Origin: Synechococcus sp. PROS-7-1
GTDB lineage: Bacteria; Cyanobacteriota; Cyanobacteriia; PCC-6307; Cyanobiaceae
Reading direction: 5' to 3'
NCBI RefSeq assembly: GCF_014279795.1
Contig: NZ_CP047945.1
Location: 2,128,572 to 2,192,571 of the forward strand
DNA: 64,000 nt
Each line of letters starts with the position of its first letter. The first letter of the stretch is position 1. The position numbers were made by a program, and so were the translations under genes. Positions 1 to 64,000 of the stretch are shown in pieces. The notes beneath the pieces are model-generated. The model was given only the letters and a program-made list of their open reading frames with translations, was not told where the DNA came from and did no database searches.

Positions 1-369
1 TCCAGCGGAGGTGACGCGCGTCAGGCTGAGCACCGTTCCTGCATCAACCACCATCAAATCGTCACCGCCGCCGGATCGAAGCCAGGCCCCCCATCCGGCG
101 AGAGCACGGTCGATGCCCAGCCAGGGCGGCACATCGTTCAGAGGCACCTGATCAAGCTGAAGTTGCTGGTCACCATGGCGTGAGAATGCAGCAGGGACCT
201 TTCCGACGGCAGCCCACCGATCAGGGACTGAAGCATCCAGCAGTGGTTCAACGATCGGATCGGTGTGGCGAAAACTCCATGGAGATGATTCAGCGCGTTC
301 GGCCCAATGCCAGCGTGAATTACCGATCAGCAGGCATCGCTGGGGACTCACCTCCTCAAATGCCGTCAC
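1..369 (-). CDS. coaX: Type III pantothenate kinase, C-terminus beyond the window edge
   Basis: Would phosphorylate pantothenate, the first step of coenzyme A synthesis, in the cytoplasm. About 123 codons are visible. Near the N-terminus LLIGNSRWHWA matches the phosphate-binding GN(T/S)R motif of CoaX, and VDAGTVLSLTRV just before the edge matches the conserved D-x-G-T block. The start is uncertain. GTG at 369-367 overlaps the cysH stop by 14 nt and has a GGGGTGAT stretch just upstream; GTG at 351-349 directly abuts GAGGAG, which is too close for a ribosome binding site. It is probably translated with cysH. The family call rests on these two motifs and on the frame staying open. Confidence 0.75.
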   Translation of the reverse strand, partial: MTAFEEVSPQRCLLIGNSRWHWAERAESSPWSFRHTDPIVEPLLDASVPDRWAAVGKVPAAFSRHGDQQLQLDQVPLNDVPPWLGIDRALAGWGAWLRSGGGDDLMVVDAGTVLSLTRVTSAG

Positions 370-1108
370 CCATCACCCCAGGCACGTGAATGCCGCACTC
401 CTGTCTCTGGCCACCAAACCGGGTGCTGCGTCCCTCGGCATCCACACCGTCTGGAGCACTGGAATGCCAATCACCAACGGTGGAATAGCCCTGATCAAAG
501 AGAGGATGCTGGGGCAACTCGTGCTCCTGCATGTAATAGAAGATGTCTCTGTTGGTCCAATGCAGGAGCGGCCTCAGGGAGAGGCGACCACGAATCGGAT
601 CAAGCACCGTCATCGTGCTTCTCAGGTCGGTCTGTCCGCTGCGCACCCCACTCCCCCAGCAGCGCACAGCGTGGCGATCGAGAGCGCTCTCGAGGGGATC
701 AACTTTGCGTAGGCGCAAGTAGAGATCAAGGTCACTGTCGCTTCCTGTTTCCCAAAGTCGCCCGTGAAGGGCCTCCATCCTTGCTGGGGAAAGAGACGAC
801 TGAACAACGACGGGTTCGAGGCCGAGACGGTCGCAGAGGGTTTCGGCGTAGCGATAGGTCTCTGGGGGTAAATAGCCGGTATCCACCCAGATCACCGGCA
901 CCGATTCAGCGCCTGGCAAGCCTGCCAGCATGTGTAAGAGCACGGACGACTGGATCCCGAAGCTCGTGGTCATTGCGAATCCCGACCCGAATTGCTCCCG
1001 CGCCCACTGCAACCGCTGCGCAGGCTCCAGTGCCTCAAGCGCCTCCCTCTGAAGCGTCAGCTGGGCGGATTCACCGCCGGAGTCCAAGCCGGCGGCAGCG
1101 CTAGTCAT
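356..1108 (-). CDS. cysH: Phosphoadenylyl-sulfate (PAPS) reductase
   Basis: Reduces PAPS to sulfite in assimilatory sulfate reduction, normally with thioredoxin as donor. With the start at MTSAAAG the protein is 250 aa, the usual family size; the open frame continues upstream to 1210 but that extension looks unconserved. Visible blocks are SFGIQSSV (about residue 49, nucleotide-binding), WVDTGYLPPETY (about 74-86), LRKVDPL, and the catalytic ECGIH with Cys238 near the C-terminus. The CC pairs that bind a 4Fe-4S cluster in APS reductases are absent, so PAPS is the likely substrate. The gene runs into coaX and is divergent from the type II NADH dehydrogenase, with an 89-bp gap. Confidence 0.9.
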   Translation of the reverse strand: MTSAAAGLDSGGESAQLTLQREALEALEPAQRLQWAREQFGSGFAMTTSFGIQSSVLLHMLAGLPGAESVPVIWVDTGYLPPETYRYAETLCDRLGLEPVVVQSSLSPARMEALHGRLWETGSDSDLDLYLRLRKVDPLESALDRHAVRCWGSGVRSGQTDLRSTMTVLDPIRGRLSLRPLLHWTNRDIFYYMQEHELPQHPLFDQGYSTVGDWHSSAPDGVDAEGRSTRFGGQRQECGIHVPGVMGDGI

Positions 1109-1197
1109 CGGAATGATGCCGTTCCTCATCAGTGCATTCTCATACGCCGGGGTGACCGGGGGCCTGCCTAAGGTCGGAGCAAGAACATGCGGATCCA

Positions 1198-2373
1198 TTG
1201 ACGCAAGCACCCAATCCGCAGGAGCACCCGATCCTCGTGGTTGGCGGAGGATTCGCAGGGCTATCCACCCTGCAAGCGTTCAGCAGGGTGCATCCCCGCC
1301 CACCCCTCGTCTTGATCGAACCCCGATCAAGGTTCGTCTTTGTCCCCCTCCTCTACGAACTGTTCAGCGGGGAGCTGCAGGGATGGGAAGTCGCCCCCGA
1401 CTACGGGCAACTCTTGCAAGGGCGGGGGATCAGCCACATTCAGGACTCGGTCTGCTCCGTCAACCTTGAAGATCACGTCGTCACAACAGCAGGTGGTCAC
1501 CAGTTGCCCTACAGCCAACTGGTGCTGGCCACTGGAGCAGTGCCGGATGACTTCGGAATCCCTGGCGTCCGCGAGCACGCCTTGCGCTTCCATGCCTTGG
1601 AAGACCTTCCGCCACTTCATGCGCGCTTGAGAGACCTGCGCAACCGTCCCTCCGGAACAAGCACGCTCGTGATTGTTGGGGCTGGTCCCACGGGCGTCGA
1701 ACTCGCGTGCAAACTCGTTGACCTGCTGGAAGGGGCAGCCCGCGTTCATCTCGTTGAACAGGGAGAGCAGATCCTGGCTCGCTCACGGGCCTTCAACCGA
1801 GAGCAAGCTGAGCGCGCCTTGCAAAAACGTGACATCACAGTTCATCTGAAGACACGCGTTCTCAATGTGGTTCCAAATGCTGTGCGATGGAGTGGCGTTG
1901 ACGGCGAGATGGAGCAGCCCCACGACGGTCTGATCTGGACGGCAGGCAGTCGGCCCAACATCCCTGATTTGCTGCCTTCCGTTGCACCTCATCACAAGCG
2001 CCTGCCCGTGGATGGAAGCCTGCGACTTCTTGGCCAACCCGACGTTCTTGTCCTTGGAGACATTGCCAGACAGCACTCCATCGACGAAGGTCAATCTCCC
2101 TGGCCCTTATCGGCGCAGGTCGCTATCCAGCAAGGGCAAGCCGCGGCCCGCAGCCTCCAGGCACGTCGGGACGGCAACACTCCAGATCCCTTTGTTTTTC
2201 AGGATCTCGGTGAAATGCTCAGCCTGGGGATCGGCGACGCCACACTCACCGGTATGGGTGTCACCTTGGCAGGGCCCCTTGCCTTCAACTTGAGGCGCTT
2301 GGCGTACCTCACCCGCATGCCAGGACTTTCACTCGGACTCCGCTCTGCAGGGGCCTGGTTGTTCAGCTCTTGA
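1198..2373 (+). CDS. Type II NAD(P)H dehydrogenase (NDH-2 family flavoprotein)
   Basis: Single-subunit, non-proton-pumping NAD(P)H:quinone oxidoreductase family, peripheral on the membrane face. There are two Rossmann folds. VVGGGFAGLS (residues 14-23) binds FAD, and VIVGAGPTGVELA (about 158-170) binds NAD(P)H. LVLATGA (about 108-114) and LVLGDIA (about 284-290) are the usual FAD-contact motifs. Length 391 aa is normal. C-terminal residues after 340 are moderately hydrophobic, consistent with membrane association. It is the first gene of a plus-strand run; its TGA overlaps the TTG start proposed for hflX. Cyanobacterial NDH-2 proteins are often proposed as redox sensors rather than major electron carriers, so the exact role is open. 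Confidence 0.85.
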   Translation: MTQAPNPQEHPILVVGGGFAGLSTLQAFSRVHPRPPLVLIEPRSRFVFVPLLYELFSGELQGWEVAPDYGQLLQGRGISHIQDSVCSVNLEDHVVTTAGGHQLPYSQLVLATGAVPDDFGIPGVREHALRFHALEDLPPLHARLRDLRNRPSGTSTLVIVGAGPTGVELACKLVDLLEGAARVHLVEQGEQILARSRAFNREQAERALQKRDITVHLKTRVLNVVPNAVRWSGVDGEMEQPHDGLIWTAGSRPNIPDLLPSVAPHHKRLPVDGSLRLLGQPDVLVLGDIARQHSIDEGQSPWPLSAQVAIQQGQAAARSLQARRDGNTPDPFVFQDLGEMLSLGIGDATLTGMGVTLAGPLAFNLRRLAYLTRMPGLSLGLRSAGAWLFSS

Positions 2374-4076
2374 AGCAGGCCCACCTAGCAGGACGCACGC
2401 GCGGCCTCAGGCCATCCCAGCTACGTCAGCTGGAAAGGCTCAGCCACCGGCGTCATCCGCAGAACGTTGGCGCCGATCTGTTCACCCTCGAGCGTCTGGC
2501 TGAACTCACCCTCGAACTCAAGCAGTCTCTGCATCTTCTGATCGATGCACGCGGCGTGAGCAGGCTGCTTTGGGTTGGCCCCCTAGGAGAGTCCGATCGG
2601 CTTGATGGCCATCTTTCCGGAGGAACGCGACGCCGCCAGCGTTGGCGTTTGGTGAGTGCATTGCCAGGCACACAAGGAGTGGATCTCAAACCGGAAGGAC
2701 GCGAGGCCGTTGTCGCGTTGGATGTTGCCCCCAGCATCTGGCTTCGGCTCCAAGCAGCCGCCACCACTTCAGGAACGCGACCTGCAGCGATCTGGCGCAC
2801 CGATGCCTCTGCCGCGATCGGCTGGCGATGTGATGCCATCAACGCGCTGTCTGCGCTCTGTGCAGCTGAAACGACGGAGCCCATTTCCGAGCTGTCCGGT
2901 GATGAGAAAACTATCGACCCGCCTGGTCAACAGGAGGAACGCGTCCTGCTGCTGACACTGATTGGCGCAGACCCTGACGTCAATGAGCGCGAGCTCGCTG
3001 AACTCGAGGGGCTGACACGCAGTGCCGGTGCCTGCCCCGTGGCGGTGTGTCGTCAGCGCCTCGGCCAGATCAATCCACAGACTCTCTGGGGAACGGGAAA
3101 ACTCCAGGAGGCTGCCATTGATGTGCGCCGCCATACTGCGTCTCTCGTGATCACAGACAGAGAACTAACCCCCGTGCAATCCAGAAACCTCGAGCGGCTT
3201 CTGGATTGCCCTGTGATGGACCGCAGCGAACTCATTTTGGATATTTTCGCCCAGCGCGCAACGAGCGCGGCCGGCCGACTTCAGGTGGAGCTGGCCCAAC
3301 TGCGCTACAGGCTTCCACGCCTGGCCGGCCGCGGTCTCAGCCTGTCGCGCCAAGGAGGTGGCATCGGCACCCGGGGACCGGGGGAAACCCAACTCGAGAA
3401 AGACCGCCGTGCCATCAGCCGCCGCATCGAGCATCTGGGCCGGGAATTGCGGCAGCTGGGGGCGCATCGCGCCCGGCTGCGGCAACAGCGCAGCACGCTT
3501 CCGAGAGTTGCGCTGGTGGGCTACACCAATGCTGGAAAGTCATCGCTTCTCAATGCGCTCTGCGCCCTTGATCAAGAGCGTGCTGTGGAAGCGAAAAACA
3601 GTCTCTTTGCAACGCTGGACCCCACCACCAGGCGGTTGTGTCTTCCGCAATCAGGCTCTGCCCCCAAAGAGCTTCTGATCACTGACACAGTCGGATTCAT
3701 TCGAGAGCTGCCCGGACCATTGCTGCAAGCGTTCATGGCCACGCTTGAAGAAACCCGAGAAGCCGATCAGCTTCTTCTGGTGGTGGATCTCGGAGATCCG
3801 GACTGGCAAGGCCAACTGAGTGCCGTGCATTCCATTCTGGATGGGCTGAAGTGCCACCAACCGCGGCAGGTGATCGCCAATCAAATCGATCGCTGCGAAG
3901 CTTCGCAACTCGATTTGATCAGAACGCTTGAACCGCATGCCCTCTATCTGTCAGCAACCCAGGGGACAGGATTGAAAGGTCTGCGAGCATGGCTCGAGCA
4001 AACGTTCTGGGAGACCTCACCAGAACAAGTCTGCGAAGCCCCCTTCCACCAGACCAGCGCACGCGCCCATGGCTGA
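2370..4076 (+). CDS. hflX: GTPase HflX
   Basis: Ribosome-associated GTPase that splits or rescues stalled ribosomes. At 568 aa it is longer than E. coli HflX (about 430) because of an N-terminal extension of roughly 190 residues, a feature I recall from cyanobacterial homologues. The HflX N-domain shows GTGKLQEA (about 241-249) and the glycine-rich linker GIGTRGPGETQLE (about 331-343). The G domain has G1 GYTNAGKSS (about 384), G3 DTVGF (about 438) and G4 NQID (about 504). The start is TTG in a TTGA overlap with the upstream stop, with no strong ribosome binding site, so translational coupling is likely. Its own stop overlaps the next start by 8 nt. Confidence 0.9.
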   Translation: MKQAHLAGRTRGLRPSQLRQLERLSHRRHPQNVGADLFTLERLAELTLELKQSLHLLIDARGVSRLLWVGPLGESDRLDGHLSGGTRRRQRWRLVSALPGTQGVDLKPEGREAVVALDVAPSIWLRLQAAATTSGTRPAAIWRTDASAAIGWRCDAINALSALCAAETTEPISELSGDEKTIDPPGQQEERVLLLTLIGADPDVNERELAELEGLTRSAGACPVAVCRQRLGQINPQTLWGTGKLQEAAIDVRRHTASLVITDRELTPVQSRNLERLLDCPVMDRSELILDIFAQRATSAAGRLQVELAQLRYRLPRLAGRGLSLSRQGGGIGTRGPGETQLEKDRRAISRRIEHLGRELRQLGAHRARLRQQRSTLPRVALVGYTNAGKSSLLNALCALDQERAVEAKNSLFATLDPTTRRLCLPQSGSAPKELLITDTVGFIRELPGPLLQAFMATLEETREADQLLLVVDLGDPDWQGQLSAVHSILDGLKCHQPRQVIANQIDRCEASQLDLIRTLEPHALYLSATQGTGLKGLRAWLEQTFWETSPEQVCEAPFHQTSARAHG

Positions 4077-5871
4077 GCTCAGTGCCGCTCTTCAAAACGG
4101 GGATGCTCAGATCACCCTTGCGGTGCTTGTGCTGGCCGTTGCTCTCTTCATCAGCGGCGTCATTGCTCCCGAGCTAGTGGGGCTGCTCAGCTTGGCGCTG
4201 CTGATGATCGGGGGTGTCCTGACACCCCTTCAAGCGTTGGCCGGGTTTGGGAGCCCCGCCCTGATCACACTGATGGGTCTGTTTGCGGTCTCCGCGGCCC
4301 TTTTCCGCAGCGGAGCCCTCGATCGACTGCGAGAGCAAATCGCATCCGACCGGATCCGCTCCCCCCGCCGACTGATCGCGCTGCTCGGTCTGGTGGTGGC
4401 ACCCGTGTCCGGGGTCGTGCCCAACACACCAGTTGTAGCCACTCTTCTCCCAGTCCTGGAGGCTTGGTGCCGGCGACGGCGGGTGGCGCCATCGAGGGTG
4501 CTGCTCCCCCTGTCCTTCGCCACCCTGCTGGGGGGGACCCTGACCCTGCTTGGCAGCTCGGTGAATCTGCTGGCAAGCGACATCAGTGAACAGCTTGGAT
4601 ATGGGCCGCTTCAACTCTTCAGCTTCACAAGCATCGGAATTCCTGTGTGGCTTACAGGAGTTGCCTACATGCTCCTGGCCCCCCGGGGACTCCTACCTGA
4701 TCGCGGACTCGAGGCCAATTCGCTGACGCCCGATCAGAACCTTGAGGGTTACTTCACTGAAGTCACCATCCCGGGCAGCTCAAGCCTTGTGGGTCAAACA
4801 CTCCGCCACAGCAGGCTGCAGAGGCGATTTGATGTGGATGTTCTCGAGCTGCAGCGGGAGGGAGAACGGCTGATGCCTCCCCTCGCTGATCGCCAACTGG
4901 AGGCGGGTGATCGACTCCTGCTGAGGATCACACGCCATGACCTCCTGCGGCTTCAGCAGGATGAAACAGTTTTGTTAGCCGCAGATTCCCTGGCCCATCC
5001 CCCTGAGGAAGGGGGACAGACGATGGTTGAAGTCCTGCTCCCCTCTGGCTCAACACTGGCAGGTGCCAGTTTGCGCGAACTGCGTTTTCGCCAGCGTTAC
5101 AACGCAACAGTTTTGGCCCTGCGCCGCGGCCAGCAGACCGTCCAGGAGCGACTTGGACAAGCCGTTCTCAAAGAAGGCGATGTGCTCCTGATTCAAGCGC
5201 CAGTGGATGCCATTCGAGGCCTGCAGTCCAACCATGATCTCCTCGTTCTGGACGAGCTGGAAAACGACCTGCCAACGGTTCGCCGCAAGCCGCTGTCAAT
5301 CGCAATTACTGCCGGCATGCTGTTGCTGCCAACACTGACATCCATTCCACTCGTGGCCTCAGTGCTTCTCGCTGTGGTGCTGATGGTGATTGGAGGTTGT
5401 CTGCGCTCTGGGGAGATGCTGCGATCGATCCGTCTGGATGTGATCCTGCTCTTGGGAGCGCTCCCAAGCTTCAGTGTGGCCATGCAGCGCACAGGCCTTG
5501 CCGATGGACTGGCCGCCTCCCTGCGTGTGCTTTTGGTGAACTGGCCTGATTACGGCGCCTTGCTTGTGATTTTCCTCAGCACCACGCTGCTCACGGAAGT
5601 CCTCAGCAACGCCGCATCCGTCGCCCTGCTGATTCCAGTGGCGACCCAACTGGCCGCCCCCCTCAACCTGCCGCCCCAAGCCCTTCTGCTCACTGTTCTC
5701 TTCGGAGCAAGCCAGTCCTTCCTCACACCGATGGGATATCAAACCAATCTGATGGTGTTCGGACCAGGGCGTTACCGCTTCTTTGACGTGGCCCGCTACG
5801 GACTGGGACTCACAGTTTTGATGACCCTGCTCGTGCCTTGGCTGATCCTCAACCAGATGGGGGGCGCATGA
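4069..5871 (+). CDS. SLC13/DASS-type anion:Na+ symporter with two RCK_C (TrkA-C) domains
   Basis: Inner-membrane carrier of the divalent anion/Na+ symporter superfamily; sulfate or dicarboxylate is likely but not decided by sequence. Length 600 aa. Two hydrophobic halves surround a soluble middle (about residues 220-400) holding two RCK_C-like repeats, recognisable from GSSLVGQTL and GSTLAGASL. Family hairpins are LLGSSVNLLAS (about 165) and SQSFLTPMGYQTNLMV (about 555), matching the SNT-like signature of DASS transporters. The start overlaps hflX by 8 nt and the stop overlaps ktrB as ATGA. Co-transcription with a Na+-dependent K+ transporter suggests a shared link to Na+ or osmotic balance. 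Confidence 0.85.
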   Translation: MAELSAALQNGDAQITLAVLVLAVALFISGVIAPELVGLLSLALLMIGGVLTPLQALAGFGSPALITLMGLFAVSAALFRSGALDRLREQIASDRIRSPRRLIALLGLVVAPVSGVVPNTPVVATLLPVLEAWCRRRRVAPSRVLLPLSFATLLGGTLTLLGSSVNLLASDISEQLGYGPLQLFSFTSIGIPVWLTGVAYMLLAPRGLLPDRGLEANSLTPDQNLEGYFTEVTIPGSSSLVGQTLRHSRLQRRFDVDVLELQREGERLMPPLADRQLEAGDRLLLRITRHDLLRLQQDETVLLAADSLAHPPEEGGQTMVEVLLPSGSTLAGASLRELRFRQRYNATVLALRRGQQTVQERLGQAVLKEGDVLLIQAPVDAIRGLQSNHDLLVLDELENDLPTVRRKPLSIAITAGMLLLPTLTSIPLVASVLLAVVLMVIGGCLRSGEMLRSIRLDVILLLGALPSFSVAMQRTGLADGLAASLRVLLVNWPDYGALLVIFLSTTLLTEVLSNAASVALLIPVATQLAAPLNLPPQALLLTVLFGASQSFLTPMGYQTNLMVFGPGRYRFFDVARYGLGLTVLMTLLVPWLILNQMGGA

Positions 5872-7280
5872 AGCCGATGCCTCTACCCAAGGCCATTCAC
5901 CGAACCCAGGCCTGGTATCGACGCCTCTCCGTGCCTCAGTTCACGGTGGTGACGGGCCTGCTGGTGATCACCACCGGAACGTTTCTTCTGGCAAGCCCCG
6001 TTTGCTCAGCCACCACTGTGGGGCTCTGGGAAGCGCTTTTCACAGCAACGTCCGCCGTCACGGTGACTGGACTGACGGTGATCGACGTCGGTCGCGACTT
6101 AACACCCTTCGGCCAAGGGGTGTTGGCTTTCATGATTCTCGTGGGCGGACTGGGATTGATGGCCATCACCACCTTTCTGCAGGGATTCGTGGTGCGTGGG
6201 GCCTCCCTTCGCCGAAGACTGGATCGGGGGCAGACATTGGATCAATTCGGCGTCGGCGGCATCGGCAGCACCTTTAGAAGCATTGCGCTCACGGCAGCCG
6301 TGCTGATCCTGATGGGAGCTTTTGTGCTTTACACCTTCGGATTCTCAGATCTGCCTGCGGGAGGTTCCAGGGCCTGGGCGGCTCTCTTTCACAGCATTTC
6401 CGCCTACAACAATGCAGGCTTTGGCCTTTGGAGCGACAGCCTCGAGGGCTACCGGACCAATCGCGTGGTCAATGCGGTGATCATGCTTCTGATCGTGTTG
6501 GGAGGCTTGGGATGGCGAGTGACCAACGATCTCTGGAGCAACAGGCAACGGCTTAAACGTCGAAACCTGAGTCTTCACACCAGGCTTGTGCTCCGCACAT
6601 CAGCGCTCCTGATCCTGATCGGCATGGTTGGACTGACGCTGACTGAATCCCTTTCCAAAGGCCACGCCCTCACCACCATGGGCTGGCAGGAGAGAGTGAT
6701 GAGTACGTTGTTTAGCTCAGTGAGTGCCCGCACAGCAGGTTTCACAACAGTGCCTCTGTCGATCCAGAGCATTTCGGATTCAGGCCTGCTGCTCCTGATG
6801 ACGCTGATGTTCATCGGTGCCAGTCCCGGAGGGACTGGCGGGGGCATCAAAACCACCACGGTGGCTGCATTAATGGCCACAACCCGCTCCACCCTCCGCG
6901 GCCACGATGATGTTGTGATCCGTCATCGCCAGATTCCCGACAAGGTGGTGCTGAGGGCTGTGAGCATCACGGTGGCCTCCCTGCTGTTCGTGCTGATGAT
7001 GGCCCTGCTACTCGCTCTGATCAGTGACCCCACGGGCGAAGACCCGCTGTCGTTTCTGGAACTGATGTTCACATGCATCTCTGCCTTCGCCACGGTGGGC
7101 CTCGATCTCGGCGTGACCGAACAACTCGGTCACCTTGGGCAGCTGATCTTGGTCGTGGGTATGTTCGTAGGCCGGCTCGGCATCCTGCTCTTGCTCAGCG
7201 CCATCTGGGAAAGCTTCGAGCACAACCAAATCCAACGCCAAAATCGTGTTGGTTATCCCCGTGAGGATCTCTATGTCTGA
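5868..7280 (+). CDS. ktrB: Potassium uptake protein KtrB, Na+-dependent K+ channel-like subunit
   Basis: Membrane subunit of the Ktr K+ uptake system (SKT superfamily), important for salt and osmotic acclimation. Four M1-P-M2 repeats can be followed through their selectivity-filter loops: TSAVTVTGLT (about 61-70), ISAYNNAGFG (about 180), SARTAGFTT (about 280) and SAFATVGLD (about 400). Each filter keeps its glycine. In repeat 3 the stretch GASPGGTGGGIKT corresponds to the gating loop region of KtrB. The chosen start MKPMPLPK forms an ATGA overlap with the upstream stop; an alternative in-frame start 30 nt earlier lies inside the previous gene. 470 aa is normal. It is followed 24 nt later by ktrA. 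Confidence 0.93.
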   Translation: MKPMPLPKAIHRTQAWYRRLSVPQFTVVTGLLVITTGTFLLASPVCSATTVGLWEALFTATSAVTVTGLTVIDVGRDLTPFGQGVLAFMILVGGLGLMAITTFLQGFVVRGASLRRRLDRGQTLDQFGVGGIGSTFRSIALTAAVLILMGAFVLYTFGFSDLPAGGSRAWAALFHSISAYNNAGFGLWSDSLEGYRTNRVVNAVIMLLIVLGGLGWRVTNDLWSNRQRLKRRNLSLHTRLVLRTSALLILIGMVGLTLTESLSKGHALTTMGWQERVMSTLFSSVSARTAGFTTVPLSIQSISDSGLLLLMTLMFIGASPGGTGGGIKTTTVAALMATTRSTLRGHDDVVIRHRQIPDKVVLRAVSITVASLLFVLMMALLLALISDPTGEDPLSFLELMFTCISAFATVGLDLGVTEQLGHLGQLILVVGMFVGRLGILLLLSAIWESFEHNQIQRQNRVGYPREDLYV

Positions 7281-7304
7281 GCGAGGTTCCTTGGAGAGGC
7301 CGTC

Positions 7305-8009
7305 ATGAGGGACTGGTGGAATTGGTCACAGTCCATCGATAGCGACCCACAGAGCTTCGGGATTGTCGGCGTCGGGCGTTTCGGCAGCGCGGTCTGTCGT
7401 CAGCTGATGCAGAACGGCGCTGAAGTGCTGGCCGTCGATCGTTCCTCCAAGGCGATTGAGGAACTACGCCAGCTCGAACCCTCCATCGAAGCCCGGGTGG
7501 TGGATTGCACCGATGAGGAGTCACTGCGTGAAGCAGGCATCCTCGATATGGACACCGTGGTGGTGGCCATCAGTGAACCGATCGAGGCCAGCATTACGGC
7601 CACTCTGATCGCGAAGGACAGCGCAGGAACCCGGGTTCGACAGGTGATTGCAAGAGCCACAAGCGACCTGCACGAGAAGATGCTGAAGCGGGTTGGCGCT
7701 GATCGAGTGGTGTTCCCCTCACGGATGCAGGGTGAACGTTTGGGGATCGAGCTTGTTCGCCCCAATTTGATGGAGCGGCTGGAGCTCGATGAGCATCACT
7801 CGATTGAGGAGATCAAAGTTCCTGAACGCTTTGTGGGCCGGTCACTGCGCGATCTGAATTTACGCAAAAACCACAGGGTGAACGTTCTTGCTGCAGGCCC
7901 TGCAGGGGAACTGCTGGTGAATCCGCCCGCCTCGCACATTCTTCTGAACGGCCATGTGCTGGTCGTCATGGGCCTCACAGAAGACCTTCAGAATCTTCCC
8001 CGAACCTGA
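7305..8009 (+). CDS. ktrA: KtrA, RCK-domain regulatory subunit of the K+ transporter
   Basis: Cytoplasmic ring-forming subunit that gates KtrB according to bound nucleotide (ATP/ADP, NAD(H)). RCK_N shows the Rossmann loop GVGRFG (residues 22-27) and Asp45 at the end of beta-2 in LAVDRS, which contacts ribose. RCK_C occupies roughly residues 160-230, beginning near SIEEIKVPERFVGRSLRDL. Length 234 aa is typical. ATG follows GGAGAGG at good spacing, so the start is secure. It sits 24 nt downstream of ktrB, as in most Ktr operons. Confidence 0.93.
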   Translation: MRDWWNWSQSIDSDPQSFGIVGVGRFGSAVCRQLMQNGAEVLAVDRSSKAIEELRQLEPSIEARVVDCTDEESLREAGILDMDTVVVAISEPIEASITATLIAKDSAGTRVRQVIARATSDLHEKMLKRVGADRVVFPSRMQGERLGIELVRPNLMERLELDEHHSIEEIKVPERFVGRSLRDLNLRKNHRVNVLAAGPAGELLVNPPASHILLNGHVLVVMGLTEDLQNLPRT

Positions 8010-8022
8010 GCAGCTCTCGATC

Positions 8023-9186
8023 ATGCGCGTGCTCGGCTTGATGAGCGGTACCAGTGCCGATGGGGTTGACGCAGCGCTCGCGCAGTTCAAGGGCAGACCT
8101 GCAGCCCCGCGCTGGGATCTGCTGAACACCGCATCGGTGCCCTACCCCTCAGCACTGAGAGAGCGACTGATTCGCATGGCCCAGGGTGAACCCACCAGCG
8201 CCTGCGATCTCTTGGAGATGTCCGAGGCCGTGACTGAGATGCAGGCGGCAGCCGCCCACCTCTGCGATCCTGAGCGCTCAGCATCCTTACTGGGCTGCCA
8301 CGGCCAGACGATCTGGCACCGCCCCCCTGCTCCTTCAAGCAAGCAGTCGAAAGGGTCCGGCCGCAGAGGCGCCAGTTGGCAGATGCTTCAGGCTCCACTC
8401 CTGGCGCACCTGAGCGGTCAACCGGTGATTCATGACTTCCGAGCCGCCGATCTTGCCCTTGGAGGACAAGGCGCACCCTTGGTGCCCATGGCGGATGCCG
8501 CTCTGATAGGTCGCATCGATGGCTGGCGAGGGCTTCTGAATCTGGGTGGCATCGCCAACATCACGCTGATCCCACCAAACACCGGGCCAGATCGCCATCA
8601 CCCCGTGCTGGGCTGGGATTGCGGTCCGGCCAATACCTTGATGGACCTGGCTATCACTCGTCTCAGCAAAGGGAAAGACACATTCGACCTGGATGGAGCA
8701 CTGGCGGGCCGCGGGACCATTTCCGAGGAAAAGCTCGAGCGATGGCTTCAGGAGCCATATTTCCTGAGCTCCCCGCCGAAATCCACGGGACGGGAAGTCT
8801 TCGGGCAGGACGATCTCAACCGGCGACTCCAACAGCTGGAAACCCATGCACCCGCAGACCAGCTAGCCACCCTCACCGCCTTCAGCGCCGCTGTGGTGGC
8901 ACAGGATCTGCGGCGGCTGGCATCAACAGGCCAGCCTTTACCCGTGGAGCTACTGGTTGCGGGCGGGGGCTGCCGGAATCGAACCTTGATGCGTCAGCTG
9001 AGGCAGCGGTGCCTTGGGGTACACATTCGCCCGAGCAGTGAATTGAATCTGCCGACCCAGTTCCGCGAAGCACTCGTCTTTGCGCTTCTGGCCTGGTGGC
9101 ACCACTGCGGCCACCCCGGCAATGCTCCTGCGATTACTGGTGCATCGAAGGCGACTGTTCTCGGGCTTCGGGCCGACCCTGCCTGA
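8023..9186 (+). CDS. anmK: 1,6-anhydro-N-acetylmuramic acid kinase
   Basis: Phosphorylates anhydroMurNAc released during peptidoglycan turnover, giving MurNAc-6-phosphate for recycling. Hallmarks are the N-terminal GLMSGTSADGVD (residues 5-16), CHGQTIWH (about 88), HDFRAADLALGGQGAPLVP (about 136-154), LNLGGIANIT, GWDCGPANTLMD, and the C-terminal VAGGGCRNRTLM. Start MRVLGLMSG is 13 nt after the ktrA stop; the open frame extends upstream inside ktrA but the motif fixes this start. Length 387 aa is normal. NagZ, another muropeptide recycling enzyme, is encoded near 47-49 kb. Confidence 0.93.
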   Translation: MRVLGLMSGTSADGVDAALAQFKGRPAAPRWDLLNTASVPYPSALRERLIRMAQGEPTSACDLLEMSEAVTEMQAAAAHLCDPERSASLLGCHGQTIWHRPPAPSSKQSKGSGRRGASWQMLQAPLLAHLSGQPVIHDFRAADLALGGQGAPLVPMADAALIGRIDGWRGLLNLGGIANITLIPPNTGPDRHHPVLGWDCGPANTLMDLAITRLSKGKDTFDLDGALAGRGTISEEKLERWLQEPYFLSSPPKSTGREVFGQDDLNRRLQQLETHAPADQLATLTAFSAAVVAQDLRRLASTGQPLPVELLVAGGGCRNRTLMRQLRQRCLGVHIRPSSELNLPTQFREALVFALLAWWHHCGHPGNAPAITGASKATVLGLRADPA

Positions 9187-9507
9187 TCAGACGCCAGGAC
9201 CATTGGGGCGATACAACCGAACCCTGCGAGGCGCCCCTCGCAGCCGTCTCGGCTGCTGAGCCTCAAGTGCTGAGCGCAGGCGATCGGTTGGGGATTGAAG
9301 AGGCGCAGCAGCAGTGGGGGCAGAGGCCGCTTCCCCCTGCTCCAAACGCTGAACCCCCTGCTGAATCAACACCTTGGCCATGTTGCTCACGGTGCGGGAT
9401 TCCTGCTCGGCAAGGGCCGTTAGGCGCAGGCAGAGATCCTCCGGAAGCACCACCTGAATGCGTGGCGACTTCGGCTTCCCGCTGGATGACGTTTGGCGGG
9501 TTGCCAC
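9187..9507 (-). CDS. Ribbon-helix-helix (CopG/Arc-like) DNA-binding protein, putative
   Basis: About 106 aa from a GTG start reading V-A-T-R-Q-T-S-S. The segment PRIQVVLPEDLCLRLTALAE followed by a second helix with SRTVSNMAKVLIQQGV has the beta-strand/helix/helix pattern of ribbon-helix-helix repressors, with alternating residues RIQVVL in the strand. The C-terminal half is Ala/Gln/Arg-rich and probably disordered. The frame stays open to an ATG at 9612, but that would place the N-terminus across a tandem repeat array, so the shorter form is preferred. It is divergent from the basic protein at 9686 and may control it. No partner toxin is recognisable. Confidence 0.65.
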   Translation of the reverse strand: MATRQTSSSGKPKSPRIQVVLPEDLCLRLTALAEQESRTVSNMAKVLIQQGVQRLEQGEAASAPTAAAPLQSPTDRLRSALEAQQPRRLRGAPRRVRLYRPNGPGV

Positions 9508-9551
9508 GACCGCAAAGGCAGAGCTACTTAAAAGTGTACAGAGATGCGCAA

Positions 9552-9562
9552 GGATAGTATCC
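9552..9562. repeat. 11-bp palindrome GGATAGTATCC
   Basis: Perfect palindrome around a central G, 45 bp upstream of the proposed GTG of the ribbon-helix-helix gene. Its minus-strand reading contains TACTAT, which could be a -10 element for that gene. Position between two divergent genes makes an operator or promoter role possible; this is inference from location only. Confidence 0.35.
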
Positions 9563-9601
9563 AGCACTATGCTGATGTCATCGATCCGACCCCTGACGCG
9601 C

Positions 9602-9652
9602 GATTCATTCAACGGTTCATTTCAAAGGTTCATTTCAACGGCTCATTCATCC
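9602..9652. repeat. Four tandem imperfect 12-13 bp repeats (core TTCATTtCAA)
   Basis: Units at 9602-9613, 9614-9626, 9627-9639 and 9640-9652. The two middle units are near-identical (GGTTCATTTCAA plus A or C); the outer units diverge by a few bases. The array lies between the divergent ribbon-helix-helix gene and the basic-protein gene, ending 34 bp before the latter's start. RHH repressors commonly bind such tandem sites cooperatively, so an operator array is a reasonable guess. Confidence 0.55.
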
Positions 9653-9685
9653 GCCCTCCCCTCTCGACGTTCAGCCAGGACTGCC

Positions 9686-10000
9686 ATGCCCCGTTCCACC
9701 AGCCAGGCCACCAGCACCCGCCAGCCGACGCCTCGTACCAGGCGGACAGGCGGGGCACGCCGGACCCGTCGTGCCGCTGAAAACAGTGATGTCCTGGTCT
9801 CTGCAGTCATCAGCACCTACTTGCTGACCCATTTGCACCATGTTCTTCAACGCGCTGAATACGGCGCCGTTCAAGAAGGACGTGCATCCCAGGCCGCCAA
9901 TTACGCCCAGTTGCGCAAAGTTCTCTGCATGGATGCGCGCAGCATGGAGGACGCGTCAGCCGCAGGGCTTAAGGAGGCGGATCTCGACCAAGCCGCTTAA
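9686..10000 (+). CDS. Hypothetical protein with basic, low-complexity N-terminus
   Basis: 104 aa. I do not recognise a family. The first 32 residues are rich in Arg, Thr and Ser (TRRTGGARRTRRAA), suggesting nucleic-acid contact or disorder. Residues 35-100 look helical and mildly amphipathic (DVLVSAVISTYLLTHLHHVLQ, then a KVLCMDARSMEDA segment). ATG follows CCAGGA at 5-7 nt, supporting this start; the frame is open upstream but without a good start. It sits opposite an RHH protein gene across a tandem-repeat array and is followed by a hairpin with a T-run. Confidence 0.6.
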   Translation: MPRSTSQATSTRQPTPRTRRTGGARRTRRAAENSDVLVSAVISTYLLTHLHHVLQRAEYGAVQEGRASQAANYAQLRKVLCMDARSMEDASAAGLKEADLDQAA

Positions 10001-10018
10001 ACCGGGCCTGCGGTTTTT
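9999..10018 (+). terminator. Rho-independent terminator after the basic protein gene
   Basis: Six-bp stem AAACCG/CGGTTT with loop GGCCTG, followed by TT after the stem Ts, giving five consecutive Ts. The stop codon TAA overlaps the left arm. A short but recognisable intrinsic terminator. Confidence 0.6.
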
Positions 10019-10066
10019 GGCTGATCCATGGGGTGTGAATACTCTGCGGTGAGACATGGATGTGCC

Positions 10067-10294
10067 ATGGGCAACGCAGCCGCGCTCTACGAACGAATCG
10101 AAGGTGACCCTGATCTCACCCGTTCACTCTTCCGGCAGGCACTACAGAACCCTGCTGGAGCCATCGACGCCATCTGCGCGATCGGCGAACAGCTGAAGCT
10201 TCCGGTGACCGCGGACGAGGTAAAAGCTCACATCAGCAATCTTGATGATGACCTGAGCAAGCAGTGGCTGGTCAAAGCGAGAGGGGGGCTTTAA
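10067..10294 (+). CDS. Nif11-like domain protein (stand-alone)
   Basis: 75 aa from MGNAAALYERIEGDP. The pattern (LYERIEGDPDLTRSLFRQAL, then AIDAICAIGEQLKLPVTADEV) follows the Nif11/N-terminal leader helix pattern, in which a K/R-x-D-x-x-L helix is followed by an A-x-x-x-G-x-x-(F/L) segment. Nif11 domains occur in nitrogen-fixation clusters and as leader peptides of RiPP precursors. Here the sequence stops after KARGGL, so there is no core peptide, and no lanthionine synthetase or peptidase is visible nearby. An upstream ATG at 10028 would add 13 residues. Function unknown. Its 3' end overlaps a minus-strand small ORF by 23 nt. Confidence 0.65.
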   Translation: MGNAAALYERIEGDPDLTRSLFRQALQNPAGAIDAICAIGEQLKLPVTADEVKAHISNLDDDLSKQWLVKARGGL

Positions 10295-10442
10295 CCGGCA
10301 AGGAGACCTGAGGTGCAGGCGAGGGATCCACACGACGCTCACGAGTGCCGCCGCCGCCTGCCCAGCTAAAGAACAGCCAATAACTCACCAGAGCCAACCC
10401 TGCAGCGACAACAAGAGCTGCCACCTGCTCCAGCCTCCGCAT
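10272..10442 (-). CDS. Putative small single-helix membrane protein
   Basis: 56 aa from MRRLEQVAALVVAAG. One transmembrane segment spans about residues 6-26 (ends YWLFFSW), then a Gly run and a Pro-rich tail. GACGAGG lies 8-12 nt before the ATG. It is divergent from the ABC-F gene and convergent with the Nif11-like gene, overlapping it by 23 nt. No family recognised; the prediction depends on hydrophobicity, ribosome binding site and gene spacing. Confidence 0.42.
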   Translation of the reverse strand: MRRLEQVAALVVAAGLALVSYWLFFSWAGGGGTRERRVDPSPAPQVSLPVKAPLSL

Positions 10443-10488
10443 CACCGCCGCCTCGTCAATCCCCAGTCTGCCCTCACCCCGGCACGGG

Positions 10489-12240
10489 ATGATGAGGGCA
10501 TCTGCCTTCGCCCCTGTGCTGCGACTTGAGCGCGTCAGCAAGATCTATCCGACGGGGGAGGTGCTCCGGGATGTGACCTGGGAGGTGAAAAGCGGCGACC
10601 GCATTGGCCTTGTGGGCGTGAATGGCGCGGGGAAATCCACTCAGATGAAACTGATCGCTGGCCTGGAGGAGCCCAGTAGCGGCCAAGTCGTTCGTCAGGG
10701 AGAACCACGAATTGCTTTTCTTCAGCAGGAGTTCGACGTGGACCCCGAGCGAACGGTTCGCGAAGAGCTGTTCCAGGCGTTTGGCGAAGCAGCGAAGGTG
10801 CTGAGTGAACAAAAGCAGGTGGAGCTGGCCATGGCATCTGAGCAGGCTGCCTCCGACCCAGAGCATCTCGACCAGCTCATTCACCGCCTCGGGGCCCTCC
10901 AGACCCGATTTGAATCCCTGCACGGCTATGAGCTGGATGCTCGCATCGACAAACTGCTTCCCACCATCGGCTTCACAGCTGAAGCTGCAGAACGGCTGGT
11001 GAAGGACTATTCCGGGGGCTGGCAAATGCGTATCGCCCTCGGCAAGATCCTTCTCCAGGATCCGGATCTGCTGCTTCTCGACGAGCCGACCAATCACTTG
11101 GATGTGGAAACGATCCAATGGCTGGAGGATTACCTCAAGACGCAGACCGCGGCCTTGGTGGTGATCAGTCACGATCGAGCCTTTCTTGACCAGGTCTGCA
11201 ATCAGATCGTGTCCACCGAGCGGGGAATCTCCCGCGCATACCTGGGGAACTACACAGCGCACCTCGAGCAGAAAGCGCTTGAGCAGGAAGCCACCCAAGC
11301 TGCTTTTGAGCGCCAGCAGAAGGACATCGCTGCCCAGCAGGCCTACATCGACCGATTCCGCGCCAGTGCCACCCGCAGTACCCAAGCAAAAAGCCGGGAA
11401 AAACAGCTCGAGAAGGTGGATCGCGTGGAAGCACCGATCGAATCAGTCGCAGGCCCGAGCTTCCGCTTTCCCCCGGCACCTCGGTCTGGAGCACAGGTGG
11501 CTCTGATCGACAACCTCACCCACAGCTACGGAGACAAAATCCTTTTCCTCGGCGCTGAACTTGAAGTGGAGCGAGGGGACCGGATTGCCTTCGTTGGGCC
11601 GAACGGTGCGGGCAAATCCACTCTGTTGCGCCTGGTGATGGGGCTGGAAACGCCGGACGAAGGGTCCGCCACCCTTGGCGAACACAACATCGTGGCGAGC
11701 TATTTCGAACAAAACCAGGCGGAGGCACTGGATCTCAGCAAAACGGTGATCGACACCATGTTCGAAGCCGTACCGGACTGGACACAGACCCAGGTGCGCT
11801 CTCTTCTCGGAAGCTTTTGCTTCAGCAACGACAGCGTCTTCAAAGAAGTGGGACAGCTCAGCGGCGGCGAGAAAGCACGCCTGGCCCTGGCTCTGATGCT
11901 CCTGAGCCCCTGCAATCTGCTGGTTCTCGATGAGCCGACCAACCACCTCGATATTCCGGCCAAGCAAATGCTGGAGGACGCACTTTGTGCTTACGAAGGG
12001 GCGGCCCTACTCGTGTCCCATGACCGCTATTTCATTTCCCGGGTCGCAAACCGGATCGTGGAACTCCGTGATGGAGAGCTTGTGCTGTACCGGGGGGATT
12101 ACAACTATTACCTCGAAAAGAAAACAGAAGAGCGCCGAGCTGCTGACGAAGCGTTGCAAAAGGCGGAGCAGGAGGCCAAACGCCAAGCCAAACGCGACAA
12201 GCAAAAAGAGCGCGATAGCCGTCGCAAAAAAGCTGCATAA
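10489..12240 (+). CDS. ABC-F family ATPase (Uup/EttA-like translation factor)
   Basis: Soluble twin-ATPase without membrane segments, so an ABC-F protein acting on the ribosome rather than a transporter. NBD1 has Walker A GVNGAGKST (about 43-51), signature YSGGWQMRIALGK, and Walker B LLLLDEPTNHLD (about 195-206). A charged linker (about 240-330) carries the P-site tRNA interaction motif region. NBD2 has GPNGAGKST (about 369), LSGGEKARLALAL (about 457) and LLVLDEPTNHLD (about 478). The C-terminus is a Lys/Arg/Glu coiled coil (QEAKRQAKRDKQKERDSRRK), as in Uup. 583 aa. Start is the first of two adjacent ATGs. The subgroup (Uup versus another ABC-F class) is not settled. Confidence 0.88.
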   Translation: MMRASAFAPVLRLERVSKIYPTGEVLRDVTWEVKSGDRIGLVGVNGAGKSTQMKLIAGLEEPSSGQVVRQGEPRIAFLQQEFDVDPERTVREELFQAFGEAAKVLSEQKQVELAMASEQAASDPEHLDQLIHRLGALQTRFESLHGYELDARIDKLLPTIGFTAEAAERLVKDYSGGWQMRIALGKILLQDPDLLLLDEPTNHLDVETIQWLEDYLKTQTAALVVISHDRAFLDQVCNQIVSTERGISRAYLGNYTAHLEQKALEQEATQAAFERQQKDIAAQQAYIDRFRASATRSTQAKSREKQLEKVDRVEAPIESVAGPSFRFPPAPRSGAQVALIDNLTHSYGDKILFLGAELEVERGDRIAFVGPNGAGKSTLLRLVMGLETPDEGSATLGEHNIVASYFEQNQAEALDLSKTVIDTMFEAVPDWTQTQVRSLLGSFCFSNDSVFKEVGQLSGGEKARLALALMLLSPCNLLVLDEPTNHLDIPAKQMLEDALCAYEGAALLVSHDRYFISRVANRIVELRDGELVLYRGDYNYYLEKKTEERRAADEALQKAEQEAKRQAKRDKQKERDSRRKKAA

Positions 12241-12355
12241 CGCATCAATTCGACACGACAAGACGAAACTTCATGAACAGCTAGGAAGGAAGACTCATTT
12301 CCCTTTACCCACTCAAAACGTGTGCATAAGCTGACATCACTGATCCCGGCCGCTG

Positions 12356-12535
12356 ATGACACACCTAGGAACCCAGCCCGCTGGCCTCCCCCAGAGCCGG
12401 GCCAATGGAGCGGACCATGAACAGACCTGGGATGCGGTGGAGACCTATTTCGAATGCATCACCACGTGCAATCTCGACGACGGCGAATGCATTACGCGCT
12501 GTGTTGAGCAGCTGCGGGATGCTGATGAAGATTGA
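12356..12535 (+). CDS. Twin-CX3C microprotein, function unknown
   Basis: 59 aa, reading MTHLGTQPAGLPQSR at the N-terminus. After a polar first half the sequence is TWDAVETYFECITTCNLDDG followed by ECITRCVEQLRDADED. Four cysteines form C-x3-C-x6-C-x3-C within an otherwise helical segment, resembling the twin CX3C disulfide hairpin of small Tim/CHCH proteins, or a metal site. No signal peptide. The TGA stop (12533-12535) directly abuts the stop codon of the convergent protease gene in the palindrome TGATCA. Codon use matches neighbours. It is a real-looking gene by composition and context, though short; no known function. Confidence 0.7.
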   Translation: MTHLGTQPAGLPQSRANGADHEQTWDAVETYFECITTCNLDDGECITRCVEQLRDADED

Positions 12536-13711
12536 TCAGCGCATCTTCAAGGCGCGCATATCCACAGGCGTCACCGTGATGGGAACAGAACGGCCCTGAC
12601 GCTCGACCCGGAGCTCCAGAGGTCGCCCCACCCCACTACGGTCAATCGCTGTGACCACCTCCGCAGGGCTCTTCACGGCAACACCTGCAACAGCCACGAT
12701 CACATCATTGACCTGCAGCCCACCCCGAGCGGCAGGACCACCTGAAACGACTGAGCGAACAACGGCCCCGGGAGGCGTTCTGCCACCGGGAGTGGATGCT
12801 GGGATTGAGGAAAGACCAATTCCGACCATCGGATGGCTGGCACGCCCCTGCTCGACGAGCTGCATGGCGATGGTCTTGGCACGATTGATCGGGATCGCAA
12901 ATCCCAGGCCAGCGCCCGGTCCTGATCGCACAAGCGTGTTGATGCCCACGACCTCTCCGCTGGCATTGAGAAGGGGGCCGCCTGAATTTCCTGGATTGAT
13001 AGCTGCATCCGTTTGGATCAGATCCAGGCGTTTGCCCTGAATTCCCAGCTGGGACACATTGCGATTGAGATTGCTCACAATCCCCAAGGTGACCGTGTTC
13101 TCCAGCCCGAAAGGATTGCCAACAGCAATCGCCCAATCTCCAACACGGAGCTGATCGGAATTGCCGAGCGGCGCCGTTGGCCAGCTGCTTCCGCCCTCCA
13201 GCTTCACCACAGCCAGGTCCGTCACGGAATCCTGCCCTACCACCTGACCAGACACACGACGACCATCTGGCAGACCCACCATCACCTGGTCGGTGTTTTC
13301 CACGACGTGTGCATTGGTGAGCACGAGGCCCTGAGCATCAAAGATCACACCACTTCCCTGGCCCCGCTCAACACGAGAGCGGGGGGAAGGCTGAGGCTGC
13401 AGACCGAAAAACCGTTGAAAGAAGGGATCCATCAGCAGGCCCTGGGGCAGGCCATTGCCTGTTGATGTCCTCACCGTGCGCTGGGTCTCGAGTGTGACAA
13501 CGGCAGGACCGCTGCGAGCCACTGCTCCGGCAACAAATGATTGAGAAGACAGCACCGATGAAGGCGCTGGGACGGCTTTCGCAGGCCTGGACGCCCATGG
13601 ACCTACCAAGGGGCCAAACAGTGACGCCGTCACCATTAGAGAAATCAGGCCACGCCTATTGGGGACGCGTCGCGTCGAAATCCGATGCGCGGAGGGAACA
13701 GCCACGGCCAT
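12536..13711 (-). CDS. HtrA/Deg-type serine protease with one PDZ domain
   Basis: Periplasmic or lumenal quality-control protease/chaperone. 391 aa. The N-terminus has Arg residues, a hydrophobic stretch (GLISLMVTASLFGPLVG) and an A-x-A-like site near SRPAKA, fitting a secretion signal. The trypsin-like domain holds the full triad: His135 in TNAHVVEN, Asp165 in TDLAVVK, Ser243 in INPGNSGGPL. A single PDZ domain covers about 295-385 (MVGIGLSS, GLQVNDVIVAVAG). Cyanobacteria usually carry three paralogues (HtrA, HhoA, HhoB), which sequence alone does not separate here. Convergent with the twin-CX3C microprotein with no gap. Confidence 0.92.
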   Translation of the reverse strand: MAVAVPSAHRISTRRVPNRRGLISLMVTASLFGPLVGPWASRPAKAVPAPSSVLSSQSFVAGAVARSGPAVVTLETQRTVRTSTGNGLPQGLLMDPFFQRFFGLQPQPSPRSRVERGQGSGVIFDAQGLVLTNAHVVENTDQVMVGLPDGRRVSGQVVGQDSVTDLAVVKLEGGSSWPTAPLGNSDQLRVGDWAIAVGNPFGLENTVTLGIVSNLNRNVSQLGIQGKRLDLIQTDAAINPGNSGGPLLNASGEVVGINTLVRSGPGAGLGFAIPINRAKTIAMQLVEQGRASHPMVGIGLSSIPASTPGGRTPPGAVVRSVVSGGPAARGGLQVNDVIVAVAGVAVKSPAEVVTAIDRSGVGRPLELRVERQGRSVPITVTPVDMRALKMR

Positions 13712-13892
13712 GGGTGGGGAGGCGTTGAATCTTGCATTTGACCGTAGGGAGCAATCCCGGGACAGGACAGAGGGAAGCCCGACCGTTTCATGACCGGATG
13801 CGACCGGCGGGATTGGAATGATGCCGCTTTCTGCTGTCTGCAGCGATGATGCGTAGGGAGGGCCGCCCCCGATTGCCGTTCAGGCTTCCGCC

Positions 13893-14153
13893 ATGCTGAG
13901 TAGTCTTTTTCCACTGATTTATGGGCTGATCTTCCTGGCCCTGCTCTGGCAGGCGTTCAAGGTGATGGGTCGGGGTTTCAGTGCGGCAGGACGGCCGCTG
14001 AATGCGCCTCCAAGTCGCAATGATCGAACTGGAAAGGTGACCATCCACCCCGAGCTGCTTGATGGCGAAGGCCGCCTGACCGAGGAAAATCTTCTGACGG
14101 TTCGTTTCAGCGACGACGACGAAGGAGAACCTGCCGATCGCGCTGGTGAATAA
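13893..14153 (+). CDS. DUF2973-type small membrane protein
   Basis: 86 aa. An N-terminal transmembrane helix (LFPLIYGLIFLALLWQAFKV) is followed by a soluble tail with IHPELLDGEGRLTEENLLTV. The HPELLD-x-x-G-x-x-x-E-x-LL-x-V block is the hallmark I know from the cyanobacterial DUF2973 family, whose function is unknown. The tail is strongly acidic (SDDDEGEPADRAGE). Only 9 bp separate it from the next gene, suggesting co-transcription. No clear ribosome binding site before the ATG. Confidence 0.75.
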   Translation: MLSSLFPLIYGLIFLALLWQAFKVMGRGFSAAGRPLNAPPSRNDRTGKVTIHPELLDGEGRLTEENLLTVRFSDDDEGEPADRAGE

Positions 14154-14162
14154 GTTGGATGG

Positions 14163-14594
14163 ATGAGCTGCAAGACGGCTCGTTTCGGACTCGTAGGGGG
14201 GAACTTCCTGGTGGACCAAAGAACACGGATCGTTGCTGCAGTGATCAAATCCGTGAAGTTGCCGCCGCGTTTCCGGCTTCGCCTTCTCAAAGAGGATCCC
14301 GTTCGCCTGGAACTGAGCCTGACACCGGCCTACGGCAAAGATCCCGTGCAGGTTGGCCTGGTTGAGTCTCTCGACCTCGTAGCCCGCAGAGATCGCGAAG
14401 GACGCATCCCAAGAGACCTTCAGGGGACATGGGACTGGACGGTGCGGCATGGGCAGGTGAGCACCGGTGGCTGGAACCCTTATCTGAAGGAAGCCCTCCA
14501 GACCATGTTTGAAACGGGGCTTCCAGCGATCGTTTATGAGGAGCTCACGGGCGAGGAGTATCACCCTGTGGATGGCGCCAGGCACGTGCGCTGA
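14163..14594 (+). CDS. Conserved-looking cyanobacterial protein of unknown function
   Basis: 143 aa, soluble, no signal peptide. The C-terminal half reads like a conserved domain: SLDLVARRDREGRIPRDLQG, TWDWTVRHGQ, STGGWNPYLKEALQTMFETG and ELTGEEYHPVDGARH. I recall similar blocks in cyanobacterial hypothetical proteins but cannot name the family with certainty. The N-terminal half contains basic strands (KLPPRFRLRLLKED). It follows DUF2973 by 9 bp and probably shares its transcript. The start may be further in than the ATG used. Confidence 0.65.
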   Translation: MSCKTARFGLVGGNFLVDQRTRIVAAVIKSVKLPPRFRLRLLKEDPVRLELSLTPAYGKDPVQVGLVESLDLVARRDREGRIPRDLQGTWDWTVRHGQVSTGGWNPYLKEALQTMFETGLPAIVYEELTGEEYHPVDGARHVR

Positions 14595-14689
14595 TCATTG
14601 GCAGATCTGTGAAGCCCTGCAAAGCGGAGCTGGTGCAAATAGAGGAGTCGAACTAGAACAGAGTCACTTCGGCCTTTAAGGTTTTCTTC

Positions 14690-14794
14690 ATGGCCACACT
14701 CCGTTTTCGTATCGCGCCTCTTGTGCGCCTTCTCGCTGCCATGGGAGCGCTCAGCAGCCTTCTCCTACTGGGAGTTCTCGAGCTATTCAGCTAA
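14690..14794 (+). CDS. Putative 34-aa single-helix membrane peptide
   Basis: Begins MATLRFRIAPLVRLL and ends LLLLGVLELFS; almost the whole second half is a transmembrane helix and the N-terminus is basic. AAGG lies 9 nt before the ATG. Size and shape resemble the small subunits of photosynthetic complexes, but I do not recognise it as any of them. It is in the same reading frame as hrpB, separated by one TAA and the HrpB N-terminal coding region, so it may alternatively be chance or a leader peptide. Low confidence. Confidence 0.4.
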   Translation: MATLRFRIAPLVRLLAAMGALSSLLLLGVLELFS

Positions 14795-14806
14795 CGGGAG
14801 AAGCCC

Positions 14807-17347
14807 CTGACGGGTCCCTTCCCCATTGATCCCCTGCTGCCGGAGCTGAAGTCCCTGCTGATACCAGGGGCCACCGTGATCCTGCAGGCTCCTCCAGGGG
14901 CTGGGAAAACCACCCGCGTCCCCCTGGCGCTGATCGGCGAGCTTGCCGATGGCGAATCCATGGAGGGCAAGGTCCTCCTCATTGAGCCCAGACGACTTGC
15001 AGCGAGGGCAGCAGCAGCTCGTCTTGCGGACTCACTCGGCGAACCCCTCGGCGAACGCGTTGGTTACTCGGTACGCAACGAACAAAGGCGTTCCTCCAAG
15101 ACCCGCATTGAAGCCATCACCGATGGCTTATTTCTGCGCAGGCTTCAGGCACACCCCGACCTCTCCGGGGTGACCTGTGTGATCTTCGATGAGTTTCATG
15201 AGCGTCGTCGGGACAGCGACGTGGCCCTGGCACTGCTGCGCGAGGCGAGGGGCCTGCTCAGACCGGATTTGAGGGTTCTGCTGATGTCGGCGACGCTGCA
15301 GCTCGGCGACCTCAGTCGACAGCTGGATGGGGCCAGGACCCTGCGCAGCGAGGGACGGGCCTTTCCCGTCGACACCCTCCACTGTCCACCACGCAACCAG
15401 GAGTCCCTGGATCAGCATGTGCTCCGCGCGCTCGAGGCAGAGCTGCCCTTTCTCGAGAACGAACGGCGAACCAGCACCCATCCCCCGGTTGTGCTGGTGT
15501 TCCTGCCGGGTCTCAAGGAAATCGACCGCTGCATCCGGCGGATCAAGGCCTCGAACCGGCTGGAGGGCTGGGAGAGCGTTCCCCTTCACGGCCAGCTGTC
15601 TCTCAATCAGCAGGCTTACGCCCTTCGCCCCTGCAATCGCGAATGGGATGGCCGTGTGGTGCTCGCCACATCCATTGCTGAAAGCTCACTCACCCTCGAC
15701 GGCGTTCGACTCGTCATCGACGCCGGCATGAGCCGTCACACGCGGTTTGATCCGGGCACGGGGATGGAGGGACTGGAGACGGTTCCTGCCAGTCAAGCCA
15801 GCGCTGATCAACGACGGGGGCGTGCAGGTCGACAGGCGCCTGGACGCTGCGTCCGCCTGTGGTCTCCTGCCGAACAGCAGCGACGCCCTCTGCAGGATCT
15901 ACCCGAACTCCAACGGGCTGATCCACAGCCAACCCTGCTCGATCTCGCTCGCTGGGGAGCCGGATTAGGGGAGGACTTGGCATGGCTTGAACCGCCTCCG
16001 CAAGCCCTCTTTCTTGAAGGGCGTCAGCAGCTGCAGCAGCTCGGCCTGATTGATCCAGAAGGACAGATCACCAAGAAGGGTCGCCATGTGGCGACGTTCG
16101 GCGCTCATCCCAGGCTGGGGCTGATGATGGTTGAAGCCCGTCGCTGGGGGATCGAGCAGCTTGGCTGCGATCTCGCGGCCCTGCTGAGCGAGCGGAACCC
16201 TCCTGGCCTTCGCTCTGAAGGGTGCGATCTCCTGCGCGGGCTGCAGACGCTCCGGCAATCAAAGCGGCAGGGTGGAACAACAGCTCTTGCCGCCATCCTT
16301 CAGCAGAGCAAGCAATGGCAACGGGAGCTGGACAGGCTCACGGACATTCCCCGCGGCGTCCCCCCGCACGAGGCCTGGGACTGGATGGCTGGACTCCTGG
16401 TGGCCAAAGCTTTCCCCGAATGGCTGGCTCGTGCCCGCGACCAACGCCCAGGCAAGTTTCTTCTGAGGCAAGGACGAGGAGCCACCCTTCAAGACGACGA
16501 TCCGTTGAGCCATGCCGAAGCGCTCGCCGTGGCTCAGCTCGATCTCAGTGGTCGTGACGCACGGATCCGCTTGGCCATCGCCATGCCCAAGAGCTGGCTT
16601 GAAAGTCTCGCGGAAGCCGAAGGGCAATGGCGGGAAGACGTCGAGTGGGACGACCGTCAACAGAAAATCCGCGCAGAACGGATTTTGTCCCTCGGCGCTC
16701 TTGAGCTGAAGCGTCAGCCTTGGCCCAACCCTTCAACCGAGGCCATCAGCGTTGTTTTACTCGAACGGCTCAGGCATGAGGGATTAGCGCTTTTGCCCTG
16801 GAGTCAACACAGCGAACAGCTTCGCCGACGGCTTCAGCTGGTCCACCAGCGCATCGGCACACCTTGGCCATGCCGCGAGAAGTCCTACCTCCAACAGCAT
16901 CCAGAGCATTGGCTCAAGGGAGCAAGCCTGGAATGCCGCAGCTGGGGGGAGCTGGGTGAAGCGAGCCTGCTTGAGGCCCTCTGGGGAGACATTGCGTGGA
17001 GCTTTCGACGCAAACTTGACGCGCTACTGCCCACGACCATTCGCATCCCCAGCGGGCGCGATGCGGCACTGACCTACGAAGAGGATGGGGTCCTTCTCGC
17101 CGTGAAGCTTCAGGAGATGTTCGGCTGCACAGACAGTCCTCGCCTGCTGAATGGAGACCTTCCCATCACCCTGGAACTGCTCTCACCTGCGGGCCGCCCC
17201 CTGCAGCGCACGAGTGACCTGCGGGGATTCTGGGAAGGGAGCTATCACGACGTTCGCAAGGAGATGCGCGGTCGATACCCCAAACATCCATGGCCTGATT
17301 CCCCAGAGGATGCTGTTGCAACGCGCAAAACCAAAAAGACCTCCTGA
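14807..17347 (+). CDS. hrpB: ATP-dependent helicase HrpB (DEAH box)
   Basis: DEAH/RHA-type RNA helicase family, role in bacteria poorly defined. Motif I is QAPPGAGKTTR, the DEAH-like box is DEFH in FDEFHERR, motif III is MSATL, motif V TSIAESSLTLDG, and motif VI QRRGRAGR. Helicase C, HA2 and the HrpB C-terminal domain follow; total about 846 aa, normal for the family. Coding similarity starts before the first standard start codon (GTG at 14876): FPIDPLLPELKSLLIPGA precedes motif I as in other HrpB proteins. In this stretch, bounded by TAA at 14792, there is no ATG, GTG or TTG. CTG at 14807, 6 nt after GGGAG, is the best candidate and is used here; ATT at 14825 is another. Confidence 0.85.
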   Translation: MTGPFPIDPLLPELKSLLIPGATVILQAPPGAGKTTRVPLALIGELADGESMEGKVLLIEPRRLAARAAAARLADSLGEPLGERVGYSVRNEQRRSSKTRIEAITDGLFLRRLQAHPDLSGVTCVIFDEFHERRRDSDVALALLREARGLLRPDLRVLLMSATLQLGDLSRQLDGARTLRSEGRAFPVDTLHCPPRNQESLDQHVLRALEAELPFLENERRTSTHPPVVLVFLPGLKEIDRCIRRIKASNRLEGWESVPLHGQLSLNQQAYALRPCNREWDGRVVLATSIAESSLTLDGVRLVIDAGMSRHTRFDPGTGMEGLETVPASQASADQRRGRAGRQAPGRCVRLWSPAEQQRRPLQDLPELQRADPQPTLLDLARWGAGLGEDLAWLEPPPQALFLEGRQQLQQLGLIDPEGQITKKGRHVATFGAHPRLGLMMVEARRWGIEQLGCDLAALLSERNPPGLRSEGCDLLRGLQTLRQSKRQGGTTALAAILQQSKQWQRELDRLTDIPRGVPPHEAWDWMAGLLVAKAFPEWLARARDQRPGKFLLRQGRGATLQDDDPLSHAEALAVAQLDLSGRDARIRLAIAMPKSWLESLAEAEGQWREDVEWDDRQQKIRAERILSLGALELKRQPWPNPSTEAISVVLLERLRHEGLALLPWSQHSEQLRRRLQLVHQRIGTPWPCREKSYLQQHPEHWLKGASLECRSWGELGEASLLEALWGDIAWSFRRKLDALLPTTIRIPSGRDAALTYEEDGVLLAVKLQEMFGCTDSPRLLNGDLPITLELLSPAGRPLQRTSDLRGFWEGSYHDVRKEMRGRYPKHPWPDSPEDAVATRKTKKTS

Positions 17348-17348
17348 T

Positions 17349-17362
17349 GTCGCCGTAGCGAC
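17349..17362. promoter_or_regulatory. Short inverted repeat upstream of the hli gene
   Basis: Stem GTCGC/GCGAC with loop CGTA, right after the hrpB stop. It lacks a T-run, so it is a weak terminator at best, and it could equally be an element of the hli promoter region that follows (AT-rich 17365-17400, with TACATT as a possible -10). Confidence 0.3.
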
Positions 17363-17415
17363 AGTCAATAAAAGTCAACTCTTTGTTACATTGGTCTCGT
17401 TAGGGACCTTCCACC

Positions 17416-17562
17416 ATGTCTGACTCCGCACAACCCCGCTTCGGCTTCGTCAACTTCGCTGAGACCTGGAACGGCCGTCTGGCCATGCTCGGTTTCGTGA
17501 TCGGCCTTGGCACCGAGCTGCTCACCGGCCAGGGCATCCTGACCCAGATCGGCCTCGGCTGA
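17416..17562 (+). CDS. hli: High-light-inducible protein (Hli/SCP)
   Basis: 48-aa one-helix member of the extended light-harvesting superfamily. It binds chlorophyll and carotenoid in the thylakoid membrane and protects against excess light. The signature is complete: FAETWNGRLAMLGFVIGLGT, with E16, N19 and R21 giving the ExxNxR chlorophyll-binding pattern inside the helix. The N-terminus (MSDSAQPRFGFVNF) and the C-terminal GQGILTQIGLG are also typical. AGGGA precedes the ATG by about 9 nt. The upstream 50 bp are AT-rich, in keeping with an independent, stress-responsive promoter, and a strong terminator follows, so it is probably monocistronic. Confidence 0.95.
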   Translation: MSDSAQPRFGFVNFAETWNGRLAMLGFVIGLGTELLTGQGILTQIGLG

Positions 17563-17591
17563 TTTCAGCGTCCAACTGCATTTTCTCTTCA

Positions 17592-17620
17592 AGCCCACTG
17601 GACTTCCGGTGGGCTTTTTT
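17592..17620 (+). terminator. Rho-independent terminator of hli
   Basis: Stem AGCCCAC-T-GG pairing with CC-G-GTGGGCT around loop ACTT (one wobble), followed by TTTTTT. A strong intrinsic terminator 29 bp after the stop codon. Confidence 0.9.
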
Positions 17621-17656
17621 ATGACATCCGCTCTGCGAGAGAGTGAAGGCCGCTTG

Positions 17657-17842
17657 ATGAGTCGATTGCTTCCATTTTTTGCCAAGAACCGACGCGATGG
17701 AGCGAGGTTGCTCAGCAGTGCACTGGTGATTCTTGCCATTGCGCTCACGCAACTGACCCAACCCTGGGGCCAGATCGTCAGTGTTCTGGCCAGTGCCCTC
17801 TGCCTGTATTGGTGGTTCGCTTACCGCCGTCTTGAACGCTGA
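17657..17842 (+). CDS. Small membrane protein of unknown function
   Basis: 61 aa from MSRLLPFFAKNRRDG, with GAAGG 7 nt before the ATG. After a basic N-terminus (KNRRDGARLL) there are two closely spaced hydrophobic segments (SSALVILAIALTQLTQ and IVSVLASALCLYWWFAY) and a short RRLER tail. This is a two-helix hairpin. The open frame extends upstream into the hli terminator, which argues for the internal start. It overlaps the proposed xseA start by 11 nt. No family recognised with confidence. Confidence 0.65.
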   Translation: MSRLLPFFAKNRRDGARLLSSALVILAIALTQLTQPWGQIVSVLASALCLYWWFAYRRLER

Positions 17843-18980
17843 CAGCATTCCCAGCTACTCCGTGCAGGAGTTAAACGTTTCCGTCGGAGCCCTTCTCGAA
17901 CGAGGTTTTGCTCCCAGGTTCCTAGTGCACGGCAGTGCCCTGCGTCCGCAAATCAAGAAAGGACATCTCTGGCTGACGCTCAGCGACGGGGACGCAAGCA
18001 TCACTGTTGTTTGCTGGGCTTCAAGGCTGCAGCAACTGAACTTCGTCCCCGCTGAAGGCGAAGGCGTCACGGTGGTGGGAAAACTGAACTTCTGGGCCGC
18101 TCGGGCCAGCCTTGCCGTTCAGGCGATCGACTTGCGTCCAAGCAGGAGCACGATCGAGCGGCGCTTCGAGGCGGTGAAAGCGCTTCTCAGCAAGGAAGGA
18201 CTGATTGATCCTGCAAGACAGAGGTCCCTTCCACTTGCACCCCAGCGGATCGCCCTGCTCACAAGCGTTCCGAGCTCAGCTCTCGCCGACATGTTGCGCA
18301 CAGCGAAGGAACGCTGGCCTTTGACCGAGCTCCTCGTGATCCCAATCCCCGTACAAGGAGATGTTGCACCGAAGATCTGCTCTGTGCTGGAGCGCTTGGC
18401 TCAGCAAGTGGAGAGATTGCGGGTGAATGCAGTCGTCTTGGCGCGAGGGGGAGGAAGCCGAGAGGACCTGATGGTCTTCGACGATGAAGTCCTCTGCCGA
18501 ACGTTGGCGCACTTCCCCGTCCCTGTAGTCACAGGCCTGGGCCATGAAGACGACCTCACCGTCGCCGATCTTGTCGCCGATTTTCGAGCGGCAACGCCGA
18601 CTGCAGCCATTGTGAGCCTTCTGCCCACCCGAACCGCGGCATTGCAGTTCCTCAGCCAATGCCGAAGGCAACTGCTGCAGTCGCAAATCTGGAGACTGCG
18701 CAGAGAGGAAGAACGTTTGATCCAAAGACGAGACGTCCTGATTCAATCCTGTCCTGCGGCAGTCGCGGCGAGGAAACGTGAACGCTTGGAACAACGCCGA
18801 CAGCTGCTGCAGGCCCTGTCTCCCCAACGATGGCTGGCCCGTGGTTTCGCCACCGTGACCCGCAGCGACGGACGCCTGCTTCAAACCGTCGCTGATGCCA
18901 GTCCGTCTCAGCCACTGGTCATTCACCTCAGCGACGGAGAGATCGATGTCAGCACAGTGGCCATCAGGAGCAATTCCTGA
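17832..18980 (+). CDS. xseA: Exodeoxyribonuclease VII large subunit
   Basis: Catalytic subunit of ExoVII, which degrades single-stranded DNA to oligonucleotides. An N-terminal OB-fold (about 8-105: SVQELNVSVGALLE, LWLTLSDGDASITVVCW) is followed by the nuclease domain with ARGGGSREDL (about 205) and GLGHEDDLTVADLVADFRA (about 236-254), both family hallmarks. The tail is a coiled coil rich in Arg and Glu. About 382 aa from a TTG (N-A-D-S-I-P-S-Y); the alternative start at 17781 lies inside the preceding gene. xseB follows 47 bp downstream, so the two subunits are probably co-transcribed. Confidence 0.92.
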   Translation: MNADSIPSYSVQELNVSVGALLERGFAPRFLVHGSALRPQIKKGHLWLTLSDGDASITVVCWASRLQQLNFVPAEGEGVTVVGKLNFWAARASLAVQAIDLRPSRSTIERRFEAVKALLSKEGLIDPARQRSLPLAPQRIALLTSVPSSALADMLRTAKERWPLTELLVIPIPVQGDVAPKICSVLERLAQQVERLRVNAVVLARGGGSREDLMVFDDEVLCRTLAHFPVPVVTGLGHEDDLTVADLVADFRAATPTAAIVSLLPTRTAALQFLSQCRRQLLQSQIWRLRREEERLIQRRDVLIQSCPAAVAARKRERLEQRRQLLQALSPQRWLARGFATVTRSDGRLLQTVADASPSQPLVIHLSDGEIDVSTVAIRSNS

Positions 18981-19027
18981 GGCTTCTCAAGCAGAAACCA
19001 ACGAAACAACCTCAGCCAACCATTCCG

Positions 19028-19309
19028 ATGCCACGCAAATCGAAGCAATCACAAGACGATGAACAAAGCCAGTGGAAAGAGGATGCCGCATCTCTGAGCT
19101 ACGAGGAGTCTCTCCAAGCACTGGATCTGCTGCTGACGAAACTTCAGGATGATTCAATTCCATTGGCTGAACTGCAAGGAAGTCATCAGCGGGCCGAGAT
19201 CTATCTGAGCCGATGCGAAGAACTGCTGAAAGAGGTGGAACAGAGCGTTGCCTTACTCAATCCCGATACGCTGGAACGCGAATCAAAGGATTGTCCACCT
19301 CGTGTCTAG
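19028..19309 (+). CDS. xseB: Exodeoxyribonuclease VII small subunit
   Basis: 93 aa. The central helical region SYEESLQALDLLLTKLQDDS, followed by IPLAELQGSHQRAEIYLSRCEELL, is the XseB signature (usual form: SFEEALxELExIVxxLExGxLxLExxLxxYExGxxLxxxCxxxL). The polar N-terminus (PRKSKQSQDDEQSQWK) is a variable extension. Several copies bind one XseA along its coiled coil. It overlaps the following DUF2834 gene by 8 nt. Confidence 0.92.
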   Translation: MPRKSKQSQDDEQSQWKEDAASLSYEESLQALDLLLTKLQDDSIPLAELQGSHQRAEIYLSRCEELLKEVEQSVALLNPDTLERESKDCPPRV

Positions 19310-19679
19310 AACGTTGCCCTGGATCTATCTAACGCTGGCAGTGCTCGGCGCCGTCCTTCCATGGCAAGCCAATCTTGAGTTCATGCAATCCAGCACAGCA
19401 ACTGGTTTTGACATCGCAGGCTTTATCAGTGACGCCAATCTCACTGCCGCTTCACGTTCACTCAGCCGTGATCTCTTAATTGCAGCGAGCGCATTCTCAA
19501 TCTGGATTGTCCTCGAAGGACGCCGCCTGGACGTGAAGGGCTGGCGGCTCACACTTCTTGCTTGTGTCACCATTTCCTTTGCTTGCGGAGGCCCCCTATT
19601 CCTTTACCTACGCGAGCGACGTCTGAACGAACTGGCAGCAGAAGGGTCTGCGGCTTCTCCTGAACAATCTTCTGTGTGA
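19302..19679 (+). CDS. DUF2834 membrane protein
   Basis: About 125 aa from GTG (V-S-R-T-L-P-W). Three hydrophobic segments: WIYLTLAVLGAVLPW, LIAASAFSIWIVLEG and LTLLACVTISFACGGPLFLYL. The conserved DUF2834 pattern is present: GFDIAGFISDANLTAASRSL followed by SRDLLIAASAFSIWIVLEGR. Function unknown; widespread in cyanobacteria and some other bacteria. Its start overlaps the xseB stop, so it is likely the last gene of that transcript. A longer open frame from 19248 lies within xseB and is not preferred. Confidence 0.78.
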   Translation: MSRTLPWIYLTLAVLGAVLPWQANLEFMQSSTATGFDIAGFISDANLTAASRSLSRDLLIAASAFSIWIVLEGRRLDVKGWRLTLLACVTISFACGGPLFLYLRERRLNELAAEGSAASPEQSSV

Positions 19680-19697
19680 TCGGACAAAGTTGGATCT

Positions 19698-20045
19698 TTA
19701 GGAATCCACATCCTCAGCAGTGATGTCGATCGTTGCCGAACTAGCTGGTGTGGCGTCGGCATCGAATGAATGATTCGCCGAGGATTGGGAACCAATCTCC
19801 AGAGACGCGCCACAGGCAACGCAGGCCGTCGCCGAACCAAGGTTGTTGGTACCACAAGCACCGCAAACCTTGAATTGGCTTTGCATCCGCTTCCAGCCCA
19901 ACCAACCAAGGCCCCCCAAAACCAGAGAGAGGCTCAGCAGCAGAAGGACTGCTCCGCCAAAAACCCCAACCAAAGCGCGTCCGACTGTCGTAGGCAGCAA
20001 CAGAAGCAGGGCTAATAGCCAGACGAGAGGAGGAACACGACCCAT
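19698..20045 (-). CDS. Membrane protein with C-terminal zinc ribbon
   Basis: 115 aa. Two transmembrane helices (residues about 5-22 and 27-50, with GGLGWLGW) are followed by a short zinc-ribbon: VCGACGTNNLGSATACVACG, i.e. C-x2-C-x10-C-x2-C. The tail is acidic (TAEDVDS). Such anchored zinc ribbons are common in cyanobacteria; partner and function are unknown. It lies convergent to the DUF2834 gene, with an 18-bp gap. Confidence 0.7.
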   Translation of the reverse strand: MGRVPPLVWLLALLLLLPTTVGRALVGVFGGAVLLLLSLSLVLGGLGWLGWKRMQSQFKVCGACGTNNLGSATACVACGASLEIGSQSSANHSFDADATPASSATIDITAEDVDS

Positions 20046-20095
20046 TCACAACCTCACACGAAACGAACAGAATTCATGATGACTTGATTCACTGA

Positions 20096-21028
20096 TCAAT
20101 GGATGCGAGAAGCGAGCGGATCTCCACACTGCTTCTGCCTCAGCAAAGCGAGTTCAACACTCCAACACTGACCAAAATAAATCACAACGCCAACCATATA
20201 CACCCATAACGTAAGCACCAAAACGCCACCAATGACTCCATAAGCCTGAAAGCGGGCTCCAAGTGAAAGAACACTTCGACTCACGGCAAGATTTAAAACC
20301 GTCAACAAAAACCCAATCAGCAGCGACCCAGGGATCAAAGGAATGAAAGGCACACGACGACTTGGCAAGAGAGCCTGCAACAGCAGTGCCATGGCAGAAA
20401 ATCCCGCAAAAGAAAACAACACGCGCCCAACCTGGATCAGTGGAAAACCATCAAGAAAATCAGCCAACCAAGGAAGAGATTGCTGCAAGTCTTCGAGGGC
20501 ACCAGCGGGAATCATCCGCAAATTGGCACCAATCTGATCCGCAACAATCAAAAGACCAATCAGAATCACAATAAAAAAGGCTTCGATACGCACGCGCACA
20601 AACTGAAAAGCTTGAGCTCCCAGAGGGATTGAGTCCGGCAACGGCCGAAGAGCATCTCTCCAAATGCGATCCGCACCCCTCTGAAGCGTCAAATAGACAT
20701 TCCCTGCAGTCACAAGCAGAACTGCAGCACCAAGAAGTCCGGCACCAAAGCCCTGCTGCACCAGCTGAATCAACGTCTGTCGCACAATTGCAACAGCAGG
20801 AGGCGGCAAAACGCCACTGGCATAACTAATAATTTCTTGATCGAGATTATCCTGCCTTCCCAACAAAAATGAAGCAAGGGACAAGGAAATCAGAAGGATC
20901 GGGAAAATCGACTGCAGTGTGTAATACGCAAAAGCAGCACTGAGATCCACACAGTCTGTTCCCGCCCAACGTTGATAAGCCAACCAGAGAGAACGCACGA
21001 TTCGGCGCAGAAGTAGCCGTTTGGCCAT
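20096..21028 (-). CDS. YihY/virulence factor BrkB family membrane protein
   Basis: 310 aa from MAKRLLLRRIVR. The family was once misnamed ribonuclease BN; the actual function is unsettled. Six transmembrane segments, with the conserved N-terminal DLSAAFAYYTLQSIFPILLI (the AAxAYYxxxSLxP motif) and C-terminal YGVIGGVLVLTLWVYMVGVVI, which matches the YGxxGxxxxxLxWxYxxxxxxxxGA pattern. The frame is open to 21091 but the extra residues run into the rRNA terminator region. It lies just downstream of the rRNA operon on the same strand, separated by an intrinsic terminator. Confidence 0.85.
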   Translation of the reverse strand: MAKRLLLRRIVRSLWLAYQRWAGTDCVDLSAAFAYYTLQSIFPILLISLSLASFLLGRQDNLDQEIISYASGVLPPPAVAIVRQTLIQLVQQGFGAGLLGAAVLLVTAGNVYLTLQRGADRIWRDALRPLPDSIPLGAQAFQFVRVRIEAFFIVILIGLLIVADQIGANLRMIPAGALEDLQQSLPWLADFLDGFPLIQVGRVLFSFAGFSAMALLLQALLPSRRVPFIPLIPGSLLIGFLLTVLNLAVSRSVLSLGARFQAYGVIGGVLVLTLWVYMVGVVIYFGQCWSVELALLRQKQCGDPLASRIH

Positions 21029-21079
21029 CAGATCAAGATTGCACCGTACCTCCAAACTAGCGCGCATGAAAGAAGGCAC

Positions 21080-21107
21080 AAAAAAAGCCACCCCTCGGGG
21101 TGGCTTT
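21080..21107 (-). terminator. Rho-independent terminator of the rRNA operon
   Basis: On the minus strand, AAAGCCACCCC and GGGGTGGCTTT form an 11-bp stem around a 2-nt core (a longer loop in practice), and the run continues to seven Ts (A-run at 21080-21086 on the plus strand). It follows 5S by about 20 bp. Confidence 0.92.
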
Positions 21108-21125
21108 CTTCGTTTGGAATGTTTT

Positions 21126-21243
21126 ACCTGGCATCGAGCTATTTTCTCAGGGGGCTACCCCCCAAATATCGTCGCCGCTGCTGCGTTTCACAACCGAGTT
21201 CGAGATGGATCGGAGTGGTTCCACAGCGCCATGGACACCAGGA
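21126..21243 (-). rRNA. rrf: 5S ribosomal RNA
   Basis: About 118 nt beginning TCCTGGTGTCCATGGCGC and ending GCTCGATGCCAGG on the minus strand; the ends pair (CCTGG/CCAGG) as helix I. The internal CGAACTCGG and CCATCTCGAACT segment is the conserved 5S loop region. Last gene of the operon, 116 bp after 23S. Confidence 0.93.
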
Positions 21244-21263
21244 TAGTTTCATTCCCAAGGGGT

Positions 21264-21285
21264 GAACCCTGAGAACTGCATAGGT
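21264..21285. repeat. 3' arm of the pre-23S processing stem
   Basis: 22 nt in the 23S-5S spacer that is the reverse complement of 24443-24464 in the 16S-23S spacer, with one mismatch and one G-U pair. In the minus-strand transcript these would pair and close a stem around 23S, the substrate type of RNase III. Confidence 0.75.
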
Positions 21286-21359
21286 CATCACCTAAAGCTC
21301 TCGCTTTAGATCATGTGTCTGTCTGAATAAAACTTGCCTCAGACAAGAGCCAAATTAAT

Positions 21360-24223
<2,864 letters not shown>

Positions 24224-24442
24224 ATATAATCTCCAACACGCTTGCTGTCGTTGAAACAGATTCTCCCTGATTCATTGCTGAATCAAGAATCAAACTCTTG
24301 ATTGCTCGACACAATCAAAAGAACGTGATGGAGTCTCGGCTCTTGCTCTATAGAATTCGCAATCACTCCTCTTAATCATCCTTTCGGATCATTATTTAGA
24401 GTCATCGCATCATCCATGAGATGCTTTATTCTTTCCAGACTC

Positions 24443-24464
24443 ACCTATGCAGTTGTCAAGGTTC
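24443..24464. repeat. 5' arm of the pre-23S processing stem
   Basis: Pairs with 21264-21285 in the precursor transcript. Twelve consecutive pairs (AACUGCAUAGGU with ACCUAUGCAGUU), one C-C mismatch, then nine more pairs including one G-U. It overlaps the boxA-like element. Confidence 0.75.
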
Positions 24465-24467
24465 TGC
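24450..24467 (-). promoter_or_regulatory. boxA-like element in the 16S-23S spacer
   Basis: Minus-strand GCAGAACCTTGACAACTG. It resembles the boxA region known from cyanobacterial ITS sequences (GAACCTTGA-type) and is nearly repeated (17 of 18) in the 16S leader at 26861-26878. Likely an antitermination signal. Confidence 0.65.
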
Positions 24468-24671
24468 TAGAACTTCAAATCAAATCATCAATTGCTTGAT
24501 CATTTGACTTGAGCCCAGCATCTTATCAACCAAATACATTCAGCAAAACCTTTTTTGCTTTCATTTGGAATGACAGGAAGCTGGGGTCATCCAGCGGACA
24601 CGTCTAAAATCACACTCCAGTCGAACTCATACTCCAATATCCTTTTGGAGATGGGGATACAGTTTGGTCAG

Positions 24672-24744
24672 TGGAGGTTAGGAGACTCGAACTCCTGACA
24701 TCCTGCTTGCAAAGCAGGCGCTCTACCAACTGAGCTAAACCCCC
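24672..24744 (-). tRNA. trnA: tRNA-Ala (anticodon TGC)
   Basis: 73 nt. Acceptor arms GGGGGTT and AACCTCC with discriminator A; D-arm GCTCAGTTGGTAGAGC; anticodon arm CTGCTTTGCAAGCAG with TGC; T-arm with GTTCGAGTC. CCA is not fully encoded. Nine bp downstream of tRNA-Ile in the transcribed direction. Confidence 0.96.
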
Positions 24745-24753
24745 AACACCGAA

Positions 24754-24827
<74 letters not shown>

Positions 24828-24854
24828 AGGAGTCTCATCCCTTCAGGGGTGTGA

Positions 24855-24875
24855 CCTAGACAAAGTTTAGGAACT
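24855..24875. repeat. 3' arm of the pre-16S processing stem
   Basis: 14 nt at 24862-24875 are the exact reverse complement of 26846-26859 in the leader, and 24855-24861 pairs with 26866-26872 (one G-U). The arm lies between 16S and tRNA-Ile. Confidence 0.75.
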
Positions 24876-25011
24876 AAAAATCTCCACCATCCTCATCTGC
24901 ATCGCTGCAAATTTGATGGCTTCAAAGCTGAGGTACCGATCGACCTAAGGTGACAGGATTTCGGCCTAAGAATAAAATACTCAGACATCAAAATCGTTGT
25001 TTGTCTCCCTG

Positions 25012-26496
<1,485 letters not shown>

Positions 26497-26845
26497 AGAT
26501 CAAATCCTCTTAACGACTTTCACCGTCTCAATTTGATTTGCGTCACCCATTACTCAGACATTCTGGCAATAGTTGAGGCCTCCTTCCGCTGACACAGAAG
26601 TGTTCTTAAGAGTGCACATCTAGATTTCTCTATCTATGACTTTCCAGGATCTCAGATCCGGTTGTTGCTCCACACTGCGCACACCGACAACACAAGAGCT
26701 CGTGAAAACCCTCAAGTTGTAAGCGCAATGCTTCTTTGCAACGAATTTTTGTTGACGGGACCTCACACCTTCATCGCTCTTTCATTCATCACTCACTCCT
26801 CAACTTCGCAGTTGATTCATCAGCAACAAACGCGATGAAAGCGTC

Positions 26846-26872
26846 AGTTCCTAAACTTTTCAGTTGTCCAGG
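26846..26872. repeat. 5' arm of the pre-16S processing stem
   Basis: Pairs with 24855-24875: 14 perfect pairs, then a 6-nt bulge on this side, then 7 more pairs. Would close the precursor around 16S for RNase III. Confidence 0.75.
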
Positions 26873-26878
26873 TTCTGC
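26861..26878 (-). promoter_or_regulatory. boxA-like element in the 16S leader
   Basis: Minus-strand GCAGAACCTGGACAACTG, differing at one base from the spacer copy at 24450-24467. Presence before both 16S and 23S is what is expected of an rRNA antitermination signal. Confidence 0.6.
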
Positions 26879-27094
26879 CGTCGCACTCCCTCTCAGGAGC
26901 GGTTGGCGGTGCGGTCTCGCGACCGCTTGAGAAACTTACAACACCGTGGGATCGCTCCCTCTTGGCTTGTAAGCACTCCTGAACACATCAAGCTCTCGCT
27001 CTCCTTGTTCAGAAGCTGCGCTTCGGGCTTCTGCCTCCCGCGCAGTCCATAACCATAACACCACACACACCCCCAAGCGCAACCCCTTCAAAGA

Positions 27095-27898
27095 TCAGGG
27101 CAACAACAGAGACTCGCCCCAAGGCTTGAGCCGCTTCAGCTGGTCCTCGGAAGTGGCCGCGAGCACAGGGAAACCCACATCAGAGAGATCGCGACCTGGA
27201 ACAAGAGCGGTTGGATCTTCACGCAACCAGAGCACAGGGCAACCAAGCTCAGACAGCACCAACCAGGCCGCAGCGAGATCCCAGATCTTTGGGGTGGCCT
27301 CCAGGGCCGCCACGGTCTGGCCCATCGCCACACTCACAAGATTGAGGCTTGCAACCCCGAGCAAACGGATCTTTCCTGGAAACGGCTCTTGATGGCGGCG
27401 CTGCAACACCCGAATCGCTCGGCTGCAGAGCGAAACGCAGGCACTTCCTGCCGCCAGACGGGTTTCAGCAGTCAGTCGTTTGCCATTGCGCCAGGCACCA
27501 TGGCCCCGGATCGCCACGATGCGCTGCTTTAAAGAAGGAATGTCCAGAAACGCTTCCATCGGCCGACCATCCACAAAACGCGCAACAGAAATTGCCCAAT
27601 AGGGAATGCCGGCCGCAAAGTTCGTTGTGCCGTCCAGTGGATCCACCACCCAGAACGCAGACGTGGCCGGACAATGCTTCTCCCCTTCCTCACTCAGCGT
27701 GCTCTCGCCTGAGCAAATCTGAGCAAACCCCTGGACCAGGGTCTCATCACTCCAACGATCACAAGCGGTGATCAGACTCCCGTCTGGCTTCACATCGGAA
27801 ACGATGTGACCAAAATCGTGCCGTTGTCTCTCGGCAACGCCATCAAGAAGTTGATGGACAGCCAGCAGCTGCGCCGGAGAGAGGGGAGCTGAAGTCAC
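27095..27898 (-). CDS. Inositol monophosphatase family protein (SuhB-like)
   Basis: Mg2+-dependent phosphatase of the IMPase/SuhB/CysQ/fructose-bisphosphatase-like superfamily; the true substrate could be inositol-1-phosphate, histidinol phosphate or a sugar phosphate. About 267 aa from GTG (V-T-S-A-P-L-S). Metal ligands: LSEEGE with Glu70/Glu71, DPLDGTTNF with Asp86, Asp89 and Gly90, and WDLAAAW with Asp207. All catalytic acids are intact. The frame extends upstream into tolC, which argues for the GTG start 13 bp after the tolC stop. It precedes the rRNA operon on the same strand. Confidence 0.85.
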   Translation of the reverse strand: MTSAPLSPAQLLAVHQLLDGVAERQRHDFGHIVSDVKPDGSLITACDRWSDETLVQGFAQICSGESTLSEEGEKHCPATSAFWVVDPLDGTTNFAAGIPYWAISVARFVDGRPMEAFLDIPSLKQRIVAIRGHGAWRNGKRLTAETRLAAGSACVSLCSRAIRVLQRRHQEPFPGKIRLLGVASLNLVSVAMGQTVAALEATPKIWDLAAAWLVLSELGCPVLWLREDPTALVPGRDLSDVGFPVLAATSEDQLKRLKPWGESLLLP

Positions 27899-27911
27899 CG
27901 TCCGAAAAGGC

Positions 27912-29633
27912 TCAAGCGCCGAGCTGAGACGCCTCACAGGCTGGCGTATTGGGAGCCGGTTCAATGGGAACAGACTCCATGCGATCCACCTCAGGTTTCT
28001 TGCCAGGCAGATTGAGGGGCGGGCAAACTTTCACTTGATCCAAACCCGTGCGACGCCTCAGCTCAGCCAGGCTGGCGTTGTAGCTCAGAACTGCATCGGC
28101 ATAACGCACCTCAGCACTGGTGAGATCGCGTTGGTTATCGACCACCTCGCGCTGGGTTGTCACCCCCGCTTGGAAACGCAACCTGGCCAAACGCAAAGAC
28201 TCAGTGGCTGAAAGCACTTCACGCGTTGTTGTGCGGATGTTTTGCTGCGCATCTCTCAGGTCGTAAAAACTTTGTTCCACTTCCCTGCGGATGCTGTCGC
28301 GCTCGGAGGCAAAGTTGTACTGGCTCTCCTCGGCAGCTTGCTTGTTGCGGCGGTACTGCGCGCGGGCCCGCCCCCCATCGAAAATGTTCCAGGTGGCCGA
28401 CAAGCCCACCGAATTATCGAAGCTCCATCCATACACCTCGGTGCTCACTGGAGGCTGCGTGTTGGTTTCACCCTGGAAACGCTGGGACGTGAAATTGTTG
28501 AAGATGCTCAGCACAGGCTGAACAGCCGCCAGCGCAGCATTGGCGTTGCTGTTGTTAATCGAAATGTCGAGAAGCACTCGATCGAGCTCTTCCCGGAAGG
28601 TGTAGGCCGCGATGATGCTTTCCTGAAGCGATGGTTCCCACAGTCCAAGCACACGCGCAGGTGCAGCGGATGTGGGAGTGATGTCCTGAGGAAGATCCAT
28701 GAGCGAGGCCAAGGATCGACGTGCATTCACCTGGTCGCCGAGAGCATTGGTGAGCAGCTGTTGGTCACGGGCGAGCTGAGTTTCGGCTTCTAAAACCTCG
28801 AGCTTGGTGGCCACACCCGCCTGGTAGCGAGCTCGCGCATCGCGAAGACTCACCAGTGAAGCTCGCACGGATTGTTGACCGATCCGAACCTGTTCATCTT
28901 GACGCTGAAGCTGGAAATAAGACGTCGCCGCCTGCAGTCGAAGCTCACGCAACGAGATCAAATAGGTGTCTCGGGCGCGCTCATAGGTATCTCTTGCAGC
29001 CGCGATCTGGGGAACCCTGGCCGGGTCAATCAAATTCCAGTTCAACTGGGCTCCAAAGTTGGCAGACACAATCTCTGTATTCGTGACTCGACCTTCAGAT
29101 TGCTCAAGCCCCGTCAAAGGGTTCACAGTCTGAGATCGGGTGGGGTCGAAGGTTTGTTGCTCGCCAGCGAGGTACTGGGGCAGACCGTTGGCATTGAGAT
29201 TGAGCGTGGGATACCAGGCCGAGAGCGCTGCACGCAGGCTTGATTTGGCTTGTTGAACCTGGCTCGCCACTGCTTTGAGGCTGGGATTGTTGACCTCAAC
29301 CAGACGTTCCACCTCGGCAAGCGTGAGTGGTCGTAGCTCACGGATTCTTACTTGCTCAGGCTTGTCAGGCAGAGCAAGGCTCGGGGGTGCTTTAAGGGAT
29401 TCTTGATTCTCAGGAAGTGTGGTTGCGGCAGGGGGGAGAACCGAGGGATCTGCTTTCGGCCTTGAACCCTTGATCTCGGTCGCGGTGGGGAGCGTCGACT
29501 GGTCGATCAGCGCCGAACCATCGGCTGCCGACGAAGCCTCAACACCCGAAACCTCCTCTGCCCTGACCGGTGCATGGGTAACAGAGGGCAATACTCCTGC
29601 AATTAACAGAAGACCTGCAACAGTCCGACGCAC
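27912..29633 (-). CDS. TolC-family outer membrane efflux protein
   Basis: Outer membrane channel for type I secretion or efflux. 573 aa. Signal peptide: MRRTVAGLLLIAGVLPSVTH with cleavage near VRAEE. A low-complexity Pro/Ala/Ser stretch follows to about residue 90. Two OEP repeats form the long helical barrel (about 105-320 and 335-530), shown by LTLAEVERLVEVNNPSLKAV, SLRDARARYQAGVATKLEVL and the second LRLARLRFQAGVTTQREVVD. These paired (A)RYxAGV segments are hallmark. Cyanobacteria usually have one major TolC. No pump gene is adjacent, so it likely serves several systems. Confidence 0.9.
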   Translation of the reverse strand: MRRTVAGLLLIAGVLPSVTHAPVRAEEVSGVEASSAADGSALIDQSTLPTATEIKGSRPKADPSVLPPAATTLPENQESLKAPPSLALPDKPEQVRIRELRPLTLAEVERLVEVNNPSLKAVASQVQQAKSSLRAALSAWYPTLNLNANGLPQYLAGEQQTFDPTRSQTVNPLTGLEQSEGRVTNTEIVSANFGAQLNWNLIDPARVPQIAAARDTYERARDTYLISLRELRLQAATSYFQLQRQDEQVRIGQQSVRASLVSLRDARARYQAGVATKLEVLEAETQLARDQQLLTNALGDQVNARRSLASLMDLPQDITPTSAAPARVLGLWEPSLQESIIAAYTFREELDRVLLDISINNSNANAALAAVQPVLSIFNNFTSQRFQGETNTQPPVSTEVYGWSFDNSVGLSATWNIFDGGRARAQYRRNKQAAEESQYNFASERDSIRREVEQSFYDLRDAQQNIRTTTREVLSATESLRLARLRFQAGVTTQREVVDNQRDLTSAEVRYADAVLSYNASLAELRRRTGLDQVKVCPPLNLPGKKPEVDRMESVPIEPAPNTPACEASQLGA

Positions 29634-29657
29634 AACAAATCCGGGGCTGGGCGGAGC

Positions 29658-31055
29658 TTAGGGGGTTTTGGGCTGCTGACCGAGAACAGCAGCCACGATG
29701 TCAGCTGCTCCATGCACGATCCGAATCGGCACCGGCAGTTGGTCTTGCAACTGATCCAGGGTCATGTCATCCAGGAACACAGGCTGGCCCTGGCGGAGCA
29801 TCACAGAGGGGAGAAGCAGCTGATCCCCCAACGGTTGATCCGCGAGTCCTTTCAACAGGTCTTCTCCGGTTAAGAGACCTGTCACCACCTGATCCTGGCC
29901 CCAGTAAGGGCTTGGCAATCCATGCAAGGTGAGCGAGACGCCATTTACCTGATTCAAGCGTGCTTGCACCGGGGCCAAAGCCCGATCCACCAGACGGCCC
30001 ACCACCCAACTGCTGTGAAGAGGCGAGTCGATCCTTTCGGGAAGCGTCTCTGTGGCCTGGTCGAGGGCTTCAAGAAAGGCCCGAATCGTGCCGACACCAT
30101 TTTCCTGTTGAGGGAGATCTTCGTAGTTACTCCTCGGAGGCAAGGGCTGACCAGCCATCAGATACCACTCATCAGACAGCCAGGCGAACCGACTACCGAT
30201 CTGTTGCTGGAATCGGGCTTGAAGCAATTCCACAGCCTCAATCACTGTGCGTGCATCTGCCGGCGTGACAGCCCGCAAACCATCCTCAGCAGGCCGGAAG
30301 CGCGTCAACCCCACAGGAACAACCGCGGCGGAGAGAACGGCGGGCCATTCCCCAGTCCCAAATCGCGCCAGGTCGGAAAGTGTGCGGATCAAAGCCTCGC
30401 CATCGTTAAGCCCTGGGCAGACCACCACCTGCGCATGAATCTGCAATCCCCGGTGCGCGAACCAGTCGAGCTGTTGAAGCAGATCACCCGCCCGGGGGTT
30501 GTCGAGCAGTCGGGAGCGCAGGCCTGGTTCTGTCGCATGCACCGACACGAAGAGGGGGGTGAGGCGTTGCTCTTCGATGCGAGTCCAGTCGCTTTCGCTG
30601 AGATTGGTCAGCGTCAGGTAGGAGCCGTATAAAAAACTGAGCCTGTAATCGTCGTCTTTCAGATAAAGGCTGTCGCGATGCCCAGGCGGCTGCTGATCGA
30701 TGAAACAGAACGGACAGCGGTTAGTGCATTGCCGCAAGCCATCAAACAGCGCCTCGGTGAACGCAAGCCCGAGGCCATCATCCGCATCCTTTTCGAGTTC
30801 AACGCGATGGAGCGCCCCAGCGCTGTCTCGTACCTCAAGGATGAGATCCTCTTCAACGGTCAGATAGCGGTAATCAATCAGATCTCGTGGGCGAACACCA
30901 TTGATGCTGAGCAGCTGATCGCCGGGTTCGAAGCCGAGCTCCTCACCGATCGAACCAGGTTCCACTGATGCCACAACCGCAGGCTGGGGCTGACGCCCAG
31001 CACTGGAGGGATCGAGAGCAGCAACGGCCACACCCGCAGAGGGTTCATTCCACAC
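29658..31055 (-). CDS. Radical SAM protein with PDZ-like N-terminus and DUF512
   Basis: 465 aa. The N-terminal PDZ-like domain (about 25-90) shows VEPGSIGEELGFEPGDQLLS followed by INGV. A radical-SAM cluster motif CTNRCPFCFID follows (Cys110, Cys114, Cys117; C-x3-C-x2-C). The DUF512 region occupies roughly 270-450 (RFRPAEDGLRAVTP, SDEWYLMAGQPLP, HGLPSPYWGQDQVVTGLLTG). This architecture is known as a putative Fe-S oxidoreductase family common in cyanobacteria and Clostridia; its reaction is unknown. Separated from tolC by 24 bp and from uppP by 19 bp on the same strand. Confidence 0.88.
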   Translation of the reverse strand: MWNEPSAGVAVAALDPSSAGRQPQPAVVASVEPGSIGEELGFEPGDQLLSINGVRPRDLIDYRYLTVEEDLILEVRDSAGALHRVELEKDADDGLGLAFTEALFDGLRQCTNRCPFCFIDQQPPGHRDSLYLKDDDYRLSFLYGSYLTLTNLSESDWTRIEEQRLTPLFVSVHATEPGLRSRLLDNPRAGDLLQQLDWFAHRGLQIHAQVVVCPGLNDGEALIRTLSDLARFGTGEWPAVLSAAVVPVGLTRFRPAEDGLRAVTPADARTVIEAVELLQARFQQQIGSRFAWLSDEWYLMAGQPLPPRSNYEDLPQQENGVGTIRAFLEALDQATETLPERIDSPLHSSWVVGRLVDRALAPVQARLNQVNGVSLTLHGLPSPYWGQDQVVTGLLTGEDLLKGLADQPLGDQLLLPSVMLRQGQPVFLDDMTLDQLQDQLPVPIRIVHGAADIVAAVLGQQPKTP

Positions 31056-31074
31056 GAAATGGATTCAACTGATT

Positions 31075-31935
31075 TCAGTTTGAGCCAGGGCCAGCCCACC
31101 AGGCCAGCAGAAGAACTCCGAAAAGCAATCGATAGATCACAAACACCCAGGTGCTGTGTCGCTGCAGGAACTTGAGCAACCAATCGATGGCCAACCATGA
31201 AACCACTGCTGCGGAAACGATGCCAACCATCAGGGGCAGCACCCCCCCCGCACTGGGCTCAGTGAACGCATCCTTGAGCTCAACCAATCCCGCAATGGTG
31301 ATAGCCGGAATGCCCAGAAGAAAAGAAAACCGAGCTGCGTCGGGCCGTTTCCAACTGTCAAACAGCGACGCGGTGAGTGTGCTGCCGGAGCGAGAGACAC
31401 CGGGAATCAGGGCCAGAACCTGGGCCAATCCCACAACCAACCCATCCCGGCCCTGCACCTGATTGAGCTGCTTGGAGCGCGGTCCCATGCGTTCGGCGAG
31501 GGCAAGAAGCAGGGCCATCAGGATGGACACACCGGCGATTGCGGGCACGCTGCGCAGCGGCGAGGTTTCGTAACCAGGCCAATACAGCTTGATGGCAAGT
31601 CCGGCAAACAGGATGGGCAGGGTGCCGATCGCCATGGCGATTCCCAGTCGCGCCTCCGGCTCCCGCCACTGCCCCCTCAGAACAGCACCACTGATCCCGC
31701 GCAGAACACCGGCCAAATCCGCCCTGAAGTAGGCGATTACCGCAACGATGCTGCCCAGTTGGATCACAGCGGTCACCGAGACGCCTGGATCCCCCCAACC
31801 GGCGAGCACCGGCACAATTTTGAGATGGGCTGTGCTGCTGATGGGCAGGAACTCAGTGAGGCCCTGCACTACGCCGAGAACGAAATCTCTCCAGATGGCT
31901 TCAAGAAGACCGGGCTCCGACACCGCAGATTCCAA
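31075..31935 (-). CDS. uppP: Undecaprenyl-diphosphatase
   Basis: Inner-membrane phosphatase recycling undecaprenyl pyrophosphate to the monophosphate carrier for peptidoglycan and polysaccharide synthesis; also confers bacitracin resistance (BacA). Both catalytic motifs are intact: QGLTEFLPISSTAH (residues 24-37) and PGVSRSGSTLTAS (about 178-190). About eight transmembrane helices; 286 aa is normal. It heads a minus-strand run with the DUF512 and tolC genes. Confidence 0.95.
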   Translation of the reverse strand: MESAVSEPGLLEAIWRDFVLGVVQGLTEFLPISSTAHLKIVPVLAGWGDPGVSVTAVIQLGSIVAVIAYFRADLAGVLRGISGAVLRGQWREPEARLGIAMAIGTLPILFAGLAIKLYWPGYETSPLRSVPAIAGVSILMALLLALAERMGPRSKQLNQVQGRDGLVVGLAQVLALIPGVSRSGSTLTASLFDSWKRPDAARFSFLLGIPAITIAGLVELKDAFTEPSAGGVLPLMVGIVSAAVVSWLAIDWLLKFLQRHSTWVFVIYRLLFGVLLLAWWAGPGSN

Positions 31936-32067
31936 TGGTTGGGTTGACGGACGCTATGCCCAACGGGCTTTGGATGCCAGTGCTGCTGAACATTGAGCGT
32001 GCGGCCGTGGCTCACGCTCGAATCTTCTAAGGTTTCGATTCTTTCTTCACATTGCGGAGGTGACGCC

Positions 32068-32802
32068 TTGTCCAGTGGGCTGATGCAAAACCCGGCCCTG
32101 GGCAAGCAGAGGCTCCCAACCACTGCAGTTTTGGCGTCCCTGCCCTTTTGGGCATCTGCTCTTGTGGTGATGCCTGTGTTCGTGCAAGCGCCATGGGTTC
32201 GTCAACAACCGTTCAGTTCCTGTCTGTTCGGGCTCAGTCTTGCTGTCGTGGGAATCCTGTTGAGCCTTAACGCTGAGCGGAGCCAACAGCGCGATCTCGG
32301 AGCCCTCATCTTGGGATTCAGTGGCAGTTGGATGGCGGGAAGTTTGTTTTGGGGATGGTTGCCTGCGCACCCAGTTCTGCATTTGCCGGTGGAGGCGTTC
32401 GCGCTTCCTCTGGCGGTGGCAGGACTGAACACCCGCTGGCGTTGCGCGTGTGCCTTTTACCTGGCGTCCTTGATTGGAACTGCCTTCACTGATCTCTCGA
32501 TGGCCATCTCCGGGGTAATGACCCTCTGGCCTGATGTGGTGACGGCCACGGCCGACCAAGCACCCGGTCTGCTAAGGCAGGCAGCCTCTCAGGTCTTAAC
32601 ACCAAAGTCTCTCCTGGTCGTAATCCTTGCGGCGGCCTTGATTACCAGACTGGTGGCTGAATGCCGTTCCAGAGCTGATCAATTTGGAGACGGTTCTTCC
32701 GCATGGGCAGTGGCTACCTCGGTGCTGTTCACCACCTTGGTGATTGATGGGGTTTTCTTGGGGGTTTCTTTGCTGGCACCAGGCCTGAGCGGGCTCATCT
32801 GA
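32068..32802 (+). CDS. DUF3120 membrane protein
   Basis: About 244 aa from a TTG start, chosen because a strong GGAGGTGA ribosome binding site lies 5-7 nt upstream; the ATG at 32083 is 5 codons further in and the open frame reaches back to 31993. Six or so hydrophobic segments. Blocks such as GFSGSWMAGSLFWGWLPAHP, PVEAFALPLAVAGL, RWRCACAFYLASLIGTAFTD and GVSLLAPGLSGLI fit the cyanobacterium-specific DUF3120 family as I recall it. Function unknown. Divergent from uppP. Confidence 0.78.
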   Translation: MSSGLMQNPALGKQRLPTTAVLASLPFWASALVVMPVFVQAPWVRQQPFSSCLFGLSLAVVGILLSLNAERSQQRDLGALILGFSGSWMAGSLFWGWLPAHPVLHLPVEAFALPLAVAGLNTRWRCACAFYLASLIGTAFTDLSMAISGVMTLWPDVVTATADQAPGLLRQAASQVLTPKSLLVVILAAALITRLVAECRSRADQFGDGSSAWAVATSVLFTTLVIDGVFLGVSLLAPGLSGLI

Positions 32803-32813
32803 AACGAACTGCA

Positions 32814-32829
32814 AAAACCCTGCGGTTTT
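32814..32829 (+). terminator. Weak hairpin after the DUF3120 gene
   Basis: Stem AAAACC/GGTTTT with loop CTGC, 11 bp after the stop. AT-rich and short, with only the stem Ts as a U-run. Possible intrinsic terminator. Confidence 0.35.
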
Positions 32830-32914
32830 ATGCGATGCCTGGGGAGAGCACTTGTAAGGTTTGCTGGTCGGTTCCGCCGGCATATCCCGTTCCGATTCTC
32901 AGACGGAGAATTTC

Positions 32915-33292
32915 ATGAAGCGTCTGCTGTCCTGGCTGACAGGTCTCGTGGTCATGGCTGGCTTGCTGATGACTCTGGCCATGCCCTCTGACGTTCAGGC
33001 CGCTGACATCCGCAATGTGGCTGACGACAAGATCGCCGAACGTGGCGACAAGGTTGATCTGAACAACTCATCCGTGCGGCGCTTCCAGCAATTCCCCGGG
33101 ATGTATCCAACCCTGGCAGGCAAAATCGTGCTGGGCGGTCCTTACGAGAGTGTGGATGATGTGCTTTCTCTTGATCTCACCGATCGCCAGAAGGAACTGT
33201 TTGAGAAATATCGCGACAATTTCACTGTGACCGCACCCTCGATTGCCCTGAACGAGGGCTTCGACAGGATTAACGACGGGCAGTACCGCTAA
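32915..33292 (+). CDS. psbU: Photosystem II 12 kDa extrinsic protein
   Basis: Lumenal extrinsic subunit that stabilises the oxygen-evolving complex together with PsbV. 125 aa precursor. The signal peptide (MKRLLSWLTGLVVMAGLLMT) has a cleavage site near DVQA-AD. The mature part carries the two helix-hairpin-helix-like segments typical of PsbU: KVDLNNSSVRRFQQFPGMYP followed by TLAGKIV, and the conserved GPYESVDDVLSLDLTDRQKE. GGAGAATTTC ATG gives a good ribosome binding site; the frame opens 54 nt earlier without one. Alone between terminator-like hairpins, so probably monocistronic. Confidence 0.95.
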   Translation: MKRLLSWLTGLVVMAGLLMTLAMPSDVQAADIRNVADDKIAERGDKVDLNNSSVRRFQQFPGMYPTLAGKIVLGGPYESVDDVLSLDLTDRQKELFEKYRDNFTVTAPSIALNEGFDRINDGQYR

Positions 33293-33308
33293 GAATGCGT
33301 CATGGTTG

Positions 33309-33331
33309 AACCGCCGGATCCACCGGTGGTT
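33309..33331 (+). terminator. Hairpin downstream of psbU
   Basis: Nine-bp stem AACCGCCGG/CCGGTGGTT (one G-U pair) with loop ATCCA, 16 bp after the stop, followed by TTTA only. Likely a terminator or mRNA 3'-end stabiliser despite the short T-run. Confidence 0.55.
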
Positions 33332-33345
33332 TACGACAAGCTCCA

Positions 33346-35016
33346 ATGAGCAGAGAGCGATCAACATCTCAGGATCCGATCCATAACGGCCCCTGGGATG
33401 TTGTGGTTGTTGGAGCAGGCGCTGCAGGTCTGATGACCTGCCTGGAGCTCCCTCCTGAGCTGAACGTCCTGCTTCTCAACAGGAATGCTGGTAAGCGCTC
33501 GTCAAGCCGCTGGGCGCAAGGGGGCATCGCCGCGGTGACGGGTCCTGGAGATTCTCAGTTCCTTCATGGGGACGACACCCTGAAGGCTGGAGCCGGTCTT
33601 TGTGATGGCGATGCCGTCCGTCTCCTGGTGGACCAGGCACCCCACTGCGTTGAACGGTTGCTTGCCCTCGGCATGGCATTCGACCGCAATCGCGATGGGT
33701 CCCTTGCGACCACCCTTGAAGCAGCCCATAGCCAGCATCGTGTGTTGCACGTGCAGGACCGCACCGGCAGGGCTTTGGTGGATGTTCTTCGAGAGCGCGT
33801 CGAAGCCAGACCCGGCCTGGTGCATCGCCGCGGTGTCCGGGTCACTCAACTTTGGGTCGATAACCAACGCTGCTGCGGCGTTCAGATTCTTGATGGCCCT
33901 TGGCTTCACTGGGTTCCAGCCCGAGCGGTCGTGCTGGCCACTGGAGGAGGAGGCCATCTCTACACCAACACCACGAATCCACCTCAGGCCTGTGGTGAAG
34001 GCGTTGTGCTCTCGTGGCAAGCCGGTGCTGCAGTTGACGATCTCGAATTTGTTCAGTTCCATCCCACGGCGCTCAAACTCGCTGACGCGCCCTGCTTCCT
34101 GATCTCAGAAGCCGTTCGTGGCGAAGGCGCCGTCTTGGTGGATCCCTCAGGACGAAGTCCTGTGGCAATGCTTCCCCAACGTGATCTTGCCCCACGCGAT
34201 CAGGTGAGCCGAGCCCTGCTGCGATGCATGCGCGACCAGGGATTGAGCAGTCTGGGGCTGGATCTCTCACCAATTTCAGCAGAGCAGGCCGAACGACGCT
34301 TTCCGACGATTCTTGAGCGCTGCCGGGAGTACGGACTCCATCCTTTGCACAATCCGATCCCGGTGGCACCTGCCGCGCACTACTGGATGGGAGGAGTGGC
34401 CACGGACCTACAGGCCGCTACAACCATTCCCGGCCTTTTCGCCGTTGGGGAGGTGGCGTGCACCGGGGTGCATGGTGCCAACAGGCTGGCCAGCAACTCA
34501 TTAATGGAGTGTCTTGTATTTGCTGGACGACTCAGGAACATCGCGCTGAACGACCGGAGCAGACCAATCATTTCTTGTAAAGGTCCGGAACCTTTCCCGA
34601 TGTCCTCGCCTGGGCCTGCTGCTGAATCCCTCAACCGATCGATCAACGCGCTCCGATCAGCTTGCTGGGACATGGCCGGAGTCGATCGACGCGTGAGCGG
34701 GATGCAGCAGACCTTGCGAGAGCTGCTCAAAGACAACGACGCGCTGCAATGCAGCCCGCTGCTTGAGGCGATGCGAAACCAGGACAAAGATCGATGCTTC
34801 CAACTGGAGGAAACCTGCCGCAGCAACATCAACCTTCTCCTCGACCTTCACCACCGCCAGCAGGCAAGCCGACTGCTGCTGGAGGCTTGCCTCTTCCGTA
34901 CCGAAAGCCGGGGAGGCCACTTCCGAAGTGATGCCCCAACACCGCTTCCGCAGTGGCGTTGCCACAGTCGCCAGGTCAAGGGCGCCCTCATCCACACCCG
35001 GCCAGTCACCGATTGA
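33346..35016 (+). CDS. nadB: L-aspartate oxidase
   Basis: FAD enzyme oxidising L-aspartate to iminoaspartate, the first step of de novo NAD synthesis with NadA. 556 aa. FAD-binding VVVVGAGAAGLMT (about 19-31), SRWAQGGIAAV (about 54-64), QFHPTAL (about 239) and GVHGANRLASNSLMECLVF (about 375-393) are the hallmarks; the last block and the HYWMGGV segment place it with NadB/SdhA flavoproteins. The C-terminal helical domain ends with ESRGGHFRSDAP, which also fits NadB. Its end is convergent with the VKOR gene, with a 21-bp gap. Confidence 0.94.
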   Translation: MSRERSTSQDPIHNGPWDVVVVGAGAAGLMTCLELPPELNVLLLNRNAGKRSSSRWAQGGIAAVTGPGDSQFLHGDDTLKAGAGLCDGDAVRLLVDQAPHCVERLLALGMAFDRNRDGSLATTLEAAHSQHRVLHVQDRTGRALVDVLRERVEARPGLVHRRGVRVTQLWVDNQRCCGVQILDGPWLHWVPARAVVLATGGGGHLYTNTTNPPQACGEGVVLSWQAGAAVDDLEFVQFHPTALKLADAPCFLISEAVRGEGAVLVDPSGRSPVAMLPQRDLAPRDQVSRALLRCMRDQGLSSLGLDLSPISAEQAERRFPTILERCREYGLHPLHNPIPVAPAAHYWMGGVATDLQAATTIPGLFAVGEVACTGVHGANRLASNSLMECLVFAGRLRNIALNDRSRPIISCKGPEPFPMSSPGPAAESLNRSINALRSACWDMAGVDRRVSGMQQTLRELLKDNDALQCSPLLEAMRNQDKDRCFQLEETCRSNINLLLDLHHRQQASRLLLEACLFRTESRGGHFRSDAPTPLPQWRCHSRQVKGALIHTRPVTD

Positions 35017-35037
35017 GCCGGATAGGCCGCTTAACCA

Positions 35038-35979
35038 CTAAAAGTTGCTGTCTCCCTTGAAGCCAGACAAACGGGCAAGCACTTTCAAAGGCTTGACGCC
35101 GGAATCAAGCTTGCCGTTGATCTCCCAGGTGGGGAAACCCTCGATTTTCTTGCTCTCACAGAGTGCACGCTGATTATTTTGGCCATCCGCGGCGCACTCA
35201 ATCACCTTGAGCTTCTGCGCTGCTTCTTTCCCAAACGCCTCCTTTTGCTCATGGCAATGGGGGCACCAGTAAGCGCTGTACATCACGGCACCGGTAGCGG
35301 TGAGATGGTCTGCCAAAGCCACCTTGCTCGGCGTGCTTTCGGTGGTCACCACAGGAGGAGCACCGGCACCCGTCACAGCGGCATCCGGACGCTCCGGATC
35401 GAGAACGGAGGCCCAGATCAGACTTCCCAGCAACACGACAAGAGCCAGTAAAAATCCACGAAAGAACAACTTGGATGGGTCGTCCCACCCCCCGCCAGCC
35501 ACGGCGAAAATCAAAAGAAGGATGGCAAGAGTTGCTGACAGCGCGCAGAAGAAACAGAACGCCTGAATCTTGAACACCATCAAGCCAACCAGCACGAGGC
35601 TGAAGACCGCCATGCCCAGGGACACGGTGAAGAGTCCCCACCAGGTGCGTCGGGCGAGATCACCGCGGTTTTCTGACAGTCCTGGGAGCAGAGGAACCAG
35701 GGCCATGATCAAAACGGCCACGTAAGCCAGAAAACCCGCAAACGAGAGCGGGACACTGAAACCATCGCCCTGAAAGAGAGTTCCCCAAGGACTGTTGAGC
35801 ACCTTGTCGCAACCGTCTGCCCCCATCGGGCATGTGAGGTTCCCCAGCAGGCCCCAACGCTTCAGGGTGATCGAACCTGTGTCAATCACCCCCACGGTGG
35901 CCAGAACGGCCATGGCGATCCGTACCCATTTGGAGCCTTGGTCCTGACGACGGCGGCTGGTGAGTCTGCTGGCGGCCAT
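35038..35979 (-). CDS. VKOR-thioredoxin fusion, disulfide-forming membrane enzyme
   Basis: 313 aa homologue of vitamin K epoxide reductase fused to a thioredoxin-like domain. It reoxidises secreted or lumenal protein thiols and passes electrons to quinone. Four or five transmembrane helices (about 20-185) contain the quinone-proximal CFFC (Cys142/Cys145) and the loop pair Cys50/Cys57. The lumenal thioredoxin domain has WCPHC (Cys239/Cys242) and a second pair Cys262/Cys274. These eight cysteines match the arrangement known from the crystallised Synechococcus VKOR. A cis-Pro is seen in GFPTW. Start MAASRLTSRR; divergent from rimO. Confidence 0.93.
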   Translation of the reverse strand: MAASRLTSRRRQDQGSKWVRIAMAVLATVGVIDTGSITLKRWGLLGNLTCPMGADGCDKVLNSPWGTLFQGDGFSVPLSFAGFLAYVAVLIMALVPLLPGLSENRGDLARRTWWGLFTVSLGMAVFSLVLVGLMVFKIQAFCFFCALSATLAILLLIFAVAGGGWDDPSKLFFRGFLLALVVLLGSLIWASVLDPERPDAAVTGAGAPPVVTTESTPSKVALADHLTATGAVMYSAYWCPHCHEQKEAFGKEAAQKLKVIECAADGQNNQRALCESKKIEGFPTWEINGKLDSGVKPLKVLARLSGFKGDSNF

Positions 35980-36054
35980 GCGAGCTGCAGAAGATGGATG
36001 AATTGTGGCAGGAGTGGGAACGGGATTTATGGTGATTGATTAATTCGCCATGCC

Positions 36055-37455
36055 ATGTCCCCGGACCGAAGTTCTGGCCGAGACGGGGCCAACACCAGAC
36101 CAACCGTGGCGTTTGCCCATTTGGGCTGCGAGAAGAACCGAGTCGATACCGAACACATGCTCGGTCTTCTGAGTGAAGCGGGCTACGGCGTGAGCAGCGA
36201 TGAATCCGACGCGAGCGTGGTGGTTGTGAACACCTGCAGCTTCATCCAAGACGCCAGGGAGGAATCCGTACGGACACTGGTCGGACTGGCAGAACAAGGG
36301 AAGGAATTGATCATCGCCGGATGCCTGGCCCAGCACTTTCAGGAAGAGCTTCTGGAGTCCCTCCCCGAAGCAAAGGCCATTGTGGGAACTGGCGACTACC
36401 AGCACATCGTGGAGGTGCTGGAAAGGGTGGAAGCTGGCGAACGCGTGAACCGCGTCAGCAGCACGCCGACATTCGTGGCCGATGAGCGACTACCGCGCCA
36501 TCGCACCACTGGCGAGGCCGTGGCCTACCTGAAAGTTGCCGAGGGCTGCGACTACCGCTGCGCCTTCTGCATCATTCCCCACCTCCGGGGGAATCAGCGC
36601 TCAAGACCAATCGAATCGATCGTGGCCGAAGCGCATCAGCTGGCCGCAGAAGGCGTGAAAGAACTGATCCTGATCAGCCAGATCACAACCAATTACGGCC
36701 TGGATCTTTATGGGCGCCCCCGATTGGCAGATCTGCTGCACGCCCTCGGGGACGTGGAGATTCCCTGGATCCGAGTTCACTACGCCTACCCAACAGGCCT
36801 GACGAACGAGGTCATCAGTGCGTACAGGGACGTGCCCAATGTGCTGCCCTACTTGGACTTGCCACTGCAACACAGCCATCCGGACGTGCTGCGCGCCATG
36901 AATCGCCCCTGGCAAGCCGATGTGAACGAGCGCCTGCTTGATCAGATCAGAAGCCAGTTACCCGATGCGGTGCTGCGCACCACCTTGATCGTGGGCTTTC
37001 CAGGGGAAACTCAGGAGCAGTTCGAGCATTTGGCGAGTTTTCTGGAGCGGCAGCGGTTCGATCACGTCGGGGTGTTCACCTTTTCTCCGGAGCAGGGAAC
37101 GACTGCAGCCGATTTGCCCAATCCCGTCGACGCCGACATCGCTTTAGCCAGGAAAGATCGCCTCATGACGCTTCAGCAACCCATCTCTGCGGCGGCCAAC
37201 GCTCGCTGGGTCGGCCGCACGGTCGATGCTCTAGTCGAACAGCACAACCCTGCAACCGGCGCCATGATCGGACGCTGTGCCCGCTTCGCACCAGAGGTGG
37301 ATGGGGAGGTTCATATCGAACCCAGGGCCGACGGACTGCAGGCTGCTCCAGGGACCATGATCCCAGTCCAAATCACTGGATCTGACATCTACGACCTCCG
37401 CGCAGAGATCGTGGGAGCTGCGTCGATGGTCGCCTCGGCGCGGTCTGCCCTGTGA
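36055..37455 (+). CDS. rimO: Ribosomal protein S12 methylthiotransferase RimO
   Basis: Radical-SAM enzyme that methylthiolates the conserved aspartate of ribosomal protein S12. UPF0004 domain: [15 protein letters not shown] with Cys25, Cys61 in NTCSF and Cys90 in AGCLAQ bind the auxiliary cluster. The radical-SAM domain has [17 protein letters not shown] (Cys165, Cys169, Cys172). The TRAM domain is C-terminal (about 385-455). [20 protein letters not shown] is the typical RimO/MiaB segment, and the S/N after the DVLR block favours RimO over MiaB. 466 aa. The stop overlaps the next GTG start (GTGA). Confidence 0.94.
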
Positions 37456-38678
37456 GCAGTCGGGGACTGCACGAACGCCAACGCATCATCTTCCTGATCG
37501 CCTCCGGCGTCAGCACCGCCGGATCCTTCGCCGGATTGACAGCGAAGGGGTGGATCCTCATGGATGAAACGGCAGCGCCCATGGTGCTAGCACTGCACTT
37601 TGCAGCACTCTCACTGCCAACGCTTCTGGTCAGCGGGCCGGCAGGTGTGCGCACCGATCGCATCGGCTGTGAAACGGTGTTGATCCAGGCGCAATGGGCG
37701 TTGCTGGGGGCTGGCCTGATCGGAGCAGTCGCCATTCCTTGGCTGGATGGACTGCCCCAGGTGCTGATGTTGCTGGCCAGCACTCTCCTGGTGGGAATCG
37801 CAGGGGCCTACGAACTCACAGCTCGAAACAAATATTGCGCTCTTCTGGTTGATGACAACACCCAGCTCGCTCCTTTTCTGACCAGTTTCTCCGTGGTTTT
37901 CAACGTGGGCAAATTGGTGGGTCCCCCGATTGGTGGCTGGCTGGTCACACTCACGGGCCCAGCCACGGCGTTAACCCTCGATGCAGCCACCTATCTTCTG
38001 CCGATCGCCAGCGTGATCTGGCTTCTGCATCCGAGGCTTGAGCAGGAGCAGCGCAGCACATCGGCCGAGGAATCGTCGCTTGCAGTGGCCTGGAGAGACT
38101 GCGGCTCAACCTTGCGCCATGTGGTTGTGTTTACGGGATTGATGTGTGTTGTGGGCTTTTTCCACCCAGGCCTGGCCCCGTTGATCGCCGCCCAGGAGTT
38201 GGGAACAGACCCGATGGATCTGGGGCTGTTCACCAGTGTCCTGGCCTTGGGAAGCATTGCCGGAGGGCTGATCCTCCAGCGCAACAGTCACCGCTTCTGC
38301 AGGCGCCCATCGCTCACGCTGGCGGGATTTGGCCTGGTCACCGCCGTAGCTCAACTGGGCATGGCACGAGGGGGAACTGTGCCTTTCATCCTCTTAATGA
38401 CCCTCTTAATCGGTGCTGGCACCGCGGGATTACTCAGCAGCAGCAATCTCATCACCCAGGTGGGATCCAGTCAGATCTTGCGGGGCCGGATGGCCGGCCT
38501 CAGTCAGATCGCCTTCCTTGGCGGGGGAGGAATCAGCGGCCTGATTGCCGCGCAGCTGAGCATCAGCGTTGGGCTTCCCACCACATTTGCCATTACTGGC
38601 GGGATCGGGGTTGTGCTGGCGTTGCTGGAAATTCGCCGCCGCGGCAGCATCGTGCTCACGGAGATCAGATCAGTTTGA
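37452..38678 (+). CDS. MFS transporter, multidrug/siderophore-exporter-like
   Basis: 408 aa with about 12 hydrophobic segments. The loop between helices 2 and 3 contains [11 protein letters not shown], a variant of the MFS G-x-x-x-D-R motif, and [12 protein letters not shown] (about 120-131) with [11 protein letters not shown] (about 157) resembles the EntS/MFS_3 group of exporters. Substrate unknown. The start GTG overlaps the rimO stop by 4 nt, so the two are co-translated. The 3' end overlaps petL, on the other strand, by 14 bp. Confidence 0.82.
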
Positions 38679-38757
38679 TCCCACGCAACACGACGCTGAT
38701 ACCAGCAGCGGTCACGAGACCAGCACCGACCAGACCCAGATAGATGACAACTCCCAT
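38665..38757 (-). CDS. petL: Cytochrome b6-f complex subunit PetL
   Basis: 30-aa single-helix subunit (38 aa if MDQHFVIAM is the start). The helix is VVIYLGLVGAGLVTAAG and the end LRGIKLI matches the conserved PetL C-terminus (x-R/K-x-IKLI or IRLI) seen in cyanobacteria and chloroplasts; the Tyr-x-G-(F/L) at its start is also characteristic. PetL sits at the periphery of the b6f complex in the thylakoid membrane. It is easily missed because of its size. No good ribosome binding site separates the two possible starts. Converges on the MFS gene with a 14-bp overlap. Confidence 0.8.
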   Translation of the reverse strand: MGVVIYLGLVGAGLVTAAGISVVLRGIKLI

Positions 38758-38913
38758 TGCAATCACAAAATGCTGATCCATTAGATCAGAAATCGGGTCT
38801 CCAGACGACAGATCCCGCCTAAGCTTGCGTGCATCGAAATCAAAAGGAACCGGACGGGTCTGCAAGCAGGGTCGACCGTCAGCACCAGAGCTCAACAAAC
38901 GCGACTTCGGATT

Positions 38914-40488
38914 ATGCGCACCCTGTTCATCTATCCCCTGTTCCCGAAGACGTTCTGGAGCTACGAAAAGATCCTTGAACTGGTGAACCGCAAGGTTCTG
39001 CTCCCACCCCTCGGACTTGTCACCGTGGCAGCTCTGCTCCCCCAGGAGTGGGAGATGAAGCTGGTTGACCGCAATGTTCGCGAGGTCACAGAAGCCGAGT
39101 GGAACTGGGCTGAATTGGTCGTGATCTCCGGAATGATCGTCCAGAAGGACGACATGCAGGTACAGATCGAAGAAGCCAAGCGTCGCGGTCTTCCAGTCGC
39201 CGTCGGTGGTCCCTACGCCAGCTCAACACCTGACGCCCCCGAAATCGCGGATGCTGATTTCAAGGTTCTGGATGAAGGTGAAATTACCCTCCCGATGTTT
39301 ATCGAGGCCATCCAAAGGGGAGACAGCAGCGGGCGGTTCAGCTCAGAAGGAGAAAAGCCTGATGTGACATCCACCCCAATCCCCCGCTTCGACTTGCTCG
39401 AACTCGACGCTTATGACTCCATGAGCGTGCAGTTTTCCCGGGGCTGTCCCTTCAACTGCGAATTTTGCGACATCATCGTTCTCTACGGCCGTAAGCCCCG
39501 CACCAAAACGCCAGACCAGCTGGTGGCCGAGCTTCAGAGCCTCTACGACCTCGGCTGGAGACGATCGATCTTCCTTGTGGATGACAACTTCATTGGCAAC
39601 AAGCGCAATGCCAAGTTGCTGCTTCCGGAGATCAAACGCTGGCAGGAAGAGCGTGGTTATCCCTTCAGCTTCGCCACAGAGGCTTCAGTGGATCTTGCCG
39701 ATGACGACGAGATGATGCGCATGATGCATGAAGCTCGTTTCGAAAGTGTGTTCCTCGGCATTGAAACGCCCGATGAAGCCAGCCTCGAAACCTCTCGAAA
39801 GATTCAAAACACGCGCAATCCACTGGACGCGGCTGTGGATCGCATCACCGCCAATGGCATCCGTGTTATGGCTGGATTCATCATCGGTTTCGATGGTGAA
39901 AAAGAAGGTGCCGGGCGTCGCATCGTGGAATTCGTCACGCGGACAGGAATCCCCGCGGCGATGATGGGCATGCTGCAGGCTCTCCCCAATACAGCTCTTT
40001 GGTATCGCCTCGAGAAGGAAGGTCGCCTGATTCAAGACAAGGACGCCGCAAAAGGCGTTAATCAGACCAACCTTTTGAATTTCAAACCCACCAGACCGAT
40101 CCGAGACATCGCCAATGAGTACGTGGAGGCTTTCTGCGCTCTGTATGAGCCCAATGCCTACATGGATCGGGTGTATTCCTATTACTTGAAGATGGGCGCT
40201 CCACGCTGGAAGGGATCGACCCAGCTACCGAGCTTGACCGATCTCAAAGCCCTGTCGATCGTGATCTGGCGTCAGGGCCTCAAGAGAAGCACCCGCGGAC
40301 GCTTCTGGCGTTACATGTTTGGCATGGCCACGCAGAATCCAGCACTGCTGGAGCAGTTCCTGGTGGTTCTGGCGCATAACGAGCACTTCCTTGAGTACCG
40401 CTCGATTGTTCAAAGTGAAATCAGGGAACAGCTGGAATCACTTCCACCAGAAGAACCAAGCGAATCCAAGGAACTTCAACCCGTCTGA
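38914..40488 (+). CDS. B12-binding radical SAM protein with DUF4070
   Basis: 524 aa. The N-terminal cobalamin-binding-like domain (about 1-140: LPPLGLVTVAALLP, VVISGMIVQKDDM, VGGPYAS) lacks an obvious DxHxxG histidine. The radical SAM domain has RGCPFNCEFCDI with Cys178, Cys182 and Cys185. The C-terminal DUF4070 occupies about 370-510. Architecture matches the family that includes hopanoid C-2 methylase HpnP and HpnJ-like proteins, but also many uncharacterised cyanobacterial members. No squalene-hopene cyclase is visible here, so the substrate is unknown. It follows petL divergently. Confidence 0.85.
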   Translation: MRTLFIYPLFPKTFWSYEKILELVNRKVLLPPLGLVTVAALLPQEWEMKLVDRNVREVTEAEWNWAELVVISGMIVQKDDMQVQIEEAKRRGLPVAVGGPYASSTPDAPEIADADFKVLDEGEITLPMFIEAIQRGDSSGRFSSEGEKPDVTSTPIPRFDLLELDAYDSMSVQFSRGCPFNCEFCDIIVLYGRKPRTKTPDQLVAELQSLYDLGWRRSIFLVDDNFIGNKRNAKLLLPEIKRWQEERGYPFSFATEASVDLADDDEMMRMMHEARFESVFLGIETPDEASLETSRKIQNTRNPLDAAVDRITANGIRVMAGFIIGFDGEKEGAGRRIVEFVTRTGIPAAMMGMLQALPNTALWYRLEKEGRLIQDKDAAKGVNQTNLLNFKPTRPIRDIANEYVEAFCALYEPNAYMDRVYSYYLKMGAPRWKGSTQLPSLTDLKALSIVIWRQGLKRSTRGRFWRYMFGMATQNPALLEQFLVVLAHNEHFLEYRSIVQSEIREQLESLPPEEPSESKELQPV

Positions 40489-40496
40489 ATCAAGGC

Positions 40497-40871
40497 TCAA
40501 TCCTGAACGTAAGGCCTTCCTTGCACGAGGCAGGCCTCAGCTTTCTGCAGTTCCCGCCCGAGATAGAGGGCATGATCAAGTCGGCTGACCGGATGAGGGC
40601 CCTCTCCTTCGGTGAGCGCAATTCCCAACTCTTTGGCTGTTCGGCCTCGGTAACAAACGGCTGGTGTGCGTTGGTTGCCGCCACGGCAGCTGAGCACCTC
40701 TCCGGTCTCGGGATCGATGGCGCGGCCTTTGGAATCAACGTCGTTCGGGAAGTGCTCGGCAACCAGCTGCCCTGCATCGGCATCGACCCGGATTAGAAAG
40801 TAGCCGCTTGGATCCAGGGCAATGAAGCGCTGGGAGAGCTGGTCATCGAGGGAAGGGGTGCCATCTGTCAT
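40497..40871 (-). CDS. DUF4346 domain protein
   Basis: 124 aa. Recognised from ALDPSGYFLIRVDADAG, DPETGEVLSCRG, RTAKELG and LDHALYLGRELQKAEACLV, which match the small cyanobacterial DUF4346 domain. In some genomes this domain is attached to pterin-binding-like proteins. The start MTDGTPSLDDQ is 18 bp from the end of the GNAT-like gene on the same strand. Convergent with the radical SAM gene by 8 bp. Function unknown. Confidence 0.75.
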   Translation of the reverse strand: MTDGTPSLDDQLSQRFIALDPSGYFLIRVDADAGQLVAEHFPNDVDSKGRAIDPETGEVLSCRGGNQRTPAVCYRGRTAKELGIALTEGEGPHPVSRLDHALYLGRELQKAEACLVQGRPYVQD

Positions 40872-40895
40872 CTCGTCACCCTACGAATGAGCTGG

Positions 40896-42077
40896 TCAAC
40901 GCCCGAGGTCTGGAGGCTGGGCGCGGAACGGCAAGTCCGCATTGATGGCCTCGATCTCCTCCTGCATCAACGCATTGGCCCGAGGAAGCCAGGCGCGAAT
41001 CAGAGCATCCATCTGAGGGTCGTACCAGCGATGAAGACTGGTTCGGGCCGTGGCCACGAAACCCCTGCGGCGCTTGTGACTGCCACCAGCTCCTGGATCA
41101 AAACTCACCAACCCCTGCTGCAAAGCCCACTCAATCGGGGCGTAGTAGCAAACCTCGAAATGCAGACAATCAATCTCCTCATCACTCCCCCAGTAGCGCC
41201 CCCAGAGGTGCTGGGAATCCCTGACGCATAGCGACATGGCAATGGGATCCTCCACATCTCCACGGTGGGCATTGAACAAAACAACATGCTCAGCCAGTGA
41301 GGGGGCACAAAGCCGATCAAAAAAGGTGGCATCCAGGTACTTGCTGCCCCATGGCCCCCAACGGGCGCAATGTTGCTCGTAGAAATCGTGCATCCTGGAA
41401 ACCAAAGCGGGGGTAAGTGCGTCCCCTGTGACTGGTGTCACGGTGAGGCCCGCATCACGCACGGCCTTGCGTTCCCGTTTGATGTTGCGACGCTGATTGG
41501 CGTTAAAACCAGCCAGATAGTCGTTGAACGTTTGCTGACTGTCTGAGGACCACAAACTTTGCTGATTCAGCCAGCTGGCACAACCGGCTGCTTGCGCCAG
41601 TGGCTGCCAGGAGGGATCCACATAAAGAAAATTGCAGCTGAGAATGCCGTGTCGTGCAGCGAAGTCATCGATCAGGCCAAGCATCAGCGTGGTGATCTCC
41701 TGGGCGTCTTCGCTGGCGGCCACATGGAAGCGGTAACCCTGCACGGGGCTGACTGGGCTCATCCCGATCAGTTTCGGGTAATAACGCAGACCCAAATCAC
41801 CGGCCAAGCGCGCGAACGACTGATCAAACACAAATTCGCCATAGCTGTGACCCTTGAGATACAGAGGGGCCACGGCAACCAGCTGGTCGTCGTCCCGCCA
41901 CAACGACAGATGCAGAGGCTGCCAACCCTGATCAGGGGCCACGCTGCCGGACCGTTCCAACGCCAGCAGCCAGGTCCAGCGATAGAAGGGGCAGATCGTT
42001 TCGCCCAGCAGCTGGTCCCACTGCTCTTCAGGGATTTCGCTGATGCTTCGATGCCAGCGGGCCGAGAGCGACGCCAT
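40896..42077 (-). CDS. FemAB/GNAT-like acyltransferase (DUF482 family)
   Basis: 393 aa, two GNAT-fold halves. The family (annotated as peptidogalycan biosynthesis or DUF482) is conserved in proteobacteria and cyanobacteria; its acceptor is unknown. Typical blocks: RWTWLLALERSGS, PLYLKGHSYGEFVFD, YPKLIGMSPVSPVQGYRFHV, ANQRRNIKRERKAV, FYEQHCARWGPWGSKYL, LWGRYWGSDEEIDCLHFEVC and FDPGAGGSHKRRRGF. Starts MASLSARWHRSI. Co-directional with DUF4346, 24 bp upstream of it. Confidence 0.85.
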   Translation of the reverse strand: MASLSARWHRSISEIPEEQWDQLLGETICPFYRWTWLLALERSGSVAPDQGWQPLHLSLWRDDDQLVAVAPLYLKGHSYGEFVFDQSFARLAGDLGLRYYPKLIGMSPVSPVQGYRFHVAASEDAQEITTLMLGLIDDFAARHGILSCNFLYVDPSWQPLAQAAGCASWLNQQSLWSSDSQQTFNDYLAGFNANQRRNIKRERKAVRDAGLTVTPVTGDALTPALVSRMHDFYEQHCARWGPWGSKYLDATFFDRLCAPSLAEHVVLFNAHRGDVEDPIAMSLCVRDSQHLWGRYWGSDEEIDCLHFEVCYYAPIEWALQQGLVSFDPGAGGSHKRRRGFVATARTSLHRWYDPQMDALIRAWLPRANALMQEEIEAINADLPFRAQPPDLGR

Positions 42078-42160
42078 CCCAGGCCAATTCAGATGCCGAG
42101 ATCGAACCCTAACCAGGAGGAATCAAAGAGGCGAAAATCAAGTTTCAATGTTCTCGACCC

Positions 42161-42622
42161 TTGATCTGGAACAGGCCCTTGCAGGTCCTGCTGATCGCCT
42201 CCTGGGCTGTTGGCATCAGCACCATGGCAATCGAAGCCAGGGCCGGACTGCTGAAGCCCTTGCTGCAGTTGATGCGGCCCAAGGTGGAGCAGCAGCTTGC
42301 CGGGGAATGCCAGCAGCTCGTCAAGCGGGCCATCGGCAGCATCGACCCGAGCTCCCTGCCTCTGGGTGAGTTGTTATCCGACATCGACGACACAGTGATG
42401 CAACCCTGTCGCGACCTGGCGCTGCCAGCCAGCGAATGCTTAATCCGCGAAGCTTCGCGCAGTGGGAGGGAACTCGGCATCTTCAGTGAACTGATCGGCG
42501 GTCGAGTGGGTGACGACACCCAAGTCGTGATCAAACGCTGCTTGGCCTCTCTTCTGGGCTTGCCGGCCACAGGCCTTCAGGACCTTCCTCTCGAAGACTT
42601 AATGCTCCGGTTACGCCGGTAA
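42161..42622 (+). CDS. Putative secreted protein, family unknown
   Basis: 153 aa from TTG; an ATG 66 nt later would remove most of the signal. The N-terminus (MIWNRPLQVLLIASWAVGIS) ending in IEARA looks like a signal peptide. The rest is all-helical, with four cysteines: ECQQLVKRA, QPCRDLAL, ECLIREASR and KRCLASLL. These could form two disulfides in the periplasm or lumen. No known domain recognised. It overlaps the RibD_C gene by 46 bp at the 3' end, tail to tail. Confidence 0.6.
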   Translation: MIWNRPLQVLLIASWAVGISTMAIEARAGLLKPLLQLMRPKVEQQLAGECQQLVKRAIGSIDPSSLPLGELLSDIDDTVMQPCRDLALPASECLIREASRSGRELGIFSELIGGRVGDDTQVVIKRCLASLLGLPATGLQDLPLEDLMLRLRR

Positions 42623-43263
42623 CGCACCAGCAGCTCACCGCCGCCGAGAGGCTTGCTGTGCTCCAGCGACCAGGCATCAGCCGCGGCCAGGTCTTCAGGG
42701 AGTCCGGGGGCTAGGGGCGGAACCCAGCAAAAAGGGCCCCCAAGAACTCGGGGGCAGAGCGTGAGTTGCAGCTCGTCAACGGCATCATCGGCCAGCATCG
42801 ATGTGCAAAGTCCAGCCCCTCCCAAGAGCACAAATCTCGACCAACCACGGGCAGCCAAGCTGGTCAGGGTCTCGGCCCACGATGCAGCAAGAGGATGGCC
42901 ATCGAGGAATCCTTCGGCACCGCCACCCTCCGGGGTCAGCAGATAACGGGCAAAGGGCTGCTGAAACAACGGCCAATCCTGAGGGAAGTCCGCTTGGCGA
43001 CTCACCACAAAAAGGTCGGGCTGTGGAGAACGACATGCGGTTTGGCGCTGCTCCAATAAATCGTGAGCATGAATCAGACAACTGGAACGATGCGCCCGCA
43101 GGGTTCCAGCTCCGATCAACGCCGCGTCCGACCAGGCCAAGGCTTCCTCCAAAGCCCTGCGATCACCGGGGCCACCAAGATGGGAAGCGCCTCCCTGGGG
43201 ATAGGCCAAACGTCCATCCAGGCTGACGGCCAGCACCAGCCTGACTGTTGTCTGATGGGTCAT
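42577..43263 (-). CDS. RibD C-terminal domain reductase
   Basis: 228 aa, the RibD_C/DHFR-like fold without the deaminase domain. VRLVLAVSLDGRLA (about 7-20), DAALIGAGTLRAHRS (about 46-60), FVLLGGAGLCTSMLADDAVDELQLTLCP (read as two parts, about 143-170) are the conserved pyrimidine-reductase segments. It may act in riboflavin or another pteridine pathway; the neighbour is a pterin synthase homologue, 12 bp upstream in the same direction. Catalytic role not proven. Confidence 0.82.
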   Translation of the reverse strand: MTHQTTVRLVLAVSLDGRLAYPQGGASHLGGPGDRRALEEALAWSDAALIGAGTLRAHRSSCLIHAHDLLEQRQTACRSPQPDLFVVSRQADFPQDWPLFQQPFARYLLTPEGGGAEGFLDGHPLAASWAETLTSLAARGWSRFVLLGGAGLCTSMLADDAVDELQLTLCPRVLGGPFCWVPPLAPGLPEDLAAADAWSLEHSKPLGGGELLVRYRRNRSIKSSRGRS

Positions 43264-43275
43264 CCAAAGACGCGA

Positions 43276-44196
43276 TCAGACCGGGGCCGCGGCTTCCAAC
43301 ATGGCTGGGGTCATTTCCAGCTGAGGTATCTCGGCGTAGACCTCAGCCGCATTGTTGGGACTTTCCTGAAGGCGCACCTTGTGGAGTTGGGCACCGATGG
43401 CCCCGACTGGCCCGGAAAGACGGTCGGAGATATGCAGAGCGATATTTTCCGCAGTGGGCACGCACTCAGCGAAGAAGGGCACATCCTTGTTGAGGAAGGT
43501 GTGATCGAAGGGCTCGACCACCAGATCATCCACAAGGCGCTGAAGCGCGGAGAGATCGCAGACCATGCCGGTGCGTGGGTCGATGGCTCCGCGCACCGTC
43601 ACATCCACCAGGTAGTTGTGGCCATGACCGTGGGGACGGGCACATTTGCCGTAGATGCGCTCGTTCTCTTCCTGGCTCAGCTCCGGTCTTGCAAGACGGT
43701 GGGCTGCAGCGAAGTGGGTGCGGATGGTGAGGAAGGCGTCCATGGGATGTCCGAGGTAGTCGGCCCAGAGGCCCGGTTGTTCATAAAGGCGCAGTGCCGT
43801 GATCGGCAAATGCGGTGCAAGACGCTGCCAGATGCGCTGTACAAGCGCTTCGGTGGTGGGCAGGCAACCTTCTGGTCTTGACACATCAAAATCCGACCAG
43901 GCGTCGTTCAGGAATCGGAAATTGAGCTGATCGGTGACCTCTTTGCGAATGGCGTGCTTCACCTCGGAGAGATTGAGCACCATGCCATCGGCATCAAGGT
44001 CACCAGCCATCGACACGATGAGCTCGTAGTTGTGCCCATGACCGGGAGCCAGCGCACAGGCACCAAATCGCGCCGCGTTGTCATCAGCAGAGAGTTCCGG
44101 CAACCAGTAGCGATGACTGGCGCTGAAACAGGCTCGGCGGGTGATCACACATCCGCGGCCCTGGCCGTGCCGGGCGATCGACTTCGTTTCAGTCAT
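43276..44196 (-). CDS. Tandem 6-pyruvoyl-tetrahydropterin synthase/QueD-like protein
   Basis: 306 aa, two PTPS domains where most enzymes have one (about 130 aa). Domain 1 (about 17-145): zinc His28, His53, His55 (SASHRY, PGHGHNY) and Cys47. Domain 2 (about 155-295): His166, His191, His193 (AAAHR, HGHGHNY) and Cys185. The conserved Asp-His of the catalytic relay is present in domain 2 (PFDHTFLN) but replaced by Asn92-Phe93 in domain 1 (QLNFRFLN). The pterin-anchoring Glu is kept in both (LYEQPG, LQESPN). Marine Synechococcus make pteridines, and the gene adjoins a RibD_C reductase. Confidence 0.9.
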   Translation of the reverse strand: MTETKSIARHGQGRGCVITRRACFSASHRYWLPELSADDNAARFGACALAPGHGHNYELIVSMAGDLDADGMVLNLSEVKHAIRKEVTDQLNFRFLNDAWSDFDVSRPEGCLPTTEALVQRIWQRLAPHLPITALRLYEQPGLWADYLGHPMDAFLTIRTHFAAAHRLARPELSQEENERIYGKCARPHGHGHNYLVDVTVRGAIDPRTGMVCDLSALQRLVDDLVVEPFDHTFLNKDVPFFAECVPTAENIALHISDRLSGPVGAIGAQLHKVRLQESPNNAAEVYAEIPQLEMTPAMLEAAAPV

Positions 44197-44247
44197 GTGA
44201 AGGTCCGGCCGGGAGGCATCCTAATGAGCTAACGGCAATTCGGAGCC

Positions 44248-44823
44248 ATGCTGGATCCCGTCCTATCCCTCAGACAGCGGCTCGGCGGCCGCAACCTGTA
44301 TCTCGTCGGGATGATGGGGAGCGGCAAAACCAGCACTGGTCGGCCCCTCGCCCAACGCTTGCAGTACGGCTTTGTGGATGCCGATGCCGTGATTGAGCAG
44401 GCCGCTGGCTGCACCATTCCAGACATCTTCACGCGCGATGGTGAAAGCGGTTTCCGAAGCCTGGAGACCCAGGTGCTCAACGCGATTAGTCAGCGCCACT
44501 CCCTCGTTGTGGCCACTGGCGGCGGCGCGGTGACCCGCCCTGAAAACTGGGGGGCGATGCACCAGGGGATCGTGATCTGGCTGGACGTCAAGCACCAAGA
44601 GCTCTTGAGGCGACTGGAGCAGGACGACACCCCTCGCCCCCTTCTGCAGGAACAGGAGCCTGCCATGGTCTTGAACAGGCTCTTGACGGCACGTCGGCCG
44701 ATGTACGCAGAAGCCGATCTCACCGTGGTCATCGATGCTGAGCCACCGGATGAGGTGGCAGACGGGATTCTGAAATTGCTGCCAACGCTGATCCAAGACC
44801 CACCGAAACAGCGACCCGATTGA
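44248..44823 (+). CDS. aroK: Shikimate kinase
   Basis: Phosphorylates shikimate at C3 in aromatic amino acid synthesis. 191 aa. Walker [12 protein letters not shown] (residues 21-31), DADAVIE with the shikimate-binding Asp (about 44), FRSLETQVL (Arg and Glu contacts) and VATGGGAV (about 88-95); lid segment DDTPRPLL follows. ATG 24 bp after the conserved pterin gene's divergent start region. Confidence 0.95.
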
Positions 44824-44826
44824 CCA

Positions 44827-45090
44827 TCAGCTCCGAGGCGGTTCCAGACGGACGGCATACCACTGCACGCAAACCCCTGCTGAGATCTCCAGTTCACAGG
44901 CGGTGTCGAGCAGGCGCTCTGCGGCTTCGGTTGCACCGTCGCATCCACGCAGATCCTCCGGCCATGGATCGAGCGCCATCAGTCGATCAACCAGCCATGA
45001 CAAGGTGGCGGCGGCTGATAGAAGCTGTTCAGATTCACCGGGAACAAGCACCACGTAGTGATCAAGCGATCGGATCAGGGGGTCTGACAT
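44827..45090 (-). CDS. Hypothetical protein
   Basis: 87 aa from MSDPLIRSLDHYVVL. Soluble, acidic, probably alpha/beta: DHYVVLVPGESEQLLSAAATL, WLVDRLMALDPWPEDLRGCD and ISAGVCVQWYAVRLEPP. No family recognised. Its start codon overlaps that of the divergent secreted protein by 2 nt (shared CATG at 45088-45091), and its end faces aroK with a 3-bp gap. The frame is open to 45123 but that would intrude on the neighbour. Confidence 0.6.
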   Translation of the reverse strand: MSDPLIRSLDHYVVLVPGESEQLLSAAATLSWLVDRLMALDPWPEDLRGCDGATEAAERLLDTACELEISAGVCVQWYAVRLEPPRS

Positions 45091-45811
45091 GAAGCGGTGG
45101 CTCTTAAGTGTGCTGTTCAGCATGCTGCTGCAGCTGCTGGTGGTGATGGGTGCGGACGCTGCAGAACCAGCCCAGGCATCCCTGCTGGAGCAACGCGCGA
45201 TGGAATGGCCCGAGTGGTCGCTGCCAGCACCTCTCCCCCGGCCGCGTGCCCGTCAAGATCTGATTTATCCCGACTGGTTCGAGGGGGACTGGCAGGTGCA
45301 AAGCGACACGCTCGACCCTGATGGTTCCCGTCTAAAGAACGAATCCACGCTGCTTCACAGGGCACGCTTCAAACGCAATCAGGCGGGGGAGCTGGTCGGC
45401 GACCGACCCTTCAACGCCACAGCCATCGGCAAAGCGCTGCTGGGGGATGCGCTGCTGTCGGTCGAGCAGGATCCAGAGCGTGTCAACCGTCAACTGGCGA
45501 GGCTCAGCGACGATGTTCTGCTGGAAACCAGCGTGATCGGCCGCCGTCAGGGTGTCGTGTCAACAGAAAGCGGCAGGGAACGATTCTTGAGTGACGAGCT
45601 CGTGCTCCAGATCGTGCATGGCCCGGGGGCACCCCGACTGAGCAGAATCGAAACGTTGACGCGCTATGAACAGTGCGAGGCAGGAATCTGTACTGATCAG
45701 CGCCAGGTGAGTTACGGGGCTCCTGGGTTGCAGACGGATCAAACCCTCGCAGGGCGGAGCAGCCGATTTCGGCTAGTTCTCACTCGGTTACCGCAGGATC
45801 CCGCTGGATGA
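45089..45811 (+). CDS. Secreted or lumenal protein, DUF6816-like
   Basis: 240 aa. Signal peptide MKRWLLSVLFSMLLQLLVVM with cleavage near GADAAEP. The mature part has conserved-looking blocks LIYPDWFEGDWQVQSDTLD, RARFKRNQAGELVGDRPFNA, AIGKALLGDALLSVEQDP and RIETLTRYEQCEAGICTDQR. I associate them with a cyanobacterial/plastid family of unknown function (DUF6816-type, from memory). Start overlaps the divergent hypothetical gene's start; end overlaps the GST gene by 32 bp, tail to tail. Confidence 0.65.
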   Translation: MKRWLLSVLFSMLLQLLVVMGADAAEPAQASLLEQRAMEWPEWSLPAPLPRPRARQDLIYPDWFEGDWQVQSDTLDPDGSRLKNESTLLHRARFKRNQAGELVGDRPFNATAIGKALLGDALLSVEQDPERVNRQLARLSDDVLLETSVIGRRQGVVSTESGRERFLSDELVLQIVHGPGAPRLSRIETLTRYEQCEAGICTDQRQVSYGAPGLQTDQTLAGRSSRFRLVLTRLPQDPAG

Positions 45812-46508
45812 GCTGCGCCTCGAGCTGATCGCGCCAATGAAACAGGCTCTGCAAGCGGGGATGATCGCTGAGACCAGGAACGCCGCGGCCCGCCAAAGAG
45901 TCTCCGGAAGAGGCAGGAAAACGCAGCATGGAAAGCTGAGCAGCAACAGCAAGATCCGCCAGGGTGAGCGTGTCGCCAACCAGGTGCCCATTCTGATCGA
46001 GGCCTTCGGCTAAGGCCGTGAGGCTGGCAAGCATGGACGCCCTCTGCTCTTGGCCGAGCAGATCCTCCAGGGAGCTCAACCACCCACCTGGGACCCCGGA
46101 CATGACCTGTCGCAGGGGCGCCGGCAGATCATCGGGCAGGAGAGCCAGCCTGAGTTGGGAGTCGTCGGCTGCAGCCTGCAGGAGCGCTGCCCGGGCTGAC
46201 GCGGCCAAGGTGGTGTCCGCCCAGTCTTCGATCAACTCCACCTGAGCCCTCTGGAGCGGATCGGAAGGAAGCAGGGCCGGCTCAGGTTGCAGCGTTTCGA
46301 GATACCGGCAAATGGCACTGGAATCAGCAAACACCTGATCACCGTCAACCAGAACCGGAACCTGTCGCTGGCCCGACATTCGGAAAACAGACAGTTGACC
46401 AAGTCCCGGAGTGACCTCCACCTCACGGAAACTCAGGTCTTTGGCGTGGAGCGTCATCCGCACCTTCAAGCAGAAGGCGGAGTGGCGGAACTGATGGAGC
46501 TCCAGCAT
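45780..46508 (-). CDS. Glutathione S-transferase family protein
   Basis: 242 aa. N-terminal thioredoxin-like domain: ELHQFRHSAFCLKVRMTLHA, with SAFC replacing the usual catalytic SPxC, then VPVLVDGDQVFADSSAICRYLE, where the cis-Pro (after V) and the glutathione-contacting D-S-S-A-I are conserved. The all-helical C-terminal domain has LTLADLAVAAQLSML (N-capping ADL motif). Substrate unknown. Tail overlaps the DUF6816-like gene. Confidence 0.88.
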   Translation of the reverse strand: MLELHQFRHSAFCLKVRMTLHAKDLSFREVEVTPGLGQLSVFRMSGQRQVPVLVDGDQVFADSSAICRYLETLQPEPALLPSDPLQRAQVELIEDWADTTLAASARAALLQAAADDSQLRLALLPDDLPAPLRQVMSGVPGGWLSSLEDLLGQEQRASMLASLTALAEGLDQNGHLVGDTLTLADLAVAAQLSMLRFPASSGDSLAGRGVPGLSDHPRLQSLFHWRDQLEAQLIQRDPAVTE

Positions 46509-46567
46509 GTCCAGACCGGGGCAGGGAACGGCAGAGTAGCCATGAGAAACGGATCAACGCCATCGCC

Positions 46568-46774
46568 ATGCGCGAGTTCTTCGTCAATGTGACCCGCTAT
46601 CCGCGTTACCTGATCGCGTTCAGCCTCGGCGTGCTGAATTCCGTTGCGGAGCCGCTGGCGCGCCGCCGCAGCAATCCCGTGACCGCAGTGGCACTGATCG
46701 GAGCCTTGATCAGTGGCTTTATCAGCCTCGGATTGGTATTGCGTGCCATGGTGTCTTCAGCACCAATGAGCTGA
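46568..46774 (+). CDS. DUF751 (Ycf33-like) membrane protein
   Basis: 68 aa. The N-terminal motif [20 protein letters not shown] is the family hallmark (F-x-N-x-x-RYPR-x-x-x-x-x-LG). Two transmembrane helices ([17 protein letters not shown] and [20 protein letters not shown]). Ycf33 homologues also occur in algal plastids; function unknown. Stop codon is 1 bp from the rbfA start, so co-transcribed. Confidence 0.85.
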
Positions 46775-46775
46775 G

Positions 46776-47198
46776 ATGGCTCCTGGACGACGGGTCGAAC
46801 GTGTTGCAGCTCTGATCCGCAAGGAGACGAGTGAACTGCTGATTCATGGCATCCGTGATGAACGGGTGCATCAGGGGCTGATCAGCATTACCGGGGTGGA
46901 AGTGAGCGGGGATCTGCAGCACTGCAAAATCTTCGTGAGTGTGCTGGCCGATCCTGAAGGCAAAGCCCAGGTGATGGATGGTCTGCAGGCAGCCAGTAGC
47001 TTCCTGCGCGGGGAGCTCGGTCGTCGTCTACAGATGCGGCGTGCACCGGAAGTGGTCTTTCATCTCGACCGTGGCCTTGAGAAGGGAGCCTCCGTTCTGG
47101 GACTGCTCGGGAACCTCGAGCGTGAACGCCAGGAGCGGGGGGAGATCCCTGCAAGCAGTGACGATGCTCAGGACAGCCACGACGATGAACGCAGCTGA
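46776..47198 (+). CDS. rbfA: 30S ribosome-binding factor RbfA
   Basis: Late-stage 30S maturation and cold-adaptation factor. 140 aa with the KH-like fold: [69 protein letters not shown] and [11 protein letters not shown], all standard RbfA blocks. The tail is acidic ([13 protein letters not shown]). It overlaps nagZ by 14 nt. Confidence 0.95.
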
Positions 47199-48813
47199 GC
47201 AGCGGCGGGCGGTGTCCCAGCTGCTAGTGGTGAGGGCCAGCGGTCATGCCGGCGATCAGCAACGGCGATACCCCCGCTGGGAACTGAGCAACGGGGAGCT
47301 TCAACGCTTGCTGGCGAATGGCGTTGGCGGCGTGATTCTCCTGGGAGGCACAGCCACAGAACTGCAGCAGCGCTGCCGAACGCTGCGCGCCTGGGCAGAT
47401 CATGACGATCTGCTGCTCTGCGCCGACGTGGAGGAGGGGGTTGGTCAGCGCTTTGAAGGCGCTACCTGGCTGGTCCCGCCGATGGCCTTAGGCCGTCTGC
47501 AGTCAAACGACCCGGCAAAGGCGATGGACCTTGCCGAACGCTACGGGCGCTGCACCGCTGACCAGGCCCGCCGATGCGGACTCAACTGGGTGTTGGCACC
47601 GGTCTGCGATGTCAACAGCAACCCGGCCAATCCGGTGATCAACGTGAGGGCTTGGGGCCAGGTTCCTGAGGCCGCCGGTGCGCTGGCTGAAGCATTCCAG
47701 CGCGGCCTTCAGGCCGGAGGCGTTCTTGGTTGCGCCAAACATTTCCCTGGACACGGCGACACAGCCCAGGATTCCCATTTGGAGCTGCCGGTGCTGAGGC
47801 ATTCGCGGGAGCGGCTCGAGCAAATTGAACTGAGGCCGTTCCGCCGGCTTATCGCTGCAGGGGTAGACAGCGTGATGACCGCGCATTTGGTGATTCCATC
47901 CCTTGATGCCGAGCGGCCCGCGACCCTCTCCCCCAGGGTGCTGACCGACCTGCTCAGAGATTCTCTTGATTTCCAGGGACTCATCGTCACCGATGCCCTA
48001 GTGATGGAGGCGATCACAGGTCTGGTAGGTCCCGGGGAGGCTGCAGTGCAGGCTTTCGAAGCCGGGGCGGATTTGATCCTGATGCCCGCCGATGCCGACA
48101 AGGCCATTGACGCTGTCTGTGCAGCCCTCGACAGCGGACGCATTCCCTCCCTGCGCCTCGAGCAATCTCTACAGAGACGTCGTGACGCCCTGCAACGCTG
48201 CAGCGGGGCCCAATCCAGAAACGAAGGTGCTTCACCGCTTGATGCAGGAGAAACCTCAAACGAGCGCCAGCTCGCCCTCGAGTTGGTGAGCGAAACCCTC
48301 GAACAACAGGGAATGACTCCGGTGCATCCACCCGCTGGTGGTGGTGTGACCCTGATCCGCGTGGATGGGGTACTCGCCTGCCCTTGCTTGCGCCCTGATG
48401 CTCCAGCCATCAGCTGGCCTAACAGCCGCGGATTCAGGCCGATCATCTGCCATGACCTCGGAATCAGCCCCTGGCATGAACCTCCTCAGGGTGACAATCC
48501 TTTGGCTCTGGATCGGCTCGGTGATGGACCGGTCTTGTTGCAGCTGTTTCTGCGCGGCAATCCATTCCGCGCAGGCCGCGATCGTGATGACCCATGGCCG
48601 GCAGCCATCCGCCAGCTTCTGAGGCTGAACCGCCTGGCGGGGATGGCTGTGTATGGCTGCCCCTACCGATGGGAAAGCCTGCGAGCGCTTCTTCCCGACA
48701 CAATCCCTGCCGCCTACAGCCCCGGGCAGATGGCTGATGCCCAGCAGAGGCTGATGAGCCAGTTGCTGGGGGACGAGCACACGCTGGAGCTGGAGACCGA
48801 ATTCACTGACTGA
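47185..48813 (+). CDS. nagZ: Beta-N-acetylhexosaminidase (GH3, NagZ-type)
   Basis: Cleaves the GlcNAc-anhydroMurNAc bond of muropeptides during cell wall recycling. 542 aa from [12 protein letters not shown], longer than E. coli NagZ because of a C-terminal extension (about 370-542) typical of the longer GH3 homologues. The catalytic loop [14 protein letters not shown] (about 186-199, His as general acid partner) and the nucleophile segment [10 protein letters not shown] (about 267, Asp) are intact. The upstream extension of the frame lies inside rbfA and is rejected. Functionally linked to anmK at 8.0-9.2 kb. Confidence 0.9.
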
Positions 48814-48849
48814 ACGGCTCTAATCTCGGCGCCAGTGCGGGACGACGTC

Positions 48850-50058
48850 ATGCTCAGCCTCTCGATGATCGTCCGCGACGAAGCCAAGCGCATCGATGCC
48901 TGCCTGAACTCGGTGAAAGGCTTCGTCGACGAGATGGTTCTGATCGACACCGGCTCAACGGACAACACAGTCGCGCTGGCTGAAGCTGCTGGCGCCCGGG
49001 TGGAACGGATGGACTGGCCCGGGGACTTCGCACCAGCGAGAAACGCGGCACTCGAGCACGTGAAGGGGGACTGGGTGCTGGTGCTGGATGCCGATGAACG
49101 CCTGCGCGCAGAGGCCATCCCGGCGATCCGAGCCCTGATGGCGCAACCCGATGTTCTGGTGATCAATCTGCTTCGCCATGAACTGGGTGCTGCCATGGCC
49201 CCTTATTCCAATGTGAGCCGACTGTTCCGACGGGATCCCCGAATCCGCTGGAGTCGGCCTTATCACTCGATGATTGACGACAGCGTGAGCGAAATCCTGC
49301 AGCAGGAATCGCACTGGCGGGTGGCGAACTGCGCTGAACCCGCGCTGCTGCACGACGGCTACCGCCCTGAACTCCTGAACCAGAGCGACAAGGCCGAGCG
49401 ACTGCGACGTTCGATGGAGCAGTGGCTGGAGGATCAGCCGAATGATCCCTATGCATGCACCAAGCTCGGGGCACTGGAGGTAAGCAGTGGCAACCATGAG
49501 CGAGGCGTGAATCTCCTGCGCAAAGGGCTCGAGCAGCTGCCAGATGGAGCAGGAAGAACGGCTGAGCGCTACGAGTTGCTGCTCAATCTGGGGATCGCCT
49601 TGGCACCTGAGGACGCTGACGCTGCCGAGAGCTACTACAGACAGGCGCTGGAGCTGGCCTTGGATGTGCGTTTGAGCCTCGGCGCCCGGCTGAACCTGGC
49701 CGCATTGCTGATGCAGGCCAATCAGCTGGATGAGGCGATTCAGCTCACCACCACAGCCTGCCAGCGTGCCCCTGAAGTAGCGCTGGCCTGGTACAACCTC
49801 GGCCTGATGGAACGACGACGGGGCGACCTTGCCGCATCCCTGCGCGCCTATGAGCGTTCGCTCGAGCTCAATCCCGATCACGCGGAAAGCCACCAGAACT
49901 TTGCCGTCGCGCGTCTGATGGGTGGTGATATCGACGGTGCGCGCGCCAGCTTCCGCGCAGCGATCGACAAGCTCCATCAACAGAACCGTGCCGAAGAGGC
50001 CGGAGCGCTTCAAGCCCAGGTGAGCGGGATTGTGAAGCTGGAGGGGAGTGGGCAATGA
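48850..50058 (+). CDS. Family 2 glycosyltransferase fused to TPR repeats
   Basis: 402 aa from MLSLSMIVRDE (a GTG 15 nt earlier is possible). GT-A domain (about 1-190): LSMIVRDEAKRID, LIDTGSTDNTVALAE, WPGDFAPARNAALEH and the metal-binding DADE in LVLDADERL, then a GT2 C-part with RWSRPYHSMI. Five or so TPRs follow (about 220-390), for example ALAWYNLGLMERRRGDLAAS and LELNPDHAESHQNFAVARLM. Such GT2-TPR proteins are common in cyanobacteria; donor and acceptor unknown. The stop overlaps hemD by 4 nt. Confidence 0.88.
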   Translation: MLSLSMIVRDEAKRIDACLNSVKGFVDEMVLIDTGSTDNTVALAEAAGARVERMDWPGDFAPARNAALEHVKGDWVLVLDADERLRAEAIPAIRALMAQPDVLVINLLRHELGAAMAPYSNVSRLFRRDPRIRWSRPYHSMIDDSVSEILQQESHWRVANCAEPALLHDGYRPELLNQSDKAERLRRSMEQWLEDQPNDPYACTKLGALEVSSGNHERGVNLLRKGLEQLPDGAGRTAERYELLLNLGIALAPEDADAAESYYRQALELALDVRLSLGARLNLAALLMQANQLDEAIQLTTTACQRAPEVALAWYNLGLMERRRGDLAASLRAYERSLELNPDHAESHQNFAVARLMGGDIDGARASFRAAIDKLHQQNRAEEAGALQAQVSGIVKLEGSGQ

Positions 50059-50873
50059 CGGAACGCCAGGCCCCTGCCCTGCAGGGACGCACGGTGGTGA
50101 TGACCCGGGCAATGGAGCAGCAAAGTGAAGGCCGCCGACTGCTCGAAGCGCTCGGTGCCAAGGTTCTCGATTTACCGGCTCTGGAGATCGGCCCTCCGGA
50201 TCACTGGGGTGCCCTCGACGATGCTCTCGCTGAATGGGACACATTCCACTGGCTGATCATCTCCAGTGCGAACGGCGCGAATGCCGTTGAAGAGCGGCTG
50301 CAACAGCAGGGGAAGACCCTGTCCCATCGACCGAGCAGCCTCAAAATTGCAGCGGTGGGACGCAAGACCGCCAGGCGGCTGGAAGAGCTGGGCTCGGAAG
50401 CGGATTTTGTGCCCCCCGAGTTTGTCGCCGACAGCCTGATTGAACACTTCCCGGTGTCTGGCTGGGGGCTGCGCATCCTGCTGCCACGCGTTCAGAGCGG
50501 TGGGCGCACGGTGCTGGCAGAAGCTTTCGGTGAAGCCGGCGCGCGGGTTGTGGAGGTGCCGGCTTATGAGTCCCGCTGTCCGAAGGCGATCCCAGCAGCA
50601 ACGCTGGATGCGTTGCGAGCCGGGACAGTGGATGCCATCTGTTTCACCAGCGGCAAAACGGTGCTGCACACCACACACCTGCTGGCACAGAGCATGGGGG
50701 AGGAGGAGGCGACGGCCAAGCTCAAACGGGCTGCCGTGGTGTCGATCGGTCCGCAAACAAGTGATCGTTGCCGCAAGCTGCTGGGCCGTGTGGACCAGGA
50801 AGCTCATCCCCATGATCTCGAAGGTCTGGTGATGGCTTGTGTTCAGGCAATGCAGAACGGAGATTCGCTTTGA
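50055..50873 (+). CDS. hemD: Uroporphyrinogen-III synthase
   Basis: Cyclises and inverts hydroxymethylbilane to uroporphyrinogen III for heme, chlorophyll and bilins. 272 aa, two-lobed. Although sequence conservation in this family is low, typical features are seen: VVMTRAMEQQSEGRRLLEAL, LIISSANGANAVEERL (W/S-x-N-G), KIAAVGRKTARRL, LLPRVQSGGRTVLAEAF, VPAYESRC, DAICFTSGKTVLH and VVSIGPQTSDRCR. ATG overlaps the preceding stop (ATGA). The 3' end overlaps the lipoprotein gene by 31 bp. Confidence 0.9.
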   Translation: MTERQAPALQGRTVVMTRAMEQQSEGRRLLEALGAKVLDLPALEIGPPDHWGALDDALAEWDTFHWLIISSANGANAVEERLQQQGKTLSHRPSSLKIAAVGRKTARRLEELGSEADFVPPEFVADSLIEHFPVSGWGLRILLPRVQSGGRTVLAEAFGEAGARVVEVPAYESRCPKAIPAATLDALRAGTVDAICFTSGKTVLHTTHLLAQSMGEEEATAKLKRAAVVSIGPQTSDRCRKLLGRVDQEAHPHDLEGLVMACVQAMQNGDSL

Positions 50874-51370
50874 CCGGCCACCGAAACGGTGAGGCAACCC
50901 CGGCGCAAGTCGATGGCCTGAACCACCCATCCCACTGGCAATAAGCCGCTCGACTCGCCAGGGCAACGACCTCTTTCGCCGACACAGACCGGTCCTGAGC
51001 CTTCTGATGTGGTCACCAGGGCGCGACGCTGACCACCAACCGCCAGCACCCCTTGAACCTGAAGCCCAAGGCTCGGCGGTTGATCAGCATCGGATGCCCT
51101 GGGATCAGTGGCTGCAGGGGAGCCAGCAACAACCACGGGAGCGAAGGGATCTGGGCGGCCATCAGGCACGGCGCTCAGCACCTGCTCGAGACTGGGCAAG
51201 GGCACAAAGGAGGTGGGCGGTGCCAGCCGATCAGGACGGTCCTTGGAGGGTTTCGAGGCAACGTCCTTAGCCACAGGCGGCTTTAACCCAGGAGCAGCGT
51301 TCTGAGTTGAGTCACTGCCGCAAGCGCTGATCAGGATCCAAAGCAGTCCTGCCAAGCTCACCCCTCGCAC
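50843..51370 (-). CDS. Putative lipoprotein
   Basis: About 175 aa from GTG; the start is approximate and GTG at 51361 is also possible. A hydrophobic stretch SLAGLLWILISAC ends in a lipobox (LISAC), predicting a lipid-modified cysteine. After a polar linker (KPPVAKDVASKPSKDRPD) comes a conserved-looking part: RPDPFAPVVV, LGLQVQGVLAVGGQRRALVT, VCVGERGRCPG and GCLTVSVAGQSES. The DPFxP plus short beta-strand pattern recalls type II secretion/type IV pilus (PilP/GspC-like) proteins, but this is a weak likeness. Follows the START-like gene by 34 bp. Confidence 0.65.
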   Translation of the reverse strand: MRGVSLAGLLWILISACGSDSTQNAAPGLKPPVAKDVASKPSKDRPDRLAPPTSFVPLPSLEQVLSAVPDGRPDPFAPVVVAGSPAATDPRASDADQPPSLGLQVQGVLAVGGQRRALVTTSEGSGPVCVGERGRCPGESSGLLPVGWVVQAIDLRRGCLTVSVAGQSESPFCIA

Positions 51371-51404
51371 AACAGCACGACCAGAGCCTCTTCGGGGACG
51401 AGGT

Positions 51405-51854
51405 TCAGCCCCCGGATGCCTGTTCGCGCTCAACCAGATCTCGGAAACGATCAAGGTTTGCCTGAAGCTCCTTGGTAACAATCCCACCCAGAATGCTGGG
51501 TTCCATCAGTGGTGCCAAGACCCCGGGAAGCTCGTAGGTGACCGTGAGCTTCACCGCGGTACGTCCCGGCTGCTCAACGTAGAAACGAACAGCACCTTTC
51601 GTCGGCAGGCCACCGACGGATTCCCAGTGCAGTTGCTGCGCTTCGACGCGCTGGGTGATGCGTGCCTTCCAGTGAAAACGAAACCCCTGAGCGGCAAGCG
51701 TCCAGTCGGTGAGTTCGGGATCATCAAGGGTTTTCACAGATTCGATCCAACGCATCCATTTGGGCATGGCCTCGAGATCGCTCCAGACAGCCCACACCCG
51801 GTCCACGGGAGCGTTGACCTCGGTGGTCACAGAATGTTCAAGCCAGCGTCCCAT
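51405..51854 (-). CDS. SRPBCC (START/polyketide cyclase-like) protein
   Basis: 149 aa. A single helix-grip domain: NAPVDRVWAVWSDLEAMPKW at the N-terminus is the hallmark, then beta-strands (FHWKARITQRV, LHWESVGGLP, VRFYVEQPGRTAVKLTVTYE) and the C-terminal helix KELQANLDRFRDLVERE. Such proteins bind hydrophobic ligands. It lies 4 bp after crtQ in the same direction, a pairing I know from other picocyanobacteria, suggesting a role near carotenoid metabolism (inference). Confidence 0.85.
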   Translation of the reverse strand: MGRWLEHSVTTEVNAPVDRVWAVWSDLEAMPKWMRWIESVKTLDDPELTDWTLAAQGFRFHWKARITQRVEAQQLHWESVGGLPTKGAVRFYVEQPGRTAVKLTVTYELPGVLAPLMEPSILGGIVTKELQANLDRFRDLVEREQASGG

Positions 51855-51858
51855 GGGT

Positions 51859-53325
51859 TCAGGCGACTGCAGTGTTTGTGGCCAGCCGGGCCGGCTTCCT
51901 CAGGATGGCGGCAGCGGCGAGATGTCCGCTCATCGTGGCTCCCTCCATGGAATCGATGTAGTCCTGACGGGTGTAGCTCCCGGCTAGGAAGAAGTTGTTC
52001 ACCGGGGTGCTCTGTTCAGGCCTGTAAGGCTCCATGCCAGGAGCTTCGCGGTAAAGCGACTGAGCCAGTTTCACCACATTGCTCCAGGTGAGCTTGAGAT
52101 TGCGGGCCGAGGGGAACAACTCGCGCACCTGACGGTCGGTATGGGCAACGATTTCGTCGACTGACTTGGGAATCCAGGGATCACCCGGTGTGAGCACGCA
52201 CTGAAGCAGAGAGCCTTCACCTTCCTTGCGGTAATCCTCGGGGCTGGCCAGGGCCAGGTCGGCAAAGCAGCTGAAATCGGCATCGGCGGTATACAGCAGA
52301 TTGTTCAAACCTGCTGGATGCGCCACATCCCGGCGTTGCGCCTCCTGGGCATCACCCAGTTCGGTCACCCAGCCGTCATAACGAAGTTGAACCGTTGCCA
52401 CAGGCACCGCCTCCAGCTGATGGATGGCTTCGAACTGGGGATAACGGTTCCACTCCTTCGGCAGCAGCTTCTGAATTCCTGGCACATCACAGGCAGCCAG
52501 GTAAGCGTCGGCCTCAACACGGATCTCTCCTTCGGGCGTTCCCAGCTGCAGGCCTGTGATTTCAGGGGATTCACCCTCGCTGTACTCCACCTGCTTCACA
52601 CGGTGACGCAGATGCAGCTTGCCGCCGCGCTGCTGGATGTAATCAAGGATCGGACCCGTGAGCCAGCGGTGGGGTGATCCCTTCAGCAAGTTGAGTTTCG
52701 AGGCCTCGGTCTTGGCCGCAAACATCATGAAAATGGTGAGCATGCACCGCGCTGAGATCGCCTCGCAGTCGATGAAGCCCAGGGCATAGGCAATGGGATT
52801 CCACATGCGCCGGATGCTTTCGGGGCTACCGCCATGGCCCACAAACCAATCTTGGAAGCTCACGGAGTCGAGCGCTCGGATGGTGCGCATCGCCCCCTCG
52901 TAATCCACCAAACCGCGCACGATCGGGCTGGTTCCCAGGGCCAGGGCATTGCGCAGCTTGTCGATCCAGCTCAGCTGCGGCGTTGTGAAGAACGCCTTGA
53001 GGCCGTTGAAGGGGGCACCGATCGGAAAGCGAAAATCCAGTTCCCGCAGATCCCCGCCCTTGTTCACAAACAGATGGGTGTGCTGCTTCGGCAGCAGATT
53101 CTCGAAGGCGCCCACCTTGCGCATCAGTGCAAAGAGATTGGCGTAGTTGAAAAAGAACACGTGCAAGCCCATCTCAATGTGGTTGCCGCCCTCATCCACC
53201 CAGCTGCCCACCTTGCCGCCCATGAAAGGCCGAGCTTCATAGAGGTTCACCTCATGACCGGCATCGACCAGATCCACAGCAGCGGAGAGGCCGGCGAGAC
53301 CGGAACCGACGATCGCGACCCGCAC
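51859..53325 (-). CDS. crtQ: Zeta-carotene desaturase
   Basis: FAD-dependent plant-type desaturase converting zeta-carotene to lycopene in the thylakoid or plasma membrane. 488 aa. Dinucleotide-binding [20 protein letters not shown] (residues 3-22), then [34 protein letters not shown], the middle block [20 protein letters not shown], and the C-terminal FAD block [20 protein letters not shown] (about 448-467). All fit Zds/CrtQ rather than Pds. Start MRVAIVGSG. Divergent from the IscA-like gene with a dyad between them. Confidence 0.94.
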
Positions 53326-53346
53326 ATGATCTGCACAACTCAGGCG

Positions 53347-53372
53347 ACTCTATGTATGAGCCTCCATAGAGT
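53347..53372. promoter_or_regulatory. 8-bp dyad between crtQ and the IscA/SufA-type gene
   Basis: ACTCTATG at 53347-53354 and CATAGAGT at 53365-53372 are perfect reverse complements around a 10-bp spacer. The 70-bp divergent intergenic region must hold both promoters, so this is a candidate operator. It does not match the SufR pattern (CAAC-N6-GTTG) that I know. Confidence 0.45.
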
Positions 53373-53395
53373 GAGGGAACGAGCCTGTGTTTTCC

Positions 53396-53788
53396 ATGAC
53401 CTCCACCCCAAGCACTGCGCCGGCGCACACCGCAAAAGACGGCAAGGGAATCCTCATCACTGAACCGGCCATGCAGCAGTTGGCCAAGCTCTGCAGCGAA
53501 CAGGGTGACAACCAGGTGTTGCGAGTGGGTGTGCGTTCTGGTGGATGCAGTGGCATGAGCTACACGATGGATTTCGTGCCGGCTTCAGACACCCAAAGCG
53601 ATGACGAAAGCTATGAATACGTGGCCTCTGACGGCCAGAGCTTCCGCGTGATCTGCGATCCGAAAAGCCTGCTTTACATCTACGGAATGCAGCTCGACTT
53701 CAGCACAGCACTGATCGGTGGCGGCTTCAATTTCACCAATCCCAATGCCACCCAAACCTGTGGCTGCGGCAGCTCCTTCGCGGTTTAA
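53396..53788 (+). CDS. Iron-sulfur cluster assembly accessory protein (IscA/SufA type)
   Basis: A-type carrier that inserts Fe-S clusters. 130 aa from MTSTPSTAP; an in-frame GTG lies 9 nt earlier. ITEPAMQQLAKL, then the three conserved cysteines: Cys51 in VRSGGCSGMSY, and Cys122 and Cys124 in QTCGCGSSF. LDFSTALIGGGFNFTNPNA is the usual block before the C-terminal pair. The divergent partner is crtQ. Confidence 0.93.
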   Translation: MTSTPSTAPAHTAKDGKGILITEPAMQQLAKLCSEQGDNQVLRVGVRSGGCSGMSYTMDFVPASDTQSDDESYEYVASDGQSFRVICDPKSLLYIYGMQLDFSTALIGGGFNFTNPNATQTCGCGSSFAV

Positions 53789-53851
53789 AACCGGCCGCTC
53801 CCTCGGCCTGCTGTGGGAATCTGAACGGATTGCTGTATCGGTCGATCATCG

Positions 53852-54271
53852 ATGGACGACACCCAGGATTCCCTTTTCCAACAGGCGATGGCCCGCTATC
53901 AGGACGGTGAGCCTGCAGCAGACCTTCTTGGGGATTTCGAGACGATCACCGCCGCAGCACCAAGACAATCGGCTGGTTGGACCTGCCTGACTTGGCTTCA
54001 ACTGCTCTGTGAACAGCCGGACGACGCCCTGCGATCAGGACGAATGGCGGTCAAGCTGAACCCTCAAGACCCGCAGGCGCGCATCAACCTCTGCCTGGCC
54101 ATGCTTGAGACCAAAGCCAAGGGTGTGCGCGACCACATTGAGGTGGTCCAGCAGGTTCTAGCCGTGGCACCCGACGTGGCCGGTGATCTGCGCGAGTCGA
54201 TCGATGATGGATTGAAGCGTCGCCCGGAGTGGCCTGCTCTGCTGAAAGTGAAGGCCTGGCTGGAGCTCTGA
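53852..54271 (+). CDS. TPR-like hypothetical protein
   Basis: 139 aa, all-helical. Two to three TPR-like helix pairs: FQQAMARYQDGEPAADLLGD, AGWTCLTWLQLLCEQPDDAL with SGRMAVKLNPQDPQARINLC, and VAPDVAGDLRESIDDGL. The LNPQDPQARINL segment is the clearest TPR. Binds an unknown partner. The stop is 1 bp from the next start, so it is translated with the glycosyltransferase-like gene. Confidence 0.7.
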   Translation: MDDTQDSLFQQAMARYQDGEPAADLLGDFETITAAAPRQSAGWTCLTWLQLLCEQPDDALRSGRMAVKLNPQDPQARINLCLAMLETKAKGVRDHIEVVQQVLAVAPDVAGDLRESIDDGLKRRPEWPALLKVKAWLEL

Positions 54272-54272
54272 G

Positions 54273-55478
54273 ATGGGGCGCCTGCTCCTGCTCAGCAACG
54301 GTCACGGTGAAGATCTATCAGGATCACTGCTGGCCAAGGCACTGGCGAACAGGGGGCACACCGTGGAGGCTCTCCCCCTGGTGGGGCGGGGTCAGCCCTA
54401 CCGGGATGCGGGCATTGGCCTGATCGGCGGCACTCAGGAATTCAGTACCGGTGGGCTGGGCTACACCAGCCTGCGCGGGCGGATGACTGAACTGATCCAA
54501 GGGCAGGTGGTTTATCTGCTGCGCCGATTGGTGCGGCTGCTGCGTGTCGGCCATCGCTACGACGTGGTGGTGGTGGTGGGCGATGTGATTCCGGTGATGG
54601 CGGCCTGGCTGTGCCGGCGCCCCGTGGCCACCTATCTCGTGGCCTACTCCAGCCATTACGAGGGCCGACTGCGTTTGCCATGGCCCTGCGCCACCTGCCT
54701 CCAGAGCCGACGCTTTCATGCCGTCTTCAGCCGGGATCAATGCACAGCCGATGATCTCAGTGCTCAACTGGCCCGGGAGGTGCGCTTTCTCGGCAATCCC
54801 TTCATGGATCCGGTACTGGCCGATGCGGGGAGATTGCCTGCCGCTCAGCGACGGCTCGGCCTACTCCCAGGAAGCCGCCGGCCGGAGCTTGAGCAAAATC
54901 TTTCTCTGCTTCTGCAGATGATCGAGCACTTGCCCAGCGAGCTCTTCAGGCAAGGAGTGCTTGAGGTTGATCTGGCGCTCGTGTCCTCCCTCGACGACCC
55001 ATCCCTGCACGCCCTGGTGCAACCCTGGGGTTGGGACCTGACCGAGGCATCCGACGGTTCTGGCATGCAGCTCCAGCGGGGACCGCGCCGCATCCATCTA
55101 CGCCGCGGCCTATTCGCGGCCGTTTTGCACAGCTCGGATCTGTTGGTGTGCATGGCTGGAACGGCAGCGGAACAGGCGGTGGGACTGGCACGCCCTGTCT
55201 TGCAGCTCGCTGGCCGAGGCCCCCAGTTCACCGCGGGATTCGCCGAAGCCCAGCGACGCTTGCTCGGACCCACGGTGTTCTGTGCCCAGGGGGAACCTGG
55301 GGACATCGCCACCCTGGAAGCCTCGGCGAGGCTGGCCATCGAACTCCTCGAAAAGAGCCGCTTCGATTTGGATCTGCAGCGGCAATGTCAACAACAGGCT
55401 TTGTTACGGCTTGGCCCCGCCGGAGGAGGCGCCAGGATGGCCCAAGCCATTTCCGATTTAGTTCAGCAGCCGCCATGA
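54273..55478 (+). CDS. Lipid-A-disaccharide synthase-like protein (TIGR03492 type)
   Basis: 401 aa GT-B fold protein related to LpxB. It opens with LLLLSNGHGEDLSGSLLAKA (the LSNGHGED motif is typical of this cyanobacterial branch), then VVVVVGDVIPVMAAWL, VFSRDQCTADDL, VRFLGNPFMDPVL, LLPGSRRPELEQNL (the LpxB GSR motif) and the sugar-nucleotide segment VCMAGTAAEQAVGLARPV. True LpxB is a separate gene in most cyanobacteria, so the acceptor may differ. ATGA overlap with the following small membrane protein. A GTGGTGGTGGTGGTG run encodes the Val stretch. Confidence 0.85.
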   Translation: MGRLLLLSNGHGEDLSGSLLAKALANRGHTVEALPLVGRGQPYRDAGIGLIGGTQEFSTGGLGYTSLRGRMTELIQGQVVYLLRRLVRLLRVGHRYDVVVVVGDVIPVMAAWLCRRPVATYLVAYSSHYEGRLRLPWPCATCLQSRRFHAVFSRDQCTADDLSAQLAREVRFLGNPFMDPVLADAGRLPAAQRRLGLLPGSRRPELEQNLSLLLQMIEHLPSELFRQGVLEVDLALVSSLDDPSLHALVQPWGWDLTEASDGSGMQLQRGPRRIHLRRGLFAAVLHSSDLLVCMAGTAAEQAVGLARPVLQLAGRGPQFTAGFAEAQRRLLGPTVFCAQGEPGDIATLEASARLAIELLEKSRFDLDLQRQCQQQALLRLGPAGGGARMAQAISDLVQQPP

Positions 55479-55750
55479 CTCCACCGTTGCAGGAACCGCT
55501 CTGGAAACGCTGGCTCGACCGTGTGTTGGTGCTTGACGTTTTTCTGGTTCTGGGCGGTGCCGGCTGGTTCGCCTTGGCGATTCTGGGGAGTAGCCAGGGG
55601 GTTGAGGCCCCCATGCGTCAGTTCCAGCGCCTCTGGGAGCCCCTGTTCACCCCAGCGATCGGTTTGTTGATCGCCTCAGCCTTGATCAACGGCTGCTGGA
55701 GCTGGTGGCAGCGGCGAGTGCAGCGTCAAGCGACGGACAACGGAAACTGA
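55475..55750 (+). CDS. Small two-helix membrane protein
   Basis: 91 aa from MTPPLQEPLWKRW, overlapping the upstream stop (ATGA). Two transmembrane helices: VLDVFLVLGGAGWFALAILG and PAIGLLIASALINGCWSWW. Tail is basic. No family identified. The 3' end overlaps the convergent TIGR01777 gene by 65 bp, the largest tail overlap in the window. A longer upstream frame is within the preceding gene. Confidence 0.72.
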   Translation: MTPPLQEPLWKRWLDRVLVLDVFLVLGGAGWFALAILGSSQGVEAPMRQFQRLWEPLFTPAIGLLIASALINGCWSWWQRRVQRQATDNGN

Positions 55751-56633
55751 ACGCAAGCTCCTTCAAACGCATGGAGCCCACCCGCTGGCCTTCCAACACC
55801 ACCTGAGCGCCATCGCCGAGCAGCAGCTGGAGGACGGGACCGGGGACAGGCAAGAGACTGGGACGCCCCAAGCAGCGTCCAAGCCCCGAAGCGAAGTCGG
55901 CCATCGAGACCGGCTCAGGGGCGACGGCATTGATCGCTCCCGACCAGGAGGGCTGTTCCAGAGCACTCTGGATCATGCGGCAGAGATCACCGCGCTCGAT
56001 CCAGCTCATCCATTGCTGCCCCGACCCGATCGGTCCACCGAATCCAGTCCGGAAGACGGGAAGCATCTTCGCGAGCGCCCCGCCGTCTGCCGACAGCACA
56101 ATGCCGATGCGCAGCACAACCAGCCGGGTGGCGTTCGGCTTCGCCGCGGCCGCCTCTTCCCAGCGCTGGCAGAGACCCGCCAGAAAATCGGAACCGGGAG
56201 CACTGGTCTCCTCGAACTGGGCGTTGGCACTGGTGCCGAAATAGCCAACCGCCGATGCATTCACAAGAACGGACGGGGGTGTGTCGAGCGCAGCCATCGC
56301 CTTAACGAGAGAGCGCGTGGTCTCTAGCCGGCTGGATTCGAGCAGGCGCAGATGCTGGGGCGTCCAGCGTTGTTCTGCGATCGGCTCACCGGCCAGATTC
56401 ACAACCCCATCACAGGCTGCGAGAGCCTGGGTCAGTGCAGCTGAGGAGGCCCAGCTGGAGGGTGCGGCAGGATCGGCCTGAATCCAGTGCAGCTGGGAGG
56501 CAATGCCGTCGGGCAGGCCAACCGCGGAGGCAGGCCTGCGACTCACCAAGGTGAGTTCATGGCCAGCCTCGTGCAAGAGAGGAATCAGCCCACGCCCAAC
56601 CAGGCCTGTGCATCCGATCAGCAGGAGACGCAT
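55686..56633 (-). CDS. TIGR01777-type epimerase (SDR39U1-like)
   Basis: Short-chain dehydrogenase-type protein, 315 aa. It has the N-terminal Rossmann motif LLIGCTGLVGRGLIPLL (about 4-20), VSRRP, VVNLAGEPIAEQRWTP (about 77-92, NLAGxPI hallmark), SRLETTRSLVKAMA, VNASAVGYFG (about 126-135) and WMSWIERGDLCRMI (about 213-226). Plant homologues (GC1/SulA) affect plastid division; bacterial role unclear. Confidence 0.9.
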   Translation of the reverse strand: MRLLLIGCTGLVGRGLIPLLHEAGHELTLVSRRPASAVGLPDGIASQLHWIQADPAAPSSWASSAALTQALAACDGVVNLAGEPIAEQRWTPQHLRLLESSRLETTRSLVKAMAALDTPPSVLVNASAVGYFGTSANAQFEETSAPGSDFLAGLCQRWEEAAAAKPNATRLVVLRIGIVLSADGGALAKMLPVFRTGFGGPIGSGQQWMSWIERGDLCRMIQSALEQPSWSGAINAVAPEPVSMADFASGLGRCLGRPSLLPVPGPVLQLLLGDGAQVVLEGQRVGSMRLKELAFSFRCPSLDAALAAATSSSSR

Positions 56634-56665
56634 GGAAGGTGAGCGCAGAGAAACGGTGCTCGAGG

Positions 56666-57964
56666 TTAGGCAGTCGAAGAAGAATCAGCGCCGGGATCCG
56701 GAAGGGTGAGTTGCATGCGCCGAGCGAGAGGAACCAGGGCAAAGCCCTGAACGAACAGGCCGTAAAGCACCACCGCCAGAGCCAGAGGAGGCATCAAGAC
56801 GCCCCAGCTCACCCCCGAAGACCAGGCATTGATGGCCAAAGCGATCGGCACGGCCCCTCGCAGTCCAGCCCAGCAAACAAAGATCCGTTCAGCTGAGCTG
56901 AAGGATGTTCGCCAAAGCAAGAGGTGCACCATCACCAGGCGGACAAGCTGCATCACCAAAAACAGCAGGAAGGCCATCCCGGCCGCATAAACCACATCCT
57001 GAGGGGCAACGACCAGTCCCATGCACAGGAACAGGAGCAGCTCAGCCATCTTGGCGTAGCTCGAATGCGCTTCCTCCAGAACCGCTTGATCCAGGCTGTC
57101 GCTGTTGCCCAGCACCAGCCCTGCCACATAGGCCGCCAGCAGCGGGCTGCCTCCCAGCAGAGAGGTGCCCCCGCTAAGCACCATCAGGAGCGCCAAGCTC
57201 ACCACAGGCAGCATCGAGGCCTGGTTCAGGCCCATGCGGGTGCCGAGAAGCTGCACGGTGAGGCTTCCGCCCAGGAAGCCGATCAGGATTCCAAGCAGAA
57301 ACTGGCGCACCAGATCGGTCACCAGTACGCCAGCACCGACCCCTTCTCCACCGACAAGCGCAAGAGCAAGACCGGCCAGCACCACAGCCATCGGATCATT
57401 GAACCCCGATTCGCATTCGATCAGATCCATCAGCGGCTGGGGCAGACGGCCCTGCAGGGGCCTGAGGAGTGCCAGCACCGCCGACGCGTCCGTGCTGGCC
57501 ACCATCGCTCCGATAAAGAGATTGCGCGGCACCATCTGCGCAAGGGCTTCGCCTCCTCGGGCCAAATCAAAACCGATCCCCACGGCGGTGATCAACGCGG
57601 CTGTGATCAACACCCCGATGGTGGCGAGGCGCGCAGCTGGCTTGATCACCCCCCGCACCTCACTCCAATTGGTGGTCAGCCCGCCAAAAAACAACACCAG
57701 CACGAGCGCCGCCTGGGTGATCTGCTGGGCATGGTCCAGGCTCAGCAGCGTGAGCTCGCGCGTGTTGGACACCTCCACCTGGTTATCGATCAGCAGACCG
57801 AGCAGAAGCACCATGAGGATTCCCGGCACCCGCACCCTCGCCGCCAGGTCATCGAGGAGCACCGACACGAGCAGGAGACCACCAAAAGCCACCAGATAAA
57901 GCGAAAGGCCGTTGTCCAACAGGAGGGCTGGCGATGCGTGCAAGGGTTCTAGCCTGGCGAACAA
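56666..57964 (-). CDS. Cation:proton antiporter (CPA1, NhaP2-like)
   Basis: About 432 aa with 12-13 transmembrane segments; exchanges Na+ or K+ for H+. Conserved sites: IGAMVASTDASAVLALLRPL (the first antiporter-core segment), ECESGFNDPMAVVLAGLAL (the N-D-P motif with ion-binding Asp), GSPLLAAYVAGLVLGNSD and WAGLRGAVPIALAINAWSS. The start is uncertain. The frame opens at 58021 inside ndhO; TTG at 57964 or 57943 would fall near the divergent ndhO start at 57978. The choice here avoids the overlap. Confidence 0.88.
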   Translation of the reverse strand: MFARLEPLHASPALLLDNGLSLYLVAFGGLLLVSVLLDDLAARVRVPGILMVLLLGLLIDNQVEVSNTRELTLLSLDHAQQITQAALVLVLFFGGLTTNWSEVRGVIKPAARLATIGVLITAALITAVGIGFDLARGGEALAQMVPRNLFIGAMVASTDASAVLALLRPLQGRLPQPLMDLIECESGFNDPMAVVLAGLALALVGGEGVGAGVLVTDLVRQFLLGILIGFLGGSLTVQLLGTRMGLNQASMLPVVSLALLMVLSGGTSLLGGSPLLAAYVAGLVLGNSDSLDQAVLEEAHSSYAKMAELLLFLCMGLVVAPQDVVYAAGMAFLLFLVMQLVRLVMVHLLLWRTSFSSAERIFVCWAGLRGAVPIALAINAWSSGVSWGVLMPPLALAVVLYGLFVQGFALVPLARRMQLTLPDPGADSSSTA

Positions 57965-57977
57965 CGACCGACCCGTG

Positions 57978-58235
57978 ATGGCCGAGACACCGTCGAGCCC
58001 CGCTCCAGCCGCGAAAGCCACCCCTGCATTAAAAAAAGGTGCTCTAGTGCGCGTGAACAGAGCGGCTTATGAGGGCAGCACGGAAGCGGGTGCCAGTGAC
58101 CCGCATCCACCGGCCTACATCTTCGAAGGGCCCGGAGAACTTCTTGTGGTGAAAGGGACCTATGGCCAGGTGCGTTGGCGCAGACCCGTGCCCGACGTAT
58201 GGCTGCGGATGGATCAGCTCGAGGCGTTCTCCTGA
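57978..58235 (+). CDS. ndhO: NAD(P)H-quinone oxidoreductase subunit O
   Basis: Small oxygenic-photosynthesis-specific subunit of NDH-1, acting in cyclic electron flow. 85 aa from [11 protein letters not shown]. After a Pro/Ala-rich head, [40 protein letters not shown] and [20 protein letters not shown] match NdhO throughout. The 5' region is shared with the divergent antiporter gene, and the last 22 bp overlap the GT39-like gene. Confidence 0.95.
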
Positions 58236-60310
58236 GGGTCGAGCGATTGCTCGATCACACGAATGGCCTCGGGAAGACTTCGAAAAGCCTCCGGAATCCG
58301 CCAGATCGCTCCTGACAGCGCCGACCCTGCAGCATCCAGCACCATCAGAACCGGCTGGTTGCTATGCAGCTCCCTAGCAGCAGCAGCCACAGACGCCGCC
58401 TTGCCTGGGTCCCACCCGGCCAGCAACACCACAGCACGAAACGCACTGGGCCAGGGGTTATCCGGAAGAGCCTGCTCCAAAGCGGCGAACTCTCTGGAAG
58501 CCTCCATCGGGCGGTTGGCCAGCACAGCCAACAACGCCAATGTCCACCTGGCCTGACGATCCTCAGGATCAGCCCTGAGCCGGGCGAAGGCTGCCTCGCG
58601 CGTAGGGCCCCTGTAGAGGAAATGGCCATCGAGCATGTGTTCGATCGCCACGCTGCTGAAGATCGAATCCAGCCCAGATGGCCCTCGTTCCAGGGCAGAT
58701 GCCAACGCGGGGAAGCGTTGATCGAACCCAGGCGAGACAGGGGCATCAGCACGCCGACGCCACAGGGAATAGCTCCCTCCTCCTGGACGGGAGAAAGTGT
58801 CTACACGGTCAAAGACCCCGGCCTTGCGAACGGCGCGATCGAGCCGGCGGGCGGCCTTGCGAACCGATCCCTGATCGCCCTCCGCCAGCAGCACTAGCTC
58901 GGCATGATCCAACACCGGTTGCACGTGATCGAGGCTGCCGCCGAGCTGACGCCCCACCAACTGGCCTCCATTGCGGCGCCCGTAGTAGCTGACGTTGTGC
59001 TGATTCAGGTCAGGGGTGCTCGGCACCACGATCAAGGTGCTCGGCTCAGCGCCAGGCACGCCACCTCCCGCACGCAGCACAATCGCTTCCAAGGGGCCTT
59101 GATGACGGTTCTGCAACCGTGCCGACTGCTGGATCCAGGCAGGGGTGGATGCGGCCAGGCCTCCTGCCGCCAGGGCCAAACCCGGCAACCAGCGCGCCTG
59201 CACTGGCCAGCGACGCCGAAGCCAGAGCCCCCACTGCAACCAGCCCCGACTCAGCAGCAACAGCAGGGGTGGCAGCAATGGTGCGATGTATCGCGAATCT
59301 TTGTTCGGGCTGAGGTTCGTGAACAGCCAGCCCAGCACCAATATCCCCACCAGCCAAATCCAAGCCTGGAGGCGATCAGAACCGTCCCGGGGCGGAGCCA
59401 CAAGCCCTGAGCGTCGTTGCTGCAGCAAGAGCAGCAAACCCGATAGACCGATCACCAGCAACACCCAGCCGATCTGATCAGGAATCAGACGGGGGTACCA
59501 GAACCAGCCGGCCAAGGTCAGCACACCGGGGTCACCCTCCCGAGCCGCCGACTCGATCACCGCACGGTTGGTGCCCCCCAGGGTCGTGATCCAGTTGTGG
59601 CGCAGCCAAGGCAGGAGACTGAGGGTCACCACAGCCAGCCCCAACGCCAGTTGCGCTTGGCGACGCACGCCTGAGCGCAGGGCAACAACCAAAACCCAGG
59701 CGCAGGCAGGGATTAACACGAGCAAAGCACTCTGCTTCACCAGCAACGCCGCCGAAACCGCCAGGGCTGCAACGAAAGCCTGCCACCAGGATGACGGCCG
59801 CGTTGGATCCAACCAGCAGCCCAAGCGCCACAGCGCCAGGGTCACGCAAGCAGTGAGAGGCAGCTCCAGCAGATAGTCCGTCCGCAATTCCAGCAGCATT
59901 GGCGTCAGCGCGACAGCCGCAGCGACCAGCAACGCAAACTCCCTGGCCAAACGCTGCGGGGAGCGAAGCGAGAGAGCCCAACCCGCAGTGGCCAACAGCA
60001 ACAAACCGTTCCAAAGGCTGAGGCTCCAGGCAGCTTGAGCCGGGGCATCACCGCTCACGGCGATGACAGCACCATTCACCAGAGAACCGAGAGGCGGAAT
60101 TTTTGGAGAGAGATCGAGAAGGGCCTGCCAGCCCTGCCAGCCACCTCCCGGGAGCAGGCCAAGGGCCCGACCGTGATCCAGGGCACTGTTGAGATAGTCG
60201 GCCTGATCCCAGGCGGGCAAGCCGCCGTGGCGCGACCACCACAGCCGATCCGCGGCCGTGGACAGTACCCAGAGCAGCAGCAGCAGCGCCCGAAACGCTC
60301 CCGCTCCCAT
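58214..60310 (-). CDS. GT39/ArnT-like membrane glycosyltransferase, putative
   Basis: 698 aa. Ten or more transmembrane helices in the first 400 residues, then a large soluble part. [14 protein letters not shown] in the first extracytoplasmic loop carries the D-x-D-like acid pair of polyprenol-phosphate glycosyltransferases (PMT/ArnT fold). The [19 protein letters not shown] segment (about 325) is also typical. The C-terminal 250 residues are helical and repeat-like ([40 protein letters not shown]), resembling TPRs. Donor and acceptor unknown. It overlaps the DnaJ-like gene's stop by 1 bp, so the two are co-directional and coupled. Confidence 0.8.
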
Positions 60311-61011
60311 CAGATCTCCAAGCGTCGACGTTCGTCTTGGAGACGCTTGCGACGCTGCCTGGCTTCGCGAATCATCTCGCGACCGTCGTGGAGGTAACTG
60401 TCCACGTAGCCCATCGTGTAGCGCTCGAACTCCGTCACCGCATCCTCCACCTGCGAGAAACAGTGGTAGACGCTCAGACCAAATCCACGCGCCGAAGCCG
60501 GGGTTGGGATGGATTGAAACAAGGTCTTCACCTTATTAAGCCGGCTCCGGCTCTGTTCGAGATAAGTACAGAACGCCTCCATCAAGGCATCGTCATAGGG
60601 ATCAGCCGACAAGGCCCGGAGTTCAGCGGCGAAGGGATTGATCACCTGGCCGAGCAGGCGATCGATCGGGGAGTAGACCTTCCTCAACCAGGTGGCCAGA
60701 TCTTCGTCAGCGTGACTCGCTCGCCCGCTGGCCTGCCGTGCCACCTGACTGGCGCGAGCATTGCGTGCCCCACGAGCCCTTGCCTCGTCTCTGGCCACCT
60801 CCGCAGGTCTCCTGCTCGTGTCGAAGGCGCGGCGACTCTCGGGATCCCCCAGTTGTTCCCAGGCGGCATTCAGCGCCAGGATTCGTTCCTCTGACCCACC
60901 GGCATCGGGGTGGTGCTGCTTCACCAGGCGCCTGTAAGAGGCCTTGAGTTCAGCCTGAGTCGCCGTGGAGCACACCTCGAGAACGGCGTAGGGATCGAGC
61001 GTGTTGGGCAT
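60310..61011 (-). CDS. J-domain (DnaJ-like) protein
   Basis: 233 aa from [15 protein letters not shown]. An N-terminal J domain spans about residues 6-65: [34 protein letters not shown] with the HPD motif, and [18 protein letters not shown]. The C-terminal part is not DnaJ-like: helical, with [20 protein letters not shown] and a basic tail [14 protein letters not shown]. Probably recruits Hsp70 to a specific substrate. The frame is open upstream into cysK. Start 6 bp after the cysK stop. Confidence 0.88.
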
Positions 61012-61016
61012 CAGAG

Positions 61017-61985
61017 TCACAGCTGAGCGTCCCGGCGTGCTGGAAGAGGCGCCGCAGTGCTGAACATCGGTGTAGAGAGATAGCGCTCTCCAAAACTGGC
61101 CAAGATCACCACGATCCGGCATCCCTCCATGACCGGGCGTTGCCCCAGTCGCAGCGCAGCGGCCACCGCGGCACCACTACTCACCCCGCAAAGCAACCCC
61201 TCTTCCCGAGCAAGACGCCGACCGACATCCATGGCCTCATCGTCGCTGACCGCGATGATCTCATCGATCAGATCCATCTCCAGAACGGGCGGAATAAAGC
61301 CAGCGCCGATTCCCTGCAGACGATGGGGTCCAGCAACGCCACCAGCCAACACCGGACTGGCAGCTGGCTCCACGGCGACCACCGAAAGCTTGGGCTGACG
61401 CTCTTTCAGCACTCGGGCGCAACCGGTGATGGTTCCCCCGGTCCCCACCCCGGCCACCAGAGCATCCAGGACACCCTCCGTATCAGCCCAGATCTCTTCG
61501 GCTGTGGATGCTGCGTGCACCGCAGGGTTCGCGGGGTTATCGAACTGCTGGAGGAGATAGGCACCAGGGATCTCCTTCACCAACTCCCGCGCCCGCTCAA
61601 TGGCCCCCTGCATGCCCTCCATACCTGGTGTGAGCTGCAGCTCAGCCCCATAGGCCCTGAGCATCGCCCTGCGTTCGGTACTCATCGTGTCGGGCATCGT
61701 GAGAATCAGCCGATAACCACGGGCCGCTGCCACCATTGCCAAGGCGATTCCGGTGTTTCCACTGGTGGGTTCCACCAAAACAGTTCGCTCAGGTGCAATG
61801 GTGCCAGCGCTTTCAGCAGCCTCCACCATGGCCCCGGCAATCCGATCCTTCACCGACGCCGTTGGGTTGAAGCTTTCCAACTTGGCCACGATTTCAGCAG
61901 AGCATCCCCAGGCCTTGGGCAAGCGATTAAGCCGCACCATGGGAGTGCGTCCCACGAGGGCTGTGATGTCTGGGGCAATCGCCAT
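61017..61985 (-). CDS. cysK: Cysteine synthase A (O-acetylserine sulfhydrylase)
   Basis: PLP enzyme making cysteine from O-acetylserine and sulfide; the end of the sulfate pathway whose PAPS reductase is at 0.4-1.1 kb. 322 aa from [20 protein letters not shown] lysine 46 in [11 protein letters not shown], the [13 protein letters not shown] block (about 82-94), [12 protein letters not shown] (PLP phosphate loop) and [12 protein letters not shown] are all intact. The ATG at 62027 is another in-frame start, 14 codons earlier. Confidence 0.95.
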
Positions 61986-62074
61986 AGCAAACCCTGGGCT
62001 CGCGCTCCTTTCAACCCATCCAATCATCAGCGCTTCTTGGACAGAGCGTTGATTGATGGTCTAGTCAACAGTCA

Positions 62075-62103
62075 ATAAAAAACCCCCTCGAATTGAGGGG
62101 GAA
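62075..62103 (-). terminator. Rho-independent terminator of the porin gene
   Basis: On the minus strand, stem CCCCCTC/GAGGGGG with loop AATTC is followed by TTTTTT (62077-62082 as an A-run on the plus strand). Lies 87 bp after the porin stop, reading toward cysK. Confidence 0.9.
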
Positions 62104-62189
62104 TCAAAGTGTGTGAAAAGTGAATGATGTGAGGAAAAGAATCTCGAGGGCCCGTACAAACGGACCCAAGAGATCGTGCTGATGTCAGA

Positions 62190-64000
62190 TCAGAACTTGA
62201 AGGTGGTCTGGATCAGACCGCCGAACACGTTGAACTGACCGTCGTAGCCCTGACCGTTCTCCACCAGGTTGTTGGTGTACTGACCCATGGGGCGGGACAG
62301 GTAGAAGATCGCAGGGGTGACCTTGATGTTGTCGGTGACCTGGAAGTTGTAGAACAGTTCGAAGACGTAGTTGCCGTCGAAGGGGGTGGAACCACAAACT
62401 TCACGCTTGTCGCTGCGCTTGCCGTCGCAGGACTCGAGGCCGGTGGCGAAGGTGGGCTGACCCACAGCGAAGCCGAGGTCGTTGCCCTTCAGGAACACGT
62501 CGTCCCACTTCAGGCCAACCATCCAGCTCTGGCTGTTGACGGGAGTGCCGCCAACCTTGTTGCTGGTGGTGTTCTGGTTGATGCCCCAGCCCACAGAGAT
62601 GGAAGGGATGAAACCAGGGTTCTCGGGCTGCCAGTAGGCGTTCAGCGCGTAGCTGTTGGTGGAAGCACCACCACGCTTCTTGGGATCACCGTTGGGGACG
62701 GCGTACTTGGTGCCGTCAACGTTGACAGTCTTAGTGGGCTGATAGAAGCAGTTGTTGTTCCACTTGTCCTGCTTGGCGAACTCGGTGCCACGGCGATAGC
62801 CGTTGCCGCTGTCGCACTGGCCGTAGCGGTAACCGAACGCCAGACCCCACTGAGGACCGGCATAACCGATCTGAGCCAGGAAGCTGGCCTCGGAGTTGTC
62901 GGTCAGGAAACCACCAGTGGTGGGATCGGTGGAGTTGCCGTTGCCGTCGTCAGCAACGTAGTTGACAGACACGCTGAAAGCGTTCTGGCCCTTGTCGACC
63001 TTCTGCTTCCAGTAGGCACCGATCAGCTGTCCGGTCTCCTTGTTGTAAACACCGCTGGTGCCCATCAGAGCAGTCCAGTCGAGGATCTTGGAGGCACCCT
63101 TGTTGTAAACAGAAGGCCAGAGAGCGATGGACTCGGTGTTACGAGCCAGTGCACCGGCGATCACGGTGAACTCTTTGCCAACCGGGAACTTGTAGAACAG
63201 ACGGTCGAGGGTGACGATGTTGGCCTTCTCGTCCTGCACACCGGAGTCGGTGGCGATGTCGAGAGCGGTCAGGTTCACACCGGAACCACCGAAGGCGTTG
63301 CCGTTACCGCTCTTGCTGAAGTTACCAGTACGCAGACGGGCAACCAGCAGGTCCTTACCGGTGAAGCTGGTGTTCAGCTTCAGGCGCTGGTCATAGTTGA
63401 AAGTGAAGGCGCCGTAGTTGCGGTTGTAGGCGTTGGCTCCACCGTTGGTGCCGTTCTTGTTGAACTTGGTGTTGCGGTTCTTGCGCTGCACCTTGCCGAT
63501 CTGCTTGACAGCGTCAGCAGAGTCGTCGAAGTAGGTGGCGTTGGTGTCGTAGATGTACTTGGAACCGTCGTCACCGCCGGCGGTCACAGCACCAGTCACG
63601 AAGGTGGTTTGACCCTTCAGCTTGGTGGTGGTGGTGAACTGGGTCGCTTCCAGCTCGCCCACGCGGGCTTCCAGACCGTCAACACGGCCCTTGAGGATGG
63701 CGAGTTCCTTCTCGAACTCCTTCATCAGGCGCTTGAGCTCGTCGGTCACTTCGGTGACGCGGTCGAGACAGGCATTCAGCAGGGCAGCCGCTTCAAAGCG
63801 GGTCATTGCCCGGTTGCCGCGGTAAGTGCCGTTGGGATAACCAGCGACGCAGCCGTAGCGCTCGATCAGGTTGCTCAGTGCCTGGTATGCCCAGTCGGTG
63901 GGATACACATCGGAGAACTGAGTGATGCTGGTGACCTGCTCGCCGGACTCGGCGTAGTCGGACACACCGTTGATGTTCAGCTCAGTGGCGTTGGCGGCCA
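62190..64000 (-). CDS. SLH-domain outer membrane porin, N-terminus beyond window edge
   Basis: Major cyanobacterial outer-membrane porin family (iron uptake porin/OprB-like). At least 603 codons; the frame is open to the edge, and ATELNINGVSDYAESGEQVT before the SLH domain is coded there, so the signal peptide lies outside. SLH domain: FSDVYPTDWAYQALSNLIER, then a GYPNGTYRGNRAMTR block. Coiled coil: ELKRLMKEFEKELAILKGR through ELEATQF. Then a beta-barrel with alternating strands to the terminal aromatic FGGLIQTTFKF. The SLH region tethers it to peptidoglycan. Codon use is strongly biased, as expected of an abundant protein. Confidence 0.93.
   Translation of the reverse strand, partial: AANATELNINGVSDYAESGEQVTSITQFSDVYPTDWAYQALSNLIERYGCVAGYPNGTYRGNRAMTRFEAAALLNACLDRVTEVTDELKRLMKEFEKELAILKGRVDGLEARVGELEATQFTTTTKLKGQTTFVTGAVTAGGDDGSKYIYDTNATYFDDSADAVKQIGKVQRKNRNTKFNKNGTNGGANAYNRNYGAFTFNYDQRLKLNTSFTGKDLLVARLRTGNFSKSGNGNAFGGSGVNLTALDIATDSGVQDEKANIVTLDRLFYKFPVGKEFTVIAGALARNTESIALWPSVYNKGASKILDWTALMGTSGVYNKETGQLIGAYWKQKVDKGQNAFSVSVNYVADDGNGNSTDPTTGGFLTDNSEASFLAQIGYAGPQWGLAFGYRYGQCDSGNGYRRGTEFAKQDKWNNNCFYQPTKTVNVDGTKYAVPNGDPKKRGGASTNSYALNAYWQPENPGFIPSISVGWGINQNTTSNKVGGTPVNSQSWMVGLKWDDVFLKGNDLGFAVGQPTFATGLESCDGKRSDKREVCGSTPFDGNYVFELFYNFQVTDNIKVTPAIFYLSRPMGQYTNNLVENGQGYDGQFNVFGGLIQTTFKF

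Follow-up and report, generated by a model that had tools for sequence, protein, structure and literature searches.

A RibD_C-fold reductase encoded beside a bimodular pterin synthase as a candidate for the missing dihydrofolate reductase of cyanobacteria

A stand-alone RibD_C-fold protein of Synechococcus sp. PROS-7-1 is a candidate for the missing dihydrofolate reductase (DHFR) of cyanobacteria and, judged from its sequence and distribution, it is probably that enzyme. Records of a DHFR missing from Prochlorococcus and most cyanobacteria go back to at least 2007 (PMC1971073). The gene was met in the window, i.e. the whole stretch of 64,000 nucleotides that was analysed, as the neighbour of a tandem 6-pyruvoyltetrahydropterin synthase (PTPS) gene, and it is this neighbour, a likely DHFR consistent with an Rv2671-like function, that forms the main interest of the locus. 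Our explanation has two parts, a bimodular PTPS in which domain 2 would be catalytic and a RibD_C protein that would act as DHFR, and we consider it rather probable that both are right.

The tandem PTPS and its two halves

The PTPS gene, its parts and its upstream neighbour are located in the window as follows.

43276..44196, minus strand: bimodular 6-pyruvoyltetrahydropterin synthase (PTPS-II type), 306 aa, with two PF01242 stretches
43756..44154, minus strand: PTPS domain 1, about residues 15-147, the putative pseudo-catalytic half, which keeps the zinc histidines, Cys47, TTE and Glu139 but not the relay His
43333..43737, minus strand: PTPS domain 2, about residues 154-288; catalytic set C185, H166/H191/H193, D231-H232, T248/E250 and E278 complete
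43918..43923, minus strand: codons of Asn92-Phe93, at the place of the catalytic Asp-His in domain 1
43501..43506, minus strand: codons of Asp231-His232, the catalytic relay of domain 2, invariant in 150/150 sequences
44248..44823, plus strand: shikimate kinase gene aroK (PF01202), divergent upstream neighbour of PTPS in 51/51 loci of the family

Against Pfam PF01242 the tandem ORF reaches 195.5 bits (cut-off 22.4; whole-protein E 3e-58) in two stretches; aligned with each other over 137 residues, the halves show 35% identity. The tandem was found in 95/95 near-complete genomes of the family (Cyanobiaceae), so it is not a product of chance, and in 236 of the 242 genomes of the class. The AlphaFold model of one chain (pLDDT 91.3, pTM 0.86) is confident and gives domain 1 strands and helices; in it six residues connect the last strand of domain 1 to the first strand of domain 2. 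Some family members (L058, L059) have an insertion that separates the two domains, amounting to ∼20 residues in L058. The source genome encodes a second PTPS-family protein, L002 (G000:C1:794037-794438), which is divergent and single-domain; the canonical QueD motif was not found in it, and it has HGY in place of HGH. A homologue of CRR7 (chlororespiratory reduction 7) is located near aroK (window 44827-45123).

An earlier note on this DNA had described the halves as unequal, with Asn92-Phe93 in domain 1 where domain 2 has Asp-His, and this was borne out in the window ORF, where the relay site reads EPFDHTFLN in domain 2 (D231-H232) and DQLNFRFLN in domain 1 (N92-F93). As was also claimed, both halves of the window protein have three zinc-type histidines (H28/H53/H55; H166/H191/H193) and the cysteine (C47; C185). 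Conservation was surveyed in 150 tandem PTPS sequences, made up of 50 from the family and 20 from the remaining families of its class, together with 80 named cyanobacterial loci. S. elongatus is not among these 80 loci, and the tie to the published PCC 7942 enzyme is one of literature only.

In domain 2, Cys185, H166/H191/H193, D231, H232, T248, E250 and E278 never vary, and all 150 sequences have the full set of C-x5-HGH zinc/cysteine motif, Asp-His relay, TxE and anchor Glu. Domain 1 does not have this set in any of the 150, since its relay position 93 is always aromatic (Phe 141, Tyr 9, His 0). Its H28/H53/H55, T115, E116 and E139 are kept throughout (150/150), but Cys47 is replaced by Thr or Gly in 13 sequences, all outside the family, so that retention of the zinc histidines holds across the survey and that of the cysteine does not. 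At position 92, 135 of the 150 sequences have Asp, 14 have Asn and one has Ala. Because Asp is so prevalent here, Asn92 is a local variant of a class-wide Asp-aromatic signature; what is conserved of the proposed Asn-Phe substitution is the loss of His to an aromatic residue, not the Asn. Since the relay His is absent from all 150 sequences, its loss is older than the radiation of these cyanobacteria. Alignment with characterised enzymes, as the note had suggested, placed domain 2 with human and rat PTPS (3i2b, 1gtq, 1b66; 44-45% identity, E ∼1e-33, fold TM 0.91-0.92), which have the same C-x5-HGH, DH, TxE and Glu set.

The RibD_C neighbour

The following features belong to the RibD_C gene and its downstream surroundings.

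42577..43263, minus strand: stand-alone RibD_C-fold reductase (PF01872), 228 aa, proposed dihydrofolate reductase
43069..43098, minus strand: RibD_C residues 56-65 (RAHRSSCLIH), the site of the riboflavin-reductase motif A-D-[DN]-P-x-L-T-x-R
40896..42077, minus strand: FemAB_like protein (PF04339), conserved neighbour of RibD_C across the class
40497..40871, minus strand: PterinBD-DUF4346 protein (PF14251), a further conserved neighbour

The RibD_C gene starts exactly 12 bp past the PTPS stop, in agreement with the distance given earlier, and at all 51 family loci examined it comes directly after PTPS in the same orientation. RibD_C-domain matches are present in all near-complete family genomes, nearly always as a full-length RibD together with the stand-alone protein beside PTPS, and a full bifunctional RibD was found in every genome checked. 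The window protein scores 77.9 bits against Pfam PF01872, and Foldseek also identified the RibD_C fold. Its best PDB match by sequence is Rv2671 of Mycobacterium tuberculosis (4xrb, E 2.7e-10), while the best fold match of the model (pLDDT 93.6) is the dihydropteroate complex of the same protein (4xt4, E 2.9e-16); by global TM the archaeal riboflavin reductase Rib7 (0.79) lies slightly above Rv2671 (0.74). Scores against the curated NCBIfam models (archaeal RED, ribD_Cterm) are all far below cut-off, and the PRK14059 pyrimidine-reductase family models give 75 bits, below their cut-off of 184. For RibD_C proteins outside the family, archaeal riboflavin-reductase/RibD models outscore the Rv2671-like one, all of them below cut-offs. 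The riboflavin substrate motif [DN][DN]PxLT occurs in 0/72 stand-alone RibD_C proteins compared to 10/10 cyanobacterial RibD.

Adjacency of PTPS and RibD_C is a feature of the family and occurs only occasionally elsewhere, the wider neighbours of RibD_C being FemAB_like and DUF4346. FemAB_like lies beside RibD_C at 45/51 family loci and 20/29 distant loci, and a DUF4346 gene was found at 10 distant loci. DUF4346 proteins weakly resemble MtrA and a dihydropteroate-synthase-like protein (NF002128, TIGR00284, below cut-off), a likeness that hints at pterin or folate chemistry without proving it. Between RibD_C and FemAB_like a 153-aa ORF (window 42161-42622, plus strand) overlaps the 3' end of RibD_C; it has no family match.

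Distribution of folA and RibD_C

With the PF00186 DHFR_1 profile folA was found in none of 61 family genomes, i.e. the source genome (G000) and 60 relatives. For the folate context, DHPS is present in the source genome and ThyX in the family. FolM/PTR1 was considered as DHFR of the source genome and rejected, as the best three SDRs reach at most 101 bits compared to 321.7 for TIGR02685 and have TGX3GXG, not TGX3RXG.

In the survey of the class (242 genomes; E <1e-30 for strong folA, 28 genomes; E ≤1e-15 for RibD_C, 215 genomes), 204 genomes have RibD_C only, 17 folA only, 11 both and 10 neither. The 17 folA-only genomes belong to 11 genera of 9 families. The two genes replace one another across the class: 17 genomes are shared between the 28 that have strong folA and the 27 that lack RibD_C (Fisher p 2e-12, a value that ignores kinship on the full tree). 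Within the three families that vary, an exact test on genera with the families as strata gave p 2.2e-5, with genus counts read by hand, the broken RibD_C of G234 taken as absent, and survey thresholds and family strata chosen after the data had been seen. Four of the folA-only genomes (G158, G163, G248, G272) have RibD and no second RibD_C in RibD scans. The folA-positive genome G234, entered under "both" in the above counts, has a frameshifted and truncated RibD_C relic (L229:3746-4121) that FemAB_like and DUF4346 still adjoin. Among the ten genomes with neither gene, G292 and G349 have divergent stand-alone RibD_C proteins of 229-243 aa. G154, a single-contig genome of 4.4 Mb, has no tandem PTPS, RibD_C paralogue or folA.

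An in-place swap of RibD_C for folA was rejected, since hardly any of the genes around folA are also found around RibD_C; folA therefore entered elsewhere. Demand by ThyA was likewise dismissed as cause of the distribution, because ThyA matches (27 genomes, for the most part proteins of ∼500 aa) do not track folA. Scattered cyanobacteria have ∼500-aa proteins in which a thymidylate-synthase domain matches over about half of the profile, with no relation to folA.

Discussion

According to the literature FolA is present in only ∼15% of cyanobacteria, the DHFR step being unclear in the rest, and marine picocyanobacterial isolates are without DHFR genes. Prochlorococcus has no recognisable DHFR (PMC1971073), and as of 2026 the cyanobacterial DHFR step is still unclear (PMC12903740). 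With a single conserved RibD_C candidate, linked to the absence of folA both by its reciprocal occurrence across many lineages and by a relic in decay, the missing DHFR becomes testable. We propose dihydrofolate reduction as the role of RibD_C because its distribution follows the absence of folA and not PTPS. The protein would be a reductase of the DHFR fold that presumably uses NADPH and has departed from riboflavin synthesis; most likely it reduces dihydrofolate to tetrahydrofolate, as Rv2671 can, and fills the step left by the absence of folA. It is in this sense that we infer its cofactor, substrate and activity. Counted against a DHFR function are the ten genomes with neither strong RibD_C nor folA, the eleven with both and the slightly higher TM to Rib7, and a reductase of another kind might also fill the step. 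For the class as a whole, we lean slightly towards a reading in which most cyanobacteria, marine Synechococcus and Prochlorococcus among them, would make tetrahydrofolate by a RibD_C-fold reductase that replaced FolA or was repeatedly replaced by it. In picocyanobacteria this reductase would be encoded together with a bimodular pterin synthase that has a fixed pseudoenzyme as its first half.

Among the closest known systems is Rv2671, which is also a stand-alone RibD_C fold without the riboflavin substrate motif. However, identity is only ∼25%, and Rv2671 coexists with DfrA, whereas cyanobacterial RibD_C is mostly found where folA is missing. Rv2671 is a weak DHFR and is not the DHFR that M. 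tuberculosis uses upon loss of thyA (PMC10812664). Archaeal and fungal Rib7 and the reductase domain of bacterial RibD have the same fold as RibD_C (TM up to 0.80), but differ from the 72 stand-alone proteins in having A-D-[DN]-P-x-L-T.

This shared fold and Pfam family, together with the NCBIfam matches to archaeal RED and ribD_Cterm, could make RibD_C a second pyrimidine reductase of the riboflavin pathway. We regard this as very improbable, since all NCBIfam scores remain below cut-off and the reciprocity with folA would be left unexplained; given the full RibD elsewhere in every genome checked and the substrate motif missing in 72/72, RibD_C is most probably not the riboflavin reductase. 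Another role is suggested by the gene order: being encoded directly downstream of PTPS on one strand at all 51 family loci, and with the pterin-type Rv2671 as nearest relative, RibD_C might act on the PTPS product as a reductase of the tetrahydrobiopterin pathway (6-pyruvoyltetrahydropterin or sepiapterin reductase). Outside the family, however, the association with PTPS is sporadic and FemAB_like and DUF4346 are the wider neighbours, and six folA-positive genomes without RibD_C (G158, G175, G193, G248, G332, G356) keep PTPS. As PTPS is retained where RibD_C was lost, RibD_C is no fixed part of biopterin synthesis, and we consider this role unlikely. The short pteridine-modification pathway suggested in the earlier note is therefore upheld insofar as RibD_C resembles a pterin reductase, but the protein tracks the absence of folA and not PTPS.

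On its residues, the tandem protein is an ordinary PTPS with one catalytic and one putatively pseudo-catalytic half, an arrangement fixed across cyanobacteria. Domain 2 is predicted to supply the Cys/Asp-His/zinc/Glu set and to convert dihydroneopterin triphosphate to 6-pyruvoyltetrahydropterin. Domain 1 keeps its zinc and pterin-anchor residues but had given up the relay His by the time the class radiated, and it may now act as a structural, allosteric or ligand-binding partner, a role that we infer alongside the observed residue pattern. One catalytic and one structural or regulatory half, as proposed in the note, is thus the best fit, with the inequality fixed through the class. Human and rat PTPS are single-domain homohexamers in which every subunit is catalytic, unlike the tandem protein. 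In rat PTPS zinc, Cys and anchor Glu are provided by one subunit and the relay His by another. A composite site could accordingly be imagined, in which Asp231-His232 of domain 2 completes the zinc/Cys site of domain 1, where the true active site would then lie. The strict conservation of the domain 1 zinc histidines, TTE and Glu139 would suit such a site, but Cys47 gives way to Thr or Gly in 13/150 sequences, yet Cys185 and Asp231-His232 never vary. Since Cys47 is freely lost while the latter are absolute, catalysis most likely joins the Cys of one domain 2 to the relay of a second domain 2, and the composite site appears distinctly unlikely. That domain 1 retains its zinc and pterin-anchor residues perfectly, yet has no relay, might also indicate that it is neofunctionalised and binds or transforms a different pterin, but such residues may serve folding or a shared inter-domain site, and we hold this to be quite improbable. 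With domain 2 as the catalytic half, the PTPS is a clean example of a core enzyme, seemingly essential, in which a pseudo-catalytic half has become fixed throughout a class.

Bimodular PTPS from cyanobacteria is reportedly active in vitro, as recombinant protein of PCC 7942, and bimodular forms are said to be mostly cyanobacterial. A cyanobacterial PTPS-II with two PTPS domains, like the window protein, has already been published (Kong et al. 2006, FEBS Lett 580:4900), and PTPS paralogues of PCC 7942 are treated in PMC5041015. The PTPS half of our finding is thus known in kind, and the fixed class-wide asymmetry of its domains is documented here.
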